DNA of 64,000 nt, taken from an uncultured Roseobacter sp. (lineage in GTDB: Bacteria > Pseudomonadota > Alphaproteobacteria > Rhodobacterales > Rhodobacteraceae). Below, one piece after another: positions 1 to 64,000 of the stretch; the first letter of the stretch is position 1, and every line of letters begins with the position of its first letter. The notes under the pieces were generated by a model, which had not been told where the DNA came from, searched no databases, and saw only the letters and a program-made list of their open reading frames with translations. Made by a program: the position numbers and the translations under genes. Location of the stretch: assembly GCF_947499265.1 (NCBI RefSeq), contig NZ_CANMNK010000007.1, forward strand, positions 1-64,000, read 5' to 3'.

Positions 1-30
1 CAGAGGCCGCGGCCTGAAACACACACCCCC

Positions 31-52
31 GCCCCGCCGCTTCGCGCGGGGC
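31..52 (-). terminator. GC-rich hairpin after apbE, possible terminator
   Basis: A 7-bp GC stem (GCCCCGC/GCGGGGC) lies just after the stop codon of the minus-strand apbE gene. No T-run follows it on the minus strand, so it may be a weak or Rho-assisted terminator, or only a stable hairpin. Confidence 0.35.
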
Positions 53-65
53 AGGGGCCGGGGGG

Positions 66-944
66 CTAGAGGGTGATCACCTCACCAGACTTTGAGACCA
101 GGGTAACGCGACCGAGATCGGTTCGCGGTTTTTGTATTTCCTTGATCTGATCGGTTTTTGCCAGGGTCAGCGCGGTGGATAGGCTGTCGGCAAGCGTGGC
201 TGTTTGCGCCTCAACAGAGACGGTGGACCATTGCGGATCTGCAATGGGGTGCAGGATGTGATCCGCGCGCCCGAGCGACATCGCCCCGGGGCTGGATGTT
301 GCAATGGCCGCATCGGTCAGCGTGCGGGTGCCCAGATGCCCCAACGCGGGATCGCTCAGCCCCAAACGCCAGGGACCGCCCATGGCACGGTATTCGCCGA
401 TGTTGACCATTACCTTCTGCAGACCCTGGTCCCGCAAAAGCTCGGTGACCAGATCGGTCGCAAAACCTTGGGCGATGCCGTTGAACGTCAGTGCCTGCCC
501 AGCGTCCAGCGTGATTTCACCCCGGTTAAAGCGCACGCGCTTCCAGCCAACGGCGTCGCGGGCTGCTGGAATGCCCTCGCCTGAGGCAAAGGCCCGCCAG
601 AGCGGTTGTACCGTTGGGTCAAACAAGCCGCCCGTCAGATCAAAGGCCTGATCCGCCGCCTGCATCAGCGCGAAAAAACGGGGATCGGGGTTGCGCAACA
701 CGCCGCGCCTGTTCAGGTGCGAGAGTGCGGAGCCTGGATCGTAGAGGTTAAAAAGTTTTTCAATCTCCACTATCTGGGCGCGGGCCCTGTTCAGGGCGAT
801 CTCAGTATCTTGCCGCGGGCCGCGTAGGGTGATGGCGACATCGGACCCAAAAGCGCGGCCCTGCCATGTATTGGCCTGCGCCAGCCTGGGCGCACAGGCA
901 AATCCGGCGGTGATGGTGAGAAAGCGGCGGCGGGTCAGGGTCAT
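66..944 (-). CDS. apbE: FAD:protein FMN transferase (ApbE/NosX family)
   Basis: Predicted periplasmic, Mg-dependent transferase that attaches FMN covalently to a Ser/Thr of partner flavoproteins such as NosR or RnfG. The ATG at 944 is chosen because it overlaps the nosR stop (ATGA) and starts a twin-arginine leader (TRRRFLT, then a hydrophobic stretch and an Ala-rich cleavage region). A longer reading from 1001 would run deep into nosR. The length of about 292 residues and motifs such as FNGIAQGFATD, MVNIGEYRAMGG and the late DSLSTALTL fit the ApbE fold. It is the last gene of a two-gene unit with the NosR-like protein, its likely substrate. Family call is secure; pairing with NosR is inferred from context. 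Confidence 0.9.
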   Translation of the reverse strand: MTLTRRRFLTITAGFACAPRLAQANTWQGRAFGSDVAITLRGPRQDTEIALNRARAQIVEIEKLFNLYDPGSALSHLNRRGVLRNPDPRFFALMQAADQAFDLTGGLFDPTVQPLWRAFASGEGIPAARDAVGWKRVRFNRGEITLDAGQALTFNGIAQGFATDLVTELLRDQGLQKVMVNIGEYRAMGGPWRLGLSDPALGHLGTRTLTDAAIATSSPGAMSLGRADHILHPIADPQWSTVSVEAQTATLADSLSTALTLAKTDQIKEIQKPRTDLGRVTLVSKSGEVITL

Positions 945-3052
945 TCTGCGGCCACCTTTTGCAGCGGACGGCCTTTGCCGGCGAGGATGAGGGGCACGCA
1001 TTGGTTGCGGTCATCATGGATGGTCACGCACTCCAGGCACTGGAAACACTCGGAATACTGGATTTCGCCGGTTTTCCTGATGGCGCCGTAGCTGCATTTC
1101 ACGCGGCAGAGCTGGCAGGGTGTGCCACATTCCGTGCGCCGGGCAATCCAATCCCGCCCGCGCAGCAGCCCGCCGATGGCCATAACCGCCCCGAGCGGAC
1201 AGAGGTAGCGGCAGAACCCTTTGAAAAGCACCATGGACAGCACCAAGAGCCCAACCGCATAAGCGACATAGTACCATTCGCGGATGAAAAAGGTGGTGAT
1301 GGCGGTCTTGAACGGCTCCACCTCAATGGCCTTGTCGAGTCGGGCGGGGGTGGTGAAAAGAAGCGCGATCAACCCCGCGAGGACGACATATTTCAACAGT
1401 TTCAGGCGATCATCCCAAACCGCGTTGGGCTCGATCTGGGGCAGGCGCAGGATGCGGCCCAGATGGGCGGTGAATTCCTGCAGGGCGCCAAACGGACACA
1501 GCCAACCGCAAAAGAGACCGCGACCCCAGAGGACGAAACCGAGGATCGTGACACCCCAGAGCGCCAGTGAGAAGGGGTCATAGAGCAGGAATGCATAGCT
1601 GCCACCTTCAAAGGCGGTGCGGATAACCGCAAGTGGCGTGGCAATCGACAGCTGCCCCTGACCCCACCAGCCGATGAAACCGGTGACAAAAGCCAGAATG
1701 CCGAGACGGATCGGCGTGAAATACCGATGCCCGGCCAGCCGGTTGAGCGAAAGACCCAGCAGCATCAGCAGGCCGGCCAGAAAAACACCCAGAACGATCA
1801 GATCACCCGCGCGGTTGCGCAGGGCATCCACCCAGGGTGGGGCGGGTTTGATCACGTCCTGACGGGCAAAGAAACGGTCAGGCGCTTGGTAGGGTACCTC
1901 AAAGGTGACCGAGCCGATCTCGGGCTGGAACACACCGTGCGCGCGCAGCGCCTTGACCTGCAGCTTCCATTCTGCAGTGGGGTCAAAGCCCAAACGCCGG
2001 TCGGTACGCAGGATCAGTGCCGTCCCATCGCGGATTTCTTCCGGCACATCCGCGTTCATTTCCACGTAGATATCTGCATCCCGGAAGGCGATGGGAAAGC
2101 CGCCCTGTTCGGCGCTGATCAGATCCGGTGCGGTATTGCGCACGAAGTCATCCGTGATCAGCCCGTGACGCGCGGTTTCCACCACCAGCACCGGCTCGTC
2201 CATGGTCGAGATTGACATGAATTGCTGCAGCTCGGCCAGGCTGTCCTCGGACAGCACTGCGCGGGCAATCGACTGGGGGCCAAGGTCAACGACCCAGAGA
2301 TCGAGGTATGTCTCCTCTGGATAATCCTTGGCGTCAGGGTCGTCGTCCTCCCAGAGCGTGCCGTCGAAGGCTGCGTCGACCTCTGCGTTGGTGACCACCT
2401 TGCGCACGGCGATGCCCTGCGTCACCAGACCCTCCCAGGTCAGCTCTTCGGTGACCTCCTGATCGGGGTAGGCGGGCGGGCCGGTGGCAATCCCGCTCAT
2501 CTTTTCGCGCGCCACTTGCAGGGTTGCGGCAAGCACGCTCTCATGCGCGATGCGCACACTCGCCGTGGCTTTGGTGACGCCGTCCAGATAGACCAGCGCC
2601 GAGCCATCGCCGCCTGACCCGTAGGGCGTGCCAACCACCAGACTGTCGGTGATCGAGTGGCCGCGATATTGCTCAAAAAATTTGTGGAACGGCGCTTGCC
2701 CCAGACCGGAGACAAAGATCGGCTCGTTATGGGACAGAAGTTGCACGTCCAGAAACCGACCGTTCAGATCAAGCACGACCAGCACGTTGATCGGGGCGCC
2801 GGAGAACCCGGGCAAAGGGGCCATCGGTTCGGTCTCGAACACATAACCGGCCTCGGCCCCGCCGGAATTCAGCAGCTGCCAGACACCGTTTTCACTGATC
2901 TGTTCGCCTAGCGACATTGGCGGCACGATATAGGGCGCAAGGATGTCCCGCGACAACGGCTCGGCCAGGCCCTGAATAGCACCTGCCACCCAGAACGTGA
3001 AAACCGTCAACGCCTGCACTGCGCGTCGTAGCGCCGTCTCTCTCCCTGTCAT
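941..3052 (-). CDS. nosR-like: NosR/NirI-family flavo-iron-sulfur membrane protein
   Basis: Large (703 aa) membrane electron-transfer protein. In order: a signal sequence (about 1-30); a periplasmic FMN-binding domain with a probable flavinylation motif DGVTKAT (T160-T163); six or so TM helices from about residue 415; two CxxxCP motifs in the membrane part (GLFCGWLCP and GFCRYLCP); and a C-terminal ferredoxin-like segment with two Cys clusters (CGTPCQLCRVKC and CFQCLEC). Known NosR/NirI proteins feed electrons to N2O or nitrite reduction. No nosZDFYL or nir genes lie in the window, so the partner reductase is unknown. The downstream ApbE overlaps by 4 nt. A divergent cytochrome gene begins 207 nt away. 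Confidence 0.88.
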   Translation of the reverse strand: MTGRETALRRAVQALTVFTFWVAGAIQGLAEPLSRDILAPYIVPPMSLGEQISENGVWQLLNSGGAEAGYVFETEPMAPLPGFSGAPINVLVVLDLNGRFLDVQLLSHNEPIFVSGLGQAPFHKFFEQYRGHSITDSLVVGTPYGSGGDGSALVYLDGVTKATASVRIAHESVLAATLQVAREKMSGIATGPPAYPDQEVTEELTWEGLVTQGIAVRKVVTNAEVDAAFDGTLWEDDDPDAKDYPEETYLDLWVVDLGPQSIARAVLSEDSLAELQQFMSISTMDEPVLVVETARHGLITDDFVRNTAPDLISAEQGGFPIAFRDADIYVEMNADVPEEIRDGTALILRTDRRLGFDPTAEWKLQVKALRAHGVFQPEIGSVTFEVPYQAPDRFFARQDVIKPAPPWVDALRNRAGDLIVLGVFLAGLLMLLGLSLNRLAGHRYFTPIRLGILAFVTGFIGWWGQGQLSIATPLAVIRTAFEGGSYAFLLYDPFSLALWGVTILGFVLWGRGLFCGWLCPFGALQEFTAHLGRILRLPQIEPNAVWDDRLKLLKYVVLAGLIALLFTTPARLDKAIEVEPFKTAITTFFIREWYYVAYAVGLLVLSMVLFKGFCRYLCPLGAVMAIGGLLRGRDWIARRTECGTPCQLCRVKCSYGAIRKTGEIQYSECFQCLECVTIHDDRNQCVPLILAGKGRPLQKVAAE

Positions 3053-3259
3053 ATGGGTGATCCTAGGCCCGGGTCTGCGCGCGTCCTATGGGACTAAGGT
3101 ATGACGTGTCGCTGGCACAATATTTCGCCGCGCACAGGCGTAAATTGGCTCGTGAATGCCAGACCATGGACCGACGCAAATTCTCTTGCAATACTTCGCG
3201 CGTCTGGCAGGGCCTTGAACCGGGCCGGGCATACGGAATTGCGAAGGTAAAGAATTGGA

Positions 3260-4606
3260 ATGGCACGTTTGAAATCTGCGCGGCAAGACAGACAAAACAG
3301 GCGTCTGATGGTGCTGCTATTTGGCTGTCTCTTTCCGCTTTTCCTTATGTTTTCTTTCGCCGTTTCAGCGCAGGAATTCTTCACCCTGAAGGGGCACGGC
3401 GGTCCGGTCAAAGGTATTTCGGCAGGCGAGGACGGTACGATCCTTACCGCGAGTTTCGACAATTCGGTGGGCCTCTGGCGCGATGGCGCGCCGCAATGGC
3501 TGGAAGGGCATACGGCGGCGGTAAATGCCGTTGCCTATCTGGGGAAGGGGCGGGTGGTTTCCGCTGGTGATGATTTCACGCTGCGCCTCTGGGAAGCTGC
3601 AACCGGTGACACCCGCGTGCTTGGCAATCACACCGCCAAGATCATTCAGCTGGCGCTTTCTCCTGATGGGCAGCGGGTTGCCTCTGCAAGCTGGGACCGG
3701 ACCATAAAGATATGGTCGCTGGAGGAAGGCGCGGCGCCGATTGAGATAACCGGCCACGCCAATATCGTGAATGACGTCGCCTTTTCACCTGATGGCAAAC
3801 GGCTTTACAGCGCATCCGCGGATGGGACACTCCGCGTTTGGGACGCGGGCACCGGCGAGGCCCTGCGCCGGTTGGTCAATCACGGGTTCGGGATCAACAC
3901 TCTGGTCGTCAGTGCAGATGAAACATGGATCGCCTATGGGGCTGTGGACGGCACCACACGTCTGGCCAGCTTGCCGGAGGGTGACCCGCTGCGGGATTTC
4001 ACCGCGGATCGGCGGCCCATTCTGGCGATGACCTATCACGCGGGCGCGGCGCGCATAGCAGTGGGGGACGCGCAGGGCTACATCATGCTGATCGACACCG
4101 AAGACTGGCGCATTTCCAACGATTTTCGGGCCACCCTGTCGGGTCCGATCTGGGCTCTGGCCTTCGCGCCGGATGGTCAGAACATCCACGCGGGCGGGCT
4201 TGACGATGCCATGTACAGTTGGCCCGTCAAGGACCTTGGCGCGGCACCGCAAATGGCCAACACCGAGCGCAGTTTTCTAAAAGCGCCCGAAGAAATGACC
4301 AATGGCGAACGGCAGTTCCAACGCAAATGTTCGATCTGCCATGCGCTGGGGCCGGATGGTCAGCGGCGCGCCGGGCCCACATTGCATGGGCTTTTCGGGC
4401 GTGCGGCGGGCACTGTGGACGGCTATACCTACTCACCGACATTGCAGACATCTGATATCGTCTGGTCGGATGACACGATTGATTTGCTGTTCGATCTGGG
4501 TCCGGATCACTACGTGCCGGGCTCGAAAATGCCGATGCAGCGGATCACCAAACCGCAGGACCGCGATGATCTGATCGCCTTTCTGAAGCAGGAAACCAGC
4601 CCCTAG
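3260..4606 (+). CDS. WD40 beta-propeller fused to cytochrome c
   Basis: 448 aa. An N-terminal hydrophobic segment (about 17-36, ending in VSAQ) acts as signal peptide or anchor. About seven WD40-type repeats follow (for example TIKIWSLE and TLRVWDAG). A C-terminal class I cytochrome c domain carries heme motif CSICH (C357, C360, H361) and a distal methionine near GSKMPM. It is likely a periplasmic electron carrier in which the propeller mediates protein contacts. It is divergent from the nosR-like gene, suggesting a shared redox pathway, but that link is inferred. The ATG at 3260 has only a weak AAGG upstream; an internal ATG at 3308 would also keep the leader. Confidence 0.8.
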   Translation: MARLKSARQDRQNRRLMVLLFGCLFPLFLMFSFAVSAQEFFTLKGHGGPVKGISAGEDGTILTASFDNSVGLWRDGAPQWLEGHTAAVNAVAYLGKGRVVSAGDDFTLRLWEAATGDTRVLGNHTAKIIQLALSPDGQRVASASWDRTIKIWSLEEGAAPIEITGHANIVNDVAFSPDGKRLYSASADGTLRVWDAGTGEALRRLVNHGFGINTLVVSADETWIAYGAVDGTTRLASLPEGDPLRDFTADRRPILAMTYHAGAARIAVGDAQGYIMLIDTEDWRISNDFRATLSGPIWALAFAPDGQNIHAGGLDDAMYSWPVKDLGAAPQMANTERSFLKAPEEMTNGERQFQRKCSICHALGPDGQRRAGPTLHGLFGRAAGTVDGYTYSPTLQTSDIVWSDDTIDLLFDLGPDHYVPGSKMPMQRITKPQDRDDLIAFLKQETSP

Positions 4607-4621
4607 CCCTTGCATCATCTG

Positions 4622-5392
4622 TCAGCTGCGACGCCCATCGAATTGGCGCACGTTGATGTCCGCGGATTCCAGCGCGCTGCGGACGGACGCTGCGATCTGA
4701 ACGGCCGTGGGCGTGTCGCCATGCAGGCAAATCGTATCGATATTGGTCTCGATGCGCTTGCCAGTCTCGGTGATGATGGCCCCGGCCTGCACCATCTCCA
4801 CCATGCGTTTGCCGGCGACCTTCGGGTCATGGATCACCGCGCCCGGCAGGCTGCGGTCTACCAACGTCGCGTCGTCGTTATAGGCGCGATCGGCGAAGAT
4901 TTCTCCCGCATAGGCGCAGCCCAGCTTGCGCACGGCGTCTTCCTGCGCTGTGGCGCAGAGCACCATGACGATCAGATCAGGATCAACGGAAAGCGCTGCT
5001 TCGTAAAGGTCCCGCGCCAGGCTCTCGTCCTCCGAGGCCATGTTTGCCAAGGCGCCGTGCACTTTGAGATGACGCACCTTTGCGCCCAGCGATTTGGCCA
5101 TGCCAAGGGAGGCGGCCACCTGATAGCGGATCGAGTTTTGCAGCGTCCCACCTGGCACCTGCATGCGGCGACGCCCGAAGCCTTGCAGGTCGGCAAAGCC
5201 CGGGTGCGCCCCGATGCCAACACCGTTTTCCATCGCCAGACGCAGGGTCGCGGCCATCACATCCGGGTCGCCCGCGTGCGCGCCACAAGCGACATTGGCC
5301 GAGGTGACCGTTTTCAGCAGGGCCGCGTCATCTCCCATTTTCCAGGGGCCGAAGCTTTCACCCATATCTGCATTCAGATCTACGCGGGTCAT
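4622..5392 (-). CDS. pxpA: 5-oxoprolinase subunit A (LamB/YcsF family)
   Basis: 256 aa, the usual length for the family. It begins with the signature LNADMGESFGPW and carries GAHPGFADLQGFGRR-type motifs. PxpA acts with PxpB and PxpC to hydrolyse 5-oxoproline (pyroglutamate) to glutamate using ATP, in the cytoplasm. The start at 5392 has an AGGAGA Shine-Dalgarno. It is the last gene of the transporter/oxoprolinase operon, 15 nt after pxpC. Confidence 0.93.
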   Translation of the reverse strand: MTRVDLNADMGESFGPWKMGDDAALLKTVTSANVACGAHAGDPDVMAATLRLAMENGVGIGAHPGFADLQGFGRRRMQVPGGTLQNSIRYQVAASLGMAKSLGAKVRHLKVHGALANMASEDESLARDLYEAALSVDPDLIVMVLCATAQEDAVRKLGCAYAGEIFADRAYNDDATLVDRSLPGAVIHDPKVAGKRMVEMVQAGAIITETGKRIETNIDTICLHGDTPTAVQIAASVRSALESADINVRQFDGRRS

Positions 5393-5407
5393 GAGACGTC
5401 TCCTTTT

Positions 5408-6427
5408 TCAGGCAAATGGATCGGCAGTGGCGGAAACTGCGCCGCTGATCAACTGATAGCTCAGCAGGTCGGCAATGTCAGAGGGATCGCGCACCAGCGG
5501 TTGTGCTTTTGTGGCGAGCGCCTTGACCTCGTTGCGGGCGCGTTTTTCGATCTCGATCGCCTCTGCATGCGAAATGAACTCGAATTGCACGGGCGCGCCC
5601 ACAGGCGCCTGCGCCACCTTGGGCAAATCGCAAGGGATCACGGTCCCGATCCGGGGATATCCACCCGTCGTCTGGCTCTCGCACATCAGAACGTAGGGCG
5701 CACCATCGCCCGCGATTTGAATGTCGCCGGTGGTGATGACCTCTGAGACGATGCTCAGACCATCGGTGGCATAAAACCCGTTTTCATCGGTGTGCATGCG
5801 CACGCCTTGCCGGTTCCCACGGGCATCCCGCTGAAACGATGTGGCGGCGAACCGGTTCCGGGTCTCTTGCGCAAACTGATCGGATTGAAACGATGTGATG
5901 ATGCGGATCGTGCCGCCCTGCAGTCGGGGGTCTGGCGTCAGGAAGTAACCGCTGCGGGCGCTGGCGTTTGCACTGATCGGAAGGGTGTCGCCGATGTGAC
6001 ACAAAGCGCCGATCTGCGCGTTGAGGTGGCTGGCGCGCGCGTGCATGACCACGGGGGTCTGGAAACCACCCGCGACGTGCAGATACCCGTAGGTTCCGGC
6101 CTGTGCCCCGCCAATCACCAATTTGGCCCCGGCGGGCAACGCATGGGACGCATGCCATGTCAGCGGCGCGCCATCGAGGGTTGCGCCCATGCGTGCGCCC
6201 GTCAGGGCGATGACCGTATCGACGGTCGCCTCAAACGTGCCTCCCATGCCAACCATTTCAAGCGCCGCGCAATCGGGAGATTGGCCCAGCAGCGCCGCCC
6301 CTTCGTGCAGGGCGAGCCGATCGGCCGCCCCGCCGCGTGTCAGACCATGCGCCAGATAGCCCTCACGGCCCATGTCCTGAAGGCTCATCGCAGGACCCGC
6401 GGAGAGGATTTTGAGATGGGCGTTCAT
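5408..6427 (-). CDS. pxpC: 5-oxoprolinase subunit C (biotin-dependent carboxylase-like)
   Basis: 339 aa cyclophilin-like AHS2 domain protein, beginning LKILSAGPAMSLQDMGR, with the typical GRxGY(L)AHGLTRGG-like entry and a late ESQTTGGYPRIGTV motif. It forms the PxpBC part of ATP-dependent 5-oxoprolinase. Start ATG overlaps the pxpB stop by 4 nt (ATGA), implying translational coupling. Older annotations of this family as urea amidolyase or allophanate hydrolase subunit 2 are less likely here because pxpA and pxpB are adjacent. Confidence 0.92.
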   Translation of the reverse strand: MNAHLKILSAGPAMSLQDMGREGYLAHGLTRGGAADRLALHEGAALLGQSPDCAALEMVGMGGTFEATVDTVIALTGARMGATLDGAPLTWHASHALPAGAKLVIGGAQAGTYGYLHVAGGFQTPVVMHARASHLNAQIGALCHIGDTLPISANASARSGYFLTPDPRLQGGTIRIITSFQSDQFAQETRNRFAATSFQRDARGNRQGVRMHTDENGFYATDGLSIVSEVITTGDIQIAGDGAPYVLMCESQTTGGYPRIGTVIPCDLPKVAQAPVGAPVQFEFISHAEAIEIEKRARNEVKALATKAQPLVRDPSDIADLLSYQLISGAVSATADPFA

Positions 6428-7155
6428 GCCAGGCTCTCACGGTCTGCGCCACCATAGCGGTCATCAGCGCCGATTTTATCGAAGGCGCCGCGGTCGATGG
6501 CCGGGAAGCTCAGCTCATCGCCGGGCGAGAGCGCGAAGGGCTTTGCCGCATCCAGAACGAAGTTGCGAAAAGCCGTCTGGCCGACGTGGCGCCACCCCGT
6601 TGGCGTCGGCGCGGTGAAGATGATCAGCTGACGGATGGCTAAGACCAGCGCGCCGGACGGCACACTTTTAGTCAGGTTTTGCTGACGCGGGATGTTCCAG
6701 ACCTCGTCAAGTTCGCCCAGATAGGGCTGGCCCGGCGCAAACCCGAGGGTCAGAACCCGCACCCGGGCGCTCGAGAGTTGCCGGATCGCCGTGTCCGGAT
6801 CGAGGCCCGTAACCTCTGCCGCTTCCGCAAGCTGTGGCGCAAGGTCGGTGCCGTAGACCGTTGGCACATGCCACCTGGTGCGGCCACCGGGCAGGGGGGC
6901 TGCGGTCCAATCCTGCTTGCCGAGCAGATCACGCAACCTCTCCTCGACCTGTGCGGCGGGAATGCTCACCAGATCCACCGCGACAAACACAGAGACAAGC
7001 GACATCATGGTTTCGCTGACCTCTGGCCAGTTTTCAGCCTCCAGCGCTGCGCGAAAAGCAAGGGCGGCGCGATTGGCAGGCTCGCTCATCGCGGTGCCAA
7101 AGCTGACCAGCAGGCCGGAAAGACCGACGGTTTTGATGGTAGGCCCGTCGGTCAT
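6424..7155 (-). CDS. pxpB: 5-oxoprolinase subunit B (KipI/AHS1 family)
   Basis: 243 aa. It carries the AHS1 hallmark TLGFAPGQPYLGEL and the C-terminal GWRHVGQT-type motif seen in PxpB/KipI. It works with PxpC and PxpA in pyroglutamate hydrolysis. It is separated by 1 nt from the upstream transporter gene and overlaps pxpC by 4 nt, so all seven genes from dctP to pxpA probably form one transcription unit. Confidence 0.92.
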   Translation of the reverse strand: MTDGPTIKTVGLSGLLVSFGTAMSEPANRAALAFRAALEAENWPEVSETMMSLVSVFVAVDLVSIPAAQVEERLRDLLGKQDWTAAPLPGGRTRWHVPTVYGTDLAPQLAEAAEVTGLDPDTAIRQLSSARVRVLTLGFAPGQPYLGELDEVWNIPRQQNLTKSVPSGALVLAIRQLIIFTAPTPTGWRHVGQTAFRNFVLDAAKPFALSPGDELSFPAIDRGAFDKIGADDRYGGADRESLA

Positions 7156-7156
7156 T

Positions 7157-8083
7157 TCAAGGCCCCGCTTTGTACAACCAGCGCAACAGGATGGGCGTCA
7201 GGTACATCGGCAATTGCCAGCAGCCGACAAAGACCATCAGCGGCGCGAGTACCTCTGGCGGCAGCGCCACCAGAAAAAGTGCGATATTGCGATTCCCCGC
7301 ACCGATGGCCAGTGGCCCGGCGACATGCGCGAGTGGTGATCTGCGCAGGATCAGATAGGCGAAGATCTGTGCGCCGTAGCTGATGGCAAAGGCCAGGAGC
7401 GCCCAAAGAGCGACGCTGCCGGGATCGCTGCGCAGGGCCGGGTTCAGAGCTGCCATCAGCCCCACGACAATGGCCGAGAAGGCCAGAACCGACAGCCCAT
7501 CGAGAGCTTTGATTTGCCGCTCGGAGGGGGCGGGGAAGAAAAGCTGGCGCAGGCTGAAGCCGATGATCGTGGCCACGGCGATGACCACTAGCAGGGTGAG
7601 CGCCGCGCTGGTGATCGCGGCTGGTGTACCGAGGTGTGGCATCAACCACAGAACCGGTAGCACCGTCAGCGGAAAGGTGGCGGTGCCCAGCACCAGAATT
7701 TGCATCATGCGACCGGCATTCTGGCCCAACAGCAACGCCAGATTGGGCGAGCCGGAAATGGCGGGCGCTGCTGTCGCCAGCACCATCGCGGTGACGGCGG
7801 GTGCCTCCGCAAGGCCGCAGATCCAGCACAGCATGAACAAGGCAACCGGGAGCATCAATTGCAATACCGCAACCGATCCCAGCCCCCAGCGCAGATCCGA
7901 CAGCGCCCCCATGGCCGCACGGTGCCCAATGCGCAGCGCGGTGATCGTGAGCAGCACCGCCACCATTTCCGGCAGCCATGGCTGCATCGTGGCGGCCAGA
8001 CCGGGCAGTGCCAGCCCGGCCAGCAGACCCACGATCAGGCAAGCGCGCGCATTGTCGGAGATGAACCATAGCAGTCTTGTCAC
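7157..8083 (-). CDS. BASS/sodium-symporter-like membrane transporter
   Basis: 308 aa with about nine or ten hydrophobic helices, resembling the bile acid:sodium symporter superfamily (for example the helix break GNRNIALFL). Substrate unknown. GTG start at 8083, overlapping nothing, 5 nt after dctM. Its place between a TRAP carrier and the oxoprolinase genes suggests an exporter or importer for a related organic acid, but this is inference from the operon only. Confidence 0.7.
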   Translation of the reverse strand: MTRLLWFISDNARACLIVGLLAGLALPGLAATMQPWLPEMVAVLLTITALRIGHRAAMGALSDLRWGLGSVAVLQLMLPVALFMLCWICGLAEAPAVTAMVLATAAPAISGSPNLALLLGQNAGRMMQILVLGTATFPLTVLPVLWLMPHLGTPAAITSAALTLLVVIAVATIIGFSLRQLFFPAPSERQIKALDGLSVLAFSAIVVGLMAALNPALRSDPGSVALWALLAFAISYGAQIFAYLILRRSPLAHVAGPLAIGAGNRNIALFLVALPPEVLAPLMVFVGCWQLPMYLTPILLRWLYKAGP

Positions 8084-8088
8084 TTCCG

Positions 8089-9399
8089 CTAGCTCGGGGT
8101 TTGTCGCAGGTTTTCAGGCAGCCATGTTGCGATCTCGGGGAACCAGATCAGCACGAAAACCATCAGCACCATGATCAGGAACATTGGCAGTGCGGCCTTG
8201 GTGATGTAGCCCATTTCATGGTCGGTCATCCCCTGCAGGACAAAGAGATTGAACCCGATGGGTGGGGTGATCTGCGCCATTTCCACGACCACCACCACAA
8301 AGATACCGAACCAGATGAGATCGATACCGGCCTCGCGCACCATCGGCTCGACAATGGCCATGGTGAGCACCACGGCGGAAATCCCGTCGAGAAACATGCC
8401 CAGGATGATGTAGAAGACCAGCAACGCCATCAGCAGCTCGAACCGCGCCAGTTCCATCGCTGCGATGCTGTCGGCCAGCGCGCGGGGCAGACCGGTGAAA
8501 CCCATCGACAGTTTCAGAAAGGCCGCGCCCGCAAGGATCAGCGCGATCATGGCCGAGGTCCGCATGGCCCCCATCAGGCTGGCCCTGAACGACGCGGGCG
8601 TCAGCGAGCCCTGCGCGGTCGCCAGCAGGAGCGCGCCGATGACACCGATGGCGGCAGCCTCGGTCGCGGTCGCGTAGCCTGCGTACATCGATCCGATGAC
8701 CACGGTGATCAGTGTCAGCACCGGGATCAGGAAACGGGAATTGCTCAGCTTCTCGCCAAAGCTCATGCCCGTCTCCATGCTTGGGTTCCAGGAGGGCGAC
8801 ACCTTCGAGACAATGGCCACATAGGCCATGAACATCGTCGCCAGGATCAGACCGGGAAAGACGCCGGCGAAAAAGAGCTTTGTGATGCTCTCGTTCACCG
8901 TCACCCCATAGACGATGAGCGCAATGGATGGCGGGATCATCAACCCCAGCGTGGCAGCACCCGCCAGTGTGCCGATGACCATATTCTCGGGGTAATTGCG
9001 CGCGCGCAGCTCCGGGATGGACATCTTGCCAACGGTGGTCAGCGTTGCAGCGGAGGACCCGGAAACCGCGGCAAAGACCGTACAGGCCACGATGTTGGTA
9101 TGCACCAGCCCGCCCGGCAAACGGGCAAGCCATGGCGAGAGGCCTTTGAACATGTCTTCGGAGAGCCGCGTGCGGTAGAGGATTTCGCCCATCCAGATGA
9201 AGAGCGGCAAGGCGGTCAGCGTCCAGCTGCTGGAGGAGGCCCAGATCGTCGTGATCATCGTGTCGCCGACGGGGCGTGTGGTGAAAAGTTCCATACCGAC
9301 CCAGGCGACCCCCATCAGGGCCAGCCCGACCCAGACGCCGGTGCCAAGCAGCAGGAAAAGAACGACGAGAAAGAGGATGATGGCGTAAACTTCGGTCAT
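8089..9399 (-). CDS. dctM: TRAP transporter large permease (DctM)
   Basis: 436 aa, many TM helices, with typical DctM features: an N-terminal MTEVYAIILFLVVLFLLL helix, the AAVSGSSAATL motif, PPSIALIVYG and the late TPPIGFNLFVLQG. It is the ion-coupled transport channel of a TRAP system. It lies 4 nt after dctQ. With pxpABC downstream, pyroglutamate or a similar amino acid derivative is the most plausible cargo; that is an inference. Confidence 0.93.
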   Translation of the reverse strand: MTEVYAIILFLVVLFLLLGTGVWVGLALMGVAWVGMELFTTRPVGDTMITTIWASSSSWTLTALPLFIWMGEILYRTRLSEDMFKGLSPWLARLPGGLVHTNIVACTVFAAVSGSSAATLTTVGKMSIPELRARNYPENMVIGTLAGAATLGLMIPPSIALIVYGVTVNESITKLFFAGVFPGLILATMFMAYVAIVSKVSPSWNPSMETGMSFGEKLSNSRFLIPVLTLITVVIGSMYAGYATATEAAAIGVIGALLLATAQGSLTPASFRASLMGAMRTSAMIALILAGAAFLKLSMGFTGLPRALADSIAAMELARFELLMALLVFYIILGMFLDGISAVVLTMAIVEPMVREAGIDLIWFGIFVVVVVEMAQITPPIGFNLFVLQGMTDHEMGYITKAALPMFLIMVLMVFVLIWFPEIATWLPENLRQTPS

Positions 9400-9403
9400 C
9401 TGC

Positions 9404-9928
9404 TCACACCTCGAAACTATCGTCGACGGTATCGCGGGTGATCCGGTGATCGCCTTTGAAAATCACGTGCAACAGGTTGTCGGTGAGGGCGATGGCCATT
9501 AGGCCGCCACCGATCACCATGACCGATTGCGGGATCCAAAGCTGCAGGGCGTCCTGCCCCTGGCTGACCTCATTGAATTTCCAGGACCAGTAGACGAACC
9601 AATAGGCGTAATAGGTGAAATACCACGCGACCGCCGCACCCACGGCAAAACACCAGATTTCCAGCAGTCGTTTTGCGCCCGCGGGCACCGAATTTAACAG
9701 AATGGAAACGCGGATGTGCGCGCCCTTGTTCAAAGCGTTGGCGAAGGCCAGAAAGCTCGCCGCCGCCATCGCGTAACCTGCGTAATTCGGCGCACCGGGG
9801 AAGATTTCGCCCGTCCAGCGGGCCACCATCTGTGCCACGATCAACGCAAGGATTGCGATCAGGCACAAAGCTGCGGCAATCCCGGCGATCAGGTACAGAA
9901 AATCAAGCGTCTTGCGGATCGCAGTCAC
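9404..9928 (-). CDS. dctQ: TRAP transporter small permease (DctQ)
   Basis: About 174 aa, four TM helices, typical DctQ. The GTG at 9928 is preferred because GGGAG lies 7 nt before it. The longer reading from a TTG at 9946 has no visible Shine-Dalgarno. DctQ bridges the substrate-binding protein and DctM. It lies downstream of dctP, separated by a strong hairpin. Confidence 0.88.
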   Translation of the reverse strand: MTAIRKTLDFLYLIAGIAAALCLIAILALIVAQMVARWTGEIFPGAPNYAGYAMAAASFLAFANALNKGAHIRVSILLNSVPAGAKRLLEIWCFAVGAAVAWYFTYYAYWFVYWSWKFNEVSQGQDALQLWIPQSVMVIGGGLMAIALTDNLLHVIFKGDHRITRDTVDDSFEV

Positions 9929-9963
9929 GGCACCACTCCCACTCAAATGAATGATATCAAAAG

Positions 9964-9988
9964 GGCGGTCCCGACAATCGGGACCGCC
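9964..9988 (-). terminator. Intercistronic hairpin between dctP and dctQ
   Basis: A perfect 11-bp stem (GGCGGTCCCGA/TCGGGACCGCC) with loop CAA. On the minus strand it is followed by CCTTTT. It probably partly terminates transcription or protects the 3' end of the dctP message so that the binding protein is made in excess over the permease. Confidence 0.75.
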
Positions 9989-9997
9989 ATTGCGCGA

Positions 9998-10987
9998 TTA
10001 TTGCATCGCTTTGAAGTCGTCGACGAGGGCCGCGCCGTCGTCTCCGGCGGCGTCAAGCCATTCGGACGTCATGGTCGCACCGATCTCGCGCAATTCACCC
10101 ATAAGCGCATCGCCTGCGGGCTGCACGGTCATGCCCCCCGCGGCCAGCCCGTCCATTGTGAATTGGGTGTAGGCTTTGGAGGCTTCCAGCCCACGCGCCG
10201 CCGCTTCGTCGGCGCAAGCGCGGATGGCGGTTTTGTTTGCATCGGATACATCTGCCCAGACGTCCTGGTTCACCATCACGTAATTGCGCGGCAGCCAGGC
10301 GTCGACTTCGTAGAAATGCGTCAGGCTTTCCCAGACTTTGCGGTCATAGCCCGTGGCGCCGGACGAGACCATGGATTCAGCAACGCCCGTGGCAAAGGCC
10401 TGACTGATCTCGGCGGCTTCAACCGTCACCGGCAGCATGCCCGTCAGCTCGGCCAAACGGCTGGTGGTGTTGTTGTAGGAACGGAACTTGACACCGGCCA
10501 TGTCGGCGACGCTGTTCACTTCTTTCTTGAAATATAGACCTTGTGGCGGCCAAGGCACCGCATAAAGCAGCTCCAGGTTCTGTTCATCCAGCAGCGCTTC
10601 GATCTTGGGCTTTGCCGCTTTGTAGAGCTTTTCGCTGTCGTCAAAGGAGGGCGCGAGGAAGGGAATGCTGTCGAAACCAAAGACAGCGCTTTCGTTCTGG
10701 TGACCTGAAAGCAGACGTTCGCCAATCTGCACCTGACCGGTCTGGATCGCGCGTTTGATGTCGGCGCCCGCAAAGAGCGACCCACCGGCATGCACTTCGA
10801 TGGTGATCTCGCCGTTGGTGCCCGCGCCCACGCAGTCCGCAAAGGCCACACCGTTTTCCGAATGGAAGTTCGACGCGGAATAGGCCATGGGCATATCCCA
10901 TTTTTCGGCCGCGAACGCGGGAACGGCCGTGCCTGCCGTCAGGGCGAGCGTGGCGGCACCCGCCAAAAATCTTTGTGTCAGTTTCAT
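9998..10987 (-). CDS. dctP: TRAP transporter substrate-binding protein (DctP family)
   Basis: 329 aa periplasmic binding protein with a classical signal peptide (about 1-26, cleaved after AFA) and DctP-type motifs such as GVKFRSYNNTTSR, which contains the conserved Arg that binds a carboxylate. Start ATG with GGAGAG upstream. First gene of the transporter/oxoprolinase operon, divergent from a MarR-like regulator. Ligand is not readable from sequence; pyroglutamate is suggested by pxpABC. Confidence 0.92.
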   Translation of the reverse strand: MKLTQRFLAGAATLALTAGTAVPAFAAEKWDMPMAYSASNFHSENGVAFADCVGAGTNGEITIEVHAGGSLFAGADIKRAIQTGQVQIGERLLSGHQNESAVFGFDSIPFLAPSFDDSEKLYKAAKPKIEALLDEQNLELLYAVPWPPQGLYFKKEVNSVADMAGVKFRSYNNTTSRLAELTGMLPVTVEAAEISQAFATGVAESMVSSGATGYDRKVWESLTHFYEVDAWLPRNYVMVNQDVWADVSDANKTAIRACADEAAARGLEASKAYTQFTMDGLAAGGMTVQPAGDALMGELREIGATMTSEWLDAAGDDGAALVDDFKAMQ

Positions 10988-11121
10988 TGGTCTCTCCGTT
11001 GGTTGGTTCTTTAGATAGGCGCGGGTCTTGTGCCCGCTGGCGTTTGGTATGCTTTGAGATCTGGTCTCAGGCGCATTGGACCTGCCGCGAATCTTCGTCA
11101 GATTGATTCCCTGGCGTCAAT

Positions 11122-11180
11122 ACTGCGCAACTTTTGCAATACGTCAACAAAATGTTGACAAATTATCAGTATTGCGCAGT
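11122..11180. promoter_or_regulatory. Operator-like inverted repeats in the dctP/marR divergent region
   Basis: Perfect 9-bp inverted arms ACTGCGCAA (11122-11130) and TTGCGCAGT (11172-11180) enclose a second palindrome GTCAAC-N5-GTTGAC (11143-11159). The block sits just upstream of the MarR-like gene (start 11190) and about 135 nt from dctP. It is the obvious candidate binding region for that regulator. Confidence 0.6.
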
Positions 11181-11189
11181 CTATAGGGT

Positions 11190-11705
11190 ATGTCTGATCC
11201 TTTTCTTGGCCCCGTCGTCTCCTCTGCACATCTGGCAAGTGGCTCGTTTGCGGAAATCTCCGAGTTGGAGTTTGGCCTGACGCTGGCCAACAACGCCTTC
11301 CACCGATGGATGGTGCGCGCCATTGCCATGGCTGGGTATCCCGAACTGGGGGCGTTGGATGTGCTCGTGCTGCATTCCGTCTATCATCGCGACCGGCCCA
11401 AGAAATTGGCGGATATCTGTCTGGTGCTGAACGTCGAGGATACCCATACCGTCAACTATGCAATCAAAAAGCTGATCAAGGCGGGGTTGGTAAAAGACGG
11501 TCGTCAGGGCAAGGAAAAGACTGTGGCCGCGACGCAAAAGGGGGCGGAGACCTGCGTGCGCTACCGTGAGATCCGCGAGGGTCTGCTGCTGCGTGCGGTG
11601 GGGGAGTTGGGGTTGGAGCCCGAGCAGGTCAGCCATGCGGCATCGCTTTTGCGTCTGATGTCCGGGCAATATGATCAGGCGGCGCGAGCCGCCACAACCT
11701 ATTGA
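11190..11705 (+). CDS. MarR-type winged-helix transcriptional regulator
   Basis: 171 aa. A central winged-helix DNA-binding domain (LGALDVLVLHSVYHRDRPK, then KKLADICLVLN and YAIKKLIKAGLV as recognition and wing) is flanked by dimerisation helices, as in MarR proteins. It is divergent from the TRAP/oxoprolinase operon and has inverted repeats immediately upstream, so local control, including autoregulation, is likely. Its end overlaps the convergent glycosylase gene by 7 nt. Confidence 0.8.
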   Translation: MSDPFLGPVVSSAHLASGSFAEISELEFGLTLANNAFHRWMVRAIAMAGYPELGALDVLVLHSVYHRDRPKKLADICLVLNVEDTHTVNYAIKKLIKAGLVKDGRQGKEKTVAATQKGAETCVRYREIREGLLLRAVGELGLEPEQVSHAASLLRLMSGQYDQAARAATTY

Positions 11706-12916
11706 GGCGCGCGCAACCAGCCGTCCTCAAATGACAATTTGCTGACGTCCGCCAGCCGAACGATCCGCGCAAGTTCGGCCTCAAAAGCCGCCACGCGCCC
11801 CTTGCCCCATCGCACCTTGGCTTCCGGCCAAAGCGCCCGCACGTGAAGCGTATCACGGTCGCGAAACGCCTTCATATCGACGCGACCCACCAACCTGTCC
11901 CCCTCCAGTATCGGGAAGACGTAGTAGCCATAGCGACGCTTTGCCTCGGGCACGAAAATCTCGATCCGGTAGTCAAAGCCAAAGAGCCGTTCCGCCCGCT
12001 TCCGGTCGCGCAGCGCCGGATCAAACGGGCTGAGAACCCGCAGCCGGGACGTCGGCTCCGAGCTCAAAGCCGGATCAGAGGCGATATCGGGTCGGGCAAA
12101 ACCGGGGCGTAAGGCGCCACCGACGCATTCGATTTCAACAGGTTGCAGCCGACCCGCCGCAAGCTCTCCCGCACACCAGTCTTTGGCTTCGGCGATGGTG
12201 ATGTGATCCCAAAAGGCGGCAAGCTCGGTCGGTGTCGCGAAACCCAGCCGGTCCAGCGCGCCAGAGCAGCACCAGTCAATCGTTGCCGCCGTATGCTCGG
12301 GCTCTTGTCGGGGCTGGCAAAGGGCATCATCAATCACCCGTTCCGTCAGATCATAGCGCTTGCGAAACCCATCGCGCCCGACCACGCAAAGGGCCCCGCT
12401 GCGCCACAAGTATTCCAATGCGGTTTTCGAGGGGTGCCAGTCCCACCACCCGCCGGAGCCACGTTTTTCGCCCGCGCCGACATCAGAGGAGCACAAGGGC
12501 CCTTCCTCGCGGATCTGGTCCAGAACCGGTTGGAATTGCGCCTCGAACCCATCCCGCCGCCAATCCCGCCATTGATTGCGCAGCTTTGCCGCATCCCGTT
12601 CGCGCCGCAACTGCCACCAGTGATAATAGTCCATCGGGATCACGGCGGCATCATGCGTCCAGTGTTCAAAAAGGGCACGATCCTTTTCGTAAAGACGTTT
12701 CAGCGCCTTGGGCCGATAGCGTGGCCGTCGGGAAAACAGGATCAGGTCATGGGCGCGGGCGACCGTATTGATGCTGTCGAGCTGCACAAACCCAAGACGC
12801 GCGATCAAGGAGAGCAACTCAGCGCCCTGTGCCACGCCTTGCGGCGTTTCGCTGAGCGCATGCCGATCCAGAAACAGCCGGCGTGCGGATGTGTTGCTGA
12901 GGGTGAGTGTATTCAT
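11699..12916 (-). CDS. YcaQ/AlkZ-family crosslink-repair DNA glycosylase
   Basis: 405 aa, family-typical length. Begins with the N-terminal winged-helix region (SARRLFLDRHALSE) and contains the QLDSINTVARAHDLILFSR motif and the later WDWHPSKTALEYLWRSG motif of the HTH_42/YcaQ family, whose members unhook DNA interstrand crosslinks and excise alkylated bases. ATG overlaps the upstream lacI-type stop by 4 nt. Confidence 0.88.
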   Translation of the reverse strand: MNTLTLSNTSARRLFLDRHALSETPQGVAQGAELLSLIARLGFVQLDSINTVARAHDLILFSRRPRYRPKALKRLYEKDRALFEHWTHDAAVIPMDYYHWWQLRRERDAAKLRNQWRDWRRDGFEAQFQPVLDQIREEGPLCSSDVGAGEKRGSGGWWDWHPSKTALEYLWRSGALCVVGRDGFRKRYDLTERVIDDALCQPRQEPEHTAATIDWCCSGALDRLGFATPTELAAFWDHITIAEAKDWCAGELAAGRLQPVEIECVGGALRPGFARPDIASDPALSSEPTSRLRVLSPFDPALRDRKRAERLFGFDYRIEIFVPEAKRRYGYYVFPILEGDRLVGRVDMKAFRDRDTLHVRALWPEAKVRWGKGRVAAFEAELARIVRLADVSKLSFEDGWLRAPQ

Positions 12917-13956
12917 CCGCGTTGGTTGCGGCGCAGCGTTTCCCCATAGGAAATCTTGGGTGTCAGGGTGATGCGTGCGGGCTCCCCCGGGTCTGCATCT
13001 TCGGGCAGTGCGCTGCGTTCCAATATGATCTGCGCAGCCGCCGCCCCAATCTCTGATCGGCAGGCATCCATCGTGGCCAATTTCCGCGGCAGACCTTGCA
13101 GCAATTCAACGCCGTTAAATCCGGCAAGTCCGATTTGCCCTGGGATATCAACGCCCTGGTCAAGCAGGTAGAGCAGGCCCCCGGCACCAATCATGTCATT
13201 GGAATAATATAGGAAATCGAGATCAGGCGCACGTTCCAGCATCGATTGCGTCATCTCGCGGCCCTTTGCCAGCGCCGATCCGCCGGAATAGAAATCGCGG
13301 GCCTCGATCTCGATGCCCTCTTTGGTCAAGCCTTCGGTCAGCCCCTCAAAGCGTTTGCGCGCCCGGTGGTCGAGCGGCATCTTCGTGCCCATGAACCCGA
13401 TGCGGGTATAGCCTTCCTTGAGGATCGCCGCGGCCATCATCCGACCGGCCCGGCGGTGCGAAATACCGACCATCGCATCCACTGGATTGCCATCGGTGTC
13501 CATGATTTCAACAACGGGAATACCCGCGTTTTGCAGCATCGCGCGCGTTGCATCGGAATGCTCCAGCCCGGCAATGATCACGCCAGATGGCCGCCAGGAC
13601 AGCATTTCGTACAAGACCTGCTCTTCCTTTTCGGGCATGTAGTCGGTCACCCCGACAACCGGCTGCAGTGGCGTGTCTTCAAAGGCCTGATTGATCCCGG
13701 TCAAGACTTCTGGAAACACCATATTGGACAGGGAGGGGATGATCACCGCCACGAGATTCACACGCTGCGAGGCAAGCGATCCCGCGATCTGATTGGGCAC
13801 ATACCCAAGGGTCTTGGCGGCTTGCAGAACACGTTCGCGCGTCGTAGCAGACACATCGCCGCGGTTGCGCAGGACCCGGCTCACCGTCATCTCCGACACC
13901 CCGCAGGCTTCTGATACATCACGGAGGGTCAACGGGCGCTGCTTGGGTCTTGTCAC
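12913..13956 (-). CDS. LacI-family transcriptional regulator
   Basis: 347 aa. An N-terminal HTH (TLRDVSEACGVSEMTVSRVLR) is followed by the hinge (GYVPNQIAGSLASQR) and a periplasmic-binding-protein-like effector domain. GTG start. Closest in feel to GntR-type gluconate repressors of proteobacteria, but no sugar genes lie alongside; the target is unknown. It is the last host gene before the tRNA. Confidence 0.88.
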   Translation of the reverse strand: MTRPKQRPLTLRDVSEACGVSEMTVSRVLRNRGDVSATTRERVLQAAKTLGYVPNQIAGSLASQRVNLVAVIIPSLSNMVFPEVLTGINQAFEDTPLQPVVGVTDYMPEKEEQVLYEMLSWRPSGVIIAGLEHSDATRAMLQNAGIPVVEIMDTDGNPVDAMVGISHRRAGRMMAAAILKEGYTRIGFMGTKMPLDHRARKRFEGLTEGLTKEGIEIEARDFYSGGSALAKGREMTQSMLERAPDLDFLYYSNDMIGAGGLLYLLDQGVDIPGQIGLAGFNGVELLQGLPRKLATMDACRSEIGAAAAQIILERSALPEDADPGEPARITLTPKISYGETLRRNQRG

Positions 13957-14077
13957 AATATATTCCCTGTACTGTCGCTCCTTGGTAGCGCAGGTGAACC
14001 CTGCCTATCAAGCATCTGTCGCACAAGCATTTAGACCAATGACAAGCCGGAAAACTTGTTCTAAACCCATCCGGGTC

Positions 14078-14154
14078 GGTCCCGTGGCTCAACTGGATAG
14101 AGCAGCCCCCTCCTAAGGGGCAGGTTGCAGGTTCGAATCCTGCCGGGGTCGCCA
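14078..14154 (+). tRNA. tRNA-Arg(CCU), island integration site
   Basis: Full cloverleaf of 77 nt with encoded CCA. The anticodon stem GCCCC/GGGGC encloses loop CTCCTAA (anticodon CCT). The T arm is GCAGG-TTCGAAT-CCTGC. The acceptor stem GGTCCCG/CGGGGTC contains a G2-U71 and a U3-G70 wobble. The 3' half from 14104 is duplicated at 34494-34537, marking the attachment site of the genomic island. Confidence 0.95.
14104..14147 (+). repeat. Left attachment repeat (attL, 44 bp)
   Basis: A 44-bp sequence within the tRNA-Arg gene, from the anticodon stem to the acceptor stem, is repeated exactly at 34494-34537. It is the left boundary of the island; the integrase gene begins 113 nt downstream. Confidence 0.93.
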
Positions 14155-14260
14155 AATTCTTTTAACTATCAATGATATACAACTCAGCTTGACTGGGGAG
14201 CGATAGGAAAATACCCTTCCACAAAGCTTACACATTTACACATTTTGGGGCGTTTGGACG

Positions 14261-15430
14261 TTGGCGACCGAAAAGCACACGATTCTTGGCGGAAAGGTTC
14301 ACGTCTACCAGCGGGAAAACAGTCCATTTTGGCAGTGTTCATCGTACCTGAACGGGAAGAACCGCCGCACTTCCACCAAGGAAGAAAGTCTCAAGCTTGC
14401 GAAGGAATTCGCCGAGGATTGGTACCTCACTTTGCGTGGAAAACAGTCTCGCGGAGAGCTTACGAATGAGCGCACGTTTACATTCGCCGCCGATAAATTC
14501 CTTCAAGAATTTGAAGCCGACACTATGGGAGAACGCAGCGCAAAGTGCCTGACCAATCACCAAAATCACGTCCGACTGCACCTGAACCCGTTCTTCGGAA
14601 AACTAGGTTTGTCCGAGATTACAACGACAAAAATTCAAGAATACCGTCTGGCAAGGATGCAATCGACCTACCGGGGGAAGCACCCAGCAGCGGCAACAAT
14701 CCAAAAGGAGACGGTGACGCTGCGTATGACATTAAAGGCGGCGGTACGGCATGGTTGGCTGGCACATATGCCCGATATGTCTGCTCCGTACCGCACGTCA
14801 ACCAAAGTCTCGCATCGTGCTTGGTTTTCGCCTGATGAATATAAGCAACTGTACACGGCCACGCGGGCCAATATCAAAGCTATGATCAACGCAAAGCATC
14901 GCCACCTTGCCGAGCAACTGCACGACAAGGTTTTGTTCATGGCAAATACTGGTATTCGTCCTGATGAAGCCAACTGGCTTGAATACCGGGATGTCGAGAT
15001 CGTCGAAGATGATGCCACCAGCGAGACGATCCTCGAGATCGAAGTGCGCGGCAAGCGCGGTGTTGGATATTGCAAAAGCACCACCGGTGCTGTTCGTCCA
15101 TTTCAGAGAATGGTTGAGCGTAATCAGCCGGAGCCGACCGACCGTCTCTTCCCTGCTGATCACAAAAAGCAGTTCAACCGAATTTTGGATGAGCAAGGCT
15201 TGAAGTTCGACCGACAAGGAAATCGACGCACTCTCTATTCCTTGCGGCACAGCTACATCTCATTTCGATTGCTTGAAGGGGCGGACATCTATCAGATTGC
15301 CAAAAACTGCCGGACAAGTGTCGAGATGATTGAGAAGCACTATGCGGTGCATCTCAAGAACAGTCTCGACGCATCGGCCATAAACGTTCGCCGCACCAAA
15401 CAGTCTGGCGCAAGTCGCCGCTCGATCTAG
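14261..15430 (+). CDS. int: Tyrosine recombinase / phage-type integrase
   Basis: 389 aa, TTG start 106 nt after the tRNA. An N-terminal SAM-like core-binding domain (about 70-165) is followed by the catalytic domain with R233 (TGIRPDE), the SLRHS box (R329, H330) and the nucleophile Y361 (KHYAVHL). The usual box II His before LR is Tyr, as in many integrases of the YSLRH type. It should catalyse integration into and excision from tRNA-Arg. Confidence 0.92.
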   Translation: MATEKHTILGGKVHVYQRENSPFWQCSSYLNGKNRRTSTKEESLKLAKEFAEDWYLTLRGKQSRGELTNERTFTFAADKFLQEFEADTMGERSAKCLTNHQNHVRLHLNPFFGKLGLSEITTTKIQEYRLARMQSTYRGKHPAAATIQKETVTLRMTLKAAVRHGWLAHMPDMSAPYRTSTKVSHRAWFSPDEYKQLYTATRANIKAMINAKHRHLAEQLHDKVLFMANTGIRPDEANWLEYRDVEIVEDDATSETILEIEVRGKRGVGYCKSTTGAVRPFQRMVERNQPEPTDRLFPADHKKQFNRILDEQGLKFDRQGNRRTLYSLRHSYISFRLLEGADIYQIAKNCRTSVEMIEKHYAVHLKNSLDASAINVRRTKQSGASRRSI

Positions 15431-15525
15431 TTCGCCAAGTATCCCATCAACCGACCTTTCCATCTTCCTTTTTTAAAAAGTCTTATGAGTATTAATTTTG
15501 GATATTCTTCAATTCGTATTCTTAG

Positions 15526-15588
15526 TGTCAAATTTTTGGACAACTGGCCGTCCAATATCTTTACATCTAGATGTCCAAAATTTTGACA
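15526..15588. repeat. 17-bp inverted repeat plus inner palindromes
   Basis: TGTCAAATTTTTGGACA (15526-15542) and TGTCCAAAATTTTGACA (15572-15588) are inverted copies with one mismatch. The perfect palindrome ACATCTAGATGT (15563-15574) overlaps the right arm, and GACAT-N4-ATGTC follows. The block lies between the convergent integrase and HTH genes. It could be a regulator or excisionase binding region or part of a replication origin; no T-run supports a terminator. Confidence 0.6.
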
Positions 15589-15602
15589 TCTGAATGTCGT
15601 CG

Positions 15603-15956
15603 CTACCGCCTAAGGACTTTTGCTTTGAGGTTGAGTTCGTAGAGGTTCGCCCGTCCTTGACCTCGACGCTTGATCACAATGAATCCCTTGCGCTCAAGCT
15701 CTTTGACATGGGTGTTGACGCTCTGCCGAGAGATGCCGATATCCTTTGCCAGACGTTCTTGCCCAGGAAAGCAAAAATCGTTGTGCCAAGCGTAAGACAG
15801 GAGCAGGGCGTAAACCAGTTTTGCTCCCGCCGAGATTCCGTCGCTTTTCAAAATTGCGTTAGGAACTTGAGTGAACCCAGCTTGCGAAAGCGCATCGCTA
15901 CCCTTGATGACAATGTTCTTTTCACTAATGACAGCGCTGATGTGTCGAGATTTCAT
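15603..15956 (-). CDS. Winged-helix DNA-binding protein (HTH_36-like)
   Basis: 117 aa. The central region contains a helix-turn-helix (FPGQERLAKDIGISRQSVN then THVKELERKGFIVIKRRGQ), as in the HTH_36 and plasmid replication-initiator-like winged helices. It could be a small initiator, copy-control protein or excision regulator of the island. The inverted repeats just beyond its 3' end are candidate binding sites. Confidence 0.65.
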   Translation of the reverse strand: MKSRHISAVISEKNIVIKGSDALSQAGFTQVPNAILKSDGISAGAKLVYALLLSYAWHNDFCFPGQERLAKDIGISRQSVNTHVKELERKGFIVIKRRGQGRANLYELNLKAKVLRR

Positions 15957-16026
15957 AGGCGTTTAGTATGCCTAGAGTATACCCCGTAGGTTCGCTGTTA
16001 GCGAAGCGGATGTGAACAAATAGGCT

Positions 16027-16686
16027 TTACTGAGATTGAATATCAGGGCGTACAATATCCTGCCGCCTCTCCCCTACCCAGCTCGGCTTTTCCGATCTGC
16101 TAGCTTCTTTGATCGCTTGGGCCTGCCCATTCTCGGCATTCAAGCGAAATGCTTCGATCACATTTGCTAGCGCCTCATCAGTCGTCCTGCGATGCTTTAG
16201 CTCCTCACGTAAGAACGTGATCTGTTCCTTTGCATCTTCCAGCTGTTCACGTAATTGCGCCTCGATTAGATCGCCCTTGTTCGAACTGACATGCGCTGGT
16301 TCGGGCTGGTGCGACCCGGGTTGGTCTTTGTAAATATCGCTATCTCGAACGGTTTTCGGAGTGAACAGGTTAGGCGTGGTTTGAACCGGTTCGGAACCGT
16401 TCCGTGCCTCAAACTCAAGCTCTTCATCGATCTTTCGATCTAGGGAAGTGAGTTCAATCAGCCAACGATGACCGGTTGCGATATCCTCACGGCGCGCACA
16501 GATATCTCCGTTATCAGGGTCTTGGTGAGATCGCTTGGCCCACTTGCGGACAGTTTTTGGGGTTCTTGTAAGTCCACGCATTTGGCAGTGATCCACCGCG
16601 GCCTGGACATCCAGCCATTTCTCTTGAAGTAAGGAACCGGTCTGGGATGGTTCGTACTGGTGCAAATGTTCGAGTTCATTTGACAT
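16027..16686 (-). CDS. Island protein with MerR/excisionase-like N-terminus and coiled coil
   Basis: About 219 aa; the ATG at 16686 is preferred to a TTG two codons upstream. The N-terminal part (WLDVQAAVDHCQMRGL, TVRKWAKRS, GHRWLIEL) reads like a MerR/excisionase-type DNA-binding fold. A coiled coil follows (about 145-185, EAQLREQLEDAKEQITFLRE). I do not recognise a named family. A role in excision or partition would fit its position but is not shown. Confidence 0.55.
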   Translation of the reverse strand: MSNELEHLHQYEPSQTGSLLQEKWLDVQAAVDHCQMRGLTRTPKTVRKWAKRSHQDPDNGDICARREDIATGHRWLIELTSLDRKIDEELEFEARNGSEPVQTTPNLFTPKTVRDSDIYKDQPGSHQPEPAHVSSNKGDLIEAQLREQLEDAKEQITFLREELKHRRTTDEALANVIEAFRLNAENGQAQAIKEASRSEKPSWVGERRQDIVRPDIQSQ

Positions 16687-16806
16687 GTGCAAATAATAGC
16701 ACGAGTTAACGAATGGGAGGGCCTAAACACTAGCGGCCCAAAGGAGGCTTCCGACGCGGGTGTTCGGTGCTGCAAAGTGGCCCGTTCAACCTGCCGTTTG
16801 TTGCGT

Positions 16807-16830
16807 TTGCAAAAAAGCGGGCTTTTGCAA
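16807..16830 (-). terminator. Hairpin after the defence-like operon
   Basis: TTGCAAAA (16807-16814) pairs with TTTTGCAA (16823-16830), with an internal AAAAGC/GCTTTT pairing as an alternative. On the minus strand it presents a run of six T. It lies 80 nt downstream of the phosphatase stop and could end the four-gene operon transcript. Confidence 0.4.
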
Positions 16831-16909
16831 CTCTCATCGTTTTGGCGCTTAACCTATGCCAGCTGCTAGTTGTCACCGAGAAACCGGGAAGCCAGAAAGC
16901 TGCCGCTGT

Positions 16910-17353
16910 TCAAAAATCACCCTCAGCACATTGAAGACATGTGATACCATTCCTGCGCCACATGTTTACTACTGAATTACGATCATCGACCACAAAGGAT
17001 ATCTGGGCACCTTCCTTCTGAAGTTGATCTAACAGTTCTTGTTTGATGACGACATCTGACCGAAAATCGCCTTTTGGGCGCATCAAAAGTCTATCAAACG
17101 GGATTGAGTTCCAAGTAAGCCAGGTTTCGGTTATCTTGCGGCTTTCTTCGCCACGACCGGAGACAAGAATGATCTGGAAATTGTGGCTTTCCCACAGTGT
17201 TCTGTACAGACTGACTACAGGCCGGTTAGGGGTGTCATCGCCCATTTTCGAATTGAAAGACCGCCAATCTGGGTTGGCACCGTCAAGAAAATGCCGACGA
17301 TGTCGTATGTCAGCGATTGTACCATCAATATCAAACAGAATTGTCGGCTTCAT
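16910..17353 (-). CDS. HAD phosphatase like the T4 Pnkp 3'-phosphatase domain
   Basis: 147 aa standalone HAD domain. Motif I is DIDGT (D8, D10); motif II is SGR (S65-R67); a basic stretch MRPKGDFRSD with R92, K94 and K104 matches the substrate-binding signature of polynucleotide kinase-phosphatase; motif IV is DDR (D123-R125). Known relatives remove 3'-phosphates or 2',3'-cyclic phosphates from nucleic acid ends. There is no kinase or ligase domain here. It is the last gene of the methyltransferase/GHKL/receiver operon, 21 nt after the receiver-HEPN gene, so healing of RNA ends made by that protein is a reasonable hypothesis. Confidence 0.82.
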   Translation of the reverse strand: MKPTILFDIDGTIADIRHRRHFLDGANPDWRSFNSKMGDDTPNRPVVSLYRTLWESHNFQIILVSGRGEESRKITETWLTWNSIPFDRLLMRPKGDFRSDVVIKQELLDQLQKEGAQISFVVDDRNSVVNMWRRNGITCLQCAEGDF

Positions 17354-17374
17354 TTACTTCGCCAAAGGTGGTTT

Positions 17375-18241
17375 TCATAAGGCATCCATCAGCCCCTCTT
17401 CTATCAGCACTTCCTTAATGGCCACCAGATTTGTGAGGTGCTTCTTGATGTTAGAACGAATTTCGTTCTTCCAATCATCCGTAAAATGAATTGGCGGATC
17501 GCTGTTTATTGAAGCGAGTACCAATACCCCATCTTCAAATTTTTTCTTGGAATGAGCCAATATATTCCTTTGATTGACGACCTCTTTCATCATTTTATTA
17601 AAAACATCTTTGATTGCCGTGATCCGTGCGATCTTCGGCGCATCAGGCACTTCAACAGCCTTCAGTTCCTCAAGTTTGTCTCTTAGCAGGCCATTTACAA
17701 AGCCATGCTTCTTGCCAAAATCTAATATAGGCTTATTCAATATACGGTCTCTGAAAAGGTCGGACTTTGTGCCGAAAAGAGCTAAAATTATTTCAGTTAG
17801 CTTGTTTTCAAGGTCTATCGCCTCAGAGATTATCATTCCCCGCATGATCGCGACGTTTTTGCTTCGCTCATGGAACCGATTTATCACAGACTTGATTTTT
17901 TCGTCGGCCTCTCCTTTCACGCAGGTGTGGACTCCCATGATTTCCTTGCAGTTTTCTGTAACTGTCTCATCTTGAGAATAGAAAATGATCTCTGTGAGTT
18001 CACCTGAAGCTCGGAGTTCATCTATGAGTTGGCGGCCATCACGATCTCCGTTGATGTTCCAATCTAGAACCAAAAGATCAATTGGTTCAGATGCAAGCTT
18101 TCTCTCTAGGTTTTCTCCATCACCTTCGACCTCGATGTCGAAATTGAACAACTCAGCATATTCGATTTCCAGCTGTTCGCAAAGGGATGCTGGTAAGTCA
18201 TCGTCATCATCGATCCAGAAAATTCTATAGTCTAAGCTCAT
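17375..18241 (-). CDS. Response-regulator receiver fused to HEPN-like domain
   Basis: 288 aa. The receiver domain (about 4-118) has an acidic pocket D11-D13, phospho-acceptor D60 (LVLDWN), switch S89 (FYSQDE) and K109. The C-terminal helical domain (about 125-285) contains R225-N-I-L-A-H230, an R-x4-H motif with polar residue after Arg, as in HEPN ribonucleases. The long helices around it (AIDLENKLTEIIL) also fit a HEPN bundle. No classical DNA-binding output domain is present. Its ATG overlaps the stop of the GHKL protein by 4 nt. Predicted role: phosphorylation-controlled RNase or binding effector. Receiver is secure; HEPN is motif-level inference. Confidence 0.75.
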   Translation of the reverse strand: MSLDYRIFWIDDDDDLPASLCEQLEIEYAELFNFDIEVEGDGENLERKLASEPIDLLVLDWNINGDRDGRQLIDELRASGELTEIIFYSQDETVTENCKEIMGVHTCVKGEADEKIKSVINRFHERSKNVAIMRGMIISEAIDLENKLTEIILALFGTKSDLFRDRILNKPILDFGKKHGFVNGLLRDKLEELKAVEVPDAPKIARITAIKDVFNKMMKEVVNQRNILAHSKKKFEDGVLVLASINSDPPIHFTDDWKNEIRSNIKKHLTNLVAIKEVLIEEGLMDAL

Positions 18242-20616
18242 CTTGAAAACCTCAACTTAAATACCGCGCCAGACAGTTGGCTAGCTTTAACCAACTCAAT
18301 GCTCCCCCTGCGCTTTTCCATTAGCTTTTTGGTCTGCCCAAGCCCAAGCCCAGACCCCGAAGTGGTTGTGAAGCCGATCTCGAAAATCCGATCCACGGAT
18401 TTCGCCACGATGCCCTTGCCGTCATCTGCAAAAGTAACAGTCAAATTCTTTTCGTCCCCTTCAATCACATCGATGAGAATTTTCTTCGCCTTGGCCCGTT
18501 TGGCATTGCTTATGAGATTATCAAAAATAATGGAAATTTCGAGCGGTTGAAATTTGGTCTGAAACCCAATAGCGTTTCGATTTCTAAACTCAAAAATCAT
18601 ATTCTCACCATCTTCGTTTTTGATCACCCCGGTGCATATATTCTCAATGTATTCTTCCAGATATTCGCACAGATCAGCCTCAACGTTCGAGCCTTTCAAG
18701 CTGAAGTTAGCCTTTGTGACGAATTTTGATGTTGTGAGTATTTTGCGTGCTTGAGAGCTGATATTGCTAAGGGTCTCAAGAATTGTATCTTCAGAATACG
18801 ACTGGCCCTTGCGAATTCTTAGAGAGAAGTTTTTCACATAGTTTTCTATAGTCTCTGCTGCGATACCGATATGGTGTACGAAGCTCACAGTGTCAGTAAT
18901 GTCAGTGTTGGCCATTGACCTGAGGAATAAGTTTTCCGAGTAGGCCTTTTCGGTTTCTTTACGTGCTTCTTCAGCTTCTTCTTTGGCCTCGTCAGCTTCC
19001 GCTTCCGCTTCACGCCGGGCTTCCTCAGCCTCCTTAGCCTCCTTTTCTGCCTTGAGACGCTCTTTTCTAGCTTTTTCGGCCTCGGCTTCCGCCTCGCGTC
19101 TTGCTTTGTCGAGTTCTGCTAGTCGCGCTTCTGCCCGAATAACTTCATTTTCGATGTCTTTAGATGAATTACGCAATGCGATCTTTTTGAAATTCCGCAA
19201 TAGACCTTGAATGCTTTTCTCCGAAAGCTCTTCAAAAATATCTACAACTGCTGGATCGTAGTGAACGTCCAAAATTTCATCTGACTTCGTCAAATCTTGA
19301 ATGAGCGCGATGATTTGGGACTTAACGTCGGTACCCTCTTGTAGGGCGCTATCAAAGTCGGTGCCAAGGTTACCGTACTTGACGATATCGACTGCATAGG
19401 CCTCCAATCGTTTCAAAACATGTTCTACGAAAAACTCTCGCAGAAGCTCTGTGGCTTCGTTAGCGACAAGGCCGCCATCGCGACTAGACGCTTCTTGAAA
19501 TTCTGGGTTGTCCCCGCTGATTTCAATTCGTCCAAAGACGTCTCTTGAACCCAGAAATCGCGAGGTCCCCTGCGTCTTTCGGCTATCTAACTGAAAGTTG
19601 TCATGTCCCGGGTCACCCATGGGGTTTATGCGAAATCCGTTCTTGTAGACGAAAACTGACCCAAACCTAACAGGCTGAGTCCCCATATATTTAGTGAAGG
19701 CAGACTTCGCGCCTCTATTAAGCGCAAACAAGCTTACTTCGATGTCGTGAAGTGTATACTCATCGAACTTGTAGGGATTTCGCTCCGTCAGTTCGAAGAT
19801 CAATGTTCCTCGGTCTTCCAACCGAGTTTTGATCTTTTCTCCATCCCCAGAAATCGCGACATTAATAAATGTCGTTTTGATGCCTATTTTTTCAAAAAGA
19901 AAGTTCTCAATAGGGCCGTTGACTTTGTTCCACGGCTCGTCATCTTTGACGCTCTTGTCACTTTCCTCATAGTCCGGTGCATATAGATTGATGGCAAAGT
20001 TCTCTGCATCATTTTCTTGGTTCGGATTAACCAGTTTCTCCAATGACCGCCTAAGTTTCAGAACACGCTCTCGGTCCCAATTTTCGCGCAAATCGTTGAT
20101 TTCCAAAATGGTGCCGCTGGTCAATTTGTAAGGCGCGGAAGTTGCAGTTTCGTATGAAACACCAACTTCTTCGAACTCTTCCTTAGCATCTTGCTCGAAT
20201 GCTTCCCAGTTTACGGACAGAAGGTTGATCGTCGGCGCGGTCTTCTTTTTTGTGTAGATCTTTAGAGACTTACCCAGCCGGTCGCACGAGAACCGTCCTA
20301 TACCTTTGGCTCCAGCGTGAATTCTGGTGCTTTGAATCGCGTCTCTGTAGTCTTCGGTTCCGTCCTTCTTTGCTGAGTAAGCAACAAAAAGCCACTTGTT
20401 CTCCAGATCAGGGAGGTCCATACCCTTGCCGTCATCTTTAATTATGAGTTTTGGGGACGATGTTCTTAGATCTTTGAACGTGACGTCGACTTGTTTTGCA
20501 TGGGCGTCGAACGAGTTCTTGACGAGTTCAAAAACAGCGATGAATTCGTTAGTAATTAGGTCTTTTCCGATGATGTTTTTGAGAGCTGAACTGACTCGAA
20601 ACTTTTTTTCAACCAT
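18238..20616 (-). CDS. Double-GHKL protein: MORC/Hsp90-like ATPase plus histidine-kinase-like module
   Basis: 792 aa. The N-terminal GHKL ATPase has N box ELVKNSFDA (E30, N34, D37), G1 box DDGKGM (61-66) and G2 box GAKGIGRF (102-109). A middle S5-like region follows, then a strong Ala/Glu/Arg coiled coil (about 490-565). A DHp-like helix carries SFVHHIG (candidate phospho-His 581/582). A second GHKL module has N box IIFDNLISNAKRA, DDGKGI (731-736), F box IFEIGFTTT and GSGLGLG. The C-terminus looks like a sensor kinase and the neighbour is a receiver protein, so a phosphorelay is likely. Overlaps the methyltransferase gene by 8 nt. Confidence 0.82.
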   Translation of the reverse strand: MVEKKFRVSSALKNIIGKDLITNEFIAVFELVKNSFDAHAKQVDVTFKDLRTSSPKLIIKDDGKGMDLPDLENKWLFVAYSAKKDGTEDYRDAIQSTRIHAGAKGIGRFSCDRLGKSLKIYTKKKTAPTINLLSVNWEAFEQDAKEEFEEVGVSYETATSAPYKLTSGTILEINDLRENWDRERVLKLRRSLEKLVNPNQENDAENFAINLYAPDYEESDKSVKDDEPWNKVNGPIENFLFEKIGIKTTFINVAISGDGEKIKTRLEDRGTLIFELTERNPYKFDEYTLHDIEVSLFALNRGAKSAFTKYMGTQPVRFGSVFVYKNGFRINPMGDPGHDNFQLDSRKTQGTSRFLGSRDVFGRIEISGDNPEFQEASSRDGGLVANEATELLREFFVEHVLKRLEAYAVDIVKYGNLGTDFDSALQEGTDVKSQIIALIQDLTKSDEILDVHYDPAVVDIFEELSEKSIQGLLRNFKKIALRNSSKDIENEVIRAEARLAELDKARREAEAEAEKARKERLKAEKEAKEAEEARREAEAEADEAKEEAEEARKETEKAYSENLFLRSMANTDITDTVSFVHHIGIAAETIENYVKNFSLRIRKGQSYSEDTILETLSNISSQARKILTTSKFVTKANFSLKGSNVEADLCEYLEEYIENICTGVIKNEDGENMIFEFRNRNAIGFQTKFQPLEISIIFDNLISNAKRAKAKKILIDVIEGDEKNLTVTFADDGKGIVAKSVDRIFEIGFTTTSGSGLGLGQTKKLMEKRRGSIELVKASQLSGAVFKLRFSR

Positions 20617-21865
20617 GTGTCTTTGCCATTTCGATAATCTTTAAGCCAAGCGCTTCAGCCATCAAGGGAGGGACAGCATTCCCGACTTGTGTGTAACGAG
20701 GGCATTCCTGCTTCCGCCTAACTCCACCAGTTGTGTATTTCCCCAAAAACTCGAACCAATCAGGGAAAGTCTGAAGACGGGCGCACTCGCGAACCGTAAG
20801 GATACGCGGCTCGCTGTAGTGTAGTAGATCATCAGGAAGTGTTGTGATGGTTTTTGACAGTTCATCGGGGTGGAGCGGCGTGAAGCATTGTTTCTTGATG
20901 TTATATTTTTCGCGAAATTCTCTAGGTAGAGATTTACCTTTAGGACAACTCTCCAAAATTTCCTTGAATCTCAAAAGTGTTTTGGGCCGATGTCTCGCCA
21001 ATCTGAGGCTATTGGCCCTCTTTCCTGCAGGTAGTCCCTTTCTCATTAGCTTTTGGAATTCCGAATGAGTCTCAGCTCGGTAGTTGATCTGTTTGAAGCC
21101 ATTGGTGTCTTCGCTGCTGTGAACACCAGAGGATTCTACTTCTAAGTCTGAGATAGCTTCCTTCGCACTAATTTTGTGACCATTTAGTTTTTTTCGCGCC
21201 CTGAAATTCGCAGCGTACTCACTGATGTTTTGGAAAGGATCCTCGATGCCAGAGTTTTCGTCGGCAAGATCGGCTCGTACAGCAACAAGAATGAAGCGTG
21301 GTCGGGGTTGAGGGACACCAAAACTAGAAGCGTTTATGACGGATGAGAACGTGCGGTATCCACCCCAACTCAAGCCCTCCAGCTGCTCAACTACTTGCTC
21401 TGAGTGGGTTTGCTTCTTCGCACCTTGGAACTTCGCAGTGAAGCCTTTGACATTTTCAAAGACTAAAAATTTCGGGCGGATGATGTTTACGATTTCAAGG
21501 TATTCATTTTTCAATTGATTACGTGGGTCGCCTTCTTGCCGACGGCCAGCGAAAGAGAAACCCTGACAAGGCGGGCCGCCTGCAATGAGGTCAATTTTGC
21601 CTTTAAGCGCAATCAGTTGTACTCGGTATTGTTCGAGTAACTCCGAGGTGCTGATTGGCTCGTGAGGCAACCATTCCGGCCAGTCGAACTTCAGTGCTTT
21701 CTTACGGTTGAAATTATGGGCGAACGTCTTGAAAGCATCCTCGCTTTTCTCGATGGCAAACACACCTTTCCATCCAGCCTTAGTCAGGCCAAGTGATAGG
21801 CCGCCACAGCCAGAAAAGAGATCGATGAATCGCATACTAAAACCCGTTTTCAACTGAACTAGCAT
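20609..21865 (-). CDS. dcm-like: DNA (cytosine-5-)-methyltransferase
   Basis: 418 aa. C5-methylase motifs in order: I FSGCGGLSLGL; IV GGPPCQGFSF with catalytic C100; VI FENV (137-139); VIII QPRPRFILVA; a variable target-recognition region (about 215-330); IX RECARLQTFPDWF; X YTQVGNAVPP. The start at 21865 has AAGGGA 5 nt upstream; an internal ATG at 21835 (starting MRFIDLF) is the alternative. No adjacent restriction endonuclease is evident. The next three genes follow with overlaps or a 21-nt gap, so methylation is probably tied to the GHKL/receiver-HEPN module. Confidence 0.93.
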   Translation of the reverse strand: MLVQLKTGFSMRFIDLFSGCGGLSLGLTKAGWKGVFAIEKSEDAFKTFAHNFNRKKALKFDWPEWLPHEPISTSELLEQYRVQLIALKGKIDLIAGGPPCQGFSFAGRRQEGDPRNQLKNEYLEIVNIIRPKFLVFENVKGFTAKFQGAKKQTHSEQVVEQLEGLSWGGYRTFSSVINASSFGVPQPRPRFILVAVRADLADENSGIEDPFQNISEYAANFRARKKLNGHKISAKEAISDLEVESSGVHSSEDTNGFKQINYRAETHSEFQKLMRKGLPAGKRANSLRLARHRPKTLLRFKEILESCPKGKSLPREFREKYNIKKQCFTPLHPDELSKTITTLPDDLLHYSEPRILTVRECARLQTFPDWFEFLGKYTTGGVRRKQECPRYTQVGNAVPPLMAEALGLKIIEMAKTHG

Positions 21866-22018
21866 GGATCCCTTTTATGCGCCAGGTACTTCTCGTTTCC
21901 CTGACTTGAGTATCGTGTGAGTCGGGACACTTGCTGTTGCTAGGTGAGGCACTTGAGGTCCGCTTTGATGGTCAACCGCCAGCTTATCGCAATCGTAGCG
22001 AACGTCCGAAATCCACTC

Positions 22019-22558
22019 TCAAGCCCGCGATACAGTCTGCTTGCTTACCCCAAACAAACGAGCAATCTCTCCAAGTGATCGCTTTTCCTCATCCCGCATT
22101 TGCCGCACAGCCTCCTTCTGTTCAGTATTTAAGACGGGACGTCGGCCACCAATTCGCCCGCGCTTTCTTGCAGCGGCCAAACCTTCTTTTGTCCGCTCGA
22201 CAATCCTCTCCCGCTCAAATTCAGCAATCGAACCAAAAACATGAAACACCAAGCGTCCTGCTGGGGTCGTCGTGTCGATATCTTCTCCAAGACTTCGAAA
22301 ACCCGCACCTCTCTCACGGATCAGCTCGATTATATCTATGAGATCGCGAAGTGAACGCGCTAACCGATCATATTTCGTTACGATGACCACATCGTCCTCG
22401 CGCAACTGTTCAAGTAAACGCATCAACTCAGCGCGCTGTCGCGTCTTGCCAGTTTTTTTCTCTGTGAAGACTTTGTGTACACCGGCGTCTCTCAACGCAT
22501 CGATCTGCGCATCAAGTGCCTGATCGTCGGTTGAGACACGCGCATAGCCAAAAATCAT
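22019..22558 (-). CDS. Serine resolvase/invertase
   Basis: 179 aa. The N-terminal resolvase domain has nucleophile S9 (YARVSTDDQ), the VTKYDRLARS motif with conserved Arg and the FERERI helix E region. The C-terminal HTH (LGEIARLFGVSKQTVSRA) ends the protein. Typical of Tn3-type resolvases or plasmid dimer resolution. No transposase is nearby. Palindromes immediately upstream (22578-22676) are candidate res subsites. Confidence 0.92.
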   Translation of the reverse strand: MIFGYARVSTDDQALDAQIDALRDAGVHKVFTEKKTGKTRQRAELMRLLEQLREDDVVIVTKYDRLARSLRDLIDIIELIRERGAGFRSLGEDIDTTTPAGRLVFHVFGSIAEFERERIVERTKEGLAAARKRGRIGGRRPVLNTEQKEAVRQMRDEEKRSLGEIARLFGVSKQTVSRA

Positions 22559-22577
22559 GCGTCAAGTGTATCAAAAA

Positions 22578-22676
22578 CCGTTCCAAAACCAAATGCGTTT
22601 GGTACCGGTTTGTGGAACGGAAATCTTCTTGTTCCGGCGTTGCTCCGTCAAGCGTTCCAAAAACGACCGTTTTTGG
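22578..22676. repeat. Palindromic, res-like region upstream of the resolvase
   Basis: Two dyads: CCGTTCCA (22578-22585) with TGGAACGG (22613-22620), and CCAAAAACG-AC-CGTTTTTGG (22657-22676). The placement upstream of a serine resolvase resembles a res site with several subsites. The ACGACCGTT core recurs near 23417 and 24433. Confidence 0.55.
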
Positions 22677-22772
22677 CGCATAGGTTGGGTCCACAGGTTT
22701 TTGTCCAAGCAACTTCCGTGTTGCATAGCCCCAGTATCCACGCGAACATTGACAAGGATAGGGGTATGAGTT

Positions 22773-23369
22773 TTGAGCGATAAGGCCAGTGAAATTCCAG
22801 AATGTCATGAAGCGCGCGTCCTATTGATGCTCAACTGGCGACGCCGAGCTATTCGAGCGAGCAACGGACATTACCGAGCATCAAATAGCTGTCGGCAGTG
22901 GAGCAACTTCATGACCTGCTTCAACATCATCTCTGCAATCGCAGTACTTTTCTTTTCGAACAACCGGTTTTTCGGGAACGGCGGTCAAGCTGATGAAACC
23001 ATAGGGTTGCTAGGGAATAGTGACCTATACACCGCGATTGCGGGATTACTCGTCGTTCTTACGACTGCGTTGCAATACGTTCTTAAACTCGAAACCAAAA
23101 CCAAGGATGCGAAGAGCGCGGGCAATGACTTCACAAATATCAAAAGAGAAATCGAGCTTCTTCTTTCTGAGAGTTCGATTTCGCTTGAGAAAGCTCGTTC
23201 AATCCAAATTTCACACACCCATGCCTCAAGAAACCATGAACTAGTACCTCGGCGTATCTGGCAAGCAGCATCTGAGCAAACGGCGACCGCATTCCTTGAA
23301 GATGCGGCTTTTGAACAGTCAGTGCTTCGAAAGTTTGGTTTGTCTGAATCGACCAACATCGAGAACTAA
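22773..23369 (+). CDS. SLATT-like two-TM membrane protein
   Basis: 198 aa, TTG start. Two TM helices (about 45-62 and 86-104) are separated by a short loop. A basic amphipathic N-terminal region (NWRRRAIRASNGHYRAS) precedes them and a soluble helical C-terminus follows. This is the organisation of SLATT domains, which are predicted membrane effectors associated with nucleotide-signalling and other defence systems. No cyclase or SLOG sensor is adjacent, so it may act alone or with the FRG gene 213 nt downstream. Fold assignment is by pattern, not alignment. Confidence 0.65.
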   Translation: MSDKASEIPECHEARVLLMLNWRRRAIRASNGHYRASNSCRQWSNFMTCFNIISAIAVLFFSNNRFFGNGGQADETIGLLGNSDLYTAIAGLLVVLTTALQYVLKLETKTKDAKSAGNDFTNIKREIELLLSESSISLEKARSIQISHTHASRNHELVPRRIWQAASEQTATAFLEDAAFEQSVLRKFGLSESTNIEN

Positions 23370-23383
23370 AGGCAACTTAACGG

Positions 23384-23430
23384 CCAAAACTCATGCTTTT
23401 TGCCCCCCAAACGGAGACGACCGTTGTGGG
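23384..23430 (+). repeat. Intergenic repeat copy 1 (before the FRG gene)
   Basis: CAAAACTCAT-N2-TTTTTGCC followed 12 nt later by ACGACCGTT. A similar arrangement occurs at 24401-24449 after the FRG gene in the same orientation, so the gene is framed by related direct repeats of about 45 bp. Confidence 0.55.
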
Positions 23431-23582
23431 TGCGTTGGTGTCGGCATAGCGTGTTTGACCAACCGCAATGAAGTGCGGCTTTCCAAGAAAGCTGCTTTTG
23501 CCTTGATCGTTCATCCAACCATGGCCACGATAGGCTCATTACCGCGTGGAAAAATTTCCAGTAGCTAAGAGGAGGCACTATT

Positions 23583-24395
23583 TTGACCACCGAGACCGCA
23601 ACGTCCTGGAGCCATTTGTATGAGCTTCTTTTTCAGGACAGCAAAAACGACAGACTTGGTCGGTTCAAATCGCGGTACGCGTTTCGAGGCGTATCGACCG
23701 CACGTTACAAGATGGAAACTTCGCTAATGCGTCAGGGCGGCGAATTCGCAAAGACCGAAAACCATATACTTCGCCAGTTCAAGAAGTACGCCTATCAGCA
23801 TTTAGGCGACCACCATAACGAGTGGTATTGGCTGTCTGTAGGACAGCATTACGGCCTACCAACCCGGTTGCTTGATTGGTCTTATTCGCCAGACGTCGCG
23901 CTGCATTTCGCAACTTCCAACACGGACAAGATGAAGGAGGATGGCGCAGTTTGGATGGTGAATTATAAGGAATTACATCAAAAAGCCCCTCCGAAAATTC
24001 GGGGTGTGATGGAGGCAGAAAAAACTTGGATACTTACAACTGACCTAATGTCTGAAGGACTCAATAACCTCGCTGAGCTGGATGAGTTGGGTCACAAAAC
24101 GGGAGACTTCGTTCTGTTCTTCGAGCCACCTGCGTTGGATGCAAGGATATACAATCAGTTCGCATACTTCTCGATTTCCTCTAGGCCGGATTTGTTGATC
24201 GATGATCATCTTGCCACTAGCAGCGGCACGCCATGGCGAAAAATTATCATCCCAGCTGACTTGAAGTGGGAAGTTCGAGACAAGCTTGATCAGCGCAATA
24301 TCAGTGAAAGAGTGCTCTTCCCCGGTCTTGGCGGGCTGTCCGAATGGTTGAAACGGTACTATTTACCTACAGGAAGCGCTGCTCCTAAGCCTTAA
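23583..24395 (+). CDS. FRG-domain protein
   Basis: 270 aa. The TTG start is supported by a strong AGAGGAGG 8 nt upstream. The FRG domain signature is present: YAFRG (F34-R35-G36), then the block QHYGLPTRLLDW (about 88-99) and SPDVALHFAT. FRG domains are of uncertain activity and are often found in phage-defence islands. It is downstream of the SLATT-like gene and ends in a copy of the intergenic repeat. Confidence 0.85.
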   Translation: MTTETATSWSHLYELLFQDSKNDRLGRFKSRYAFRGVSTARYKMETSLMRQGGEFAKTENHILRQFKKYAYQHLGDHHNEWYWLSVGQHYGLPTRLLDWSYSPDVALHFATSNTDKMKEDGAVWMVNYKELHQKAPPKIRGVMEAEKTWILTTDLMSEGLNNLAELDELGHKTGDFVLFFEPPALDARIYNQFAYFSISSRPDLLIDDHLATSSGTPWRKIIIPADLKWEVRDKLDQRNISERVLFPGLGGLSEWLKRYYLPTGSAAPKP

Positions 24396-24400
24396 AATGG

Positions 24401-24449
24401 TCAAAACTCATAGGTTTTTGCCACTGGCGAAAACGACCGTTTTTGACAA
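24401..24449 (+). repeat. Intergenic repeat copy 2 (after the FRG gene)
   Basis: TCAAAACTCATAGGTTTTTGCC, then AAAACG-AC-CGTTTT (24430-24443). It shares the two blocks of the copy at 23384-23430, and its near-palindromic end matches the dyad at 22659-22674 upstream of the resolvase. Confidence 0.55.
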
Positions 24450-24520
24450 TGCACTTCGGCGCGCTCATGTGAGCGTAAGCGCGCCGAGTTGATAGCTAAG
24501 CTCATGGGTTATCGACCGAA

Positions 24521-24781
24521 AATGAAATGGTGAGGGACGGTCTTCTGGCGGTGCTGCCGTCTCTCGCAAAGCAAGAGGCCATCATTATAAGCGAACAAAC
24601 AAAGGCCGGATGAGAAAGGGCTAAGGCAAAAGGCAAGACGCTCGGCCGAACAAAGATTGCGCGATCGGTACTTTCAGCGATAAAGGCCGATGAAGCCAAA
24701 CACCCGGGCAAAAGCACCAAGGCCCTGGCCCGTGAACATGGAGTATCTCGGGAGGTCGTGCGAAAGGCGCTCCAGAAGTAA
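24521..24781 (+). pseudogene. Remnant of a serine recombinase C-terminus
   Basis: Reading this frame gives LLAVLPSLAKQEAIIISEQ, TKAG, a TGA stop at 24611-24613, then ERAKAKGKTLGRTKIA and a terminal HTH (ALAREHGVSREVVRKAL) before the TAA at 24779. This is the helix E/HTH end of a resolvase with an internal stop and no N-terminal catalytic domain. It is too divergent from the intact resolvase at 22019 to be a recent copy. Confidence 0.75.
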
Positions 24782-24824
24782 ACCTCTTTGCAGACAGGAC
24801 AGAATCTGCAAATGTCTGATCATT

Positions 24825-25751
24825 ATGCCAAAGTCTGTTGTTGCCGGAATTTGTTTGTTGCTTGCTTTAGGATTTGCAGTGTCTGGACTGCGATTGGTCA
24901 ACAATATTGAGAAGTACGTCCGACCACCAGGCCAACCGGAATACAACAAGGGTTATGGAGAAGTATCGCTAAGGAGCGGCGAACAATTCACCCTCCAAGG
25001 CCGCCAGGGCAATGGGAACTATTTCTACTGTCTCGTTTGGCAAACCCAATATGGTGGCCGCAGCGTTGAAGTAACAGGTCTTGTGCGCCAGTACGATGAA
25101 AGCAGACTGCAAGCTGTAACACCTGGTGATATTTGCGTTCGGGGTGGCGACTACAACGTGACTTTCAAAAGCTACCGCGATCAGGTGGTGCGCTGGTCAC
25201 TGGTTCTGCAACGCGCCTGGCAGAGAAATGAAGGAACAACCCGTCCGGTTTGCCGTGACTGCGGCTCAGTTCCAACCTTCAACGAGGTTTCTTCCGAAAA
25301 GGCTGTACAAACGCGTGGCATGATAAGGCTGGTCATTGCTGGCACTCTAGCTGCAGGAGCCTGGACAGCCTACGTCGGCCTCGCCACTGCTATCGGCATT
25401 TTATACAATTTCGGACGAATATTTCTGCCGTCACGGCGCGCTCAGAAAGTGCAGCAGGAGTTCGACCGGGCAAGAAAAGGAAACACCTTCGATACGCGGA
25501 AAACCCGTAGCTATGATCAGCCTGCAGAGAATGCGTTTCGCCGTCAACAAGACATAGATGACATGAGCGACCTGACGGAAATGATCCGCTGGGAGACAGA
25601 ACGCCTGCGTACAATGGAAGCCCGGCTACGCAAGAAGCACCAACAGAACTATGAAGACCGAGAACAGCTCGTACGCGAGTACGAGGAGGCTGTAGAACGG
25701 GTCAAAGACCTGCAGAGACAAGCCGCCCAGGCGACACAAGATGAGGCGTAG
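24825..25751 (+). CDS. Island membrane protein with C-terminal coiled coil
   Basis: 308 aa from the ATG at 24825 (MPKSVVAG), chosen because upstream sequence is the resolvase relic in another frame. A TM helix occurs near the N-terminus (about 4-22), an extracytoplasmic domain of about 165 aa follows with four scattered Cys, then a second TM helix (about 178-200) and a long charged coiled coil (about 240-305). I do not recognise the family. Overlaps the next gene by 11 nt, so the two membrane/coiled-coil proteins probably form a pair. Confidence 0.65.
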   Translation: MPKSVVAGICLLLALGFAVSGLRLVNNIEKYVRPPGQPEYNKGYGEVSLRSGEQFTLQGRQGNGNYFYCLVWQTQYGGRSVEVTGLVRQYDESRLQAVTPGDICVRGGDYNVTFKSYRDQVVRWSLVLQRAWQRNEGTTRPVCRDCGSVPTFNEVSSEKAVQTRGMIRLVIAGTLAAGAWTAYVGLATAIGILYNFGRIFLPSRRAQKVQQEFDRARKGNTFDTRKTRSYDQPAENAFRRQQDIDDMSDLTEMIRWETERLRTMEARLRKKHQQNYEDREQLVREYEEAVERVKDLQRQAAQATQDEA

Positions 25752-26274
25752 ACCGATGGCTACAGATGAAGATCAACGCGAACTCGTATATTGGCTCCTT
25801 CTGATAGCATGCGGCCTTATGCTCCTATCGCATCTAGCTTGGTACACCGCTCTAGCGGCAACCTGCGAGGTCAGCTACCCTGTATCAAATAGATGTTTCT
25901 TAGGTTCTATCGTTGGCGCGATCTTTGGTCTGCTTTCGATCCCAGCAGGCATCTTTTGGTGGATAACGAAGTATATATTCGGTGGAGCTAGTTACGGTTT
26001 CAACACATTTCTATTTGGCATAGCTACCGCAGCACTACTCGGCACTGGAAACCGGGCGCGAGTGTTTGACGGACTGATTGGCTTTCTGTCCTTCTTCTCC
26101 AAACCTAAGGACTCAGATAACCAATCATTTTCTTCCTTCGCCGAGTCTGCGATGGACAACAAGACCATGGAAAAAGAGACCGAACGCCAAAAGTCACGGG
26201 GCGACATGGAGGAGGCCATTAGAGAGATGGAAGAGGCCAAGGCTCGCTTGGACGAACACAAGCGACAGCGCTAG
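25741..26274 (+). CDS. Small multi-TM island protein with coiled-coil tail
   Basis: 177 aa. Three hydrophobic segments (about 17-40, 52-78 and 84-100) are followed by a charged helical tail (about 138-175, EAIREMEEAKARLDEHK). ATG at 25741 lies inside the previous gene; a second ATG at 25756 is possible. It converges on the ATPase gene with a 4-nt overlap. Topology resembles its upstream partner, suggesting a membrane complex. Function unknown. Confidence 0.6.
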   Translation: MRRRPMATDEDQRELVYWLLLIACGLMLLSHLAWYTALAATCEVSYPVSNRCFLGSIVGAIFGLLSIPAGIFWWITKYIFGGASYGFNTFLFGIATAALLGTGNRARVFDGLIGFLSFFSKPKDSDNQSFSSFAESAMDNKTMEKETERQKSRGDMEEAIREMEEAKARLDEHKRQR

Positions 26275-27941
26275 TCGTAGCCATCGCCTTCGCCAAGAAG
26301 GTCGCCAGGCCCTTGATACCCAAGTTTGGTCGCGCGCGCGGCCACCTCATTTTCAACCTCTGTTGACAGTTTGGTATATGGCTCGCGTGAGCTAACGGTC
26401 TCAAAAAAGCTGTCGATCTGTTCAAGCGTAGGGTGAACCGGAAACACATCAGGGGTCGCAAACTGAACGGCCTTTCGATCATCAGCCGTATAAGCATATG
26501 CTTGGCGGGCTTGCAGCATCCGCACCTTGATTTTTGCTTCATGCTTTAACTCATCCAGCGAGTACGTGCCTCCAGGCAAGTCCTCGAAGATCGGCACCAA
26601 GGTTTCAGATGTTCCAGAAGAATAAGCCTCAGATACACCCCAAGACGCACTTTCTCCCGCCGAAATACTCGTCGAACTGGTTATGAAGGCTGAGTCTTCG
26701 CCGTCTTCCACCAATCGCTCGGCCAGCGCGTCATTTAGGTTAGAGCTAGTCCCCTCTGATTGGCTAGTGGCCCGCGCATGTCCTTCTCGCCGCAACCATT
26801 CTCGGGTGTAGCCAACTACCGTTGGCTTGATCAAGATCTCCTTCGGTCGCTCAAGGTTGAACTCTTTCTCAAAAAGAAACTCACCCATAGCTGACGCCGA
26901 CGCCGGGTCTTCCTGCAGGAAGACCACCTTGTTTTGTGCGCCGCCAATAACGCCTTCTCGGATCGCGCTGTCGGGTTCGCCAAGCTGTCGCAGTCGCTGA
27001 TGAGATAGAACGTAATGTAACCCAAACTTGGCAGTTTCATCTAAACCAGCGACGATGGTCTCATTGATGAACCGGCCGCACTCGTCGATGTAGCAATAGA
27101 ACGGGTTGTCCTTGGCTTCATGTATGTCCCGGCTTTGCGCCCGGTAGTGCAGATCGGCAATTAGAAGCGACCCCAGAATGTCAGCTACTTGCGGACGAAT
27201 TTCGCCCTCATGCGCCAGGTTCACCAACACAATATGGTTGCGCTCCATACACAGCTTGAAATCAAGTACATCCTCGGTCTGGCCAATCATGGACTTCACA
27301 CCCGGCGTACGTGTCATTTCCCACAGCCGGTTATTCACCGCGTCCATGACCTGGCTCTGTTCGTTATCCTTGAGGGCGTCAAGCTGACCCCACTGAGCAA
27401 TTAGATCTGGATCGCCGGTAGCTTCGACCAGCTCTTGCCGAATAGCTCTATTCTCAATGGTTGAGAGAAGACGCGCCTCACGCAAACTGAGGCGATGATG
27501 CGCCAAGGTCATAAAGACCATATCGAGCAACTTTCGGAGGGTCTTGAACCCCTGGCTCTCAGCATCCTGCCACACCTTCTGACAAGCATCGAGCATCGCG
27601 CCAACCCGTGTTTCAAGCGGCTCGTCGCCACGACAAAGCGGGTTAAGTCCCACTGACCACTTGCCTTGTGCGGGGTGGATCAGATGAATCCGCCGTTTTT
27701 TGTGAACATCATTTGCCGCTAGCCACTCAACCAAGTTGGTATACAGCTCGCCGTGCGGGTCGATCACACAGACACCCGCCCCTTTTGCGATGTCTTGCCG
27801 GATCATATGTTCTAAGAAATACGACTTCCCCATTCGGCTTAGGCCAATGACCTGCATATGCACGTCACGGGCTTTCTTGCTCATCCACAGCTCGCCGTCT
27901 TCGGAGTATCCGAGACCCATTGAACCCCGTTCAGATTTCAC
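26271..27941 (-). CDS. HerA/TraG-like DNA-translocating ATPase
   Basis: 556 aa. Walker A GLSRMGKS (33-40), a conserved VIDPHGELY block (59-67) and Walker B YCYIDECGRF (D286, E287) are intact. Later motifs (VLSHQRLRQL and GGAQNKVVFLQED) match conjugative coupling or HerA-type ATPases that pump or organise DNA. It is the likely motor of the island's transfer or replication module. Downstream partner of the coiled-coil protein, with an ATGA overlap. A paralogue with damaged motifs lies at 30104. Confidence 0.85.
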   Translation of the reverse strand: MKSERGSMGLGYSEDGELWMSKKARDVHMQVIGLSRMGKSYFLEHMIRQDIAKGAGVCVIDPHGELYTNLVEWLAANDVHKKRRIHLIHPAQGKWSVGLNPLCRGDEPLETRVGAMLDACQKVWQDAESQGFKTLRKLLDMVFMTLAHHRLSLREARLLSTIENRAIRQELVEATGDPDLIAQWGQLDALKDNEQSQVMDAVNNRLWEMTRTPGVKSMIGQTEDVLDFKLCMERNHIVLVNLAHEGEIRPQVADILGSLLIADLHYRAQSRDIHEAKDNPFYCYIDECGRFINETIVAGLDETAKFGLHYVLSHQRLRQLGEPDSAIREGVIGGAQNKVVFLQEDPASASAMGEFLFEKEFNLERPKEILIKPTVVGYTREWLRREGHARATSQSEGTSSNLNDALAERLVEDGEDSAFITSSTSISAGESASWGVSEAYSSGTSETLVPIFEDLPGGTYSLDELKHEAKIKVRMLQARQAYAYTADDRKAVQFATPDVFPVHPTLEQIDSFFETVSSREPYTKLSTEVENEVAARATKLGYQGPGDLLGEGDGYD

Positions 27942-28651
27942 TTGAGTTCTTCGGCGCGCTGTCGCAGTTCGGCCAGCTCTTTCTGTATTGTAGCCAACTC
28001 AGCTTGTACTCTTTTCAACTTGAATGGCTGACTTGGGTCATTATCCAATACAGGGTTTTGTAGGTCTTCCTGCTCCGCGAGCAGCTCGGCTTCGCTGGCC
28101 TCATACTCTTTAATCTTGGCTTGAACAGTCGCCAACACGCCAGTCCGATTGTTCCTAACTTGATCAAGCTTGGCCCGCTTCAACTCAATAGCAATCTGAG
28201 CATCTAATGCATCAGCTTCGGCTTTTAGTCTTCCCGCTATAGCCTCATTTTCTCTTCGTGCTTCTTCTTCCTTATCGGCCCTATGACCTTGTATCGCGCG
28301 GTCTGCTGCCGCCTCGGCTTCTTTCTCGCGACGATTAAGCTCAGCCATCTCCGTCGATTGCTGTTGTAACTCTCGCCTGATCTCACCTCGGGCGGCAGCG
28401 GTGTATTGCTCGATGTCTTTGTTCTTATCAGTTTCAATTGCCGTTCGCCTTTGAGCCGCCGTCAAATCAGCTTTAAGCCCCTCGTTTCGAACCAACGCCT
28501 TACCAAGCTCATTCTCTTCCTCAACTACCCGCCTCCTAGAACGGGTCGCCGCTGCCTTACCTAGGTTTGCAAACACACCCCGACCAGGCTGCGGCGCATC
28601 TGACGGCACAATTTCACCGTCTAACACTTTTGGGTTTTTATCGTTGGTCAT
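27938..28651 (-). CDS. Coiled-coil island protein
   Basis: 237 aa from the ATG at 28651 (MTNDKNPK), preferred over 28726 because AAGGGGAG lies about 10 nt before it. Almost wholly helical and charged, with heptad-like stretches from about residue 45 to 235 (for example EMAELNRREKEAEAAADRA). No enzymatic motif seen. Translationally coupled to the active HerA/TraG-like ATPase, so an adaptor or scaffold for it is plausible. Confidence 0.7.
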   Translation of the reverse strand: MTNDKNPKVLDGEIVPSDAPQPGRGVFANLGKAAATRSRRRVVEEENELGKALVRNEGLKADLTAAQRRTAIETDKNKDIEQYTAAARGEIRRELQQQSTEMAELNRREKEAEAAADRAIQGHRADKEEEARRENEAIAGRLKAEADALDAQIAIELKRAKLDQVRNNRTGVLATVQAKIKEYEASEAELLAEQEDLQNPVLDNDPSQPFKLKRVQAELATIQKELAELRQRAEELK

Positions 28652-28787
28652 TTCTCGCCACTCCCCTTCTAAACGTACTAGGTCAGAAAATTGACAAATT
28701 CCAATTATTACGTTAAAAAACAACAAGTTGATCCTGTTGTCAACTCATCCCGCGACGGTCGTTGGATGACAAACAACAGGAGAATAC

Positions 28788-29123
28788 ATGTCCTTTAGTT
28801 TTGACCTCGATTCTGAAGATGTCAAAGTTCTAGTTTGCCCAAACACAGACAAAGCACTGGCGTACCTCAGCAAGTGCCACGCTGTGTGCGAGCAGCTCAT
28901 GGTCACCAGACTGGAAATTCACAATCTGAAATTCAAACGTTGGCTCATCAACCCTTTAGAGTTTGAAGCGCCTCCAGTGCCGACGGTCGTGATTGATCAG
29001 ATGCTTGCTGAAACAAAGGGGAGTTGGAATAACTTCCTCACAATCTCAATCGAACGCTTCGGCGAAACTGCCACGATCAACGCTCAGTTCCTTCTTGGCG
29101 ATCCACAACTGCCGCCCGCCTGA
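28788..29123 (+). CDS. Hypothetical island protein
   Basis: 111 aa with good ribosome site AGGAG before the ATG. Mixed alpha/beta composition, no signal peptide or TM segment, no motif that I recognise. Divergent from the coiled-coil gene; a TTGACA hexamer at 28690 region with a weak -10 could serve it. Followed directly by a strong terminator. Confidence 0.6.
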   Translation: MSFSFDLDSEDVKVLVCPNTDKALAYLSKCHAVCEQLMVTRLEIHNLKFKRWLINPLEFEAPPVPTVVIDQMLAETKGSWNNFLTISIERFGETATINAQFLLGDPQLPPA

Positions 29124-29132
29124 CCACATAAG

Positions 29133-29158
29133 GCCCCCACCTAACAGTGGGGGCTTTT
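29133..29158. terminator. Rho-independent terminator between convergent genes
   Basis: Perfect 8-bp stem GCCCCCAC (29133-29140)/GTGGGGGC (29147-29154), loop CTAACA, then TTTT. It terminates the plus-strand hypothetical gene and touches the stop codon of the convergent minus-strand gene. Confidence 0.9.
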
Positions 29159-30107
29159 ACAACTCCACCCGCTCACCGGCACCGTTTGTCCAAATATCGC
29201 CAAACACACCATGCAGGCGCACCGCTTCGACGGTGGTGTACAAGAAGACACCAGCCGCGATGCGTTTCGCAACCGTATCTTTGTAGACTTGCTGCATCTT
29301 CTTGACCCGCGCCAAGGTGTCGTTGACCACGAACAAAACTCGGAAATTGTCGCGGTCGTAAAGCTTAGTGTGCAACTTTCGTTGGTAGGCATAGGTATAT
29401 GCTTCGTGCTTCTGTTTGATCGAGCTAGCGAGCGCATCCGACTTAATGAAATCTTCCGTGTCGTTGTCATACTCAAGAAAACAAAGACCCTTCGCAGTTC
29501 GGCCATTGTCCTGCTGCTTGTGGATCTCAAACGTGTAATCGGGATCAGTGGCTCGATCCACCAGTGATCCCTTCCGGATGGCTTTGGTCGGCAGACGCCC
29601 CAACTTCCCAATCAATGGGAGATTGTTTCGGGCCAGCAGTTCAAGTTGGTGAACCACCTCCACTCCCGGCATCCTGGCCGCGTCTGCTTCAAGGGCTAAG
29701 ACAAAATCAACCACTCCAAGGTCGTGCTCAACATTCTGCCCTTTGAAATTCTTTGCTGCTGCTGTCCAACCCTTCTTCTGCGGAAGTTGCACTCCCTCGA
29801 CTTTATCTAAATGGTTAGCACCCTCCTGCCCCAGCATGTGTAGGGTGTGACGCTTCTCTGCATGAGAATAGTGTTTGCGCATAAATTCTTCTGGGCGAGC
29901 GAGATAGTCTTCACCCCATAACCTTCGCAAACGGGCATTGACTGACGACCGGCTCTCGTCGCCACAAATAACCATCATCTGATCTGTGGTAGTCACTCGA
30001 AACTTGTACACTGCCCTGATCCATCGCTTGTCGCGTTCGGTCAGTTTCAAGTCGCCTCGTTTTTCTGGCTTTGTTGCTGCTCGTTCCATACGTCTATTGT
30101 GAATCAA
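29157..30107 (-). CDS. Replication-relaxation family protein
   Basis: 316 aa from a TTG that overlaps the upstream stop (TTGA); an ATG at 30089 is the alternative. An N-terminal winged helix (RDKRWIRAVYKFRVTTTDQ) is followed by a C-terminal domain with PDYTFEIH and LCFLEYDNDTED, which resembles the ExD/GTE-type core seen in plasmid replication-relaxation proteins and may be a restriction-endonuclease-like fold. Family members are tied to plasmid replication or mobilisation, and the gene sits beside two DNA-motor genes. Exact activity unknown. Confidence 0.75.
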   Translation of the reverse strand: MIHNRRMERAATKPEKRGDLKLTERDKRWIRAVYKFRVTTTDQMMVICGDESRSSVNARLRRLWGEDYLARPEEFMRKHYSHAEKRHTLHMLGQEGANHLDKVEGVQLPQKKGWTAAAKNFKGQNVEHDLGVVDFVLALEADAARMPGVEVVHQLELLARNNLPLIGKLGRLPTKAIRKGSLVDRATDPDYTFEIHKQQDNGRTAKGLCFLEYDNDTEDFIKSDALASSIKQKHEAYTYAYQRKLHTKLYDRDNFRVLFVVNDTLARVKKMQQVYKDTVAKRIAAGVFLYTTVEAVRLHGVFGDIWTNGAGERVEL

Positions 30108-31381
30108 TTGGTCTCGGAAAGACCATCTAAAAACGCCTCAATCTTCCGCTCAACAGGCTTTCGCGGCACACCTAGGATATTTTCAGAGCGGCGTAGTACA
30201 TGCTCACGCGCCCCAAATTTGGCTGGGATAGCATCCACCGCATTCAACTCATGTCTCCAATCGGACAGGGCCAGCCGGTTCTCTGATAAAGTCATCAAGG
30301 ACGTTTCAGATTTAGCTATCGGAAACCGCGCAGCCACTTTGCGGGCATCGTCTGGTGCCAGCCGGAAGGCCACTAGACGCTTAGCGTTCAGCAAACCACT
30401 CTGGTGATCCCGGTCATAGCTGGCAAGCTGATCAACCGACGTCACAAACCCACCATTTTTAAATTGGCTTGTGATAGCCCGAGCAGCTAGGGACACATGC
30501 ACATGCTGTGCGTCAGGCAGGTAAACATAGAAGGGCCACCCGCCTGCCCGCGCCTCTAGGATAGTCTGCATCCTGGTGAGCAACAGGCTGCCAAACAGTT
30601 TAGCGGTCTCAGCCCCCAAAGTATGGCGCGGCAAGTCGGTAATCAAAACTTGTCGCTGCTGTACAACGCGCTCCAAGTCGAGCGTGCTTTTGGTTTGTCC
30701 CAGCACACAACGCAGGTGCGGATCAGACAAAAAAGCTTCAAGCCGGGTAAGTACTGGCTGTGGCTTGTCGCGCTTGTCGTCTGCGCTCCACGTTTCAAAG
30801 TCTGCCCAGAACCGGCGCGCCATCGGATCATGGCACTGACGCACTACCCGCTGCCGGTACTCAGTGTTGGTCAAAAGCGCGTACATCCCGAGCAACGTTC
30901 CCTCCTGGCTATCGAGCAACGCCCGAGCCGATGCCCGCATCAGACGCAGCATGAGGGGGTGGCTGTCATCGGACAGCGACCAAATCGCGACAAACAAGGC
31001 CATAAAGCTTTGTGCTGCCCGTGAACGTTCGGCTTCGGGAACACCATAGAACGGATTGAACCCGACGACCCGGTTGGTGTTACCCAAGTGAAAATACAGA
31101 GCATGGTTCGCTCGTGACGCTGGCATAGCATCTAAGATCGGCCGAGCATACTTTCCGGTCACATCGATAACACAGACCCCCGCACCTTTGGCGATATCCT
31201 GGATCATCATGTTCCACAAAAGCGCTTGTTTGCCGCGCCCATCAGCCCCGAACACCAGCACATGCCCACTACGTTCGCGCGGGTGAATACGATAAGGACG
31301 CGGTTCACCCGCGTCTGTTTGTTCGCCTACGAAAATCGCCTGATCGTCATACGCTCGATCTGTAAATGATTGATCTGCCAT
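30104..31381 (-). CDS. Degenerate HerA/TraG-like ATPase paralogue
   Basis: 425 aa from the ATG at 31381 (a GTG at 31414 gives a longer form). Clearly related to the ATPase at 26271: both share QDIAKGAGVCVID. Here Walker A reads GADGRGKQ, with Gln in place of the Ser/Thr that binds Mg-ATP, the PHGE block is VTGK, and Walker B reads VYLPDAQ instead of CYIDEC. It is probably unable to hydrolyse ATP and may pair with the active motor as a regulatory or structural subunit. Overlaps the replication-relaxation gene by 4 nt. Confidence 0.78.
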   Translation of the reverse strand: MADQSFTDRAYDDQAIFVGEQTDAGEPRPYRIHPRERSGHVLVFGADGRGKQALLWNMMIQDIAKGAGVCVIDVTGKYARPILDAMPASRANHALYFHLGNTNRVVGFNPFYGVPEAERSRAAQSFMALFVAIWSLSDDSHPLMLRLMRASARALLDSQEGTLLGMYALLTNTEYRQRVVRQCHDPMARRFWADFETWSADDKRDKPQPVLTRLEAFLSDPHLRCVLGQTKSTLDLERVVQQRQVLITDLPRHTLGAETAKLFGSLLLTRMQTILEARAGGWPFYVYLPDAQHVHVSLAARAITSQFKNGGFVTSVDQLASYDRDHQSGLLNAKRLVAFRLAPDDARKVAARFPIAKSETSLMTLSENRLALSDWRHELNAVDAIPAKFGAREHVLRRSENILGVPRKPVERKIEAFLDGLSETN

Positions 31382-31725
31382 ACCTCTAGGCCGCTTCCGG
31401 CCAGAACTTCCCACTTTGGTGTGTCTGAATTCACCTGCGCGGGCTTCCCCTCAAAAACAGAGGCTTGGGCAACTATCGAATGGTTACGGTTGCCAATAGC
31501 TGCATGGCAGCTCGGGTACGGACGCGGCCTAGAACTATCGAGACCCGCACCGGCTGGCAGCCAAGCTGTCAGACCCTCGCCTGTCGGCTCAGCAGTTTGG
31601 CAGCCAGAATCGGTACGCGCTCGAAAGAACCAGAGTGGCTTTAGTATACCTCGTCAACTTCCGGCTTTTCTGATTTTTTCTATAATATTTTCAGATGTTT
31701 ATAGTTCTGCTATAGGAGAAACAGC
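31382..31725. promoter_or_regulatory. Divergent intergenic region upstream of primase
   Basis: About 340 nt without a convincing gene. TATAAT at 31681-31686, 40 nt before the primase ATG, is a likely -10 box, without a clear -35. AGTATACC near 31643 also occurs upstream of the HTH gene (about 15977), a possible shared regulator site. Nothing else identified. Confidence 0.4.
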
Positions 31726-32757
31726 ATGTCAAAAACCGGCCTACTCGATCTAGTCGCGATCAGAAACAACACTCCGTTTTCGGACGTGCTGGCGCACTAC
31801 GGTCTCACCCCCGAAAAACCGGGCGGCAAACAAGTGAAAATTCGCTGCCCCTTCCACGACGACAAAACACCGTCTTGTTCGATCAACCAGGAACGAGGTA
31901 TTTTCAAATGCTTCGGCTGCCCGGAAAAGGGTAACGTTTTGGATTTCATCGCTTTGATGGAAGAGATTACCGACAACCACGCCTATCAAGCCGCCCTGGT
32001 GGCGCTCGACATTATCGGCGCAGCCCGAGAAGACTTTGAGAAGCCACAGGAGGGCCAGAGAACGCCAAAAGGGGCAAAAAAGAAGCCGAACCCATCTAAG
32101 GGACGAAAATCGCCTCAACGGGCGAAATCTGGCGCTACAGAGGAAGAAAAACCGGCACCTAAGAAATCGGTGAACCCGGTGATCGACATCTCACTGACCC
32201 TGGATCATGAACATGAGTTCTTAACTGAGCGCGGAATTGATCCCGAGACGGCCGAAGCCTTTGGCATCGGCTATTGCGGCACCGGCATTATGAAAAGACG
32301 CATTGCCATTCCAATCCATAATCCGGCTGGTGAATTGGTTGCATACTCGGGCCGATGGGCGGACGGCGATCCGCCAGACGACGAACCCCGGTACAAACTG
32401 CCCAAGGGATTTGAAAAATCGCTTGAGCTGTTTAACCTTCACCGCGCAGCATCGATGCAAAAACAGTACGTGGTTGTAGTCGAAGGCTACTGGTCAACTC
32501 TCCGTCTTGATCAGGCCGGTATCCCGGCCGTAGCCCTCATGGGTACGGACATCTGCGTAGTTCAAGCCAAGCTGCTAAGCGAGGCCGGCTTCAAGTATGC
32601 GATCCTGATCCTGGATGGTGACGAAGCCGGCCGGCTGGCCACTCCCCCATTGGTACACGTTCTGTCGCAAGAACTGTACGTCAAAACCTTGGTTTTGCCT
32701 GAAGGGATCAAACCAGACACCATGGATGAATCCATGATCGACCGTTTGCGGCGATAA
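31726..32757 (+). CDS. DNA primase, CHC2 zinc finger plus TOPRIM
   Basis: 343 aa, about half the length of chromosomal DnaG. The N-terminal zinc-binding domain has C41-x2-H44 and C62-x2-C65 (RCPFHDDKTPSC, FKCFGC). A basic linker (about 105-145) is followed by a TOPRIM domain with VVVVEGYWS (catalytic Glu) and LILDGDEAG (acidic pair). The helicase-binding domain is missing, as is common for plasmid, phage and island primases. AGGAGA ribosome site. Suggests that the element replicates when excised or primes transferred single strands. Confidence 0.9.
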   Translation: MSKTGLLDLVAIRNNTPFSDVLAHYGLTPEKPGGKQVKIRCPFHDDKTPSCSINQERGIFKCFGCPEKGNVLDFIALMEEITDNHAYQAALVALDIIGAAREDFEKPQEGQRTPKGAKKKPNPSKGRKSPQRAKSGATEEEKPAPKKSVNPVIDISLTLDHEHEFLTERGIDPETAEAFGIGYCGTGIMKRRIAIPIHNPAGELVAYSGRWADGDPPDDEPRYKLPKGFEKSLELFNLHRAASMQKQYVVVVEGYWSTLRLDQAGIPAVALMGTDICVVQAKLLSEAGFKYAILILDGDEAGRLATPPLVHVLSQELYVKTLVLPEGIKPDTMDESMIDRLRR

Positions 32758-32769
32758 CACCACCTAAAG

Positions 32770-32793
32770 GCAGGCCTCCGGGCCTGCTTTTTT
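32770..32793 (+). terminator. Terminator after primase
   Basis: 7-bp stem GCAGGCC/GGCCTGC (32770-32776, 32781-32787) with loop TCCG, followed by TTTTTT. Confidence 0.9.
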
Positions 32794-32807
32794 CGTGGCT
32801 CTCTGCC

Positions 32808-33125
32808 CTAGCATTCATACCCCGCTTGCACCCGCGCGCAGTCAACGTCCAAAATCTGCTTGGTCTCGATTTCGTAGATACGGTTACCTGGCTCATCCGC
32901 CCGCACCGTCCAAGTATCGTCGGCGTGACGAGCTGGTCGCAGGACATCGGCCGCAAAACGTGTGCCGTCTGTGTCTTTAACCAGCACCATCGGTGAACAG
33001 CGGCCGGTGGTGAACGCCTTGTACTGATAAATACGTCTCAAATAGCGCGGCCGAAACGGCCACCACTGGACTGGTGGTCGTTCATATTTGACCACTTTGT
33101 GCCACGGTATTTCTTCTGTTGTCAT
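32808..33125 (-). CDS. Hypothetical island protein, Trp/Arg-rich
   Basis: 105 aa from the ATG at 33125 (MTTEEIPWHK), preceded by GTGAGG. The longer upstream reading starts in a region without ribosome site. N-terminal PPVQWWPFRPRYLRRIYQYK is strongly basic and aromatic; the rest looks beta-rich. No family recognised. Tail-to-tail with primase. Confidence 0.55.
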   Translation of the reverse strand: MTTEEIPWHKVVKYERPPVQWWPFRPRYLRRIYQYKAFTTGRCSPMVLVKDTDGTRFAADVLRPARHADDTWTVRADEPGNRIYEIETKQILDVDCARVQAGYEC

Positions 33126-33246
33126 ATCCTCACCCTTCCCTTTGCAGGGATACGAATATGACGAAAGCGCTTCGGTGAAGCAAGACCAACTCCGGCCAAA
33201 CAGCAGATGTCTGCCAACCTTAGAGAAAGTGCTTTCGCAGGAACAC

Positions 33247-33275
33247 AAAAAAGCCCGCCAGATCGACGGGCTTTT
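33247..33275 (-). terminator. Terminator after the 79-aa gene
   Basis: Perfect 9-bp stem AAAAGCCCG (33249-33257)/CGGGCTTTT (33267-33275). On the minus strand it is followed by a T-run, so it should end the transcript of the 33523-33287 gene pair. Confidence 0.85.
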
Positions 33276-33286
33276 CGCTCGGCTAC

Positions 33287-33526
33287 TTAGCCGAAGATCG
33301 CATACAGTGACGCCAGTATGGCGACCTGTGCGCCTGTTTGCAGCAACAGGGCTTTATATAGGTCAGCCCGCGTCTCTAGACGTAAGGCGTTCAAGTCAGA
33401 CTTGGTTGCCAAAGTCTCCAACGCCTCAGTGCGAGAGAGAATTTCTTTGGCCAGTGGCTTGGCCTTTTCTGCATCAAGACCTGCTTTGACTAGTAGATCG
33501 TGAATGTCGAGCGTGGTAGTGTTCAT
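33287..33526 (-). CDS. Small coiled-coil plus C-terminal TM protein (DUF1640-like)
   Basis: 79 aa. N-terminal helix (LLVKAGLDAEKAKPLAKE), then LATKSDLNALRLETRADL, which is the coiled-coil pattern of DUF1640/CCDC90-like small proteins, then a C-terminal TM helix (about 58-78). Start overlaps the upstream gene stop by 4 nt. Role unknown; such proteins are frequent on phages and integrative elements. Confidence 0.65.
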   Translation of the reverse strand: MNTTTLDIHDLLVKAGLDAEKAKPLAKEILSRTEALETLATKSDLNALRLETRADLYKALLLQTGAQVAILASLYAIFG

Positions 33527-33825
33527 ACGCAGGTTGATGATACCACAGAATGGTCATTTTGTCCTGTCACCACGCCGTCTCCGAGCCAGGTGACGTAGGA
33601 GCAAGCGACGATTAGCTCGGCTATGTCCTGCAGCTCCATGCAGCGATGTTTGACTGCATAGCTCGTCAAAATGTTCTGGACTTTGCGGGTAAGAACTTCG
33701 CTTCGGTACGCAGCACTCGCCTCCGGCATAGCGCCTTGGGCGTCGAAGCGAGCGGCAGCGTCCATCGCCGCCGCCACCTCAGCCTTGAGATCGCTCAGTG
33801 TCTGAGTCTTGGTTGAATCCGTCAT
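33523..33825 (-). CDS. Hypothetical island protein
   Basis: 100 aa, Ala-rich helical N-terminal half (about 8-60) and a C-terminal half with three Cys. No signal peptide, no clear TM segment. First gene of a two-gene unit with the DUF1640-like protein. No function inferred. Confidence 0.5.
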   Translation of the reverse strand: MTDSTKTQTLSDLKAEVAAAMDAAARFDAQGAMPEASAAYRSEVLTRKVQNILTSYAVKHRCMELQDIAELIVACSYVTWLGDGVVTGQNDHSVVSSTCV

Positions 33826-34099
33826 AGGTTAATTGCAATTAAGCTTGTAACGGCAACTAGCGGAAGGCCGGTCGCCTGACAGGCAGCGCGCCAGCAGAGA
33901 GGCTCGGCTGTCACACCCCGGCACAACGTAGAGCGGGTTGACGGTTGAGGGTGGCTGGTAAACTGCGTGGCAGTGACTGGCCTTCTTCTTGACCCTTAAA
34001 AAAGTATTTGAGCCTGCGTATGCAGGCACCTTTTTCCAGGCGAGGCTTTGCCTGCCCGCAGCGCGACGGCGAATAGCCGGAGCTGCTAACCAATCGTAA
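33826..34099. other. Non-coding stretch with small hairpins
   Basis: No convincing gene. It contains palindrome AATTGCAATT near 33834, hairpin GCCTGC-GTAT-GCAGGC followed by ACCTTTTT (34012-34035), and an imperfect hairpin GGCGAGGC/GCCTGCC around 34038-34055. These may be the end of a transcript or the flank of the structured block that follows. Confidence 0.45.
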
Positions 34100-34309
34100 T
34101 TCCCCCACGTGTTGCCCGCCGTATTTGGCCGACCATCCCGAAGGCGAATGCCGAAGGGTGGTCGAAGCCAAATCGAGCGAGGCGACCAACCGTGTTTTGG
34201 CGGTGCGCCATTCCAGCGCAATTGGCAGGCCATCCTACGTAGGTGGCCGTAGTCCAATAGACAGAACACGGTTGGTCGCCTCGCAAAGAGGCGGCAACAC
34301 GTGGGGGAA
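34100..34309. repeat. ~210-bp nested inverted-repeat structure
   Basis: Outer arms TTCCCCCACGTGTTGCC (34100-34116) and GGCAACACGTGGGGGAA (34293-34309) are perfect 17-bp inverses. Inside are hairpin A (34123-34173: ATTTGGC/GCCAAAT, GACCA/TGGTC, CCC/GGG, GGC-GAAT-GCC) and a 20-bp perfect inverted pair (34177-34196 and 34265-34284). The latter encloses hairpin C (TGCGC/GCGCA, 34204-34220) and hairpin D (34221-34258: ATTGG/CCAAT, GGCCA/TGGCC, CCTACGTAGG). Both A and D have one unpaired T at the same place after CCA. The drawn fold is a branched cruciform. Candidate origin, transfer origin or structured RNA gene. Confidence 0.8.
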
Positions 34310-34314
34310 ATCTT

Positions 34315-34365
34315 TTGTTTTCAATGCTATATTGAAAACAACACCTCTTGTTCTTAAGAACAAGA
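34315..34365. repeat. Two further palindromes near the right end
   Basis: TTGTTTTCAAT (34315-34325) and ATTGAAAACAA (34331-34341) are perfect 11-bp inverses with loop GCTAT. A perfect 20-bp palindrome centred on CTTAAG spans 34346-34365. They continue the palindrome cluster towards attR. Confidence 0.75.
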
Positions 34366-34493
34366 CCCTAAACAGTACTAGTCTTACGATGGATGACCAT
34401 CGCTTCGCGGTACTTATAATTACACATTAACTTACACAATACAGCTAAAATTGATTACAAAATATTTAATAACAACAGTTTGTGTATTTAATT

Positions 34494-34537
34494 AGCCCCC
34501 TCCTAAGGGGCAGGTTGCAGGTTCGAATCCTGCCGGG
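34494..34537 (+). repeat. Right attachment repeat (attR, 44 bp)
   Basis: Exact copy of 14104-14147. The sequence that follows (ATCACCA) differs from the intact tRNA end (GTCGCCA) at two positions. It probably retains the original host tRNA 3' end displaced by the island. Confidence 0.93.
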
Positions 34538-34723
34538 ATCACCAAAAACACTTTCAAAAAGAGTGCTTAGAGCTGCAAGGATTGTCGCGGGGTGCTCGCG
34601 AGGCGTCTCGGTGGCGTGAGCGATGTTGAAAGGTCCTCGTCTTTTTGTTTCAGGCATTCTGCTTATGTCGATTGGCGAGGCGGCGCATATCGCTTCGTCG
34701 GAACGCCATGAAAGGGAACTGTT

Positions 34724-35050
34724 GTGAACAGCTTCATCAAAAAGGTTGCTGTGGCAGCCATTACCATCGTCACGATAAGTGCCGCGACGACGTCTCAGGC
34801 GCGGGCTGATACATCAAACCTGGGCGTTTTCGCTTTGGGTGCGATCGCAGGTGGGATCATTGCCAAGGAGCTCAATGGCAAACGCCCGAACCATGCCATA
34901 AGCCGCAAAAATGTGCATCAACCCAAATATGGGCATGGGGTCCATCGCTCTCACAAAACGCACCGCAAGCACGTGAGGCATCACAAACGTTTTCACCGTC
35001 ATGGCAAATTTGGTCACGCACACGCTTATCGGTACAAGCACAGTCACTGA
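34724..35050 (+). CDS. Small exported histidine-rich protein
   Basis: 108 aa, GTG start. Signal peptide (about 1-28, cleavage after SQARA), a glycine-zipper-like hydrophobic segment (LGVFALGAIAGGIIA), then a very basic His/Lys/Arg-rich tail (about 18 His in the last 55 residues). Metal binding or envelope association is suggested by composition only. Located just outside attR, so it belongs to the host or to an older insertion. Confidence 0.6.
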   Translation: MNSFIKKVAVAAITIVTISAATTSQARADTSNLGVFALGAIAGGIIAKELNGKRPNHAISRKNVHQPKYGHGVHRSHKTHRKHVRHHKRFHRHGKFGHAHAYRYKHSH

Positions 35051-35088
35051 GACGTATTGTGGATATGAGGAGTTAAGGATTCGTCTTA

Positions 35089-35280
35089 GTGGCGCTCGAT
35101 ACGCCCTGGGGTCTGTGGAAGTTTCTGGAACCCCTGCCGCGCGTGGAGTTGTCACTGCACTCCATTCACTATCTCGACATGGTGCGCGCGCTTTTGGGGG
35201 AACCGCTGGGCATTCATGCCAAGACAATCGGCCATTCCGACAGCAAGATCGCTCAGACGCGCACGGCGGCCGTTCCGGCG
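35089..35280 (+). pseudogene. Fragment of a Gfo/Idh/MocA-type oxidoreductase
   Basis: The frame reads PWGLWKFLEPLPRVELS, HSIHYLDMVRALLGEP and then AKTIGHSDSKIAQTRTAA, the middle part of a Gfo/Idh/MocA dehydrogenase. Neither the N-terminal Rossmann domain nor the C-terminal end is present. Homology seems to fade after about 35280. A relic, perhaps left by earlier rearrangement beside this tRNA hotspot. Confidence 0.7.
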
Positions 35281-35376
35281 TTGGCTGATGTTAACAAGTT
35301 GGGGACTCGCTATTCTGATGTTGTTGGAACCACTGGTTCAGGCACGTCCACCACGATTGTTAGCTTGATGAATGCG

Positions 35377-36342
35377 CTACTCGGGGTCTTTTTCGCGGTT
35401 AATGAAGTGTGATACGCGTGGTGACGTGCCGGTTTCCGGGCGCGAGCGGGTGCGCAGCACCGGTTGCTCAGATCCTGGCGCTTTGCTTTCGCGTAACACG
35501 ATGAAAAGTCCACTGGCGATGATGATGGCGGAGCCAATGATGGTCGCATTGTCCGGTGTCTCGTCAAAAAACATCAAGCCGTAAAATGAGGCCCACAGGA
35601 TTTGCGAATACTGCATCGGTGCGACCACGACCGCTTCGCCGGTGTTGTAGGCGGCGATCAGGAAACGGCCCGCAGTCCAGGCCAGCAAGGCAATCACGCC
35701 CAGTTTGCCCAGGTCAGCCAGCGGTAGGGGTTGATAGACCAGGGGCAACAGCGCCGCCATCACGATGAAGTTCGCCATCATCGGGTAGAGCATGATCACG
35801 ACTGTGCGCTCTTCCCGCCCGATTTTGCGCACGATAATGGATGCAATCGAGCCACAGATGGCAGAGATCAACGCGGCAAGGTGGCCGAGTTCCAGTTCGG
35901 CCTCTCCCGGCCGCAAGACAACCAGAACACCGCACAGTCCAACGGCAACCGCGATCCAGCGGCGCAGTTTCACCTGCTCCCCCAGTATCGGGATGGCAAG
36001 GATCGTGATCAGTAGCGGCGAGGCAAAGAGGATTGCGTAGACCTGTGCCAGGGGGAGCACCGAAAAGGCGTAAAACGCGCAAAACCCGGTGATCACCGCC
36101 GCCACGGTGCGCGCTGCCATCCACCACGGATGCTTGGGGATCAGGGTGCCGTGGGTCGCATCGCGCAACAGATACAGCATCGCCAGCGGGAAGCTGAACA
36201 GAACGCTGAAAAACACGATTTGCACCGGGGAATATCCGCCGCCCAGCACTTTGATGATGACATCATGGCTGGCAAAGATACCGAAAGCCACCAGCGCCAT
36301 CAGCGCGGCCTTGAGGTTCGGATGCATCGGTTTCTTGGCCAT
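35377..36342 (-). CDS. EamA/DMT-family transporter
   Basis: 321 aa with ten TM helices in two EamA repeats, starting KAALMALVAFGIFASHDVIIK and ending with a basic, disordered cytoplasmic tail (about 290-321). Members export amino acids, purines or other metabolites; substrate is not readable. Its neighbours (leuB and an oxidoreductase relic) give no firm clue. Confidence 0.88.
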   Translation of the reverse strand: MAKKPMHPNLKAALMALVAFGIFASHDVIIKVLGGGYSPVQIVFFSVLFSFPLAMLYLLRDATHGTLIPKHPWWMAARTVAAVITGFCAFYAFSVLPLAQVYAILFASPLLITILAIPILGEQVKLRRWIAVAVGLCGVLVVLRPGEAELELGHLAALISAICGSIASIIVRKIGREERTVVIMLYPMMANFIVMAALLPLVYQPLPLADLGKLGVIALLAWTAGRFLIAAYNTGEAVVVAPMQYSQILWASFYGLMFFDETPDNATIIGSAIIIASGLFIVLRESKAPGSEQPVLRTRSRPETGTSPRVSHFINREKDPE

Positions 36343-36459
36343 GGTTTGCTCTCATCGAGAGAAAAAGGAGATGGCCAAACAGGGCCGTTACATCGAATTG
36401 TTCACACCCCGGCGTCGGATCATATCTAACCGGCGGTCGCGCCTGAGCGCGCGGGGCTG

Positions 36460-37566
36460 TTAGAGGCTTGCGTCAAGCGCTGCGAGGATCGCATCACCCA
36501 TTTCCGTTGTGCTGATCGGCATGCCGCCTTCCTCGCCCATCAGGTCGGCCGTGCGCGCGCCATCGGCCAGCACCTTTTCGATGGCGGCCTCCAGCCGGGC
36601 GGCTTCATCGCCCTGATCGAAAGAGTAACGCAACGCCATGGCAAAGCTGAGGATACAGGCGATGGGATTGGCCTTGCCCTGTCCTGCAATGTCTGGCGCT
36701 GATCCGTGCACGGGCTCGTAAAGCGCCCGGGGCGGGCCGCCATCCTTTGGCGCGCCAAGGCTGGCCGATGGCAGCATGCCCAGCGACCCGGTCAGCATCG
36801 CGGCGCAGTCCGACAGGATGTCGCCAAAGAGGTTATCGGTCAGGATCACATCGAATTGTTTGGGCGCGCGGACCAGCTGCATCGCACCATTGTCCGCATA
36901 CATATGCGACAGCTCGATATCCGGGTAATCGGCGTCGCGCACCTTCTGGACAACCTCGCGCCACAGGATGCCGCTCTCCATCACATTGGCTTTCTCCATC
37001 GAGCAGACCTTGCCCGAGCGGCGCCGTGCGAGCTCAAACGCAGACCGCGCCACGCGGTCGATTTCGCCTTCGGTATAGCGCTGTGTGTTGATGCCAACCC
37101 GCTCGTTGCCTTCTTCGAAAATACCGCGGGGCTCGCCAAAATAGACGCCCGAGGTCAATTCGCGCACGATCATGATGTCGAGGCCGGCGACGACGTCCTT
37201 TTTCAGCGAGGAAAAATCCGCCAGCGCGTCAAAGCACTGTGCCGGGCGCAGGTTGGAAAACAGGTCCATCTCCTTGCGCAGCCGCAACAGACCGCGCTCC
37301 GGTTTCACGCTGAAATCAAGGTCATCGTATTTCGGGCCACCCACGGCGCCCAACAGTACCGCGTCTGCTTCGAGGGCGCGCGCCATGGTGTCGTCGTGCA
37401 ACGGCGTTCCGTGCGCGTCATAGGCGGCACCGCCCACCAGATCTTCGCTGACATCAAAGGCCAGATTGCGCTTGTCACCGAACCAGCCGATCACGCGTTT
37501 CACCTGGGCCATGACCTCAGGGCCAATACCGTCGCCAGCGAGAATAAGAAGGGAAGGGTTGGCCAT
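36460..37566 (-). CDS. leuB: 3-isopropylmalate dehydrogenase
   Basis: 368 aa. Motifs of the isocitrate/isopropylmalate dehydrogenase family: [34 protein letters not shown], the [13 protein letters not shown] catalytic region, [10 protein letters not shown] and [13 protein letters not shown]. Oxidises and decarboxylates 3-isopropylmalate with NAD in leucine synthesis. leuD and leuC lie several genes away on the same strand rather than adjacent. Confidence 0.96.
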
Positions 37567-37661
37567 GATGCGACTCCTGCAACTTTTGTTGCACGCGGCC
37601 TACCCCGCGACCCGGTCAGGGTCAAGAAGCCGGTCAGTGGAATGCCCGTTCTTGCGGCCCT

Positions 37662-38654
37662 TTAGCTGTTTTCGCGGGCCTGCATCGGTGTCATGCCGGT
37701 CCAGTTGTGAAAGGCACGGTAAAACGAATTGGGATCGCGATAGGCCAGCAGATAGGAGATCTCCTCGACGCTCACATCCCCCTGTGCCAGCAGGTCCTTC
37801 GCCATCGACGCGCGGGTCGCATCCAGCAGGGCGCGAAAGGTCTGTCCCTCCTCGTGCAGGCGCCGCTGCAGGCTGCGGCGGCTAAGATGCAACCGCGCGC
37901 AGACGTCATTTGCCGAGGCTTTGCCCGAGGGCAGGATTTCACGCAGCGTCGCTTCCACCCGCTCGGCCATGGTGTCGCGCGATGTACGTTGGGCCAAGCG
38001 GCGTTGCAGGGTGGGGATGAAATCATTGAGCAAAGCCGCATTGGCGGAGATCAGGGGCAGATCGGCATCTTCTGCGCGCAGGATCAGCTCGGCATATGGG
38101 CCCACCTCCGGCATACACTCAAAGTAAGCTTCCAGGGCGTGCCGCAGCGGCGCGATGGACGGACCCTTCACAGAGAGCGGCACGATTTTTACGCCAGTGT
38201 GCACCCGTGCGATTTCGACAAAATAAACCAGGTCGAACAGTTCGAAACTGTCCGGCATCTTGGCCATCTCATCCGAGACGTCGAACCGCAGGGAGAGGCC
38301 CTGAGGCACCCTTTTGATCGTCAGTTTGATTGGGGCCACAAGTGGTTTGAACAGGGCCAGCCGCTCCAGCCCTTCGCGGTAGGTGGCGCTGCTGGTGAAG
38401 GCAATCATCGGCGAATTGCACGGTCGGCTCGCGGCCTTCTGAGCAAAGACTATGGGTGCATTCTCGAAATCGCATTCATCCGACACCGCGCGCCACACTG
38501 CAAAATATGTCGGGCCATCGACGCCGCGATCTTCGGTGTCAATAAAATCGGACGGCAAGCCGACCCGCTCCAGCACCCGCTGTTCTGACAGCTCCAGCAT
38601 CGTGCACATCTGCCGAATTTGCTGGGCAACGGGGTAAAGGGCTTTGCGGCTCAT
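37662..38654 (-). CDS. AraC-family transcriptional regulator
   Basis: 330 aa from the ATG at 38654 (MSRKALYPVA), with AAGGA upstream; the longer reading to 38816 lacks support. An N-terminal Arabinose_bd-like domain (about 15-205) is followed by a C-terminal double HTH (ASANDVCARLHLSRRSLQR and DVSVEEISYLLAYRDPNSF). Of the OruR/GliR-like subgroup by architecture. Divergent from the DUF2306 gene; target unknown. Confidence 0.88.
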   Translation of the reverse strand: MSRKALYPVAQQIRQMCTMLELSEQRVLERVGLPSDFIDTEDRGVDGPTYFAVWRAVSDECDFENAPIVFAQKAASRPCNSPMIAFTSSATYREGLERLALFKPLVAPIKLTIKRVPQGLSLRFDVSDEMAKMPDSFELFDLVYFVEIARVHTGVKIVPLSVKGPSIAPLRHALEAYFECMPEVGPYAELILRAEDADLPLISANAALLNDFIPTLQRRLAQRTSRDTMAERVEATLREILPSGKASANDVCARLHLSRRSLQRRLHEEGQTFRALLDATRASMAKDLLAQGDVSVEEISYLLAYRDPNSFYRAFHNWTGMTPMQARENS

Positions 38655-38836
38655 ATCTTGTCCTTGGGGAAGTTGATCACTCTCATTTGGTTCAATAACG
38701 GGCGATGGGCTACTGCGCGGGTGCGAATTGGCGCATTTTGCTATAGGATTGGCGCGTATTGCAAGTCGCGCCGGTTGCCGCCGTCCCTTCGTGCTCTGGG
38801 TACCAACTACATGCAATCGATGCTACGCAACGGACC

Positions 38837-39496
38837 ATGGTGTCCATAAAACAGCGCCCCCTCGTGACCGGGATTGGCATTGGGTTCCTGATGCTGATGG
38901 TCTTGCCCTTTGCGCTCTATGCCGCGCGCTCCGGGGTGGGTGGCCTTTTCACACCTGGCATCGTGGATAGTCGGTTTTTCGTCGCCGGACGGGGGGTCGG
39001 CAATCACGCGATCTTTGGGCATATGCTGTTGGGCGGTGTGCTCACACTCCTGATCCCGCTGCAGCTTTGGGGCGCGTTGCGGCATCGGTTTCCGGCGTTG
39101 CACAGGTGGAGCGGGCGGCTGCTGGTACCTTTTGCAATGATCACCGGGCTCGGGGGGCTAATTTACATCGCGCTGCGCGGCACGATCGGTGGCTTTTGGA
39201 TGGACGCGGGCTTCACGCTCTATGGCGTTTTGCTGGTGTTGAGTGCGACACAGGCGATCAGATTTGCGCGCGCGGGGCGATACGGCGCGCACCGCCGCTG
39301 GGCGTTGCGCTTGTTTGTGCTGGCCATGGGATCATGGCTCTACCGGGTGCACTATGGGATTTGGTACGCGCTAACCGGTGGCGTGGCATCGACCCCGACG
39401 TTTGAAGGCACCTTTGATCTTGTCCAAAACGTCGCCTTTTACCTGCCCTATCTGCTTTTGCTCGAAGTCTGGCTGCGCAAATCTGCGCCTCGTTAG
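38837..39496 (+). CDS. DUF2306-like membrane protein
   Basis: 219 aa from the ATG at 38837. Six or so TM helices with conserved His (HMLLGGVLTLLIPLQLWG, RHRFPALHRWSGR, RRWALRLFVLAMGSW), typical of DUF2306 cytochrome b561-like membrane proteins. Function unknown. Overlaps the end of the convergent exonuclease-like gene by 4 nt. Confidence 0.8.
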   Translation: MVSIKQRPLVTGIGIGFLMLMVLPFALYAARSGVGGLFTPGIVDSRFFVAGRGVGNHAIFGHMLLGGVLTLLIPLQLWGALRHRFPALHRWSGRLLVPFAMITGLGGLIYIALRGTIGGFWMDAGFTLYGVLLVLSATQAIRFARAGRYGAHRRWALRLFVLAMGSWLYRVHYGIWYALTGGVASTPTFEGTFDLVQNVAFYLPYLLLLEVWLRKSAPR

Positions 39497-40671
39497 CGGG
39501 TGATGTCGACCCAAACGAGCCTGTGACGACTGGCGGTGGCCGCGATTTGCCCCATTTCCGTTTCCGGATCCGGCCATAGCACACCGGCATCAACGACACG
39601 CCAGTCTGACGATGGCAGCACATAATCTACGCGCAGGTTGCCTGGCACAGGGTCGGTCCAATCGACGGTATCGAAGGCGTCATCCGACACCAGAACGCTG
39701 CCCATGCTTTCCGGCATCGGATCCTGCAGCCGCGGATCATCCAGCGTAGCAGTGATCGCCGCCTTGATCCCCTCGCCGCCGCGTCGGTCCTGATTGAAAT
39801 CGCCCAAAAGCACAAAACGGTCCGAGGGGGCCGGCCCAAAGGTGCCGTCCAGATAATGGTGCCAGAACATGATTTCATCGTGGTTGCGCTTGCCGTTGCG
39901 ATCTTCTGGCCCATCGAAGACGGGCGGGCTGGCGTGGAAGGTCATCAAGGTCACGCGCCCCATCTCGGGGACATCGACAGGGACAACCCAATGCCCCGTC
40001 GTGGACAGGCGTTGCACGGCTTGCACCGCCTCGGAAGGGAAGGGGCCTGCGTCGGTCTGGGGGAGCAGCGCTCCTGGCACATCGCGCCAGAGCATTGCGG
40101 AAAAATCCTGCACCATGTCGTGATCGATAGGATGGCGCGACAGTACCGCCATACCGCCTTGCCCAGAAAACTGGCCATAGCTTTGGCCATCGCGCGGGTC
40201 ACCAAGGTAGCCATCGCCATCCATATCGAGTCCGGTCGGCATGCCGGTATTGGGTCGGGCCGCAAATTGATAGGGGTAGTCGATGCCAGTGGCGGCAAGC
40301 GCGTCCACATAAGCCGAGAGCGCCGCCCCGGTCAGATCATAGTCAAAACCCTGCAATGCGATGATATCGGCGTTCGCCTCGGCAATCACCCGGAGGGTCG
40401 AGATGATCTGATCGTCTTCGCCACGCGCAATGTCCCGGAGCAATAGCCCGGGACCTTTACGCTGCAGTTCCGTGTTGAATGTCGCGACGCGCAGGACCTC
40501 TGCACTTGCACCTTGGCTGAGCCCGAGCAGGGCGGCTGCGATCAGGCCGCCTGCAAATCGGCCTCCTCGGATGCGCTTTGATATGCACGCCGCCGCTTTT
40601 CTTCGATCATGCTGGCGATCCGGGTCATTGCAATGCCACGCATGATCATGCTGGCAGGAAGGAAGGCCCAT
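39493..40671 (-). CDS. Exported endonuclease/exonuclease/phosphatase-family protein
   Basis: Up to 392 aa. EEP-fold motifs: VATFNTEL, the ADIIALQGF-type Glu/Gln position, HASPP, VLLGDFNQDRRGG and RVDYVLPS. A probable signal peptide (KRIRGGRFAGGLIAAALLG, ending GASA) indicates export, so extracellular phosphodiesterase or nuclease activity is likely. The given ATG overlaps the upstream gene by 130 nt; the true start is probably near 40590-40560 with a non-ATG codon, after AGGAGG at about 40562. The catalytic Glu after LQ is Gly in ALQGF, an oddity. Confidence 0.75.
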   Translation of the reverse strand: MGLPSCQHDHAWHCNDPDRQHDRRKAAACISKRIRGGRFAGGLIAAALLGLSQGASAEVLRVATFNTELQRKGPGLLLRDIARGEDDQIISTLRVIAEANADIIALQGFDYDLTGAALSAYVDALAATGIDYPYQFAARPNTGMPTGLDMDGDGYLGDPRDGQSYGQFSGQGGMAVLSRHPIDHDMVQDFSAMLWRDVPGALLPQTDAGPFPSEAVQAVQRLSTTGHWVVPVDVPEMGRVTLMTFHASPPVFDGPEDRNGKRNHDEIMFWHHYLDGTFGPAPSDRFVLLGDFNQDRRGGEGIKAAITATLDDPRLQDPMPESMGSVLVSDDAFDTVDWTDPVPGNLRVDYVLPSSDWRVVDAGVLWPDPETEMGQIAATASRHRLVWVDITR

Positions 40672-41384
40672 GAAGTCATCGTCCAGATAAGGGTTTGCGG
40701 GTTCTCCAGTGAGATCGGGTCTATCAGATCAGAGGTCGCCTTGACCACTGCCGGGATGATAAAGGGCAACAGAAATCCCAAGGCGATGTTCACGCGCGCA
40801 TCGCGCTGCAAACGGTAGAGCACGTCGCCGCCTGCGGTCGGGTCAAAGAGCGGCAGGTTCACCCAGACGTTAAATGCGCCGTTGCGCATCGGCCATCCCC
40901 AGATCCGCACCAAGGACACAAAGACGCACATCGCCATCAGCGAGATCAGGTAGGAAATTCCGGCGGCGGACCGCACGTTGTTGATGGTTTCCACGGTCGA
41001 GTCGTAGGGCAACATCAAAACGATGAGCCGCACCGGCGAATAGGGGAAATCAATCGCATTGCCGATGATCGTACCCAACGAGGTGATCGCGTGGGTAAAG
41101 GAGGTTGGCTCCGAATTCCCCTTGGCTATGGTCGTCAGGAGGAAGACGGTCAGGAACAACGCAACAAAACGCAGCCGGTTGAACGGTGCTGCGTCTCTGA
41201 ATTCTACGATGCTGGGCGCGTTCGAGTTATATTCAACAAAAGTCAGAAAGGCAGCGATCAAAGCCATAAGCACGACAATCTGGGACTGGCTGGTCGCTGA
41301 ATCTGGTAACAACAGTGCCGGAGTGGCAATTAACAACGCCACCAATAAACCGCGCATTGCTGCGCCTGACATACGTACAAACAT
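40542..41384 (-). CDS. Conserved membrane protein of unknown function
   Basis: 280 aa from the ATG at 41384 (MFVRMSGAAM), although 41438 is also open. Six or seven TM helices, a basic cytoplasmic C-terminus (EEKRRRAYQSASEEADL). No family recognised. Its last residues overlap the leader of the exonuclease-like gene, suggesting co-transcription. Confidence 0.6.
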   Translation of the reverse strand: MFVRMSGAAMRGLLVALLIATPALLLPDSATSQSQIVVLMALIAAFLTFVEYNSNAPSIVEFRDAAPFNRLRFVALFLTVFLLTTIAKGNSEPTSFTHAITSLGTIIGNAIDFPYSPVRLIVLMLPYDSTVETINNVRSAAGISYLISLMAMCVFVSLVRIWGWPMRNGAFNVWVNLPLFDPTAGGDVLYRLQRDARVNIALGFLLPFIIPAVVKATSDLIDPISLENPQTLIWTMTSWAFLPASMIMRGIAMTRIASMIEEKRRRAYQSASEEADLQAA

Positions 41385-41696
41385 TCGTTTTCCCTTCAAA
41401 CTGGCCAGGAGCGATACGTTGCCGCGTCCTTGTTCCAACTTGATGCCACCGGGGCGGTGGTTGCTGCCTCATTCTTGCCCCATTTGTGACATCATTCGTC
41501 TAAGTTTCGCAAGTCTCGTGGTTAACAAGACGCAATCCATTGGGCGTTTTGAGGGAAGAGGTGGTGCCATCTTGCATCAATACTGTGGCAGAAAACTGGC
41601 ACCACTCAACATGTTGTGGGCGCCCGGGAAACGCCCACAATAAAGGTGTTAACTCTGTGTCATTATCGCTGAATTGGCAACGCGCCGTTTTTCAGA

Positions 41697-42302
41697 TCAA
41701 ACCCAGGGACGGGCCTGCGACGCTGCGGTCTCAAAGCTGTCAATCGCGGCGGATTTTTCCATGGTCAGGCCAATGTCATCCAAGCCGTTCATCAGGCAGT
41801 GCTTTTTGAACGGGTCCACGTCGAAAGTGAACACCTCGCCATCCGAGGTGGTGATGATCTGTGCATCCAGATCGATGCTCATCCGCGCATTCGATCCCTT
41901 TTCCGCATCCTTCATCAAAACATCGACCTGTTCCTGTGGCAGCGCGATGGGCAGGATGCCGTTCTTGAAACAGTTGTTAAAGAAGATGTCCGCAAAGGAC
42001 GGCGCAATCACACAGCGGATGCCAAAGTCCTTGATGGCCCATGGCGCGTGTTCCCGCGATGAGCCGCAACCAAAGTTATCCCCCGCGACAAGGATCTCCG
42101 CGTCGCGATAGGCATCCTGATTCAGCACGAAAGTCGGGATTTCGGCGCCATCGTCGTCATACCGCATCTCGTCAAAGAGGTTCACACCCAGTCCGGAGCG
42201 TTTGATCGTTTTCAGGAACTGTTTCGGGATGATCATATCGGTGTCGATGTTGATCATCGGCATCGGGGCCGCAATACCGGTGAGGGTGTCGAATTTGTCC
42301 AT
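41697..42302 (-). CDS. leuD: 3-isopropylmalate dehydratase small subunit
   Basis: 201 aa, standard length. Motifs [16 protein letters not shown] and [15 protein letters not shown] identify LeuD, which with LeuC isomerises isopropylmalate in leucine synthesis. It is separated from leuC by a CTERM-type surface protein gene. Confidence 0.96.
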
Positions 42303-42442
42303 TTGGTGCCTCCTGACCCTGATCGGGACGTCAGTTTATCTGCTGCGCAGTACGGCCTCGCCGAACCTGCTGAACTCTCGCCTCTGATGCCGTATTTTTC
42401 AGTGACATTCAATGTCTGCTGGTCCTTGCACACAACATAACA

Positions 42443-42476
42443 AAAGAATGGCGGCACCGGGGTACCGCCATTCTTT
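42443..42476 (-). terminator. Strong hairpin terminator
   Basis: Perfect 12-bp stem AAAGAATGGCGG (42443-42454)/CCGCCATTCTTT (42465-42476) with a small inner ACC/GGT pair. On the minus strand it ends in CTTTTG. It follows the CTERM-type gene. Confidence 0.85.
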
Positions 42477-42548
42477 GTATTGCATGTTTCACCCCTCGGG
42501 TGACCGCTGGCAGACCCGCACCGCGGGCGCAGCGGTTTACCACAAAGC

Positions 42549-43370
42549 TCAGGCTGCTTTGTTGCTCCGGCGGCGCTTCAGCGCTGCGAACCCAAGCACA
42601 CCGGTGAGGATCAGAGGCAGGCCTGCTGGTACTGGCACGGTGTTTGGGGGCGGTGCGACTTCGCGGATGATCTTGGCACGAATGGCGCGCTCGAAATCAT
42701 CAAACCCGGAGGCTGCAACGACAAACGAGCCTGGTCCACCGATAACGTTTGTCTCACCGTAGAGGATCGAGTCGACATTTTCCGAACCGGTATCGCCAAA
42801 GAACGGTGGGTCATTCACGAACAGCGCGTTGATGACGTCGGTTTCGCCCGCCAGCGCCGCATCCCGTGCGTTCTGAACTGCGGCACAGTCTGTTTCGTTC
42901 TGGCCACACTGCACGTTTTCGTTGCCGTCGCCGGTAACATCGATCACCTGACGTATGGATTCGAAGTCATTCGACGCGAAAGAAGCAGCCGCGCCGGTGA
43001 TGCCTGCGGCAAGACCTGTCGAGCCGCTGCCAAGACGGTTCATGTTCCGAAGCGTTTGCGCATAGGCGTTGGCGGATGCAACTGAATCGATCAGCGTCCA
43101 CGCTGTCCCCAGACCCCTATAGAAGGTGTCAAAGAAGCTGACCGCGACGGCAATGCTGCCGGTCGACGAATTCAGGATCTTTTGCTGCACTTCGCTGTCT
43201 TCGAATGCGGCGGCATAGCCGTTGCGGATGAGGTTGTAATCAGTGCTGCTGACCGAGCCGGACGTGTCTGTCAGAAGCATCAGCTCCAGACTGACGGGCG
43301 CGGATTGGGCACTCCCTGTTGAAAGAACGAAGGCCGCAGAGAGGCCCCCAATGAATGCTTTGATCGTCAT
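42549..43370 (-). CDS. DUF1194/VWA-like exported protein with VPxxA-CTERM-like signal
   Basis: 273 aa from the ATG at 43370 (MTIKAFIGG), with AAGGACAG upstream. Signal peptide (1-24), a von Willebrand factor A-like domain with the metal-site motif DTSGSVS and a later DVTGDGNEN, then a C-terminal sorting signal: VPVPAGLPLILTGVLG followed by KRRR. It should be exported and processed by an exosortase-like or related protease. Inserted between leuD and leuC. Confidence 0.82.
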   Translation of the reverse strand: MTIKAFIGGLSAAFVLSTGSAQSAPVSLELMLLTDTSGSVSSTDYNLIRNGYAAAFEDSEVQQKILNSSTGSIAVAVSFFDTFYRGLGTAWTLIDSVASANAYAQTLRNMNRLGSGSTGLAAGITGAAASFASNDFESIRQVIDVTGDGNENVQCGQNETDCAAVQNARDAALAGETDVINALFVNDPPFFGDTGSENVDSILYGETNVIGGPGSFVVAASGFDDFERAIRAKIIREVAPPPNTVPVPAGLPLILTGVLGFAALKRRRSNKAA

Positions 43371-43605
43371 AAGATCTGTCCTTACCAAATTTTAACTCAT
43401 AGAATTGTTATTCAAAATTGAACAACGCATTAACGATATCTTAAAATTGATCAATTTTCAAACTTTTAGCGATTGTATTATGGTATTTTTTAACAATAAC
43501 AGTTCACCTATGCGGTAAATTTTTATCAATACTACTCTTAGGGTTGTGGTGGCTGCCCCCAAGTGTCAGGCTGAAAAATACGAAAAAGCACCTGAAAAAG
43601 GGAAA

Positions 43606-43636
43606 AATGGCCGCGGTTTTCTGCACCGCAGCCATT
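43606..43636 (-). terminator. Terminator after leuC
   Basis: AATGGC/GCCATT and GCGG/CCGC pairings (43606-43636) form a hairpin just after the leuC stop on the minus strand, followed by TTTTT. Confidence 0.75.
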
Positions 43637-43645
43637 AATCGGATC

Positions 43646-45052
43646 TTACATCAGATCGCGCACATCTGTCAGCCGGCCTGTGATGGCCGCGGCTGCCGCC
43701 ATCGCCGGGGACATCAGGTGCGTTCTACCGCCGCGACCCTGTCGGCCTTCGAAATTGCGGTTGGACGTCGCCGCGCAGCGTTCACCCGGCGCGAGTTGAT
43801 CGGGGTTCATGGCCAGGCACATGGAGCACCCCGCAAGACGCCACTCGAATCCGGCTTCCTTGAAGATGTCGGCCAGACCCTCTTCCTCGGCTTGCGCGCG
43901 CACGAGACCGGAGCCCGGCACAACCATGGCCCGCAGCCCGTCTTTCTTCTTTTTGCCCTTCAGAATTTCCGCTGCGGCCCGCAGATCCTCAATCCGACCG
44001 TTGGTGCATGATCCGATGAAAACAGTGTCGATTTCGACGTCCGACAAGGGGGTGCCAGGTGTCAGGCCCATGTAGTCGAGCGAGCGTTGCGCGGCCCCGA
44101 CCTTGCCACCTTCAAAATCATCGGCTGCGGGGATGGCGGCGGTGATCGGCAGCACATCTTCAGGCGAGGTGCCCCAGGTCACAACCGGTGCGATGTCTTC
44201 GCCTTTCAGCGTAACGACCTTGTCCCAATGCGCGTCCTCGTCGGAAAATAACGTCTTCCACCAGGCCAGAGCGGCTTCCCACTGGGCACCTTTCGGCGCA
44301 TGCGGACGCCCCTGACAGTACTCAAATGTCTTCTCATCCGGTGCGATAAGGCCCGCGCGCGCGCCGCCTTCGATCGCCATGTTGCAGACGGTCATGCGGC
44401 CTTCCATCGACAGATCCCGAATGGCTTCCCCACAGTATTCAATGACATAGCCGGTGCCGCCCGCGGTGCCAGTGGCCCCGATGACGCTGAGGGTGATGTC
44501 CTTGGCGGTCACGCCGGGGCGCAGCTTGCCGGTGATCTCCACCTTCATGTTCTTGGATTTCTTCTGAATCAGCGTTTGCGTGGCCAGCACGTGCTCGACC
44601 TCTGAGGTGCCGATGCCATGCGCCAGCGCCCCAAAAGCGCCGTGGGTCGCGGTGTGGGAATCCCCACAGACCACGGTCATGCCGGGCAGGGTCCAGCCCT
44701 GTTCGGGGCCGACAATGTGCACGATGCCCTGCCGTACATCCGACACCGGGTAGTAGTGGATGCCGAAATCCTTGGCGTTGGTGTCGAGGGCGGCGACCTG
44801 GACGGCCGAATCCTCGGTCATGTTCGACGGGTCTTCGCGGCCCGGCGTGGTGGGCACGTTGTGGTCCGGCACGGCGATGGTTTTCTCCGGCGCGCGCACC
44901 TTGCGACCCGTCATGCGCAGACCTTCGAATGCCTGTGGCGAGGTCACCTCGTGCACAAGGTGACGGTCGATGTAGAGCAGGCAGGTGCCGTCGTCCGCTT
45001 CGTGCGCCACATGGGCATCCCAGATTTTGTCATAGAGCGTTTTGGGGGACAT
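43646..45052 (-). CDS. leuC: 3-isopropylmalate dehydratase large subunit
   Basis: 468 aa, standard length. Aconitase-fold motifs: [29 protein letters not shown] and [11 protein letters not shown] supply the three Cys ligands of the 4Fe-4S cluster. Forms isopropylmalate isomerase with LeuD. ATG at 45052. Confidence 0.97.
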
Positions 45053-45280
45053 GGGTCCTCTCCCGTAAATTGGAATTGATCAGATGGGGTCGGCTGCGCG
45101 CTTATAGTCGTGCAAGCACAGCATGCGTTGCCCCGAAGAAGCGTTCGCGCAGGCGTGCGCGGTCGTCCATATCAAAGACACGTACCATGGGCATCAGATA
45201 CAGTGCCGCAGCACTTGCCGCAAGGGCGGTGGGTTGAAGGGGGTGCCGGTCTGTGCCAATTTCAGGCCAAAGGAGCGCCG

Positions 45281-46624
45281 ATGGAGACCGAACAACAACC
45301 TTTTGCGCAGGCATTGATGTCGGTCGACGAAATCTGGTTCCTTTTCATTAGCTTTATCGAGAGCGTTGTCACGCCCGGATGGCGCCAGAATCAGGTGCTG
45401 ATCGTGCTGGGGCTGGCGGCGCTGTGCTACTGTTTGCACATCGTCTCCGGCAGCGTCATCGACAAGCAGGTGCGGGCCCGGGAGGGTTGGTCAAAATGGC
45501 AGCTGCGCATGATCGTGCAGATCAAACGGCGCATGGGGCTCATTTGGTTCGCGGTGCTGGCGGGCGGGCTCTACATGATCATGCAGCAGGTCACATGGCC
45601 GTCGCGGTCCTATTTTATTGGGCTGGCGGCCACGCTGGCGGTGGTCTGGACCGGCATTGCCTATGCCACAAGGCTGGTGCGCAACCGGTTCTTGCGCCGG
45701 TTGGTGACATGGGGCCTGTGGATCTACGCCACGCTCTATCTGGTGGGCGTATCGGACGAGGTGTCCGCCTTCCTGGATGGGCTGGCGCTGGAAATTGGCG
45801 ACTTCCGGATGTCGGTGCTGACCCTGCTGTCCGCTGCGGTGGTGATTGGCGTCTTTTTCACCGTGGCCCGGCTGATCAGCGGTACCACGGCCTCCAGCAT
45901 CCGCAAGAACGAAGACATCAGCCCCTCAATGCAGGTGCTGGCCGTCAAGGCCGTGCAGATCACGCTTTACGGTTTTGCCTTCTTCATGGGTGTGAAGGCA
46001 GTCGGGATCGATCTCACCGGGCTCGCCGTGCTGTCGGGTGCCATTGGTGTGGGCCTTGGTTTCGGTCTGCAAAAGGTGGTGTCCAACCTTGTGTCGGGTG
46101 TCATCATCCTGCTCGATAAGTCCATCAAACCCGGCGACGTGATCTCGCTTGGCGAGACCTTCGGGTGGATCAATTCGCTGGGCGCGCGCTATGTCAGCGT
46201 GGTTACCCGGGATGGCAAGGAATATCTGATCCCCAATGAGGATCTGATCACGGGGCAGGTGGTCAACTGGTCCCATTCCGACGCTTACGTGCGGCTCGAT
46301 ATCTATTTCGGCACCTCCTACGGTTGCGATCCGCATCAGGTGCGCAAACTGGCCATTCAGGCGGCAACGGATGTGGACCGCGTGTTGTCCCACCCAAAAC
46401 TGCCGGTGTGCCATATCGTCGGTTTTGGCGACAGCTCGGTGGACTACATCCTGCGGTTCTGGATCAAGGATCCAACCGGTGGGCTGACCAATATTCGCGG
46501 TAATGTCTATCTTGCCCTGTGGGACGTGTTCAAAGACAACGATATCTCCATTCCGTTCCCGCAGCGTGAAGTGCGGATGCTCGCAGAGGAACAGGACATG
46601 CTGAGGGACGGGACGGAAGGTTAA
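45281..46624 (+). CDS. MscS-family mechanosensitive channel
   Basis: 447 aa from the ATG at 45281, with AAAGGAG upstream; the open frame to 45110 is not supported. N-terminal TM helices, then the pore region (GAIGVGLGFGLQKVVSNLVSG) and the MscS beta domain (IKPGDVISLGETFGWI, YLIPNEDLI). Opens on membrane tension to release solutes. Larger than E. coli MscS through extra N-terminal helices. Confidence 0.92.
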   Translation: METEQQPFAQALMSVDEIWFLFISFIESVVTPGWRQNQVLIVLGLAALCYCLHIVSGSVIDKQVRAREGWSKWQLRMIVQIKRRMGLIWFAVLAGGLYMIMQQVTWPSRSYFIGLAATLAVVWTGIAYATRLVRNRFLRRLVTWGLWIYATLYLVGVSDEVSAFLDGLALEIGDFRMSVLTLLSAAVVIGVFFTVARLISGTTASSIRKNEDISPSMQVLAVKAVQITLYGFAFFMGVKAVGIDLTGLAVLSGAIGVGLGFGLQKVVSNLVSGVIILLDKSIKPGDVISLGETFGWINSLGARYVSVVTRDGKEYLIPNEDLITGQVVNWSHSDAYVRLDIYFGTSYGCDPHQVRKLAIQAATDVDRVLSHPKLPVCHIVGFGDSSVDYILRFWIKDPTGGLTNIRGNVYLALWDVFKDNDISIPFPQREVRMLAEEQDMLRDGTEG

Positions 46625-46720
46625 CCGATCTACAACGCTGTCATTGAATTGTTGCAGCTGCGTTGTTACCCTGTACATACCCCAGCGCCGGGGGTCCGGC
46701 GGCGCGTTCAAAGGAGGACA

Positions 46721-46777
46721 ATGTCCTGTCAATCCATGCTGACGCAGCAGATGCTGCTCAAAACGGGCCTGCAGTAA
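46721..46777 (+). CDS. Possible 18-codon leader ORF before rsfS
   Basis: ATG at 46721 follows AAGGAGG (46711-46717) and the frame ends at a TAA whose last A begins the rsfS ATG (TAATG). The SD-to-ATG gap is only 3 nt. It may be a coupling leader, or the SD may instead serve a CTG at 46726 in the rsfS frame. Confidence 0.35.
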   Translation: MSCQSMLTQQMLLKTGLQ

Positions 46778-47145
46778 TGGTCACTGCGGCCGACACAGCC
46801 ACCAGCGAAGCGCTCTTGGCGACCATCCTTTCATCCCTTTCCGACGACAAGGCCGAAGACATCGTGCAGATTGATCTGCGCGGAAAGACTGAGATCGGTG
46901 ACTACATGGTCATCTGCTCGGGGCGGTCGACGCGCCAGGTCTCTTCCATATCGGAGAAGCTCGCGCAGAAGGTCAAAGACGAATTTGGCCGCACCGCGAA
47001 GATGGAAGGTAAGGACACCGGAGACTGGGTGCTGATCGACACAGGCGATGTGATCGTGCATGTTTTCCGCCCGGAAGTGCGCGAATTCTATCAGCTTGAG
47101 AAGATGTGGCAGCCCATGGCGGGTACGGAGACGGCAACCAACTGA
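46777..47145 (+). CDS. rsfS: Ribosomal silencing factor RsfS
   Basis: 122 aa from the ATG at 46777. Core motif DIVQIDLRGKTEIGDYMVI and GDWVLIDTGDVIVHVF are diagnostic. RsfS binds L14 of the 50S subunit and blocks subunit joining on starvation. Just upstream of rlmH, the usual arrangement. The N-terminus is uncertain: a longer form from CTG 46726 is also in frame with a strong ribosome site. Confidence 0.92.
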   Translation: MVTAADTATSEALLATILSSLSDDKAEDIVQIDLRGKTEIGDYMVICSGRSTRQVSSISEKLAQKVKDEFGRTAKMEGKDTGDWVLIDTGDVIVHVFRPEVREFYQLEKMWQPMAGTETATN

Positions 47146-47169
47146 CTTTCGGTCAGGGGTGGCCCGAAC

Positions 47170-47640
47170 ATGCGTGTGCATATTGTTGCGGTTGGCCGTT
47201 TGCGTGCCGGACCGCAGAAAGACCTGATCGACGATTACCTGCAGCGGCTCGACCGTACGGGCCGTGGCCTCAGCCTTGGCCCGGCGCGCGTCGTTGAGGT
47301 GGACGACCGCAAGGCCTCGGGTATGGCGGCAGAGGCTGATCTGCTGCGCCGTGCCATTCCCGACCATTCCTTGACCGTGGTGTTGGATGAACGCGGGCGC
47401 GTTGAAAGCTCACCGGATTTTGCCAATCGTATTGCCGGGTGGCGCGATGCCGGGCGCAGCGATCTGACGTTCATCATCGGCGGTGCGGACGGCATTGCAC
47501 CAGAGCTGCGCGCGCAGGCGGATTTTTCCCTGTCCTTCGGCAAGATGGTGTGGCCGCATATGCTGGTGCGGGTGATGCTGGCAGAGCAGCTTTACCGCGC
47601 GGCTTCGATCCTCGCGGGCACGCCCTATCACCGGGTGTGA
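47170..47640 (+). CDS. rlmH: 23S rRNA (pseudouridine-1915-N3)-methyltransferase
   Basis: 156 aa SPOUT methyltransferase. Motifs VLDERGR, FIIGGADGI and the C-terminal SFGKMVWPHMLVRV, then PYHRV, are diagnostic of RlmH. Follows rsfS by 24 nt. Confidence 0.95.
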   Translation: MRVHIVAVGRLRAGPQKDLIDDYLQRLDRTGRGLSLGPARVVEVDDRKASGMAAEADLLRRAIPDHSLTVVLDERGRVESSPDFANRIAGWRDAGRSDLTFIIGGADGIAPELRAQADFSLSFGKMVWPHMLVRVMLAEQLYRAASILAGTPYHRV

Positions 47641-47646
47641 CGGACC

Positions 47647-47997
47647 TTAGCGCAGTGTTACGATGGTTGCGGTCGGGTTCCAGCCGCCGGGCAGATCGCG
47701 GGCCTGTATCTGCACCTGGGTGGTCCCTTCGGGCAGGCGCACGCCCGACAGCGATCTGGTAAAGGGCTGTTCCTGCACATGCGGGTGCGCCAATTCACGA
47801 ATGGCGATTTGATTGCCCTGCATGTCCAGCACACGCCAGGCATCTGCATAGTGGTCCCAGCCGGTATCGGGGTGTGAAATCGTCACCTCAAATCGCCAGG
47901 TGTCGCCGGAACGGATTGCCTTGACGTTGTCAATCTGCGGCGGTTCGGCCAGCGCGGGAGCCGCCACCACAAGAAGCGCGAAAATTACATTTTTCAT
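47647..47997 (-). CDS. Small exported protein of unknown function
   Basis: 116 aa from the ATG at 47997 (MKNVIFALLV), signal peptide to about residue 17 (ALAEPP). The mature part is beta-rich, with WRFEVTISHPDTGWDHYADAW and a C-terminal WNPTATIVTLR. No family name recognised. Ends 6 nt from the convergent rlmH stop. Confidence 0.7.
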   Translation of the reverse strand: MKNVIFALLVVAAPALAEPPQIDNVKAIRSGDTWRFEVTISHPDTGWDHYADAWRVLDMQGNQIAIRELAHPHVQEQPFTRSLSGVRLPEGTTQVQIQARDLPGGWNPTATIVTLR

Positions 47998-48031
47998 ATC
48001 AAAACAAACCAAACTGTTCCCCGTACTCTAT

Positions 48032-48736
48032 TTAAGGGGTCAGGAGAATTTTGCGAGAGTAAGATGCAAATTCCCTGCGCCAGATCACGATCACGGTAAT
48101 GAGGGAGGCGAGGATCAGCGGAATGGGTCCGGCAAGCCAGGCGGCCGAAGCGAGCGCGAAATAGAGCGCTCTGAGGCCGCGGTTGAAGCTTTTCGCCCCG
48201 GTGATGTTAATTTGTGCCGCTTTTTCGGCGCATTTATAGGCATCGGGATCCTTGGGATCATTGGGGACGGCGGCCATCAGGACAGCACAATAGCCAAACA
48301 GACGATTTGCCCAGACGAATTTGAGGAATGAATTGGTCAGAAACAGCGTCAGGACCATCAGTTTCAGTTCCCATACGATTGTTGGGTGATCGATCAGCGT
48401 GATGTCCTCCGCCACACCGGCAAGTCGTTCTGCATTGCCGATCACTGCCAGCGTTCCACCGATGGCGATGACCGATGTGGAGGCGAAAAAGGCCGTTCCC
48501 TGCCGCAGCGTGCCCAGAACCTGCGCGTCAAAGATCCGCGGCTCGCGGGTGACCATCTGGCGCATCCATTCCTGTCGGTAGCCTGCCATGATGAGCGACG
48601 TGGACAGATGTTTGGCCGAAGGGTGTTCAATCCGAAAGCCAATGCCGATCCACAGCAGAAACAATAGTGCCACCGCGGCGAAATCCACAGGCTGAAAGAG
48701 GGCGATCCGGTCCATGAGTGTCATGGCAGGACGCAT
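48032..48736 (-). CDS. DUF599 family membrane protein
   Basis: 234 aa with four or five TM helices and a DUF599-like pattern (NSFLKFVWANRLFGYC, NRGLRALYFALASAAWL). Function unknown. A start four codons inside (48724) is possible. Divergent from glcD. Confidence 0.82.
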   Translation of the reverse strand: MRPAMTLMDRIALFQPVDFAAVALLFLLWIGIGFRIEHPSAKHLSTSLIMAGYRQEWMRQMVTREPRIFDAQVLGTLRQGTAFFASTSVIAIGGTLAVIGNAERLAGVAEDITLIDHPTIVWELKLMVLTLFLTNSFLKFVWANRLFGYCAVLMAAVPNDPKDPDAYKCAEKAAQINITGAKSFNRGLRALYFALASAAWLAGPIPLILASLITVIVIWRREFASYSRKILLTP

Positions 48737-48804
48737 CGCATCTCAGGTAAAGCTTGCCAATGGGTGAAATTGGTAATATTAATTTACCAAATGGAGGAAT
48801 GATC

Positions 48805-50253
48805 ATGGAAATGCCGATTCCCGATCAGGCTGTTCTTGCGCGCAAGGATCGCGTGGTTGCCCGGTTGCAAAGCGTATTACCTACCGATGCGGTTATTCAC
48901 GAGGTGTCGGAAACGCGGGCCTATGAGTGTGATGCGCTGACCGCGTATAAATGTCCGCCGATGGTGGCGGTGCTGCCCTCGACCACGCAGGAGGTTTCCG
49001 ATGTTTTGCGGATTTGCCACGAAGAGGGTGTACCGGTTGTGCCACGCGGGTCCGGCACCTCGCTGGCGGGCGGCGCGCTGCCGACAGCCGATTGCGTGAT
49101 CCTGGGCGTTGCCCGGATGAATGACGTGCTGGAAACCGATTATGACAACCGCATCATCCGCGTGCAGACCGGCCGTACCAACCTCAGCGTCACCGGCGCA
49201 GTCGAGGAAAACGGGTTTTTCTATGCGCCCGATCCCTCCAGCCAGCTGGCCTGTGCGATTGCGGGGAATATCGCGATGAATTCCGGCGGCGCGCATTGTT
49301 TGAAATACGGCGTCACCACCAACAATCTGCTTGGCGTCACCATGGTGATGATGGATGGCGAGGTCGTCGAGATTGGCGGCGCGCATATGGACAGCGGTGG
49401 CCTGGATTTGCTGGGTCTTGTCTGTGGGTCCGAAGGCCAATTGGGGGTGATTACCGAAGCAACCCTGCGCATTCTCGCCAAACCCGAAGGCGCGCGGCCC
49501 GTTCTGATGGGGTTTGATGACAGCGAAGTTGCAGGAGCTTGCGTCAGCGACATCATCAAGGCGGGTGTTTTGCCCGTGGCCATTGAGTTCATGGACAGGC
49601 TCTGCATCGAGACCTGCGAGAATTTTGCCCATGCGGGTTATCCGATGTGTGAAGCGCTGTTGATTGTTGAAGTGGAAGGGTCGGAGGCTGAGATCGACCA
49701 TCAACTGTCCCTGATCATGGAGATTGCCCGGCGGCACAATCCCGTCGAACTGCGGGAAAGCAAATCCGCCGAAGAGAGCGCGCTGATCTGGTTGGGTCGA
49801 AAATCCGCCTTTGGCGCAATTGGTCAGATCAACGACTACATGTGTCTGGATGGGACGATCCCGGTCAGTTCGCTGCCTTTCGTGTTGCGCCGCATTGGCG
49901 AGATGTCGAAGGAATACGGTCTCCAGGTGGGGAATGTCTTTCATGCGGGCGATGGGAATATGCACCCGCTGATCCTGTTTGATGCAAATAAACCCGGTGA
50001 TCTGGAGCTTTGCGAGGCCTTTGGTGCGGAAGTGCTGAAGCTCTGCGTTGAGGCCGGGGGTTGTCTGACCGGAGAGCATGGCGTTGGCATCGAAAAGCGC
50101 GATCTGATGACCTATCAGTATGCGCCCGAAGATCTCGAAGCGCAGATGGCGGTAAAGGACGTTTTTGATCCGCAATGGTTGCTGAACCCGGCGAAGGTTT
50201 TTCCGCTGGCGGTGTCAGAGCCGCGCCGTTCTGTGGCCTTGGCCGCGGAATAG
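48805..50253 (+). CDS. glcD: Glycolate oxidase FAD-linked subunit
   Basis: 482 aa from the ATG at 48805, preceded by GGAGGAATGATC. FAD-binding PCMH-type domain with PRGSGTSLAGGALP and GAHCLKYGVTTNN, and the C-terminal FHAGDGNMHPLI and GEHGVGIEKR motifs. Oxidises glycolate to glyoxylate with GlcE and GlcF, linked to the respiratory chain. Confidence 0.95.
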   Translation: MEMPIPDQAVLARKDRVVARLQSVLPTDAVIHEVSETRAYECDALTAYKCPPMVAVLPSTTQEVSDVLRICHEEGVPVVPRGSGTSLAGGALPTADCVILGVARMNDVLETDYDNRIIRVQTGRTNLSVTGAVEENGFFYAPDPSSQLACAIAGNIAMNSGGAHCLKYGVTTNNLLGVTMVMMDGEVVEIGGAHMDSGGLDLLGLVCGSEGQLGVITEATLRILAKPEGARPVLMGFDDSEVAGACVSDIIKAGVLPVAIEFMDRLCIETCENFAHAGYPMCEALLIVEVEGSEAEIDHQLSLIMEIARRHNPVELRESKSAEESALIWLGRKSAFGAIGQINDYMCLDGTIPVSSLPFVLRRIGEMSKEYGLQVGNVFHAGDGNMHPLILFDANKPGDLELCEAFGAEVLKLCVEAGGCLTGEHGVGIEKRDLMTYQYAPEDLEAQMAVKDVFDPQWLLNPAKVFPLAVSEPRRSVALAAE

Positions 50254-50310
50254 GGGCTTTGCCCCCGCGCCCTGAGGGCGCTCCCCCAGGATATTTGGAG
50301 CCAGAAGAAG

Positions 50311-51441
50311 ATGATGACACCTGACACGGAAGCGGGTTTGGCCGAGATGATCAAATCCGCGAAAGGACCGTTGGCCATTCAGGGGGGCGGCACGCGGGGC
50401 ATCAAACCCGAGGGTGACGTGCTTTCGGTTGGTGGGCTGTCTGGCATTACGCTTTATGAGCCTGGCGCGCTGACGATTGTTGCACAAGCTGGTACGCCGC
50501 TGTCCGAAATTGACGCAGCGCTGGCCGCCGAAAATCAACGCCTTGCCTTTGAGCCAATGGATCATCGTACTCTGTTGGGCATGGTGGGCGAACCGACCCT
50601 TGGTGGCGTGATCGCCGCCAATGTGAGCGGTCCGCGCCGCATTCAGGGCGGTGGCGCGCGGGACTACGCATTGGGCGTGCGGTACGTGGACGGCGCTGGC
50701 ACCATCGTCAAAAACGGGGGTCGCGTGATGAAGAATGTGACCGGCTATGATCTGGTGAAGCTGATGAGTGGTTCCTTTGGCACGCTTGGCGTGTTGACTG
50801 AGGTATCGCTGAAAGTGTTGCCCACGCCTGAAACCCAAGGCAGCTTGATGCTGCGCGGATTGGATGATGTGCAGGCTGTCCGGGCGATGGCTGCGGCCAT
50901 GGGGTCCCCATTTGAGGTCAGTGGTGCGGCGCATTGCGCCAGCATCATGGATGACGGTCCGGTGACGGTGCTGCGGGTGGAGGGGTTTGAAGCCTCCGTG
51001 GCCTACCGTCTGGACCGCCTCAAGGAGCTGCTGTCCCCGATCGCAAGCGAAATGATCATCGCAGATGCCGTCATGACAGATTGGGTCTGGAAAAGTGTCC
51101 GGGACGCGGAATTGTGGAAGGATGTGCCCGAAGACATCTGGCGTGTGTCGTGCAAACCCTCGGACGCGCCCGTGCTGATGGCAAGTTCTGGCGCGGTTGG
51201 CTGGTATTTCGACTGGGCAGGGGGGCTGATCTGGGTGCGGATGCCGGAGGGGGTCGATCTGCGCGCGAAATTGGGAGCTTTTGATGGCCATGCGACAGTG
51301 GTGCGCGCCTCAGACCGTACGCGCCGGGCCCTGCCGGTATTCCATCCCGAAGCGTCGGGCGTCGCCAGGATCACGGCCGGTCTGCGTGCGAAATTTGATC
51401 CAAGGGGCATTCTCAATGCCGGGTTGATGGCCGGTGTTTGA
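50311..51441 (+). CDS. glcE: Glycolate oxidase FAD-binding subunit
   Basis: 376 aa. FAD-binding motif QGGGTRGI, then GGVIAANVSGPRRI and KNGGRVMKNVTGYDL, typical of GlcE. Lies between glcD and glcF on the same strand. The Met doublet at the start leaves 50311 or 50314 possible. Confidence 0.93.
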   Translation: MMTPDTEAGLAEMIKSAKGPLAIQGGGTRGIKPEGDVLSVGGLSGITLYEPGALTIVAQAGTPLSEIDAALAAENQRLAFEPMDHRTLLGMVGEPTLGGVIAANVSGPRRIQGGGARDYALGVRYVDGAGTIVKNGGRVMKNVTGYDLVKLMSGSFGTLGVLTEVSLKVLPTPETQGSLMLRGLDDVQAVRAMAAAMGSPFEVSGAAHCASIMDDGPVTVLRVEGFEASVAYRLDRLKELLSPIASEMIIADAVMTDWVWKSVRDAELWKDVPEDIWRVSCKPSDAPVLMASSGAVGWYFDWAGGLIWVRMPEGVDLRAKLGAFDGHATVVRASDRTRRALPVFHPEASGVARITAGLRAKFDPRGILNAGLMAGV

Positions 51442-51536
51442 GGCCTTTCGCACCCTGTCCGCAATGACCTGCGCCGGGTGATTTCCATGATCCCGCACCA
51501 CGCGCACCCCTTCTCCAACCGATAGGCCCGCTTGAA

Positions 51537-52859
51537 ATGCAAACGACCTTTACCCCTGAGCAGCTCAAAGACCCCGGCATCCAGCGCAGCAATGAAATCC
51601 TGCGGACCTGTGTGCACTGCGGTTTTTGCACCGCGACCTGTCCGACCTATCAGGTGCTGGGAGATGAACTCGACAGCCCGAGGGGGCGCATCTACCTGAT
51701 CAAGGACATGCTGGAAAATGACCGTGATCCGGATGCGAAAACCGTCAAACATATTGATCGGTGCCTCAGTTGCCTGGCTTGTATGACGACCTGCCCGTCG
51801 GGAGTGCATTACATGCATCTGGTGGACCACGCGCGTGACTACATCGAACAGCGCTACAAGCGGCCCTTCAGTGACCGCGCCTTGCGCTGGATATTGGCGC
51901 GAATTTTGCCTTACCCAATGCGGTTTCGTCTGGCATTGGTGGGGGCCAAGCTGGGGCGGCCCTTTGCGCGGTTGATGCCCGATGCGCGGTTGCGCGCGAT
52001 GCTGGAGATGGCACCAAAGAAAATCCCCCCCGTCAGCCGCAATGATGATCCACAGAGCTTTGCGCCCGAAACGCCCCGCAAGAAGCGGGTGGCGCTGATG
52101 ACGGGCTGTGCGCAAAAGGCGCTGAACACGGATATCAACGATGCCACAATCCGTCTGTTGACGCGGTTGGGATGTGAGGTGGTCGTGGCCGAAGGCGCAG
52201 GCTGTTGCGGGGCCTTGACCCACCACATGGGCAAAACCACCGAAAGCCACGCGACCGCCGCGAAAAACATCAAGGCCTGGGCGCGCGAAATGGATGGTGA
52301 TGGTCTTGATGCAATTGTGATCAACACCAGCGGCTGTGGCACCACGGTCAAAGACTACGGGCACATGTTCCGCAACGAAGCGCTGGCTGAGGATGCCGCG
52401 CGGGTTTCGGCGATTGCCATGGATGTCTCCGAGCTTTTGATGCAGCTTGATCTGCCAGAGGGAGAAGATCAGCGTATGGTCGTCGCCTACCACGCCGCGT
52501 GTTCCCTACAGCATGGGCAGCAGATCAAGACCTACCCCAAGGATCTTTTGAAACGTGCGGGGTATACCATCGTTGAACCTGCCGATCCTCACCTGTGTTG
52601 CGGCTCTGCGGGAACTTACAACCTGATGCAGCCAGAGATTTCCAAGAAGCTGAAAGACCGCAAGGTGCGCACGTTGGAGGCCAAGAACCCGGATGTGATC
52701 GCCGCAGGCAACATCGGTTGCATGATGCAGATCGGATCGGGGACGCATCTGCCGATCGTGCACACTGTTGAACTGCTGGATTGGGCAACAGGTGGGCCGC
52801 AACCTCCCGCTTTGATGGACGGGTTCGACCCTAGGTCTGAAATCCCCATGCTTCGTTGA
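51537..52859 (+). CDS. glcF: Glycolate oxidase iron-sulfur subunit
   Basis: 440 aa. Two 4Fe-4S motifs (CVHCGFCTATCPT and CLSCLACMTTCPS) and two CCG-type domains (AGCCGALTHH, LCCGSAGTYNLMQ). Passes electrons from GlcD towards quinone. Third gene of glcDEF, with spacings of 57 and 95 nt. Confidence 0.95.
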   Translation: MQTTFTPEQLKDPGIQRSNEILRTCVHCGFCTATCPTYQVLGDELDSPRGRIYLIKDMLENDRDPDAKTVKHIDRCLSCLACMTTCPSGVHYMHLVDHARDYIEQRYKRPFSDRALRWILARILPYPMRFRLALVGAKLGRPFARLMPDARLRAMLEMAPKKIPPVSRNDDPQSFAPETPRKKRVALMTGCAQKALNTDINDATIRLLTRLGCEVVVAEGAGCCGALTHHMGKTTESHATAAKNIKAWAREMDGDGLDAIVINTSGCGTTVKDYGHMFRNEALAEDAARVSAIAMDVSELLMQLDLPEGEDQRMVVAYHAACSLQHGQQIKTYPKDLLKRAGYTIVEPADPHLCCGSAGTYNLMQPEISKKLKDRKVRTLEAKNPDVIAAGNIGCMMQIGSGTHLPIVHTVELLDWATGGPQPPALMDGFDPRSEIPMLR

Positions 52860-52959
52860 CCCCTCATTAACCAAAAAGCCGCCTATCTGGCCCGCGCCGC
52901 CCTATTTCTGCCGCATCTGATCCGTAGCCTCGTCAGATCAGATGCGAAGGAAGTATTTT

Positions 52960-53781
52960 GTGAAAAAGTGGTTGGTTTTGTTCTTTTTGGCCGCGGTCTC
53001 CACAACAGGTGTGGTCGCTCAGGAAGGCCGCCTGAAGTCGCTGGAAGACGGGAACGACGCGAGCCCCTGGGAGGCGGTTGGCCGTCTGGACATCGGCGGC
53101 AAAGGGTTTTGCACGGGCGCCCTGATCAGCCCGGATCTGGTGCTGACGGCCGCGCATTGCCTCTTTGACAAAGCCACCGGCACCCGGATCAATCACGAAA
53201 CGGTCGAATTCCTGGCGGGCTGGCGCAACGGCCGCGCCTCCGCCTACCGCAATGTGCGCCGCGCTGTGGTGCATCCCGATTATACCTATGCCGAAGATGT
53301 CTCGTCCGCGCGCGTCCGCAACGACATCGCACTGCTTGAATTGGCGCGGCCCATTCGCAACACCACCATCGAACCCTTTGATACCGCGCCGCGCCCCAGA
53401 AAAGGGGATCGTGTGGGCGTGGTGAGTTATGCGCACGACCGCTCCGAAGCGCCATCTCTGCAGGAACTTTGCACCGTGTTGGCGCGGCAGCAGGGGGTGC
53501 TTGTCACGTCCTGCTCCGTGGATTTCGGCTCTTCCGGCGCGCCGATTTTCGTCTTCGCCGAGGGCAAGGCCCAAATCGTCTCCGTGGTGTCCGCCAAGGC
53601 CGAAATGAATGGCACCAACGTGTCGCTCGGCACCGCATTAGGCGCGCCTTTGGAATTCCTGCGTGAAGAGCTTGCGGCGGGTAAAGGCACGTTTCAGGCC
53701 AGCGCACCCCTCGCGGCGCGCATCGGTGTCGGTGAAGGGCGCAACACCTCCGGCGCCAAATTCGTCAAGCCGATGAACTGA
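52960..53781 (+). CDS. Trypsin-like serine protease 1
   Basis: 273 aa from the GTG at 52960, which has AAGGA 8 nt upstream and begins a clean signal peptide (KKWLVLFFLAAV). The upstream ATG at 52942 overlaps that ribosome site. S1 fold with His in LTAAHC, Asp in RNDIALLEL and Ser in FGSSGAP. C-terminal tail GAKFVKP is shared with the next gene. Periplasmic or secreted; the active-site triad is complete. Confidence 0.85.
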   Translation: MKKWLVLFFLAAVSTTGVVAQEGRLKSLEDGNDASPWEAVGRLDIGGKGFCTGALISPDLVLTAAHCLFDKATGTRINHETVEFLAGWRNGRASAYRNVRRAVVHPDYTYAEDVSSARVRNDIALLELARPIRNTTIEPFDTAPRPRKGDRVGVVSYAHDRSEAPSLQELCTVLARQQGVLVTSCSVDFGSSGAPIFVFAEGKAQIVSVVSAKAEMNGTNVSLGTALGAPLEFLREELAAGKGTFQASAPLAARIGVGEGRNTSGAKFVKPMN

Positions 53782-53787
53782 TCTGAT

Positions 53788-54621
53788 ATGCGTATCTTGC
53801 TTTCCCTGATCACCGCCCTTTTTCTGGCCGCGCCGAGCAGCGTCGCAGCACAGGCGCGCACGTCTCTCACCGGATTGGGCGGGGCGAACGAAGCATTGGC
53901 CTGGCAGGCGGTCGGGCGGCTGGACGCGGATCAAACCGGCTTTTGCACGGCGACCCTGATCGCGCCGGAACTGGTGTTGACCGCGGCGCATTGTGTCTAT
54001 TCGTCCAAAACCAACCAATTGCTGAAAGCAGAGGACCTCACGTTTCGGGCAGGATTGCGCAAGGGCAAATCCGTGGCTGAACGCAAAGTGGCACAGATCG
54101 AAGCGCATCCCGGATACGATCCCAAGCAGGGCGTGACAGCCAAGAACGTGCGATACGATGTTGCGTTGCTGCGCCTTGCCGAACCGATCCCCACACATGT
54201 GCTGGATCCCTTCATCGTGCATAACGCGGAACTGTCCAAGGGCCCGGTCAGCGTTGTATCTTATGGCCGAGGCCGCGCGGAGCTACCGTCACGTCAGAGC
54301 GTTTGTCGCATGTATGAGGAATATCGCGGCGTGATCTTCATGGATTGCGATGTGACATTTGGCTCCTCAGGCGCGCCGGTTTTCAGCCATAAAAACGGTC
54401 GGGGACAGATCGTTTCGGTCATTTCCAGTATCGGCGTCAGCCAGGGTAAACGCGTGACTTATGGCATGGTTTTGCCACCTCTGGTCGCGGATCTCAAACG
54501 CCAGATGCGCGCCAACGCAACGCAACCCGTGGCCGCGGCCCGCAGGATCAGAATCGGCAATGGCCAAAGCAATCGGGTGAACTCGGGCGGCGCCAAATTC
54601 GTCCGTCCCGGAGGGTCTTGA
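53788..54621 (+). CDS. Trypsin-like serine protease 2 (tandem paralogue)
   Basis: 277 aa, 6 nt after protease 1. Signal peptide (1-20), LTAAHC, RYDVALLRL and FGSSGAPVF supply the S1 catalytic triad. The tail GGAKFVRPGG matches GAKFVKP of protease 1, so the two arose by duplication and probably keep a shared C-terminal signal. The stop codon overlaps the candidate heat-shock promoter of hsp20. Confidence 0.87.
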   Translation: MRILLSLITALFLAAPSSVAAQARTSLTGLGGANEALAWQAVGRLDADQTGFCTATLIAPELVLTAAHCVYSSKTNQLLKAEDLTFRAGLRKGKSVAERKVAQIEAHPGYDPKQGVTAKNVRYDVALLRLAEPIPTHVLDPFIVHNAELSKGPVSVVSYGRGRAELPSRQSVCRMYEEYRGVIFMDCDVTFGSSGAPVFSHKNGRGQIVSVISSIGVSQGKRVTYGMVLPPLVADLKRQMRANATQPVAAARRIRIGNGQSNRVNSGGAKFVRPGGS

Positions 54622-54646
54622 AAGCCCCAAATCCATCCCCACATTA
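54617..54646 (+). promoter_or_regulatory. Candidate RpoH (sigma-32) promoter of hsp20
   Basis: CTTGAAA (54617-54623), a 13-nt spacer and CCCCACATTA (54637-54646) match the sigma-32 consensus CTTGAA...CCCCATnT closely. It lies about 100 nt before the hsp20 ATG and overlaps the end of the upstream protease gene. Confidence 0.7.
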
Positions 54647-54747
54647 GAGCTGTTCGGGGTGCCTGATGAGGGCCCCGGCATAAACCATTGTCGGTTGCGT
54701 CCAAGAGGAGCAGCTGACGCGTAATCGCTCAAATAGAGGATAACACT

Positions 54748-55215
54748 ATGCGTACTTATGATTTTGCACCACTTTACCGCGCCACCGTCGGCTTTGATCA
54801 AATCGCCGACCTGATGGACAGAGTGCTGACCACCGAAGGCACGCAGCCTTCCTATCCGCCCTACAACATCGAAAAACTGGACGATGATGCCTATCGCATT
54901 TCGATCGCCGTTGCCGGTTTTTCGGATGCCGATCTGTCGGTTGAAGTCCGCGAGAACGCCTTGATTGTCTCGGCAAAGAAAGCCGATGAGGACGCGACAC
55001 GCAGCTATCTGCATCGTGGCATTGCGACCCGTGCGTTTGAACGCCGGTTCCATCTGGCCGATCACGTGCAGGTCACCGGCGCGGCCCATGTCGACGGCAT
55101 GCTGAACATCGATCTGGTACGGGAAGTGCCCGAAGCGCTGAAACCACGCCAAATTGCGATTTCATCGGCCAAACGGATCGAAAAAGACGTGGTTGACGCG
55201 AAATCCGTCAACTAA
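54748..55215 (+). CDS. Small heat-shock protein, Hsp20/IbpA family
   Basis: 155 aa. The alpha-crystallin domain occupies about 35-130 (YPPYNIEKLDDDAYRISIAVAG at its start, FERRFHLADHVQVTGA). A C-terminal I-x-I-type motif (IAI) serves oligomer contact. ATP-independent holdase. Ribosome site AGAGGAT. The ~95-nt leader could contain an RNA thermometer, as in other alphaproteobacterial small heat-shock genes; not demonstrated. Confidence 0.93.
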   Translation: MRTYDFAPLYRATVGFDQIADLMDRVLTTEGTQPSYPPYNIEKLDDDAYRISIAVAGFSDADLSVEVRENALIVSAKKADEDATRSYLHRGIATRAFERRFHLADHVQVTGAAHVDGMLNIDLVREVPEALKPRQIAISSAKRIEKDVVDAKSVN

Positions 55216-55237
55216 CCCTCACGACCTCGCTGAAGGG

Positions 55238-55265
55238 AAGGCCCGGGCATCGCTCGGGCCTTTTT
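55238..55265 (+). terminator. Terminator after hsp20
   Basis: AAGGCCCG/CGGGCCTT stem (55238-55245, 55255-55262) with extra GC pairs near the loop, followed by TTTTT. Confidence 0.88.
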
Positions 55266-55268
55266 GCT

Positions 55269-55874
55269 TCAGTCTTTCGGGAAATTTCTAAATCCGGCGT
55301 CTACCAGATCGTGAATATAGGGTCGCGCAACGTCGGGTCCGATCATGGCGATGTTGGGTCGGCAAGCCAGCGAGACCAGACCGTGCACCGAGGCCCAAAG
55401 TAGCAGGAAGAACTGCCTGTGGCGGGTGTTCTCAGGATCCCCGCCGCCAGCGGTCACCAGCATTTCCAGCAAACCCTCCTGCAGGTTTTGTGTTTTGAGA
55501 TCGAGCTGCAGATCGGAATCGCGTTCAAAGAGCATCCACCACCGACGCGGCTCAGCTATGGCAAAATCGAAATAGGCCTCGCCGATGGCAATGACCCGGG
55601 CGCGGTTGTCATCGGGGGCGGCGGCCACCGCGGCACGCAGGTTTTCCGAGAGTCTTTCGGCGCAACGTGTATTGACCGCGCGCACCACCCCGTTGAGGTC
55701 CCCAAACGCGTTGTAGAGCGATCCGACAGAAATCTTCAGCTCTTGTGCAAGGCCACGTGCGTGAAGCGCATCGCCCCCTTTTTCAAGGACGATGCGCTCC
55801 GCCAGTTCCGTGGCCTTTTCGCGGATTTCAGCAAGATTGCGGTCGCGCCTGGACAGTTTTTGTTCCGTGTTCAT
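55269..55874 (-). CDS. TetR-family regulator
   Basis: 201 aa. N-terminal HTH (ALHARGLAQELKISVGSLYNAFGD) and a TetR_C-like ligand domain with RRWWMLFE. It is the last of three minus-strand genes after two exported-protein genes. Two matching palindromes upstream of the first gene suggest that it represses its own operon. Confidence 0.88.
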   Translation of the reverse strand: MNTEQKLSRRDRNLAEIREKATELAERIVLEKGGDALHARGLAQELKISVGSLYNAFGDLNGVVRAVNTRCAERLSENLRAAVAAAPDDNRARVIAIGEAYFDFAIAEPRRWWMLFERDSDLQLDLKTQNLQEGLLEMLVTAGGGDPENTRHRQFFLLLWASVHGLVSLACRPNIAMIGPDVARPYIHDLVDAGFRNFPKD

Positions 55875-55913
55875 GACCCGATTTCTTGTGGTATCAGGCT
55901 GTGGTTGTCAATT

Positions 55914-56714
55914 TCAGAACCGCTCCGCCTGATGCGGTGTGTAGCGGTAGATCTGATCCGACAGGTCATTTTCCGCCATGAACCGCGCGATTGAGCCGAA
56001 TGTTGCGGTGCCGATTTGCGCACCGTGATCGGCGGTGGTCAGCGCCGCAGATGCCGCTGGCGCAAAGAGACGCTTGAGGCCGCCGATTTTCACGGGTTGC
56101 GGGTCAAAATGTGCCGCGATATTGGCCTTGATCTGCGCCTGATCCGTGGTGCCGTAGAGGCTCGCCATCAGCACATCAAGCGTGTGTTCGGTGCAGTTTT
56201 GAAACTGCGGTGTCATTGGATTGGCAAGCACCGAATAGCTGGCGTTGTGCAGCGACACATAGGTCGGGCTGGCGATCACCTGCAGCAGTTTCTTTTGCAG
56301 TCTCGGGTCGGGGATGATGACACCTGCGTCCAGTTCAAAGACACCGGCGAAGAAGTCCGCGGGGCTGTCCTGCACCAACCGGCTTTGGGAATCGTCGTCT
56401 GCCAGCTGGTAAAGGTTATAGACCCGGTAGCCTTTGTCGGTTGTGCCATCTGCACGCTGGATGGTCGAGTAGACCCAATAGGCGACGTGGGTGTAGTCGA
56501 TCCCGCCGGGCAGGGTTTCGGGGTCCCGCCCAACGCGCCCGACGATGGCCACATGGGCCCCTCGGGCGGCGAGGTCCTGTTGCAGCGTGGTGGCGAAGAC
56601 CAGAACTTCGGCGCGGGGCAGGACGGGTTGCGCGTCTTCGGCGCTGCCGGCCCAGGAAAGGGACGGCAGCAGCAATGTCAGCGCGATGGCAAAGAGGGTC
56701 AGAAAACGTTTCAT
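55914..56714 (-). CDS. DUF2145 exported protein
   Basis: 266 aa. Signal peptide (1-22, cleaved after SWA), then the DUF2145 pattern: GRVGRDPETLPGGIDYTHV, YRVYNLYQL, LVQDSPADFF, DAGVIIPDP and QNCTEHTLDV. The conserved Cys/His suggests a papain-like or related catalytic fold, but no activity is established. Cotranscribed with a small exported protein and a TetR regulator. Confidence 0.85.
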   Translation of the reverse strand: MKRFLTLFAIALTLLLPSLSWAGSAEDAQPVLPRAEVLVFATTLQQDLAARGAHVAIVGRVGRDPETLPGGIDYTHVAYWVYSTIQRADGTTDKGYRVYNLYQLADDDSQSRLVQDSPADFFAGVFELDAGVIIPDPRLQKKLLQVIASPTYVSLHNASYSVLANPMTPQFQNCTEHTLDVLMASLYGTTDQAQIKANIAAHFDPQPVKIGGLKRLFAPAASAALTTADHGAQIGTATFGSIARFMAENDLSDQIYRYTPHQAERF

Positions 56715-56739
56715 ATCGAGGTCTCCCGGAAATTTGTCG

Positions 56740-57069
56740 TTAGTCCAATGTGGGCGCCGCGTTGGGCATCACGGTGATGTTGATGGTCTGTTGCGGGCGG
56801 CTTGCGTGACCGATGTCAGCGCCCAGGTCGATGGCGCTGGTGCCAATCTCTTCCAGGGCAGACCCTGTCAGGGCGATGGCGGATCCCACGGCAACAATCG
56901 GTACCGAAGCAACAGTCGCCGCGCCCGAAGAGACGGCAGCGCCCCCGTGGCTCGCGGCTTCACCACTGTGATAGGCGGCCTCAGCGGAGTGCTGACCACT
57001 GGGGCCTGCAAAGGCGGCGGTTGCGGAAACAGCCATGGTCAGACCGATGAGAGCAGAGCGAATAAACAT
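56740..57069 (-). CDS. Small exported Ala/Ser-rich protein
   Basis: 109 aa from the ATG at 57069 (MFIRSALIGL). Signal peptide to about 21 (AFAGP), then a low-complexity Ala/Ser/Gly/His segment and a hydrophobic GSAIALTGSALEEIG stretch. First gene of the DUF2145/TetR operon, with two operator-like palindromes just upstream. No function known. Confidence 0.65.
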   Translation of the reverse strand: MFIRSALIGLTMAVSATAAFAGPSGQHSAEAAYHSGEAASHGGAAVSSGAATVASVPIVAVGSAIALTGSALEEIGTSAIDLGADIGHASRPQQTINITVMPNAAPTLD

Positions 57070-57085
57070 TGTTGTTTTCCTTTTG

Positions 57086-57152
57086 TGAACATTGTTCATA
57101 ACAAATAGGAGGGCGCAGTGATTCCGTCAACATATTTTTTGAACAACGTTCA
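57086..57152 (-). promoter_or_regulatory. Two TGAAC-N3-GTTCA palindromes (TetR operators)
   Basis: TGAACATTGTTCA (57086-57098) and TGAACAACGTTCA (57140-57152) share identical arms with a 3-nt centre and AT-rich flanks, spaced 54 nt apart centre to centre. They flank the promoter region of the DUF2145/TetR operon. Confidence 0.7.
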
Positions 57153-57212
57153 CAAAAATCGGAAATTCATTGTGGTGCGATGTGGAATGTTCATGAAAAT
57201 AGGGGCTGGACA

Positions 57213-57240
57213 CAAAAAAAGAGCCGCAAAAATGCGGCTC
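57213..57240 (-). terminator. Terminator after the aldehyde dehydrogenase gene
   Basis: GAGCCGCA/TGCGGCTC stem (57221-57228, 57233-57240), loop AAAA. On the minus strand seven T follow. Confidence 0.88.
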
Positions 57241-57261
57241 CTTTGGTCGATGTCGCTGCTT

Positions 57262-58740
57262 TCAGACTGACATGCAGATGTATTTCATTTCCAGATAGTC
57301 TTCGATGCCGTGGTGCGAGCCTTCGCGCCCGAGCCCGGATTGCTTCACCCCGCCGAAGGGGCCGAGCTCGGTTGAGATGATGCCGGTGTTCACGCCGACA
57401 ATCCCATATTCCAGCGCCTCGGCGACTTTGTACACGCGGCTGAGATCTTTGGCGTAGAAATACGAGGCCAGACCAAAGATCGTGTCGTTGGCCATGGCGA
57501 TGACTTCGTCTTCATCCTCGAATTTGAAGAGCGGAGCGAGCGGGCCGAAGGTCTCTTCGGTGGCGACCTTCATGTCCTGCGTGACCCCTGTGACCACGGT
57601 GGGCTCAAAGAAGGTGCCCCCCATCTCATGAGCTTTGCCGCCCGTCAGGATCGCGCCGCCGTTGTTCACGACGTCGTCCATATGCTCTTTCACCTTCTCG
57701 ACCGCGTCCTGGTTGATCAGGGGACCGGTGGTCACACCTTCTTCGAGACCGTCGCCGACTTTCAGGTTTTCGACGGCGACCTTCAGCTTGGCGGCAAAAG
57801 CGTCATAGACCCCGGCCTGCACGTAGATGCGGTTGGCGCAAACGCAGGTCTGGCCATTGTTGCGGAATTTGCAGAGCATCGCGCCTTCGACGGCTGCATC
57901 CAGATCGGCGTCATCAAAGACAATAAAGGGCGCATTACCACCAAGCTCCATGGAGCATTTCATGACCTGATCGGCGGCCTGCTTCATCAGGATGCGCCCG
58001 ACTTCGGTTGAGCCGGTGAAGGTCAGTTTGCGCACGGCAGGGTTTTCGCAGAACTCCTTGCCCACTGCGGAGGACGAGGAGGAGGGCACCACGTTGAACA
58101 CCCCCGCCGGAATGCCGGCGCGTTCCGCCAACACGCCCATGACAAGGGCAGAGAGCGGCGTTTCGGCCGCAGGACGCGCCACGAAGGAGCAGCCAACCGC
58201 AAGGGCAGGGGCGGCCTTGCGCGTGATCATCGCATTGGGGAAGTTCCACGGCGTGATCGACGCGGCCACCCCGATGGGTTGTTTCAGCACGGTGATGCGT
58301 TTGTCGCGCTGATGACCGGGGATGGTCTCGCCATAGACGCGCTTGGCCTGCTCGCCCATGAATTCGATGAAGCTGGCGCCATAGGCGATCTCACCTTTGG
58401 CCTCCGCATGCGGTTTGCCCTGTTCGGCGGTCAGGATCGTGCCCAGATCGTCGGCATTCTCCATCATCAGGTCGAACCATTTGCGCATCACCGCCGCGCG
58501 TTCCTTGCCCGTCCAGGCGGCCCAATCTTTCTGCGCTTTTTCCGCTTGGGCAATCGCACCAGCCACCTGGGCACGGCTCAGATCAGCCACCTGGGCAATC
58601 ACATCGCCCCGGGCGGGGTTGGTCACATCAAAGGTGCCGTCCTCCCCATCGACCCATTGCCCGCCGATGTAGGCGCGAGTTTCCAAAAGGGTGGGGTCTT
58701 TGAGCAGGGATTTGAGATCGGTGTTTAGAATATCTTTCAT
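57262..58740 (-). CDS. gabD: NAD(P)-dependent succinate-semialdehyde dehydrogenase
   Basis: 492 aa aldehyde dehydrogenase. Conserved ITPWNFPNAMITRK, ELGGNAPFIVFDDAD (catalytic Glu) and GQTCVCANR (catalytic Cys). The second Cys two residues on and the C-terminal FGGVKQSGLGREGS favour GabD. Oxidises succinate semialdehyde to succinate in GABA breakdown; glutarate semialdehyde is a possible alternative substrate. Confidence 0.88.
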   Translation of the reverse strand: MKDILNTDLKSLLKDPTLLETRAYIGGQWVDGEDGTFDVTNPARGDVIAQVADLSRAQVAGAIAQAEKAQKDWAAWTGKERAAVMRKWFDLMMENADDLGTILTAEQGKPHAEAKGEIAYGASFIEFMGEQAKRVYGETIPGHQRDKRITVLKQPIGVAASITPWNFPNAMITRKAAPALAVGCSFVARPAAETPLSALVMGVLAERAGIPAGVFNVVPSSSSSAVGKEFCENPAVRKLTFTGSTEVGRILMKQAADQVMKCSMELGGNAPFIVFDDADLDAAVEGAMLCKFRNNGQTCVCANRIYVQAGVYDAFAAKLKVAVENLKVGDGLEEGVTTGPLINQDAVEKVKEHMDDVVNNGGAILTGGKAHEMGGTFFEPTVVTGVTQDMKVATEETFGPLAPLFKFEDEDEVIAMANDTIFGLASYFYAKDLSRVYKVAEALEYGIVGVNTGIISTELGPFGGVKQSGLGREGSHHGIEDYLEMKYICMSV

Positions 58741-58823
58741 TTCGGGTCCTCCACGAAAATGGCTGTGGTTCTCAAATCAACTCTGAGTATGATTGTCCAG
58801 TTCCGATAAAGAGGGTGAAACAA

Positions 58824-59615
58824 ATGATGCCATTGGACGATGCCTATGCGAATGCCGCCTACATAGAAGGGGCAGAAACATATCCGCCCAAATGGGCGGC
58901 GGCGGCATCGGCGTTTCGCCAGGGGTTGGGGCCGCGTGCCGAACTCGGCCTGTCTTACGGTCCGAGCGACCGTCAGGTGTTTGATTTCTTTAACGTCGAA
59001 GGTGTGTCGCGCGGGACGCTGATCTTTGTGCATGGCGGGTATTGGAAGGCTTTCGACCACAGCTATTGGTCTCATCTGGCAGCGGGTGCGATGGCATCGG
59101 GCTGGTCCGTGGCCCTGCCAGGTTACGATCTGTGTCCGCAGGTGCGCATCTCGGAGATCACGCGTCAGATTGCGATGGCGGTCACGAAAATCGCGGATCG
59201 CAGCGTTGATCCCATCGTGCTCGCGGGTCATTCGGCGGGGGGGCATCTGGTCTCCCGGATGATGGATCCGCTGGTATTGCCGGAGCCTGTGCGTCGCCGG
59301 ATCGAGCGAGTTGCGCCGATTTCGCCCGTGGCTGACCTGGCCCCGCTGCTTGAGACATCGATGAATGAGATACTGAACCTGGACGCGGATGAGGTTACGG
59401 CCGAAAGCGTGACCAACATGGCCCCACCGCAAGAGGCGTTGGTGAAGATTTGGGTTGGCGGGGATGAACGCCCGGTGTTTCTCGAGCAGGCCGATGCGCA
59501 GGCGAAGGCTTGGGGCGTGGGGCAGGTAATTGTGCCGGGAAAGCACCATTTCGATGTGATTGAGGCGCTGGAAGAACCTGAAAGCGATCTGGTGCGGTTT
59601 CTGACCCGGCAATAG
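58824..59615 (+). CDS. Alpha/beta hydrolase, arylformamidase-like
   Basis: 263 aa from the ATG at 58824, with AGAGGG 8 nt upstream. HGGYWK oxyanion motif and nucleophile elbow GHSAGGH, with a late His (GKHHFDV), as in kynurenine formamidase-like hydrolases. The tryptophan pathway genes are not adjacent, so the true substrate is uncertain. Upstream of creatinase. Confidence 0.8.
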   Translation: MMPLDDAYANAAYIEGAETYPPKWAAAASAFRQGLGPRAELGLSYGPSDRQVFDFFNVEGVSRGTLIFVHGGYWKAFDHSYWSHLAAGAMASGWSVALPGYDLCPQVRISEITRQIAMAVTKIADRSVDPIVLAGHSAGGHLVSRMMDPLVLPEPVRRRIERVAPISPVADLAPLLETSMNEILNLDADEVTAESVTNMAPPQEALVKIWVGGDERPVFLEQADAQAKAWGVGQVIVPGKHHFDVIEALEEPESDLVRFLTRQ

Positions 59616-59736
59616 GCCTTGATCGCGGGCATGGAATCATCCAAGCATTCAACTGGCTGCGGGCGATGGCGTCGTCCGGTGGATGGCCATGATTTGTCCT
59701 GAACGCCGGGACCTTTCTGCATAAGGAGGGTCTGAC

Positions 59737-60960
59737 ATGACCACCCAGAAACACTCTGATCGCCCGGAAATCTACCGCTATCACAATGGTGAAAAATCGC
59801 CTTTGCCTTTTGCAGCGGCTGAATATGAGGCGCGCCTGACCGAGCTGCGGGAACGGATGGAGGCTGCCGGCGCCTCTGCGGCTGTCTTCACGTCGATGCA
59901 TAATATCGCCTATTATTCCGGCTTCCTCTACTGCGCCTTCGGGCGGCCCTACGGTCTGGTTGTGACGGATAGGGATGCAGTCACCATCAGCGCGGGCATC
60001 GATGCAGGCCAGCCGTGGCGGCGCAGCTTTGCCGATAACATCACCTATACCGACTGGCAGCGCGACAATTTCTGGCGCGCTGTGGCCTCGGTGACCGGCA
60101 AGAATGCGATCATCGGCTATGAGGGCGACCACCTGACGCTGATGCAGCGCGACAAGCTGGAGGATTTCCTGAACCCGCTCACGATGGTGGACCTCTATGA
60201 GACCACGATGCGCCAGCGGATGCATAAATCCGACGCCGAGATCGCGCTGATCCGCCATGGTGCGCAGGTAGCGGATGTTGGCGGCTATGCGATCCGGGAG
60301 GTGATCAAACCGGGCGTGCGAGAGATCGAAGTGGCCATGGCCGGACGTGACGCAATGGAGCTGGAGATCGCAAAGCGGTTTCCGAATGCGGAATACCGCG
60401 ATACCTGGGTCTGGTTCCAGTCGGGCCTGAATACCGATGGCGCGCATAACCCGGTTACGGGGCGGGTGCTGGAACGGGGCGATATTCTCTCTCTCAACGC
60501 CTTTCCGATGATTTCGGGATATTACACGGCGCTCGAACGCACGCTGTTTGTCGGGGAGGTGGATGCGGCGAGCCTGAAGATCTGGGAAGCGAATGTCGCG
60601 GCGCATGAATACGGCATGAGCCTGCTGAAACCGGGTGTGTCCTGTGCTGATGTCACCCATAAGATCAATGATTTCTTCGCCGAGCGCGACCTGCTGCGCT
60701 ATCGCACCTTTGGCTACGGGCATTCCTTTGGCGTGCTGAGCCACTACTACGGGCGGGAGGCCGGGTTGGAACTGCGCGAGGACATCGACACGGTTCTGGA
60801 GCCGGGTATGGTGATCTCAATGGAACCGATGCTGACAATTGCGGCGGATCAACCGGGCGCGGGTGGCTACCGGGAGCATGACATTCTGGTGATCACCGAA
60901 GAGGGCCACGAGAACATCACCGGCTACCCCTATGGGCCTGGGTTTAACGTCGTGGGCTGA
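59737..60960 (+). CDS. Creatinase (creatine amidinohydrolase)
   Basis: 407 aa, family length. Good ribosome site AGGAGG. Creatinase-like throughout: SMHNIAYYSGFLYCAFGRPY, DWQRDN, FQSGLNTDGAHNPVT (catalytic His), SLNAFPMI-GYYTALERTLF, RTFGYGHSFGVLSHYYG and SMEPM. Hydrolyses creatine to sarcosine and urea in the cytoplasm. Metal-free relative of M24 aminopeptidases. No sarcosine oxidase in the window. Confidence 0.93.
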   Translation: MTTQKHSDRPEIYRYHNGEKSPLPFAAAEYEARLTELRERMEAAGASAAVFTSMHNIAYYSGFLYCAFGRPYGLVVTDRDAVTISAGIDAGQPWRRSFADNITYTDWQRDNFWRAVASVTGKNAIIGYEGDHLTLMQRDKLEDFLNPLTMVDLYETTMRQRMHKSDAEIALIRHGAQVADVGGYAIREVIKPGVREIEVAMAGRDAMELEIAKRFPNAEYRDTWVWFQSGLNTDGAHNPVTGRVLERGDILSLNAFPMISGYYTALERTLFVGEVDAASLKIWEANVAAHEYGMSLLKPGVSCADVTHKINDFFAERDLLRYRTFGYGHSFGVLSHYYGREAGLELREDIDTVLEPGMVISMEPMLTIAADQPGAGGYREHDILVITEEGHENITGYPYGPGFNVVG

Positions 60961-61152
60961 CGGGCAGCGGCATAGGTTGTGGCGGCCCAGCCAACCGGAC
61001 CGGTTTCGGGCAGGGCACGGCCGACCACAGACCTGATTGGACCTTTCCAACGGGTGCTACATTTGCGAAAGACCATGAGAAACTTGCGCAGGCGGGGCAT
61101 GTAAATTGCGTTCACATACCCTATCTAATAGCACAGGCGCATAAACCGGGAG

Positions 61153-61425
61153 ATGGGCATGTTCGCACTGGCACGATTGCTGGTCATTGGCTTCGTCGTT
61201 TTGACGATCATCTATGTCTGTCTCTCCTTCTATTCACGCGCGGTCAGACGCGGTAAACTCGAAGCAGAGTGGGACGCGGCGCGGGGTCCGGGCAACCGCG
61301 AGAGCTTTGTGCGCGCTGGATTGCAAGACTATGACAGCTCGCTGCGGCGTAAGCTGATCCTCGGGGTCTACGTCATTCCGACCATTGCGGTTGGCCTGCT
61401 GATCTATTTTACGAATTTCGCCTGA
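61153..61425 (+). CDS. Small two-TM membrane protein
   Basis: 90 aa with TM helices at about 6-26 and 66-87 and a charged cytoplasmic loop between. 13 nt before the DUF1523 gene, with which it probably forms a unit. Function unknown. Confidence 0.75.
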   Translation: MGMFALARLLVIGFVVLTIIYVCLSFYSRAVRRGKLEAEWDAARGPGNRESFVRAGLQDYDSSLRRKLILGVYVIPTIAVGLLIYFTNFA

Positions 61426-61438
61426 GAAAGGGCCTGTC

Positions 61439-62089
61439 ATGTTTTACGTTAAATGGGGTTTCATCGCTGTCATCTGGACGCTGATCGTGGCGGTGTTCCA
61501 TTACACGCTGCCTCAGGTCGATATTGTACGTGTGACAGACACCTATGAAAAACGGATTGATCCCGGTGAAAACCGCCTGTTCTGGGCGCAGGCTGATGCA
61601 GGGTCAAATCCAAACGCTACCAGCCGTGATGTGTTCTTTATCCAGACCCGCCGGGCCGACAATCGGGTGATGGTCTATCGCAACGAAGACACGGGCTGGG
61701 GCTGGCCGCCCTATTTCAAGTTCGACACTTCCAACCTGCAGGCCGAAGCGGCAGATGCGAAATCAACAGCCGCCGACCCGCAGTACATTGCCATTCGTCA
61801 CTATGGATGGCGGTTGGAGTTTTTCTCGATTTTCCCCAATGCCATTTCGGTCTGGCCGGTGGAGGGGCCGGAGGCCAGCAAGCCTTTGCCCTGGTTGAAC
61901 ACGCTGATCCTGTTGTTTTTCGGCGCAATTTTCTATGGCATTTGGGTACGCTGGCGGCGTTTCCGCGAGGCGCGGATCGACCCGAAACTGGAAGAAATTC
62001 AGGACAGCTGGGAAGCCGCCGAGGACAACATGGCCGAAAAACGCAGCCGGTTCCGCCGGTGGTGGGCCGCCAAGCGCCGCGGATACTAG
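61439..62089 (+). CDS. DUF1523 family membrane protein
   Basis: 216 aa. N-terminal TM (about 5-24), periplasmic domain with VRVTDTYEKRI, DVFFIQTRR and VYRNEDTGWGWPPYFKFD, a second TM (about 155-173) and a basic tail. The pattern matches DUF1523. Function unknown. Overlaps the convergent HIT gene by 4 nt. Confidence 0.88.
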   Translation: MFYVKWGFIAVIWTLIVAVFHYTLPQVDIVRVTDTYEKRIDPGENRLFWAQADAGSNPNATSRDVFFIQTRRADNRVMVYRNEDTGWGWPPYFKFDTSNLQAEAADAKSTAADPQYIAIRHYGWRLEFFSIFPNAISVWPVEGPEASKPLPWLNTLILLFFGAIFYGIWVRWRRFREARIDPKLEEIQDSWEAAEDNMAEKRSRFRRWWAAKRRGY

Positions 62090-62463
62090 GCTTTTGCCAG
62101 CATCCGCCCCAACGCACGCCCGCCCAGAATGTGCACGTGCAGATGCGGCACTTCCTGCACGCCGTCCGCCCCGGCATTTGAGATCATACGAAACCCATCG
62201 CCGGCGGCGAGGGTGACGCCTTCCATGCGGCACACCTCGCCGATGGCGCGGGTGTAATCGACAATCTCCGCCTCCGATGCCTCAGCGGCAAAGTGGTCGT
62301 AACTGATATAGGGTCCTTTGGGGATCACCAGCACATGTGTGGGCGCCTGCGGATAAAGATCGCGGAAGGCAAGGCTGTGGTCCGTTTCCAGCACAGTCGT
62401 ATTCGGAATTTCGCCGCGCAGGATCTTGGCGAAGATGTTCTGATCATCGTAGGCGTAGCTCAT
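62086..62463 (-). CDS. HIT-family nucleotide hydrolase/transferase (HinT-like)
   Basis: 125 aa. The histidine triad is in PHLHVHILGG, with FAKILRGEIPNTTV and HVLVIPK in the usual places. Likely a purine nucleoside phosphoramidase. Downstream of a glycosyltransferase gene. Confidence 0.93.
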   Translation of the reverse strand: MSYAYDDQNIFAKILRGEIPNTTVLETDHSLAFRDLYPQAPTHVLVIPKGPYISYDHFAAEASEAEIVDYTRAIGEVCRMEGVTLAAGDGFRMISNAGADGVQEVPHLHVHILGGRALGRMLAKA

Positions 62464-62472
62464 ATAGGCTCC

Positions 62473-64000
62473 TCAATCGGCAAACAGATGCGGGTTGCCT
62501 GCAATCTCGCGCGCGGCATCGGGCGAGATTGACAGGAATTCGGCCAGCGCCTGCGCATTGTCATCCATGTCACCGGATTCACGAATGCGGCTGTAGTTTT
62601 TGAAATCCGCATCGCGAATGCGGTCGCTTTCGAAGATCATGTCGTTGCGAATGGTCGGCAGCAGGCGTTCGAGCGTCTCAGACGAGGTCTGCTCGCCTGC
62701 CAGCCCGACACGCATGGCGTGCCCGATCAGATAATCATCGGTGAAACTACACTCGATCTCGAGCAGTCGGGTCACGGATCTGTCGGCGGCGAAATCCTGC
62801 AGCAGCTCGATGTTGCCGGGATCCATGCAGACGATCATGCGGTCCGTCTCGTAGAAATCAAACAGCATCCGCATCAAGGCGCGCCGGTGGCGCGTGCGTT
62901 TTTCCAGCGAGGTCTGGATGCCGCCAAGGTCGGGCAGGGGCGTGTCTTCTTCGTTAAAGAGATATTCGACCGCAGGCACATTTGTCGTCTGTCTGATCCG
63001 CTCCAACACGCGTTTGGCCACGTGCCATTTCTTGCAGACCACAACCAGCAATTCGCGTTCGCGGCCAAGGGTCGATTCCGTTTCCCAGAACCGCGAAGCA
63101 AAGCGGCGACCGATCCGGCCCCGACCCGTCAGGAACTTGAACAGACTGGGACCTTCTCCCGAAATCTGGAAATGCACGCCCGATGCCGCATAGAGCAGTC
63201 CAAGGCGACGTTTGAGATCCCGTGCTTCGGGGCTGATCTTGCGGGCAAAAAGGTAGTCCTGACTGATCAGCATGTCGTAGTGATCGTTATAGAACGTCAC
63301 CGGCATCCCATAATCCGTGAACATCAGGAAGGTCAGGGTGCGGCTGCGGATCTCCGGTTCAGGCACAAGATGGGGCACGATGGTCTGAAAGAAGGTCTCG
63401 TCCGGGATCCAGGTGGTCGAAAAAAATCGCATCACGTCGCGGCGTTCTTTGATGAAAGCCAGCACCTTTTCCACGGTTTCTCGGCGCAGGCACCACCATT
63501 GGCTGCCGATCCTGATCTGGATGTCGTCGGGCAGGGTGCGCTGCAGTTTCAACCGGCGTTGCAGCTCCATCGAGGCGTAGAAAAGCGGCTTGTTTTTGCG
63601 CTCGTTAAAGAAGTGGCGGTAGATCAACCGCTCCTCCTTCATACCGGTCTTGATCCAGTCACTTTCGAAATAATCGAAGTTTTCAATGAAATCCGCATCG
63701 TTTTCACCAAGAAACTGATGCGTATATTCGGCGGTCTTGATGGCCATGCAATCGCCCGACAGCATGTAGAAATGCGTCGCGCGCGGATAGGCCTCGACCG
63801 CCGCCTGCACCGCGTTCAGAGTGGCCTGAACCAGGGACCACTCGCCCCAGCCGCATTTCACGCGGCGTTTGACGAAGGTTACATTTGCGTTCCCATTCAA
63901 GGCCTTGCGGATTTTGTCGTAGTGATCGGGGTTGGCGCGCGCATCAAAATGGACCGCCATGTAGTCGCCTGCCGCGGTCAAGCGCTCCGCTTGCCGGATG
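62473..64000 (-). CDS. Beta-1,6-GlcNAc-transferase-like glycosyltransferase (partial)
   Basis: At least 502 aa; the frame remains open to the window edge, so the N-terminus lies beyond 64000 and the TTG near 63981 is not the real start. The first visible part (VHFDARANPDHY, THFYMLSGDCMAIK, GSQWWCLRR, DETFFQT) resembles core-2/I-branching (GT14-like) transferases. The C-terminal ~200 residues form an additional domain, as in DUF5928-type proteins of roseobacters. Probable cell-surface glycan synthesis. Confidence 0.78.
   Translation of the reverse strand, partial: IRQAERLTAAGDYMAVHFDARANPDHYDKIRKALNGNANVTFVKRRVKCGWGEWSLVQATLNAVQAAVEAYPRATHFYMLSGDCMAIKTAEYTHQFLGENDADFIENFDYFESDWIKTGMKEERLIYRHFFNERKNKPLFYASMELQRRLKLQRTLPDDIQIRIGSQWWCLRRETVEKVLAFIKERRDVMRFFSTTWIPDETFFQTIVPHLVPEPEIRSRTLTFLMFTDYGMPVTFYNDHYDMLISQDYLFARKISPEARDLKRRLGLLYAASGVHFQISGEGPSLFKFLTGRGRIGRRFASRFWETESTLGRERELLVVVCKKWHVAKRVLERIRQTTNVPAVEYLFNEEDTPLPDLGGIQTSLEKRTRHRRALMRMLFDFYETDRMIVCMDPGNIELLQDFAADRSVTRLLEIECSFTDDYLIGHAMRVGLAGEQTSSETLERLLPTIRNDMIFESDRIRDADFKNYSRIRESGDMDDNAQALAEFLSISPDAAREIAGNPHLFAD

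Follow-up and report, generated by a model that had tools for sequence, protein, structure and literature searches.

The 64,000-nt stretch of DNA analysed here, hereafter the window, contains four tightly packed ORFs, all on the minus strand, which, as far as can be judged from sequence, probably constitute a virus-defence device. They encode a C5-cytosine DNA methylase, a double-GHKL histidine kinase, a receiver protein with an RNILAH motif and a Pnkp-type HAD phosphatase. The chances are about even that this cassette works as a methylation-gated two-component system against invaders, with an RNase as its output and abortive infection as the result. The HEPN output and the phosphatase appear to be new, whereas the sensor-regulator-methylase core is already known.

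Gene content and mobile context

The methylase gene (418 aa; 20609..21865, minus strand) and the kinase gene (792 aa; 18238..20616, minus strand) overlap by 8 nt, the latter and the receiver gene (288 aa; 17375..18241, minus strand) by 4 nt, and a 21-nt gap then separates the receiver gene from the phosphatase gene (147 aa; 16910..17353, minus strand), the ORF coordinates thereby agreeing exactly with the four-gene arrangement of the preliminary description. The residues that it had singled out, namely C100 within PPCQ, H581/H582, D60 and R225-x4-H230, also lie where it placed them. The methylase matches PF00145 (8.7e-61) and the dcm model TIGR00675, and has the catalytic motifs FSGCG, PPCQ with Cys100, ENV, QPRPR and GNAV.

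The kinase consists of an N-terminal ATPase module, a linker, a DHp-like region with H581 and a C-terminal catalytic ATPase domain. Its two GHKL modules are recognised by Pfam as HATPase_c_3 (PF13589, 5.3e-27) and HATPase_c (PF02518, 3.2e-19), and the motifs are present in both. The paraMORC-like N-terminus resembles the BbrUII/HgiDII restriction enzymes (5.9e-25; 87.9 bits against a cut-off of 550 for the NCBIfam model), in which a GHKL ATPase is found in a methylase-linked setting, partnered by DNA endonucleases or helicases. In a quick tree of 66 kinase rows, computed without bootstrap and showing long branches, the window kinase falls inside a 22-row clade (SH-aLRT 100) including all 19 rows whose neighbouring ORF carries RN-x3-H; the remaining three are L083, L097 and L133, the receiver of the last being cut by the contig end, and two loci found later, L144 and L145, are absent from this tree. 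Regarding the histidine pair pointed out earlier, H581 is invariant, together with the GHKL motif residues, in an alignment of 18 clade kinases, whereas H582 is not the invariant one; in a broader 9-row kinase alignment, the histidine column is not invariant. No second copy of the kinase was found in the genome, the sole other match being a short histidine-kinase-domain match (8.5e-4).

A different arrangement was noticed at L083 (8562-9900), L097 (8514-9891) and L003 (8135-9465), where a kinase relative is accompanied by a short HEPN-less receiver and a separate protein of 221-226 aa. The latter has no Pfam match above cut-off and displays a GHG or SHG motif and, further on, a Cys, which look caspase/CHAT-like by eye only. 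An effector swap is possible at these loci.

The cassette lies on a tRNA-borne island, as had been proposed, since a tRNA-Arg(CCT) gene (14078..14154, plus strand), a phage-type integrase gene (14261..15430, plus strand) and a 25-bp flanking repeat mark out a 20.4-kb element. The tRNA gene is the integration site, its 3' end (14130-14154) being one att copy, while the second copy, with 2 mismatches, lies at the far end of the element (34520..34544, plus strand). Such a repeat has a mean of 0.00 in 100 shuffles, and its 24-bp core occurs at only these two places genome-wide. The integrase matches Phage_int_SAM_3 just above its cut-off and Phage_integrase under that model's own (0.0038), and the element also carries replication- and transfer-type genes.

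As regards the usual composition of a type II restriction-modification system, the DNA methylase is present and Pfam finds no cognate endonuclease in the operon. More broadly, a Pfam scan of the four cassette genes and six neighbours names no DNA restriction endonuclease, two of the six neighbours matching no family. The PADLOC models (2023) give weak matches to the kinase (best 1.2e-4), recognise the methylase through generic methylase models, match the HAD at chance level (0.05) and leave the receiver without a match.

The receiver and its C-terminal domain

The receiver domain (PF00072, 9.8e-8) possesses the acidic residues D12, D13 and D60. Against PF19192 Response_reg_2 it scores 15.0 bits, below the curated 27, and 3 of the 15 HEPN-type receivers match this model at E <= 0.1 (best 1.4e-4). 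Although these 15 receivers are only 16-23% identical to the window protein, they are invariant at D12, F32, D60, G69, R77 and Y88, and further on at R134, G135, R225, N226, H230 and R262. The motif of the HEPN superfamily is R-x4-6-H, to which the RN-x3-H of the 15 receivers conforms; among 58 other loci, RN-x3-H occurs once, at L154, by chance. The R-x4-H previously read as a HEPN-type motif at the receiver C-terminus is thus supported by its invariance in 15 diverged sequences, to which weak HEPN profile matches can be added.

These matches concern DUF4145 (3.6e-4) and HepT-like (0.0029), each found in one of the 15 receivers, in both cases that of L090, and both under their cut-offs, as well as RiboL-PSP (7.4e-4) and Apea (0.026), each again found in one of the 15. 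All four models represent HEPN families, as indicated by their names in Pfam or, in the case of DUF4145, by passages of PMC3710099. The window receiver alone matches no HEPN model in Pfam at E <= 0.1. When the receiver profile was compared by HHalign with five RiboL-PSP HEPN sequences, a P of 5.9e-4 and a score of 30 were obtained, with RNILAH aligned to RNDIAH, against P values of 0.26-0.95 and scores of at most 13.8 in six controls (five column shuffles and one reversal); the HHalign probability of this match is 29%, and realignment leaves only 20 columns. The same profile does not match eleven DUF4145 sequences (P = 0.51). Finally, in a structure search with the AF2 model of the receiver (pLDDT 75.4), HEPN-type entries do not come above generic helical bundles. 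On balance, the C-terminus of the receiver is probably a HEPN domain.

Recurrence of the cassette and context of the phosphatase

The idea that the cassette would be unique to this genome was rejected. All four genes are found at six loci besides the window (L051, L064, L080, L082, L091 and L145), with the same order in five of them and the methylase after the HAD in L145, in agreement with the expected co-occurrence of the four families. L051, from Cognatiyoonia sediminum, comprises the whole operon and is one and the same locus as G010/L043. Together with L064 it comes from a HAD pattern scan of species genomes, both loci having the methylase, while the other four were obtained from viral-contig scans with kinase profiles; L052 shows three genes, its contig beginning within the kinase gene. 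Single-protein searches with the receiver gave no match in plasmids, viral contigs or genome contigs, and a receiver search of 292 genomes of the order gave a match in 265, swamped by ordinary receivers, with G010 as the one recognised relative. Compared to L051, L091, L064, L082 and L080, the window proteins share 49-72% identity for the methylase (72% with that of L051), 34-73% for the HAD, 33-39% for the kinase and 17-24% for the receiver. The divergence of the last two fits a sensor and an effector that are under pressure or exchanged. Besides, L089 (5989-10886) has a broken kinase gene between a methylase and a more distant HEPN-type receiver, and looks like a decayed copy.

The phosphatase is well above the cut-off of PF25109 HAD_PNKP (5.9e-37; 127.4 bits against 27.6) and has the motifs DIDGT, SGR and DDRNSVV. 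With 147 aa and no linked 5'-kinase domain, it is not a full polynucleotide kinase-phosphatase. Its association with the receivers was counted from the largest of the downstream ORFs beside the kinase at every locus, a HAD being present when matched above 25 bits within 200 nt of this ORF and a methylase when matched anywhere in the locus. Among kinase-queried loci, 4 of the 16 HEPN-type ones have a HAD adjoining the receiver, against none of 58 others (one-sided Fisher p = 0.0016), where "other" means an ORF without the HEPN motif, not individually verified as a receiver, and where the p-value is optimistic because the loci are related rather than independent, some being near-copies. For the C5 methylase, the corresponding counts are 16/16 and 30/58. 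The census includes six plasmid loci hand-picked among 40 listed of 89 records. L154 was moved to the other loci because its ORF falls outside the HEPN-type profile and no C5 methylase is matched at this locus; keeping it as HEPN-type gives 4/17 versus 0/57 (p = 0.0021). Excluded before the count were L089, L112, L119 and L072 (no ORF adjoining the kinase), L101 and L108 (duplicates), L092, L133 and L141 (contig ends too close), L157 (no kinase) and L160 (short flanks). The figure of 4/16 excludes the window as well as five loci obtained by other queries, three with the HAD and two with the receiver, and including these five yields 7/21 versus 0/58 (p = 4e-5), which is a biased comparison. The view of the HAD as a fixed part of the cassette is consequently not supported, only 4 of 16 HEPN-type loci carrying it; these counts rather indicate an enzyme tied to the RNase type yet accessory.

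Evidence independent of the cassette comes from RNA-repair loci. A pattern scan of species genomes with two HADs returned 15 loci, of which three have the kinase and receiver, eight are Rtc RNA-repair loci and four are neither. In eight of the 12 non-system loci, HAD kin thus stand beside RtcB, often with RtcR, RtcA, RlaP or Thg1, and the HADs of the Rtc loci, 58-61% identical to the cassette HAD over the best segment, are its nearest relatives outside the cassette. RtcR (PF06956), RtcB (PF01139), RtcA (PF01137), RlaP (PF10127), Thg1 (PF04446) and an AAA_33 P-loop protein were identified in three sampled Rtc loci, and the Rtc genes of the eight loci were assigned by similarity to these. Such contexts point to an RNA-end role for the clade, in keeping with the preliminary reading of the HAD as an RNA-end enzyme. 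The Rtc loci (L053, L054, L057, L058, L060, L061, L062 and L065) nevertheless share only the HAD clade with the cassette, since there the HAD accompanies RtcB, and in part RtcR, RtcA, RlaP or Thg1, with no kinase-receiver pair. In three of them, from Sphingomonadales (L053, 3716-8435; L054; L057), the HAD comes immediately after RtcR, while rtcB and rtcA lie on the opposite strand, and the Pnkp-type HAD is here a candidate additional enzyme of the Rtc operon for RNA repair; the five others, mostly from Elusimicrobiota, combine RtcB and the HAD, in part with RlaP, Thg1-like or AAA_33 genes, into rich RNA-repair clusters.

These neighbourhoods would also suit the repair function put forward in the preliminary description for the cassette itself, in which the HAD, together with host enzymes, would heal the RNA cut by the HEPN domain and rescue the cell after a false alarm, the close relatives adjoining RtcB, RtcA, RlaP, Thg1-like and P-loop kinase genes. 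Nevertheless, the four genes include no kinase or ligase, and RtcB needs an RNA end that a bare 3'-phosphatase would remove, so that such an enzyme acting alone would deprive RtcB of its substrate; this rescue is therefore rather unlikely. We hold it equally doubtful that the HAD travels as passenger cargo, or serves as a DNA 3'-phosphatase unconnected with the RNase output. It is true that more distant relatives are spread over many settings, with 3128 records from phages, 516 from E. coli plasmids and further cases in iron-transport clusters, that the HADs of the cassette loci are not one clade, and that a HAD is present in L145 and absent from the similar L144. However, within the cassette loci it is found only with HEPN-type receivers, with 0/58 elsewhere, it is placed tightly after the receiver, and its near relatives are mostly at Rtc loci. 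On Rhodobacterales plasmids (L040 and L041), an iron ABC transporter cluster includes genes for an MBL-fold protein and a histidine phosphatase, after which a related HAD is encoded, such HADs thereby occupying contexts other than RNA repair too.

Related systems and proposed mechanism

Detocs is a two-component defence system whose effector degrades nucleotides and which is not known to include a methylase. The window cassette would be comparable in using two-component signalling for defence, while no nucleotide-degrading effector domain is found by Pfam in its four genes. The closest precedent is the kinase-receiver-C5-methylase core described computationally by Bellieny-Rabelo (2021; PMC8011034), with 91.6% linkage across 644 regions, in passages that list several nucleases, among them Vsr and HNH, in the neighbourhood and present the receivers as having no further known domain. 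Because this core was reported in 2021, the earlier statement that no such system had been described is not supported as it stands and has to be narrowed. A search of the main text of PMC8011034 for the terms HEPN, RNase, Pnkp, phage and abortive returned none of them, and no receiver-HEPN-methylase system was found in the set of papers searched. According to the same passages, the HEF_HK/Response_reg_2 systems combine a soluble kinase made of HATPase_c_3, DHp and HATPase_c with an adjacent receiver and a nearby C5 methylase, and in the window, likewise, both HATPase domains belong to a single kinase whose gene adjoins that of a receiver, with a C5 methylase as neighbour. In contrast, PF19191 HEF_HK is absent from the 5 families matched at E <= 0.1, and the receiver stays under the Response_reg_2 cut-off. 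Being outside the family by Pfam, the window proteins would represent a variant akin to it and working like it. Further likenesses involve the paraMORC ATPases (Iyer 2008, PMC2292703), which in the passages concerned have the N-terminal GHKL module and a methylase-linked neighbourhood but are partnered by DNA endonucleases or helicases, unlike the histidine-kinase half and receiver of the window, and the Ymh-family HEPN domains fused to paraMORC (Anantharaman 2013, PMC3710099), where a GHKL ATPase and a HEPN domain meet in a restriction context through direct fusion, the relevant passage mentioning no receiver, phosphorelay or HAD.

The restriction-modification association reported in part of PMC8011034, as well as the structure search in which only a generic bundle emerges, would fit a two-component regulator of a restriction-modification unit, the receiver C-terminus then being a structural helical bundle without nuclease activity. 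This is improbable, as Pfam detects no output domain for DNA binding either in the receiver or among the families matched by its 14 relatives, R-N-x3-H is invariant across highly diverged receivers, and two clade kinases (L083 and L097) have the other arrangement of a short receiver with a separate protein.

In the anti-invader model that we favour, the C5 methylase would mark the cell's own sites, and the paraMORC-type ATPase module at the N-terminus of the kinase would engage foreign DNA devoid of this mark. The conserved residues suggest that the C-terminal catalytic domain would then autophosphorylate H581, the phosphate passing to D60 of the receiver. The phosphorylated receiver would activate its attached HEPN RNase, so that RNA would be cut and the infected cell halted. 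At loci with the HAD, this enzyme would act on the RNA ends made by HEPN, most likely by stripping the 3'-phosphate or cyclic phosphate and thereby blocking RtcB-type ligation of the cut, or otherwise by healing RNA once the threat has passed; locking is preferred to healing because the four genes include no kinase or ligase. In its complete form, with a methylation sensor, a His-Asp phosphorelay and an RNA-repair-type phosphatase fixing the fate of the cut RNA, the proposal of a restriction system whose "endonuclease" would be a phosphorylation-switched RNase remains tentative. Finally, the same machinery could serve as a selfish addiction device, in which loss of the methylase would unmask chromosomal sites, the kinase would fire, HEPN would kill and the element would be kept, phage defence being secondary; the integrative element and the methylase in 16/16 HEPN-type loci agree with this reading, but the present data fit the defence model just as well, and we regard it as the least probable of the alternatives.

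If the anti-invader model is right, it would provide a predicted output enzyme for the kinase-receiver-methylase family of 2021, and would show in what way a self/non-self mark of the restriction kind can lead to abortive infection rather than to cleavage of DNA. It would then be possible to test for what reason a phosphatase of the RNA-repair type accompanies an RNase. The residues to mutate are few and all identified, and related kinases with other outputs would form a modular platform of phosphorelay-triggered effectors.

Upstream of the cassette, Pfam recognises a serine resolvase/invertase-type gene (22019-22558), for which a switch or a separate insertion is possible. Beside the cassette also lie genes for a SLATT-type protein (22773-23369), just below the NCBIfam cut-off, and for an FRG-domain protein (23583-24395) matched by the PADLOC PDC-S15 models, which are perhaps another defence unit. 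Among plasmids, Campylobacter accounts for 43 of the 89 records bearing a kinase relative and, in the one opened (L007, a Campylobacter coli plasmid), the kinase relative adjoins a response regulator and dcm.
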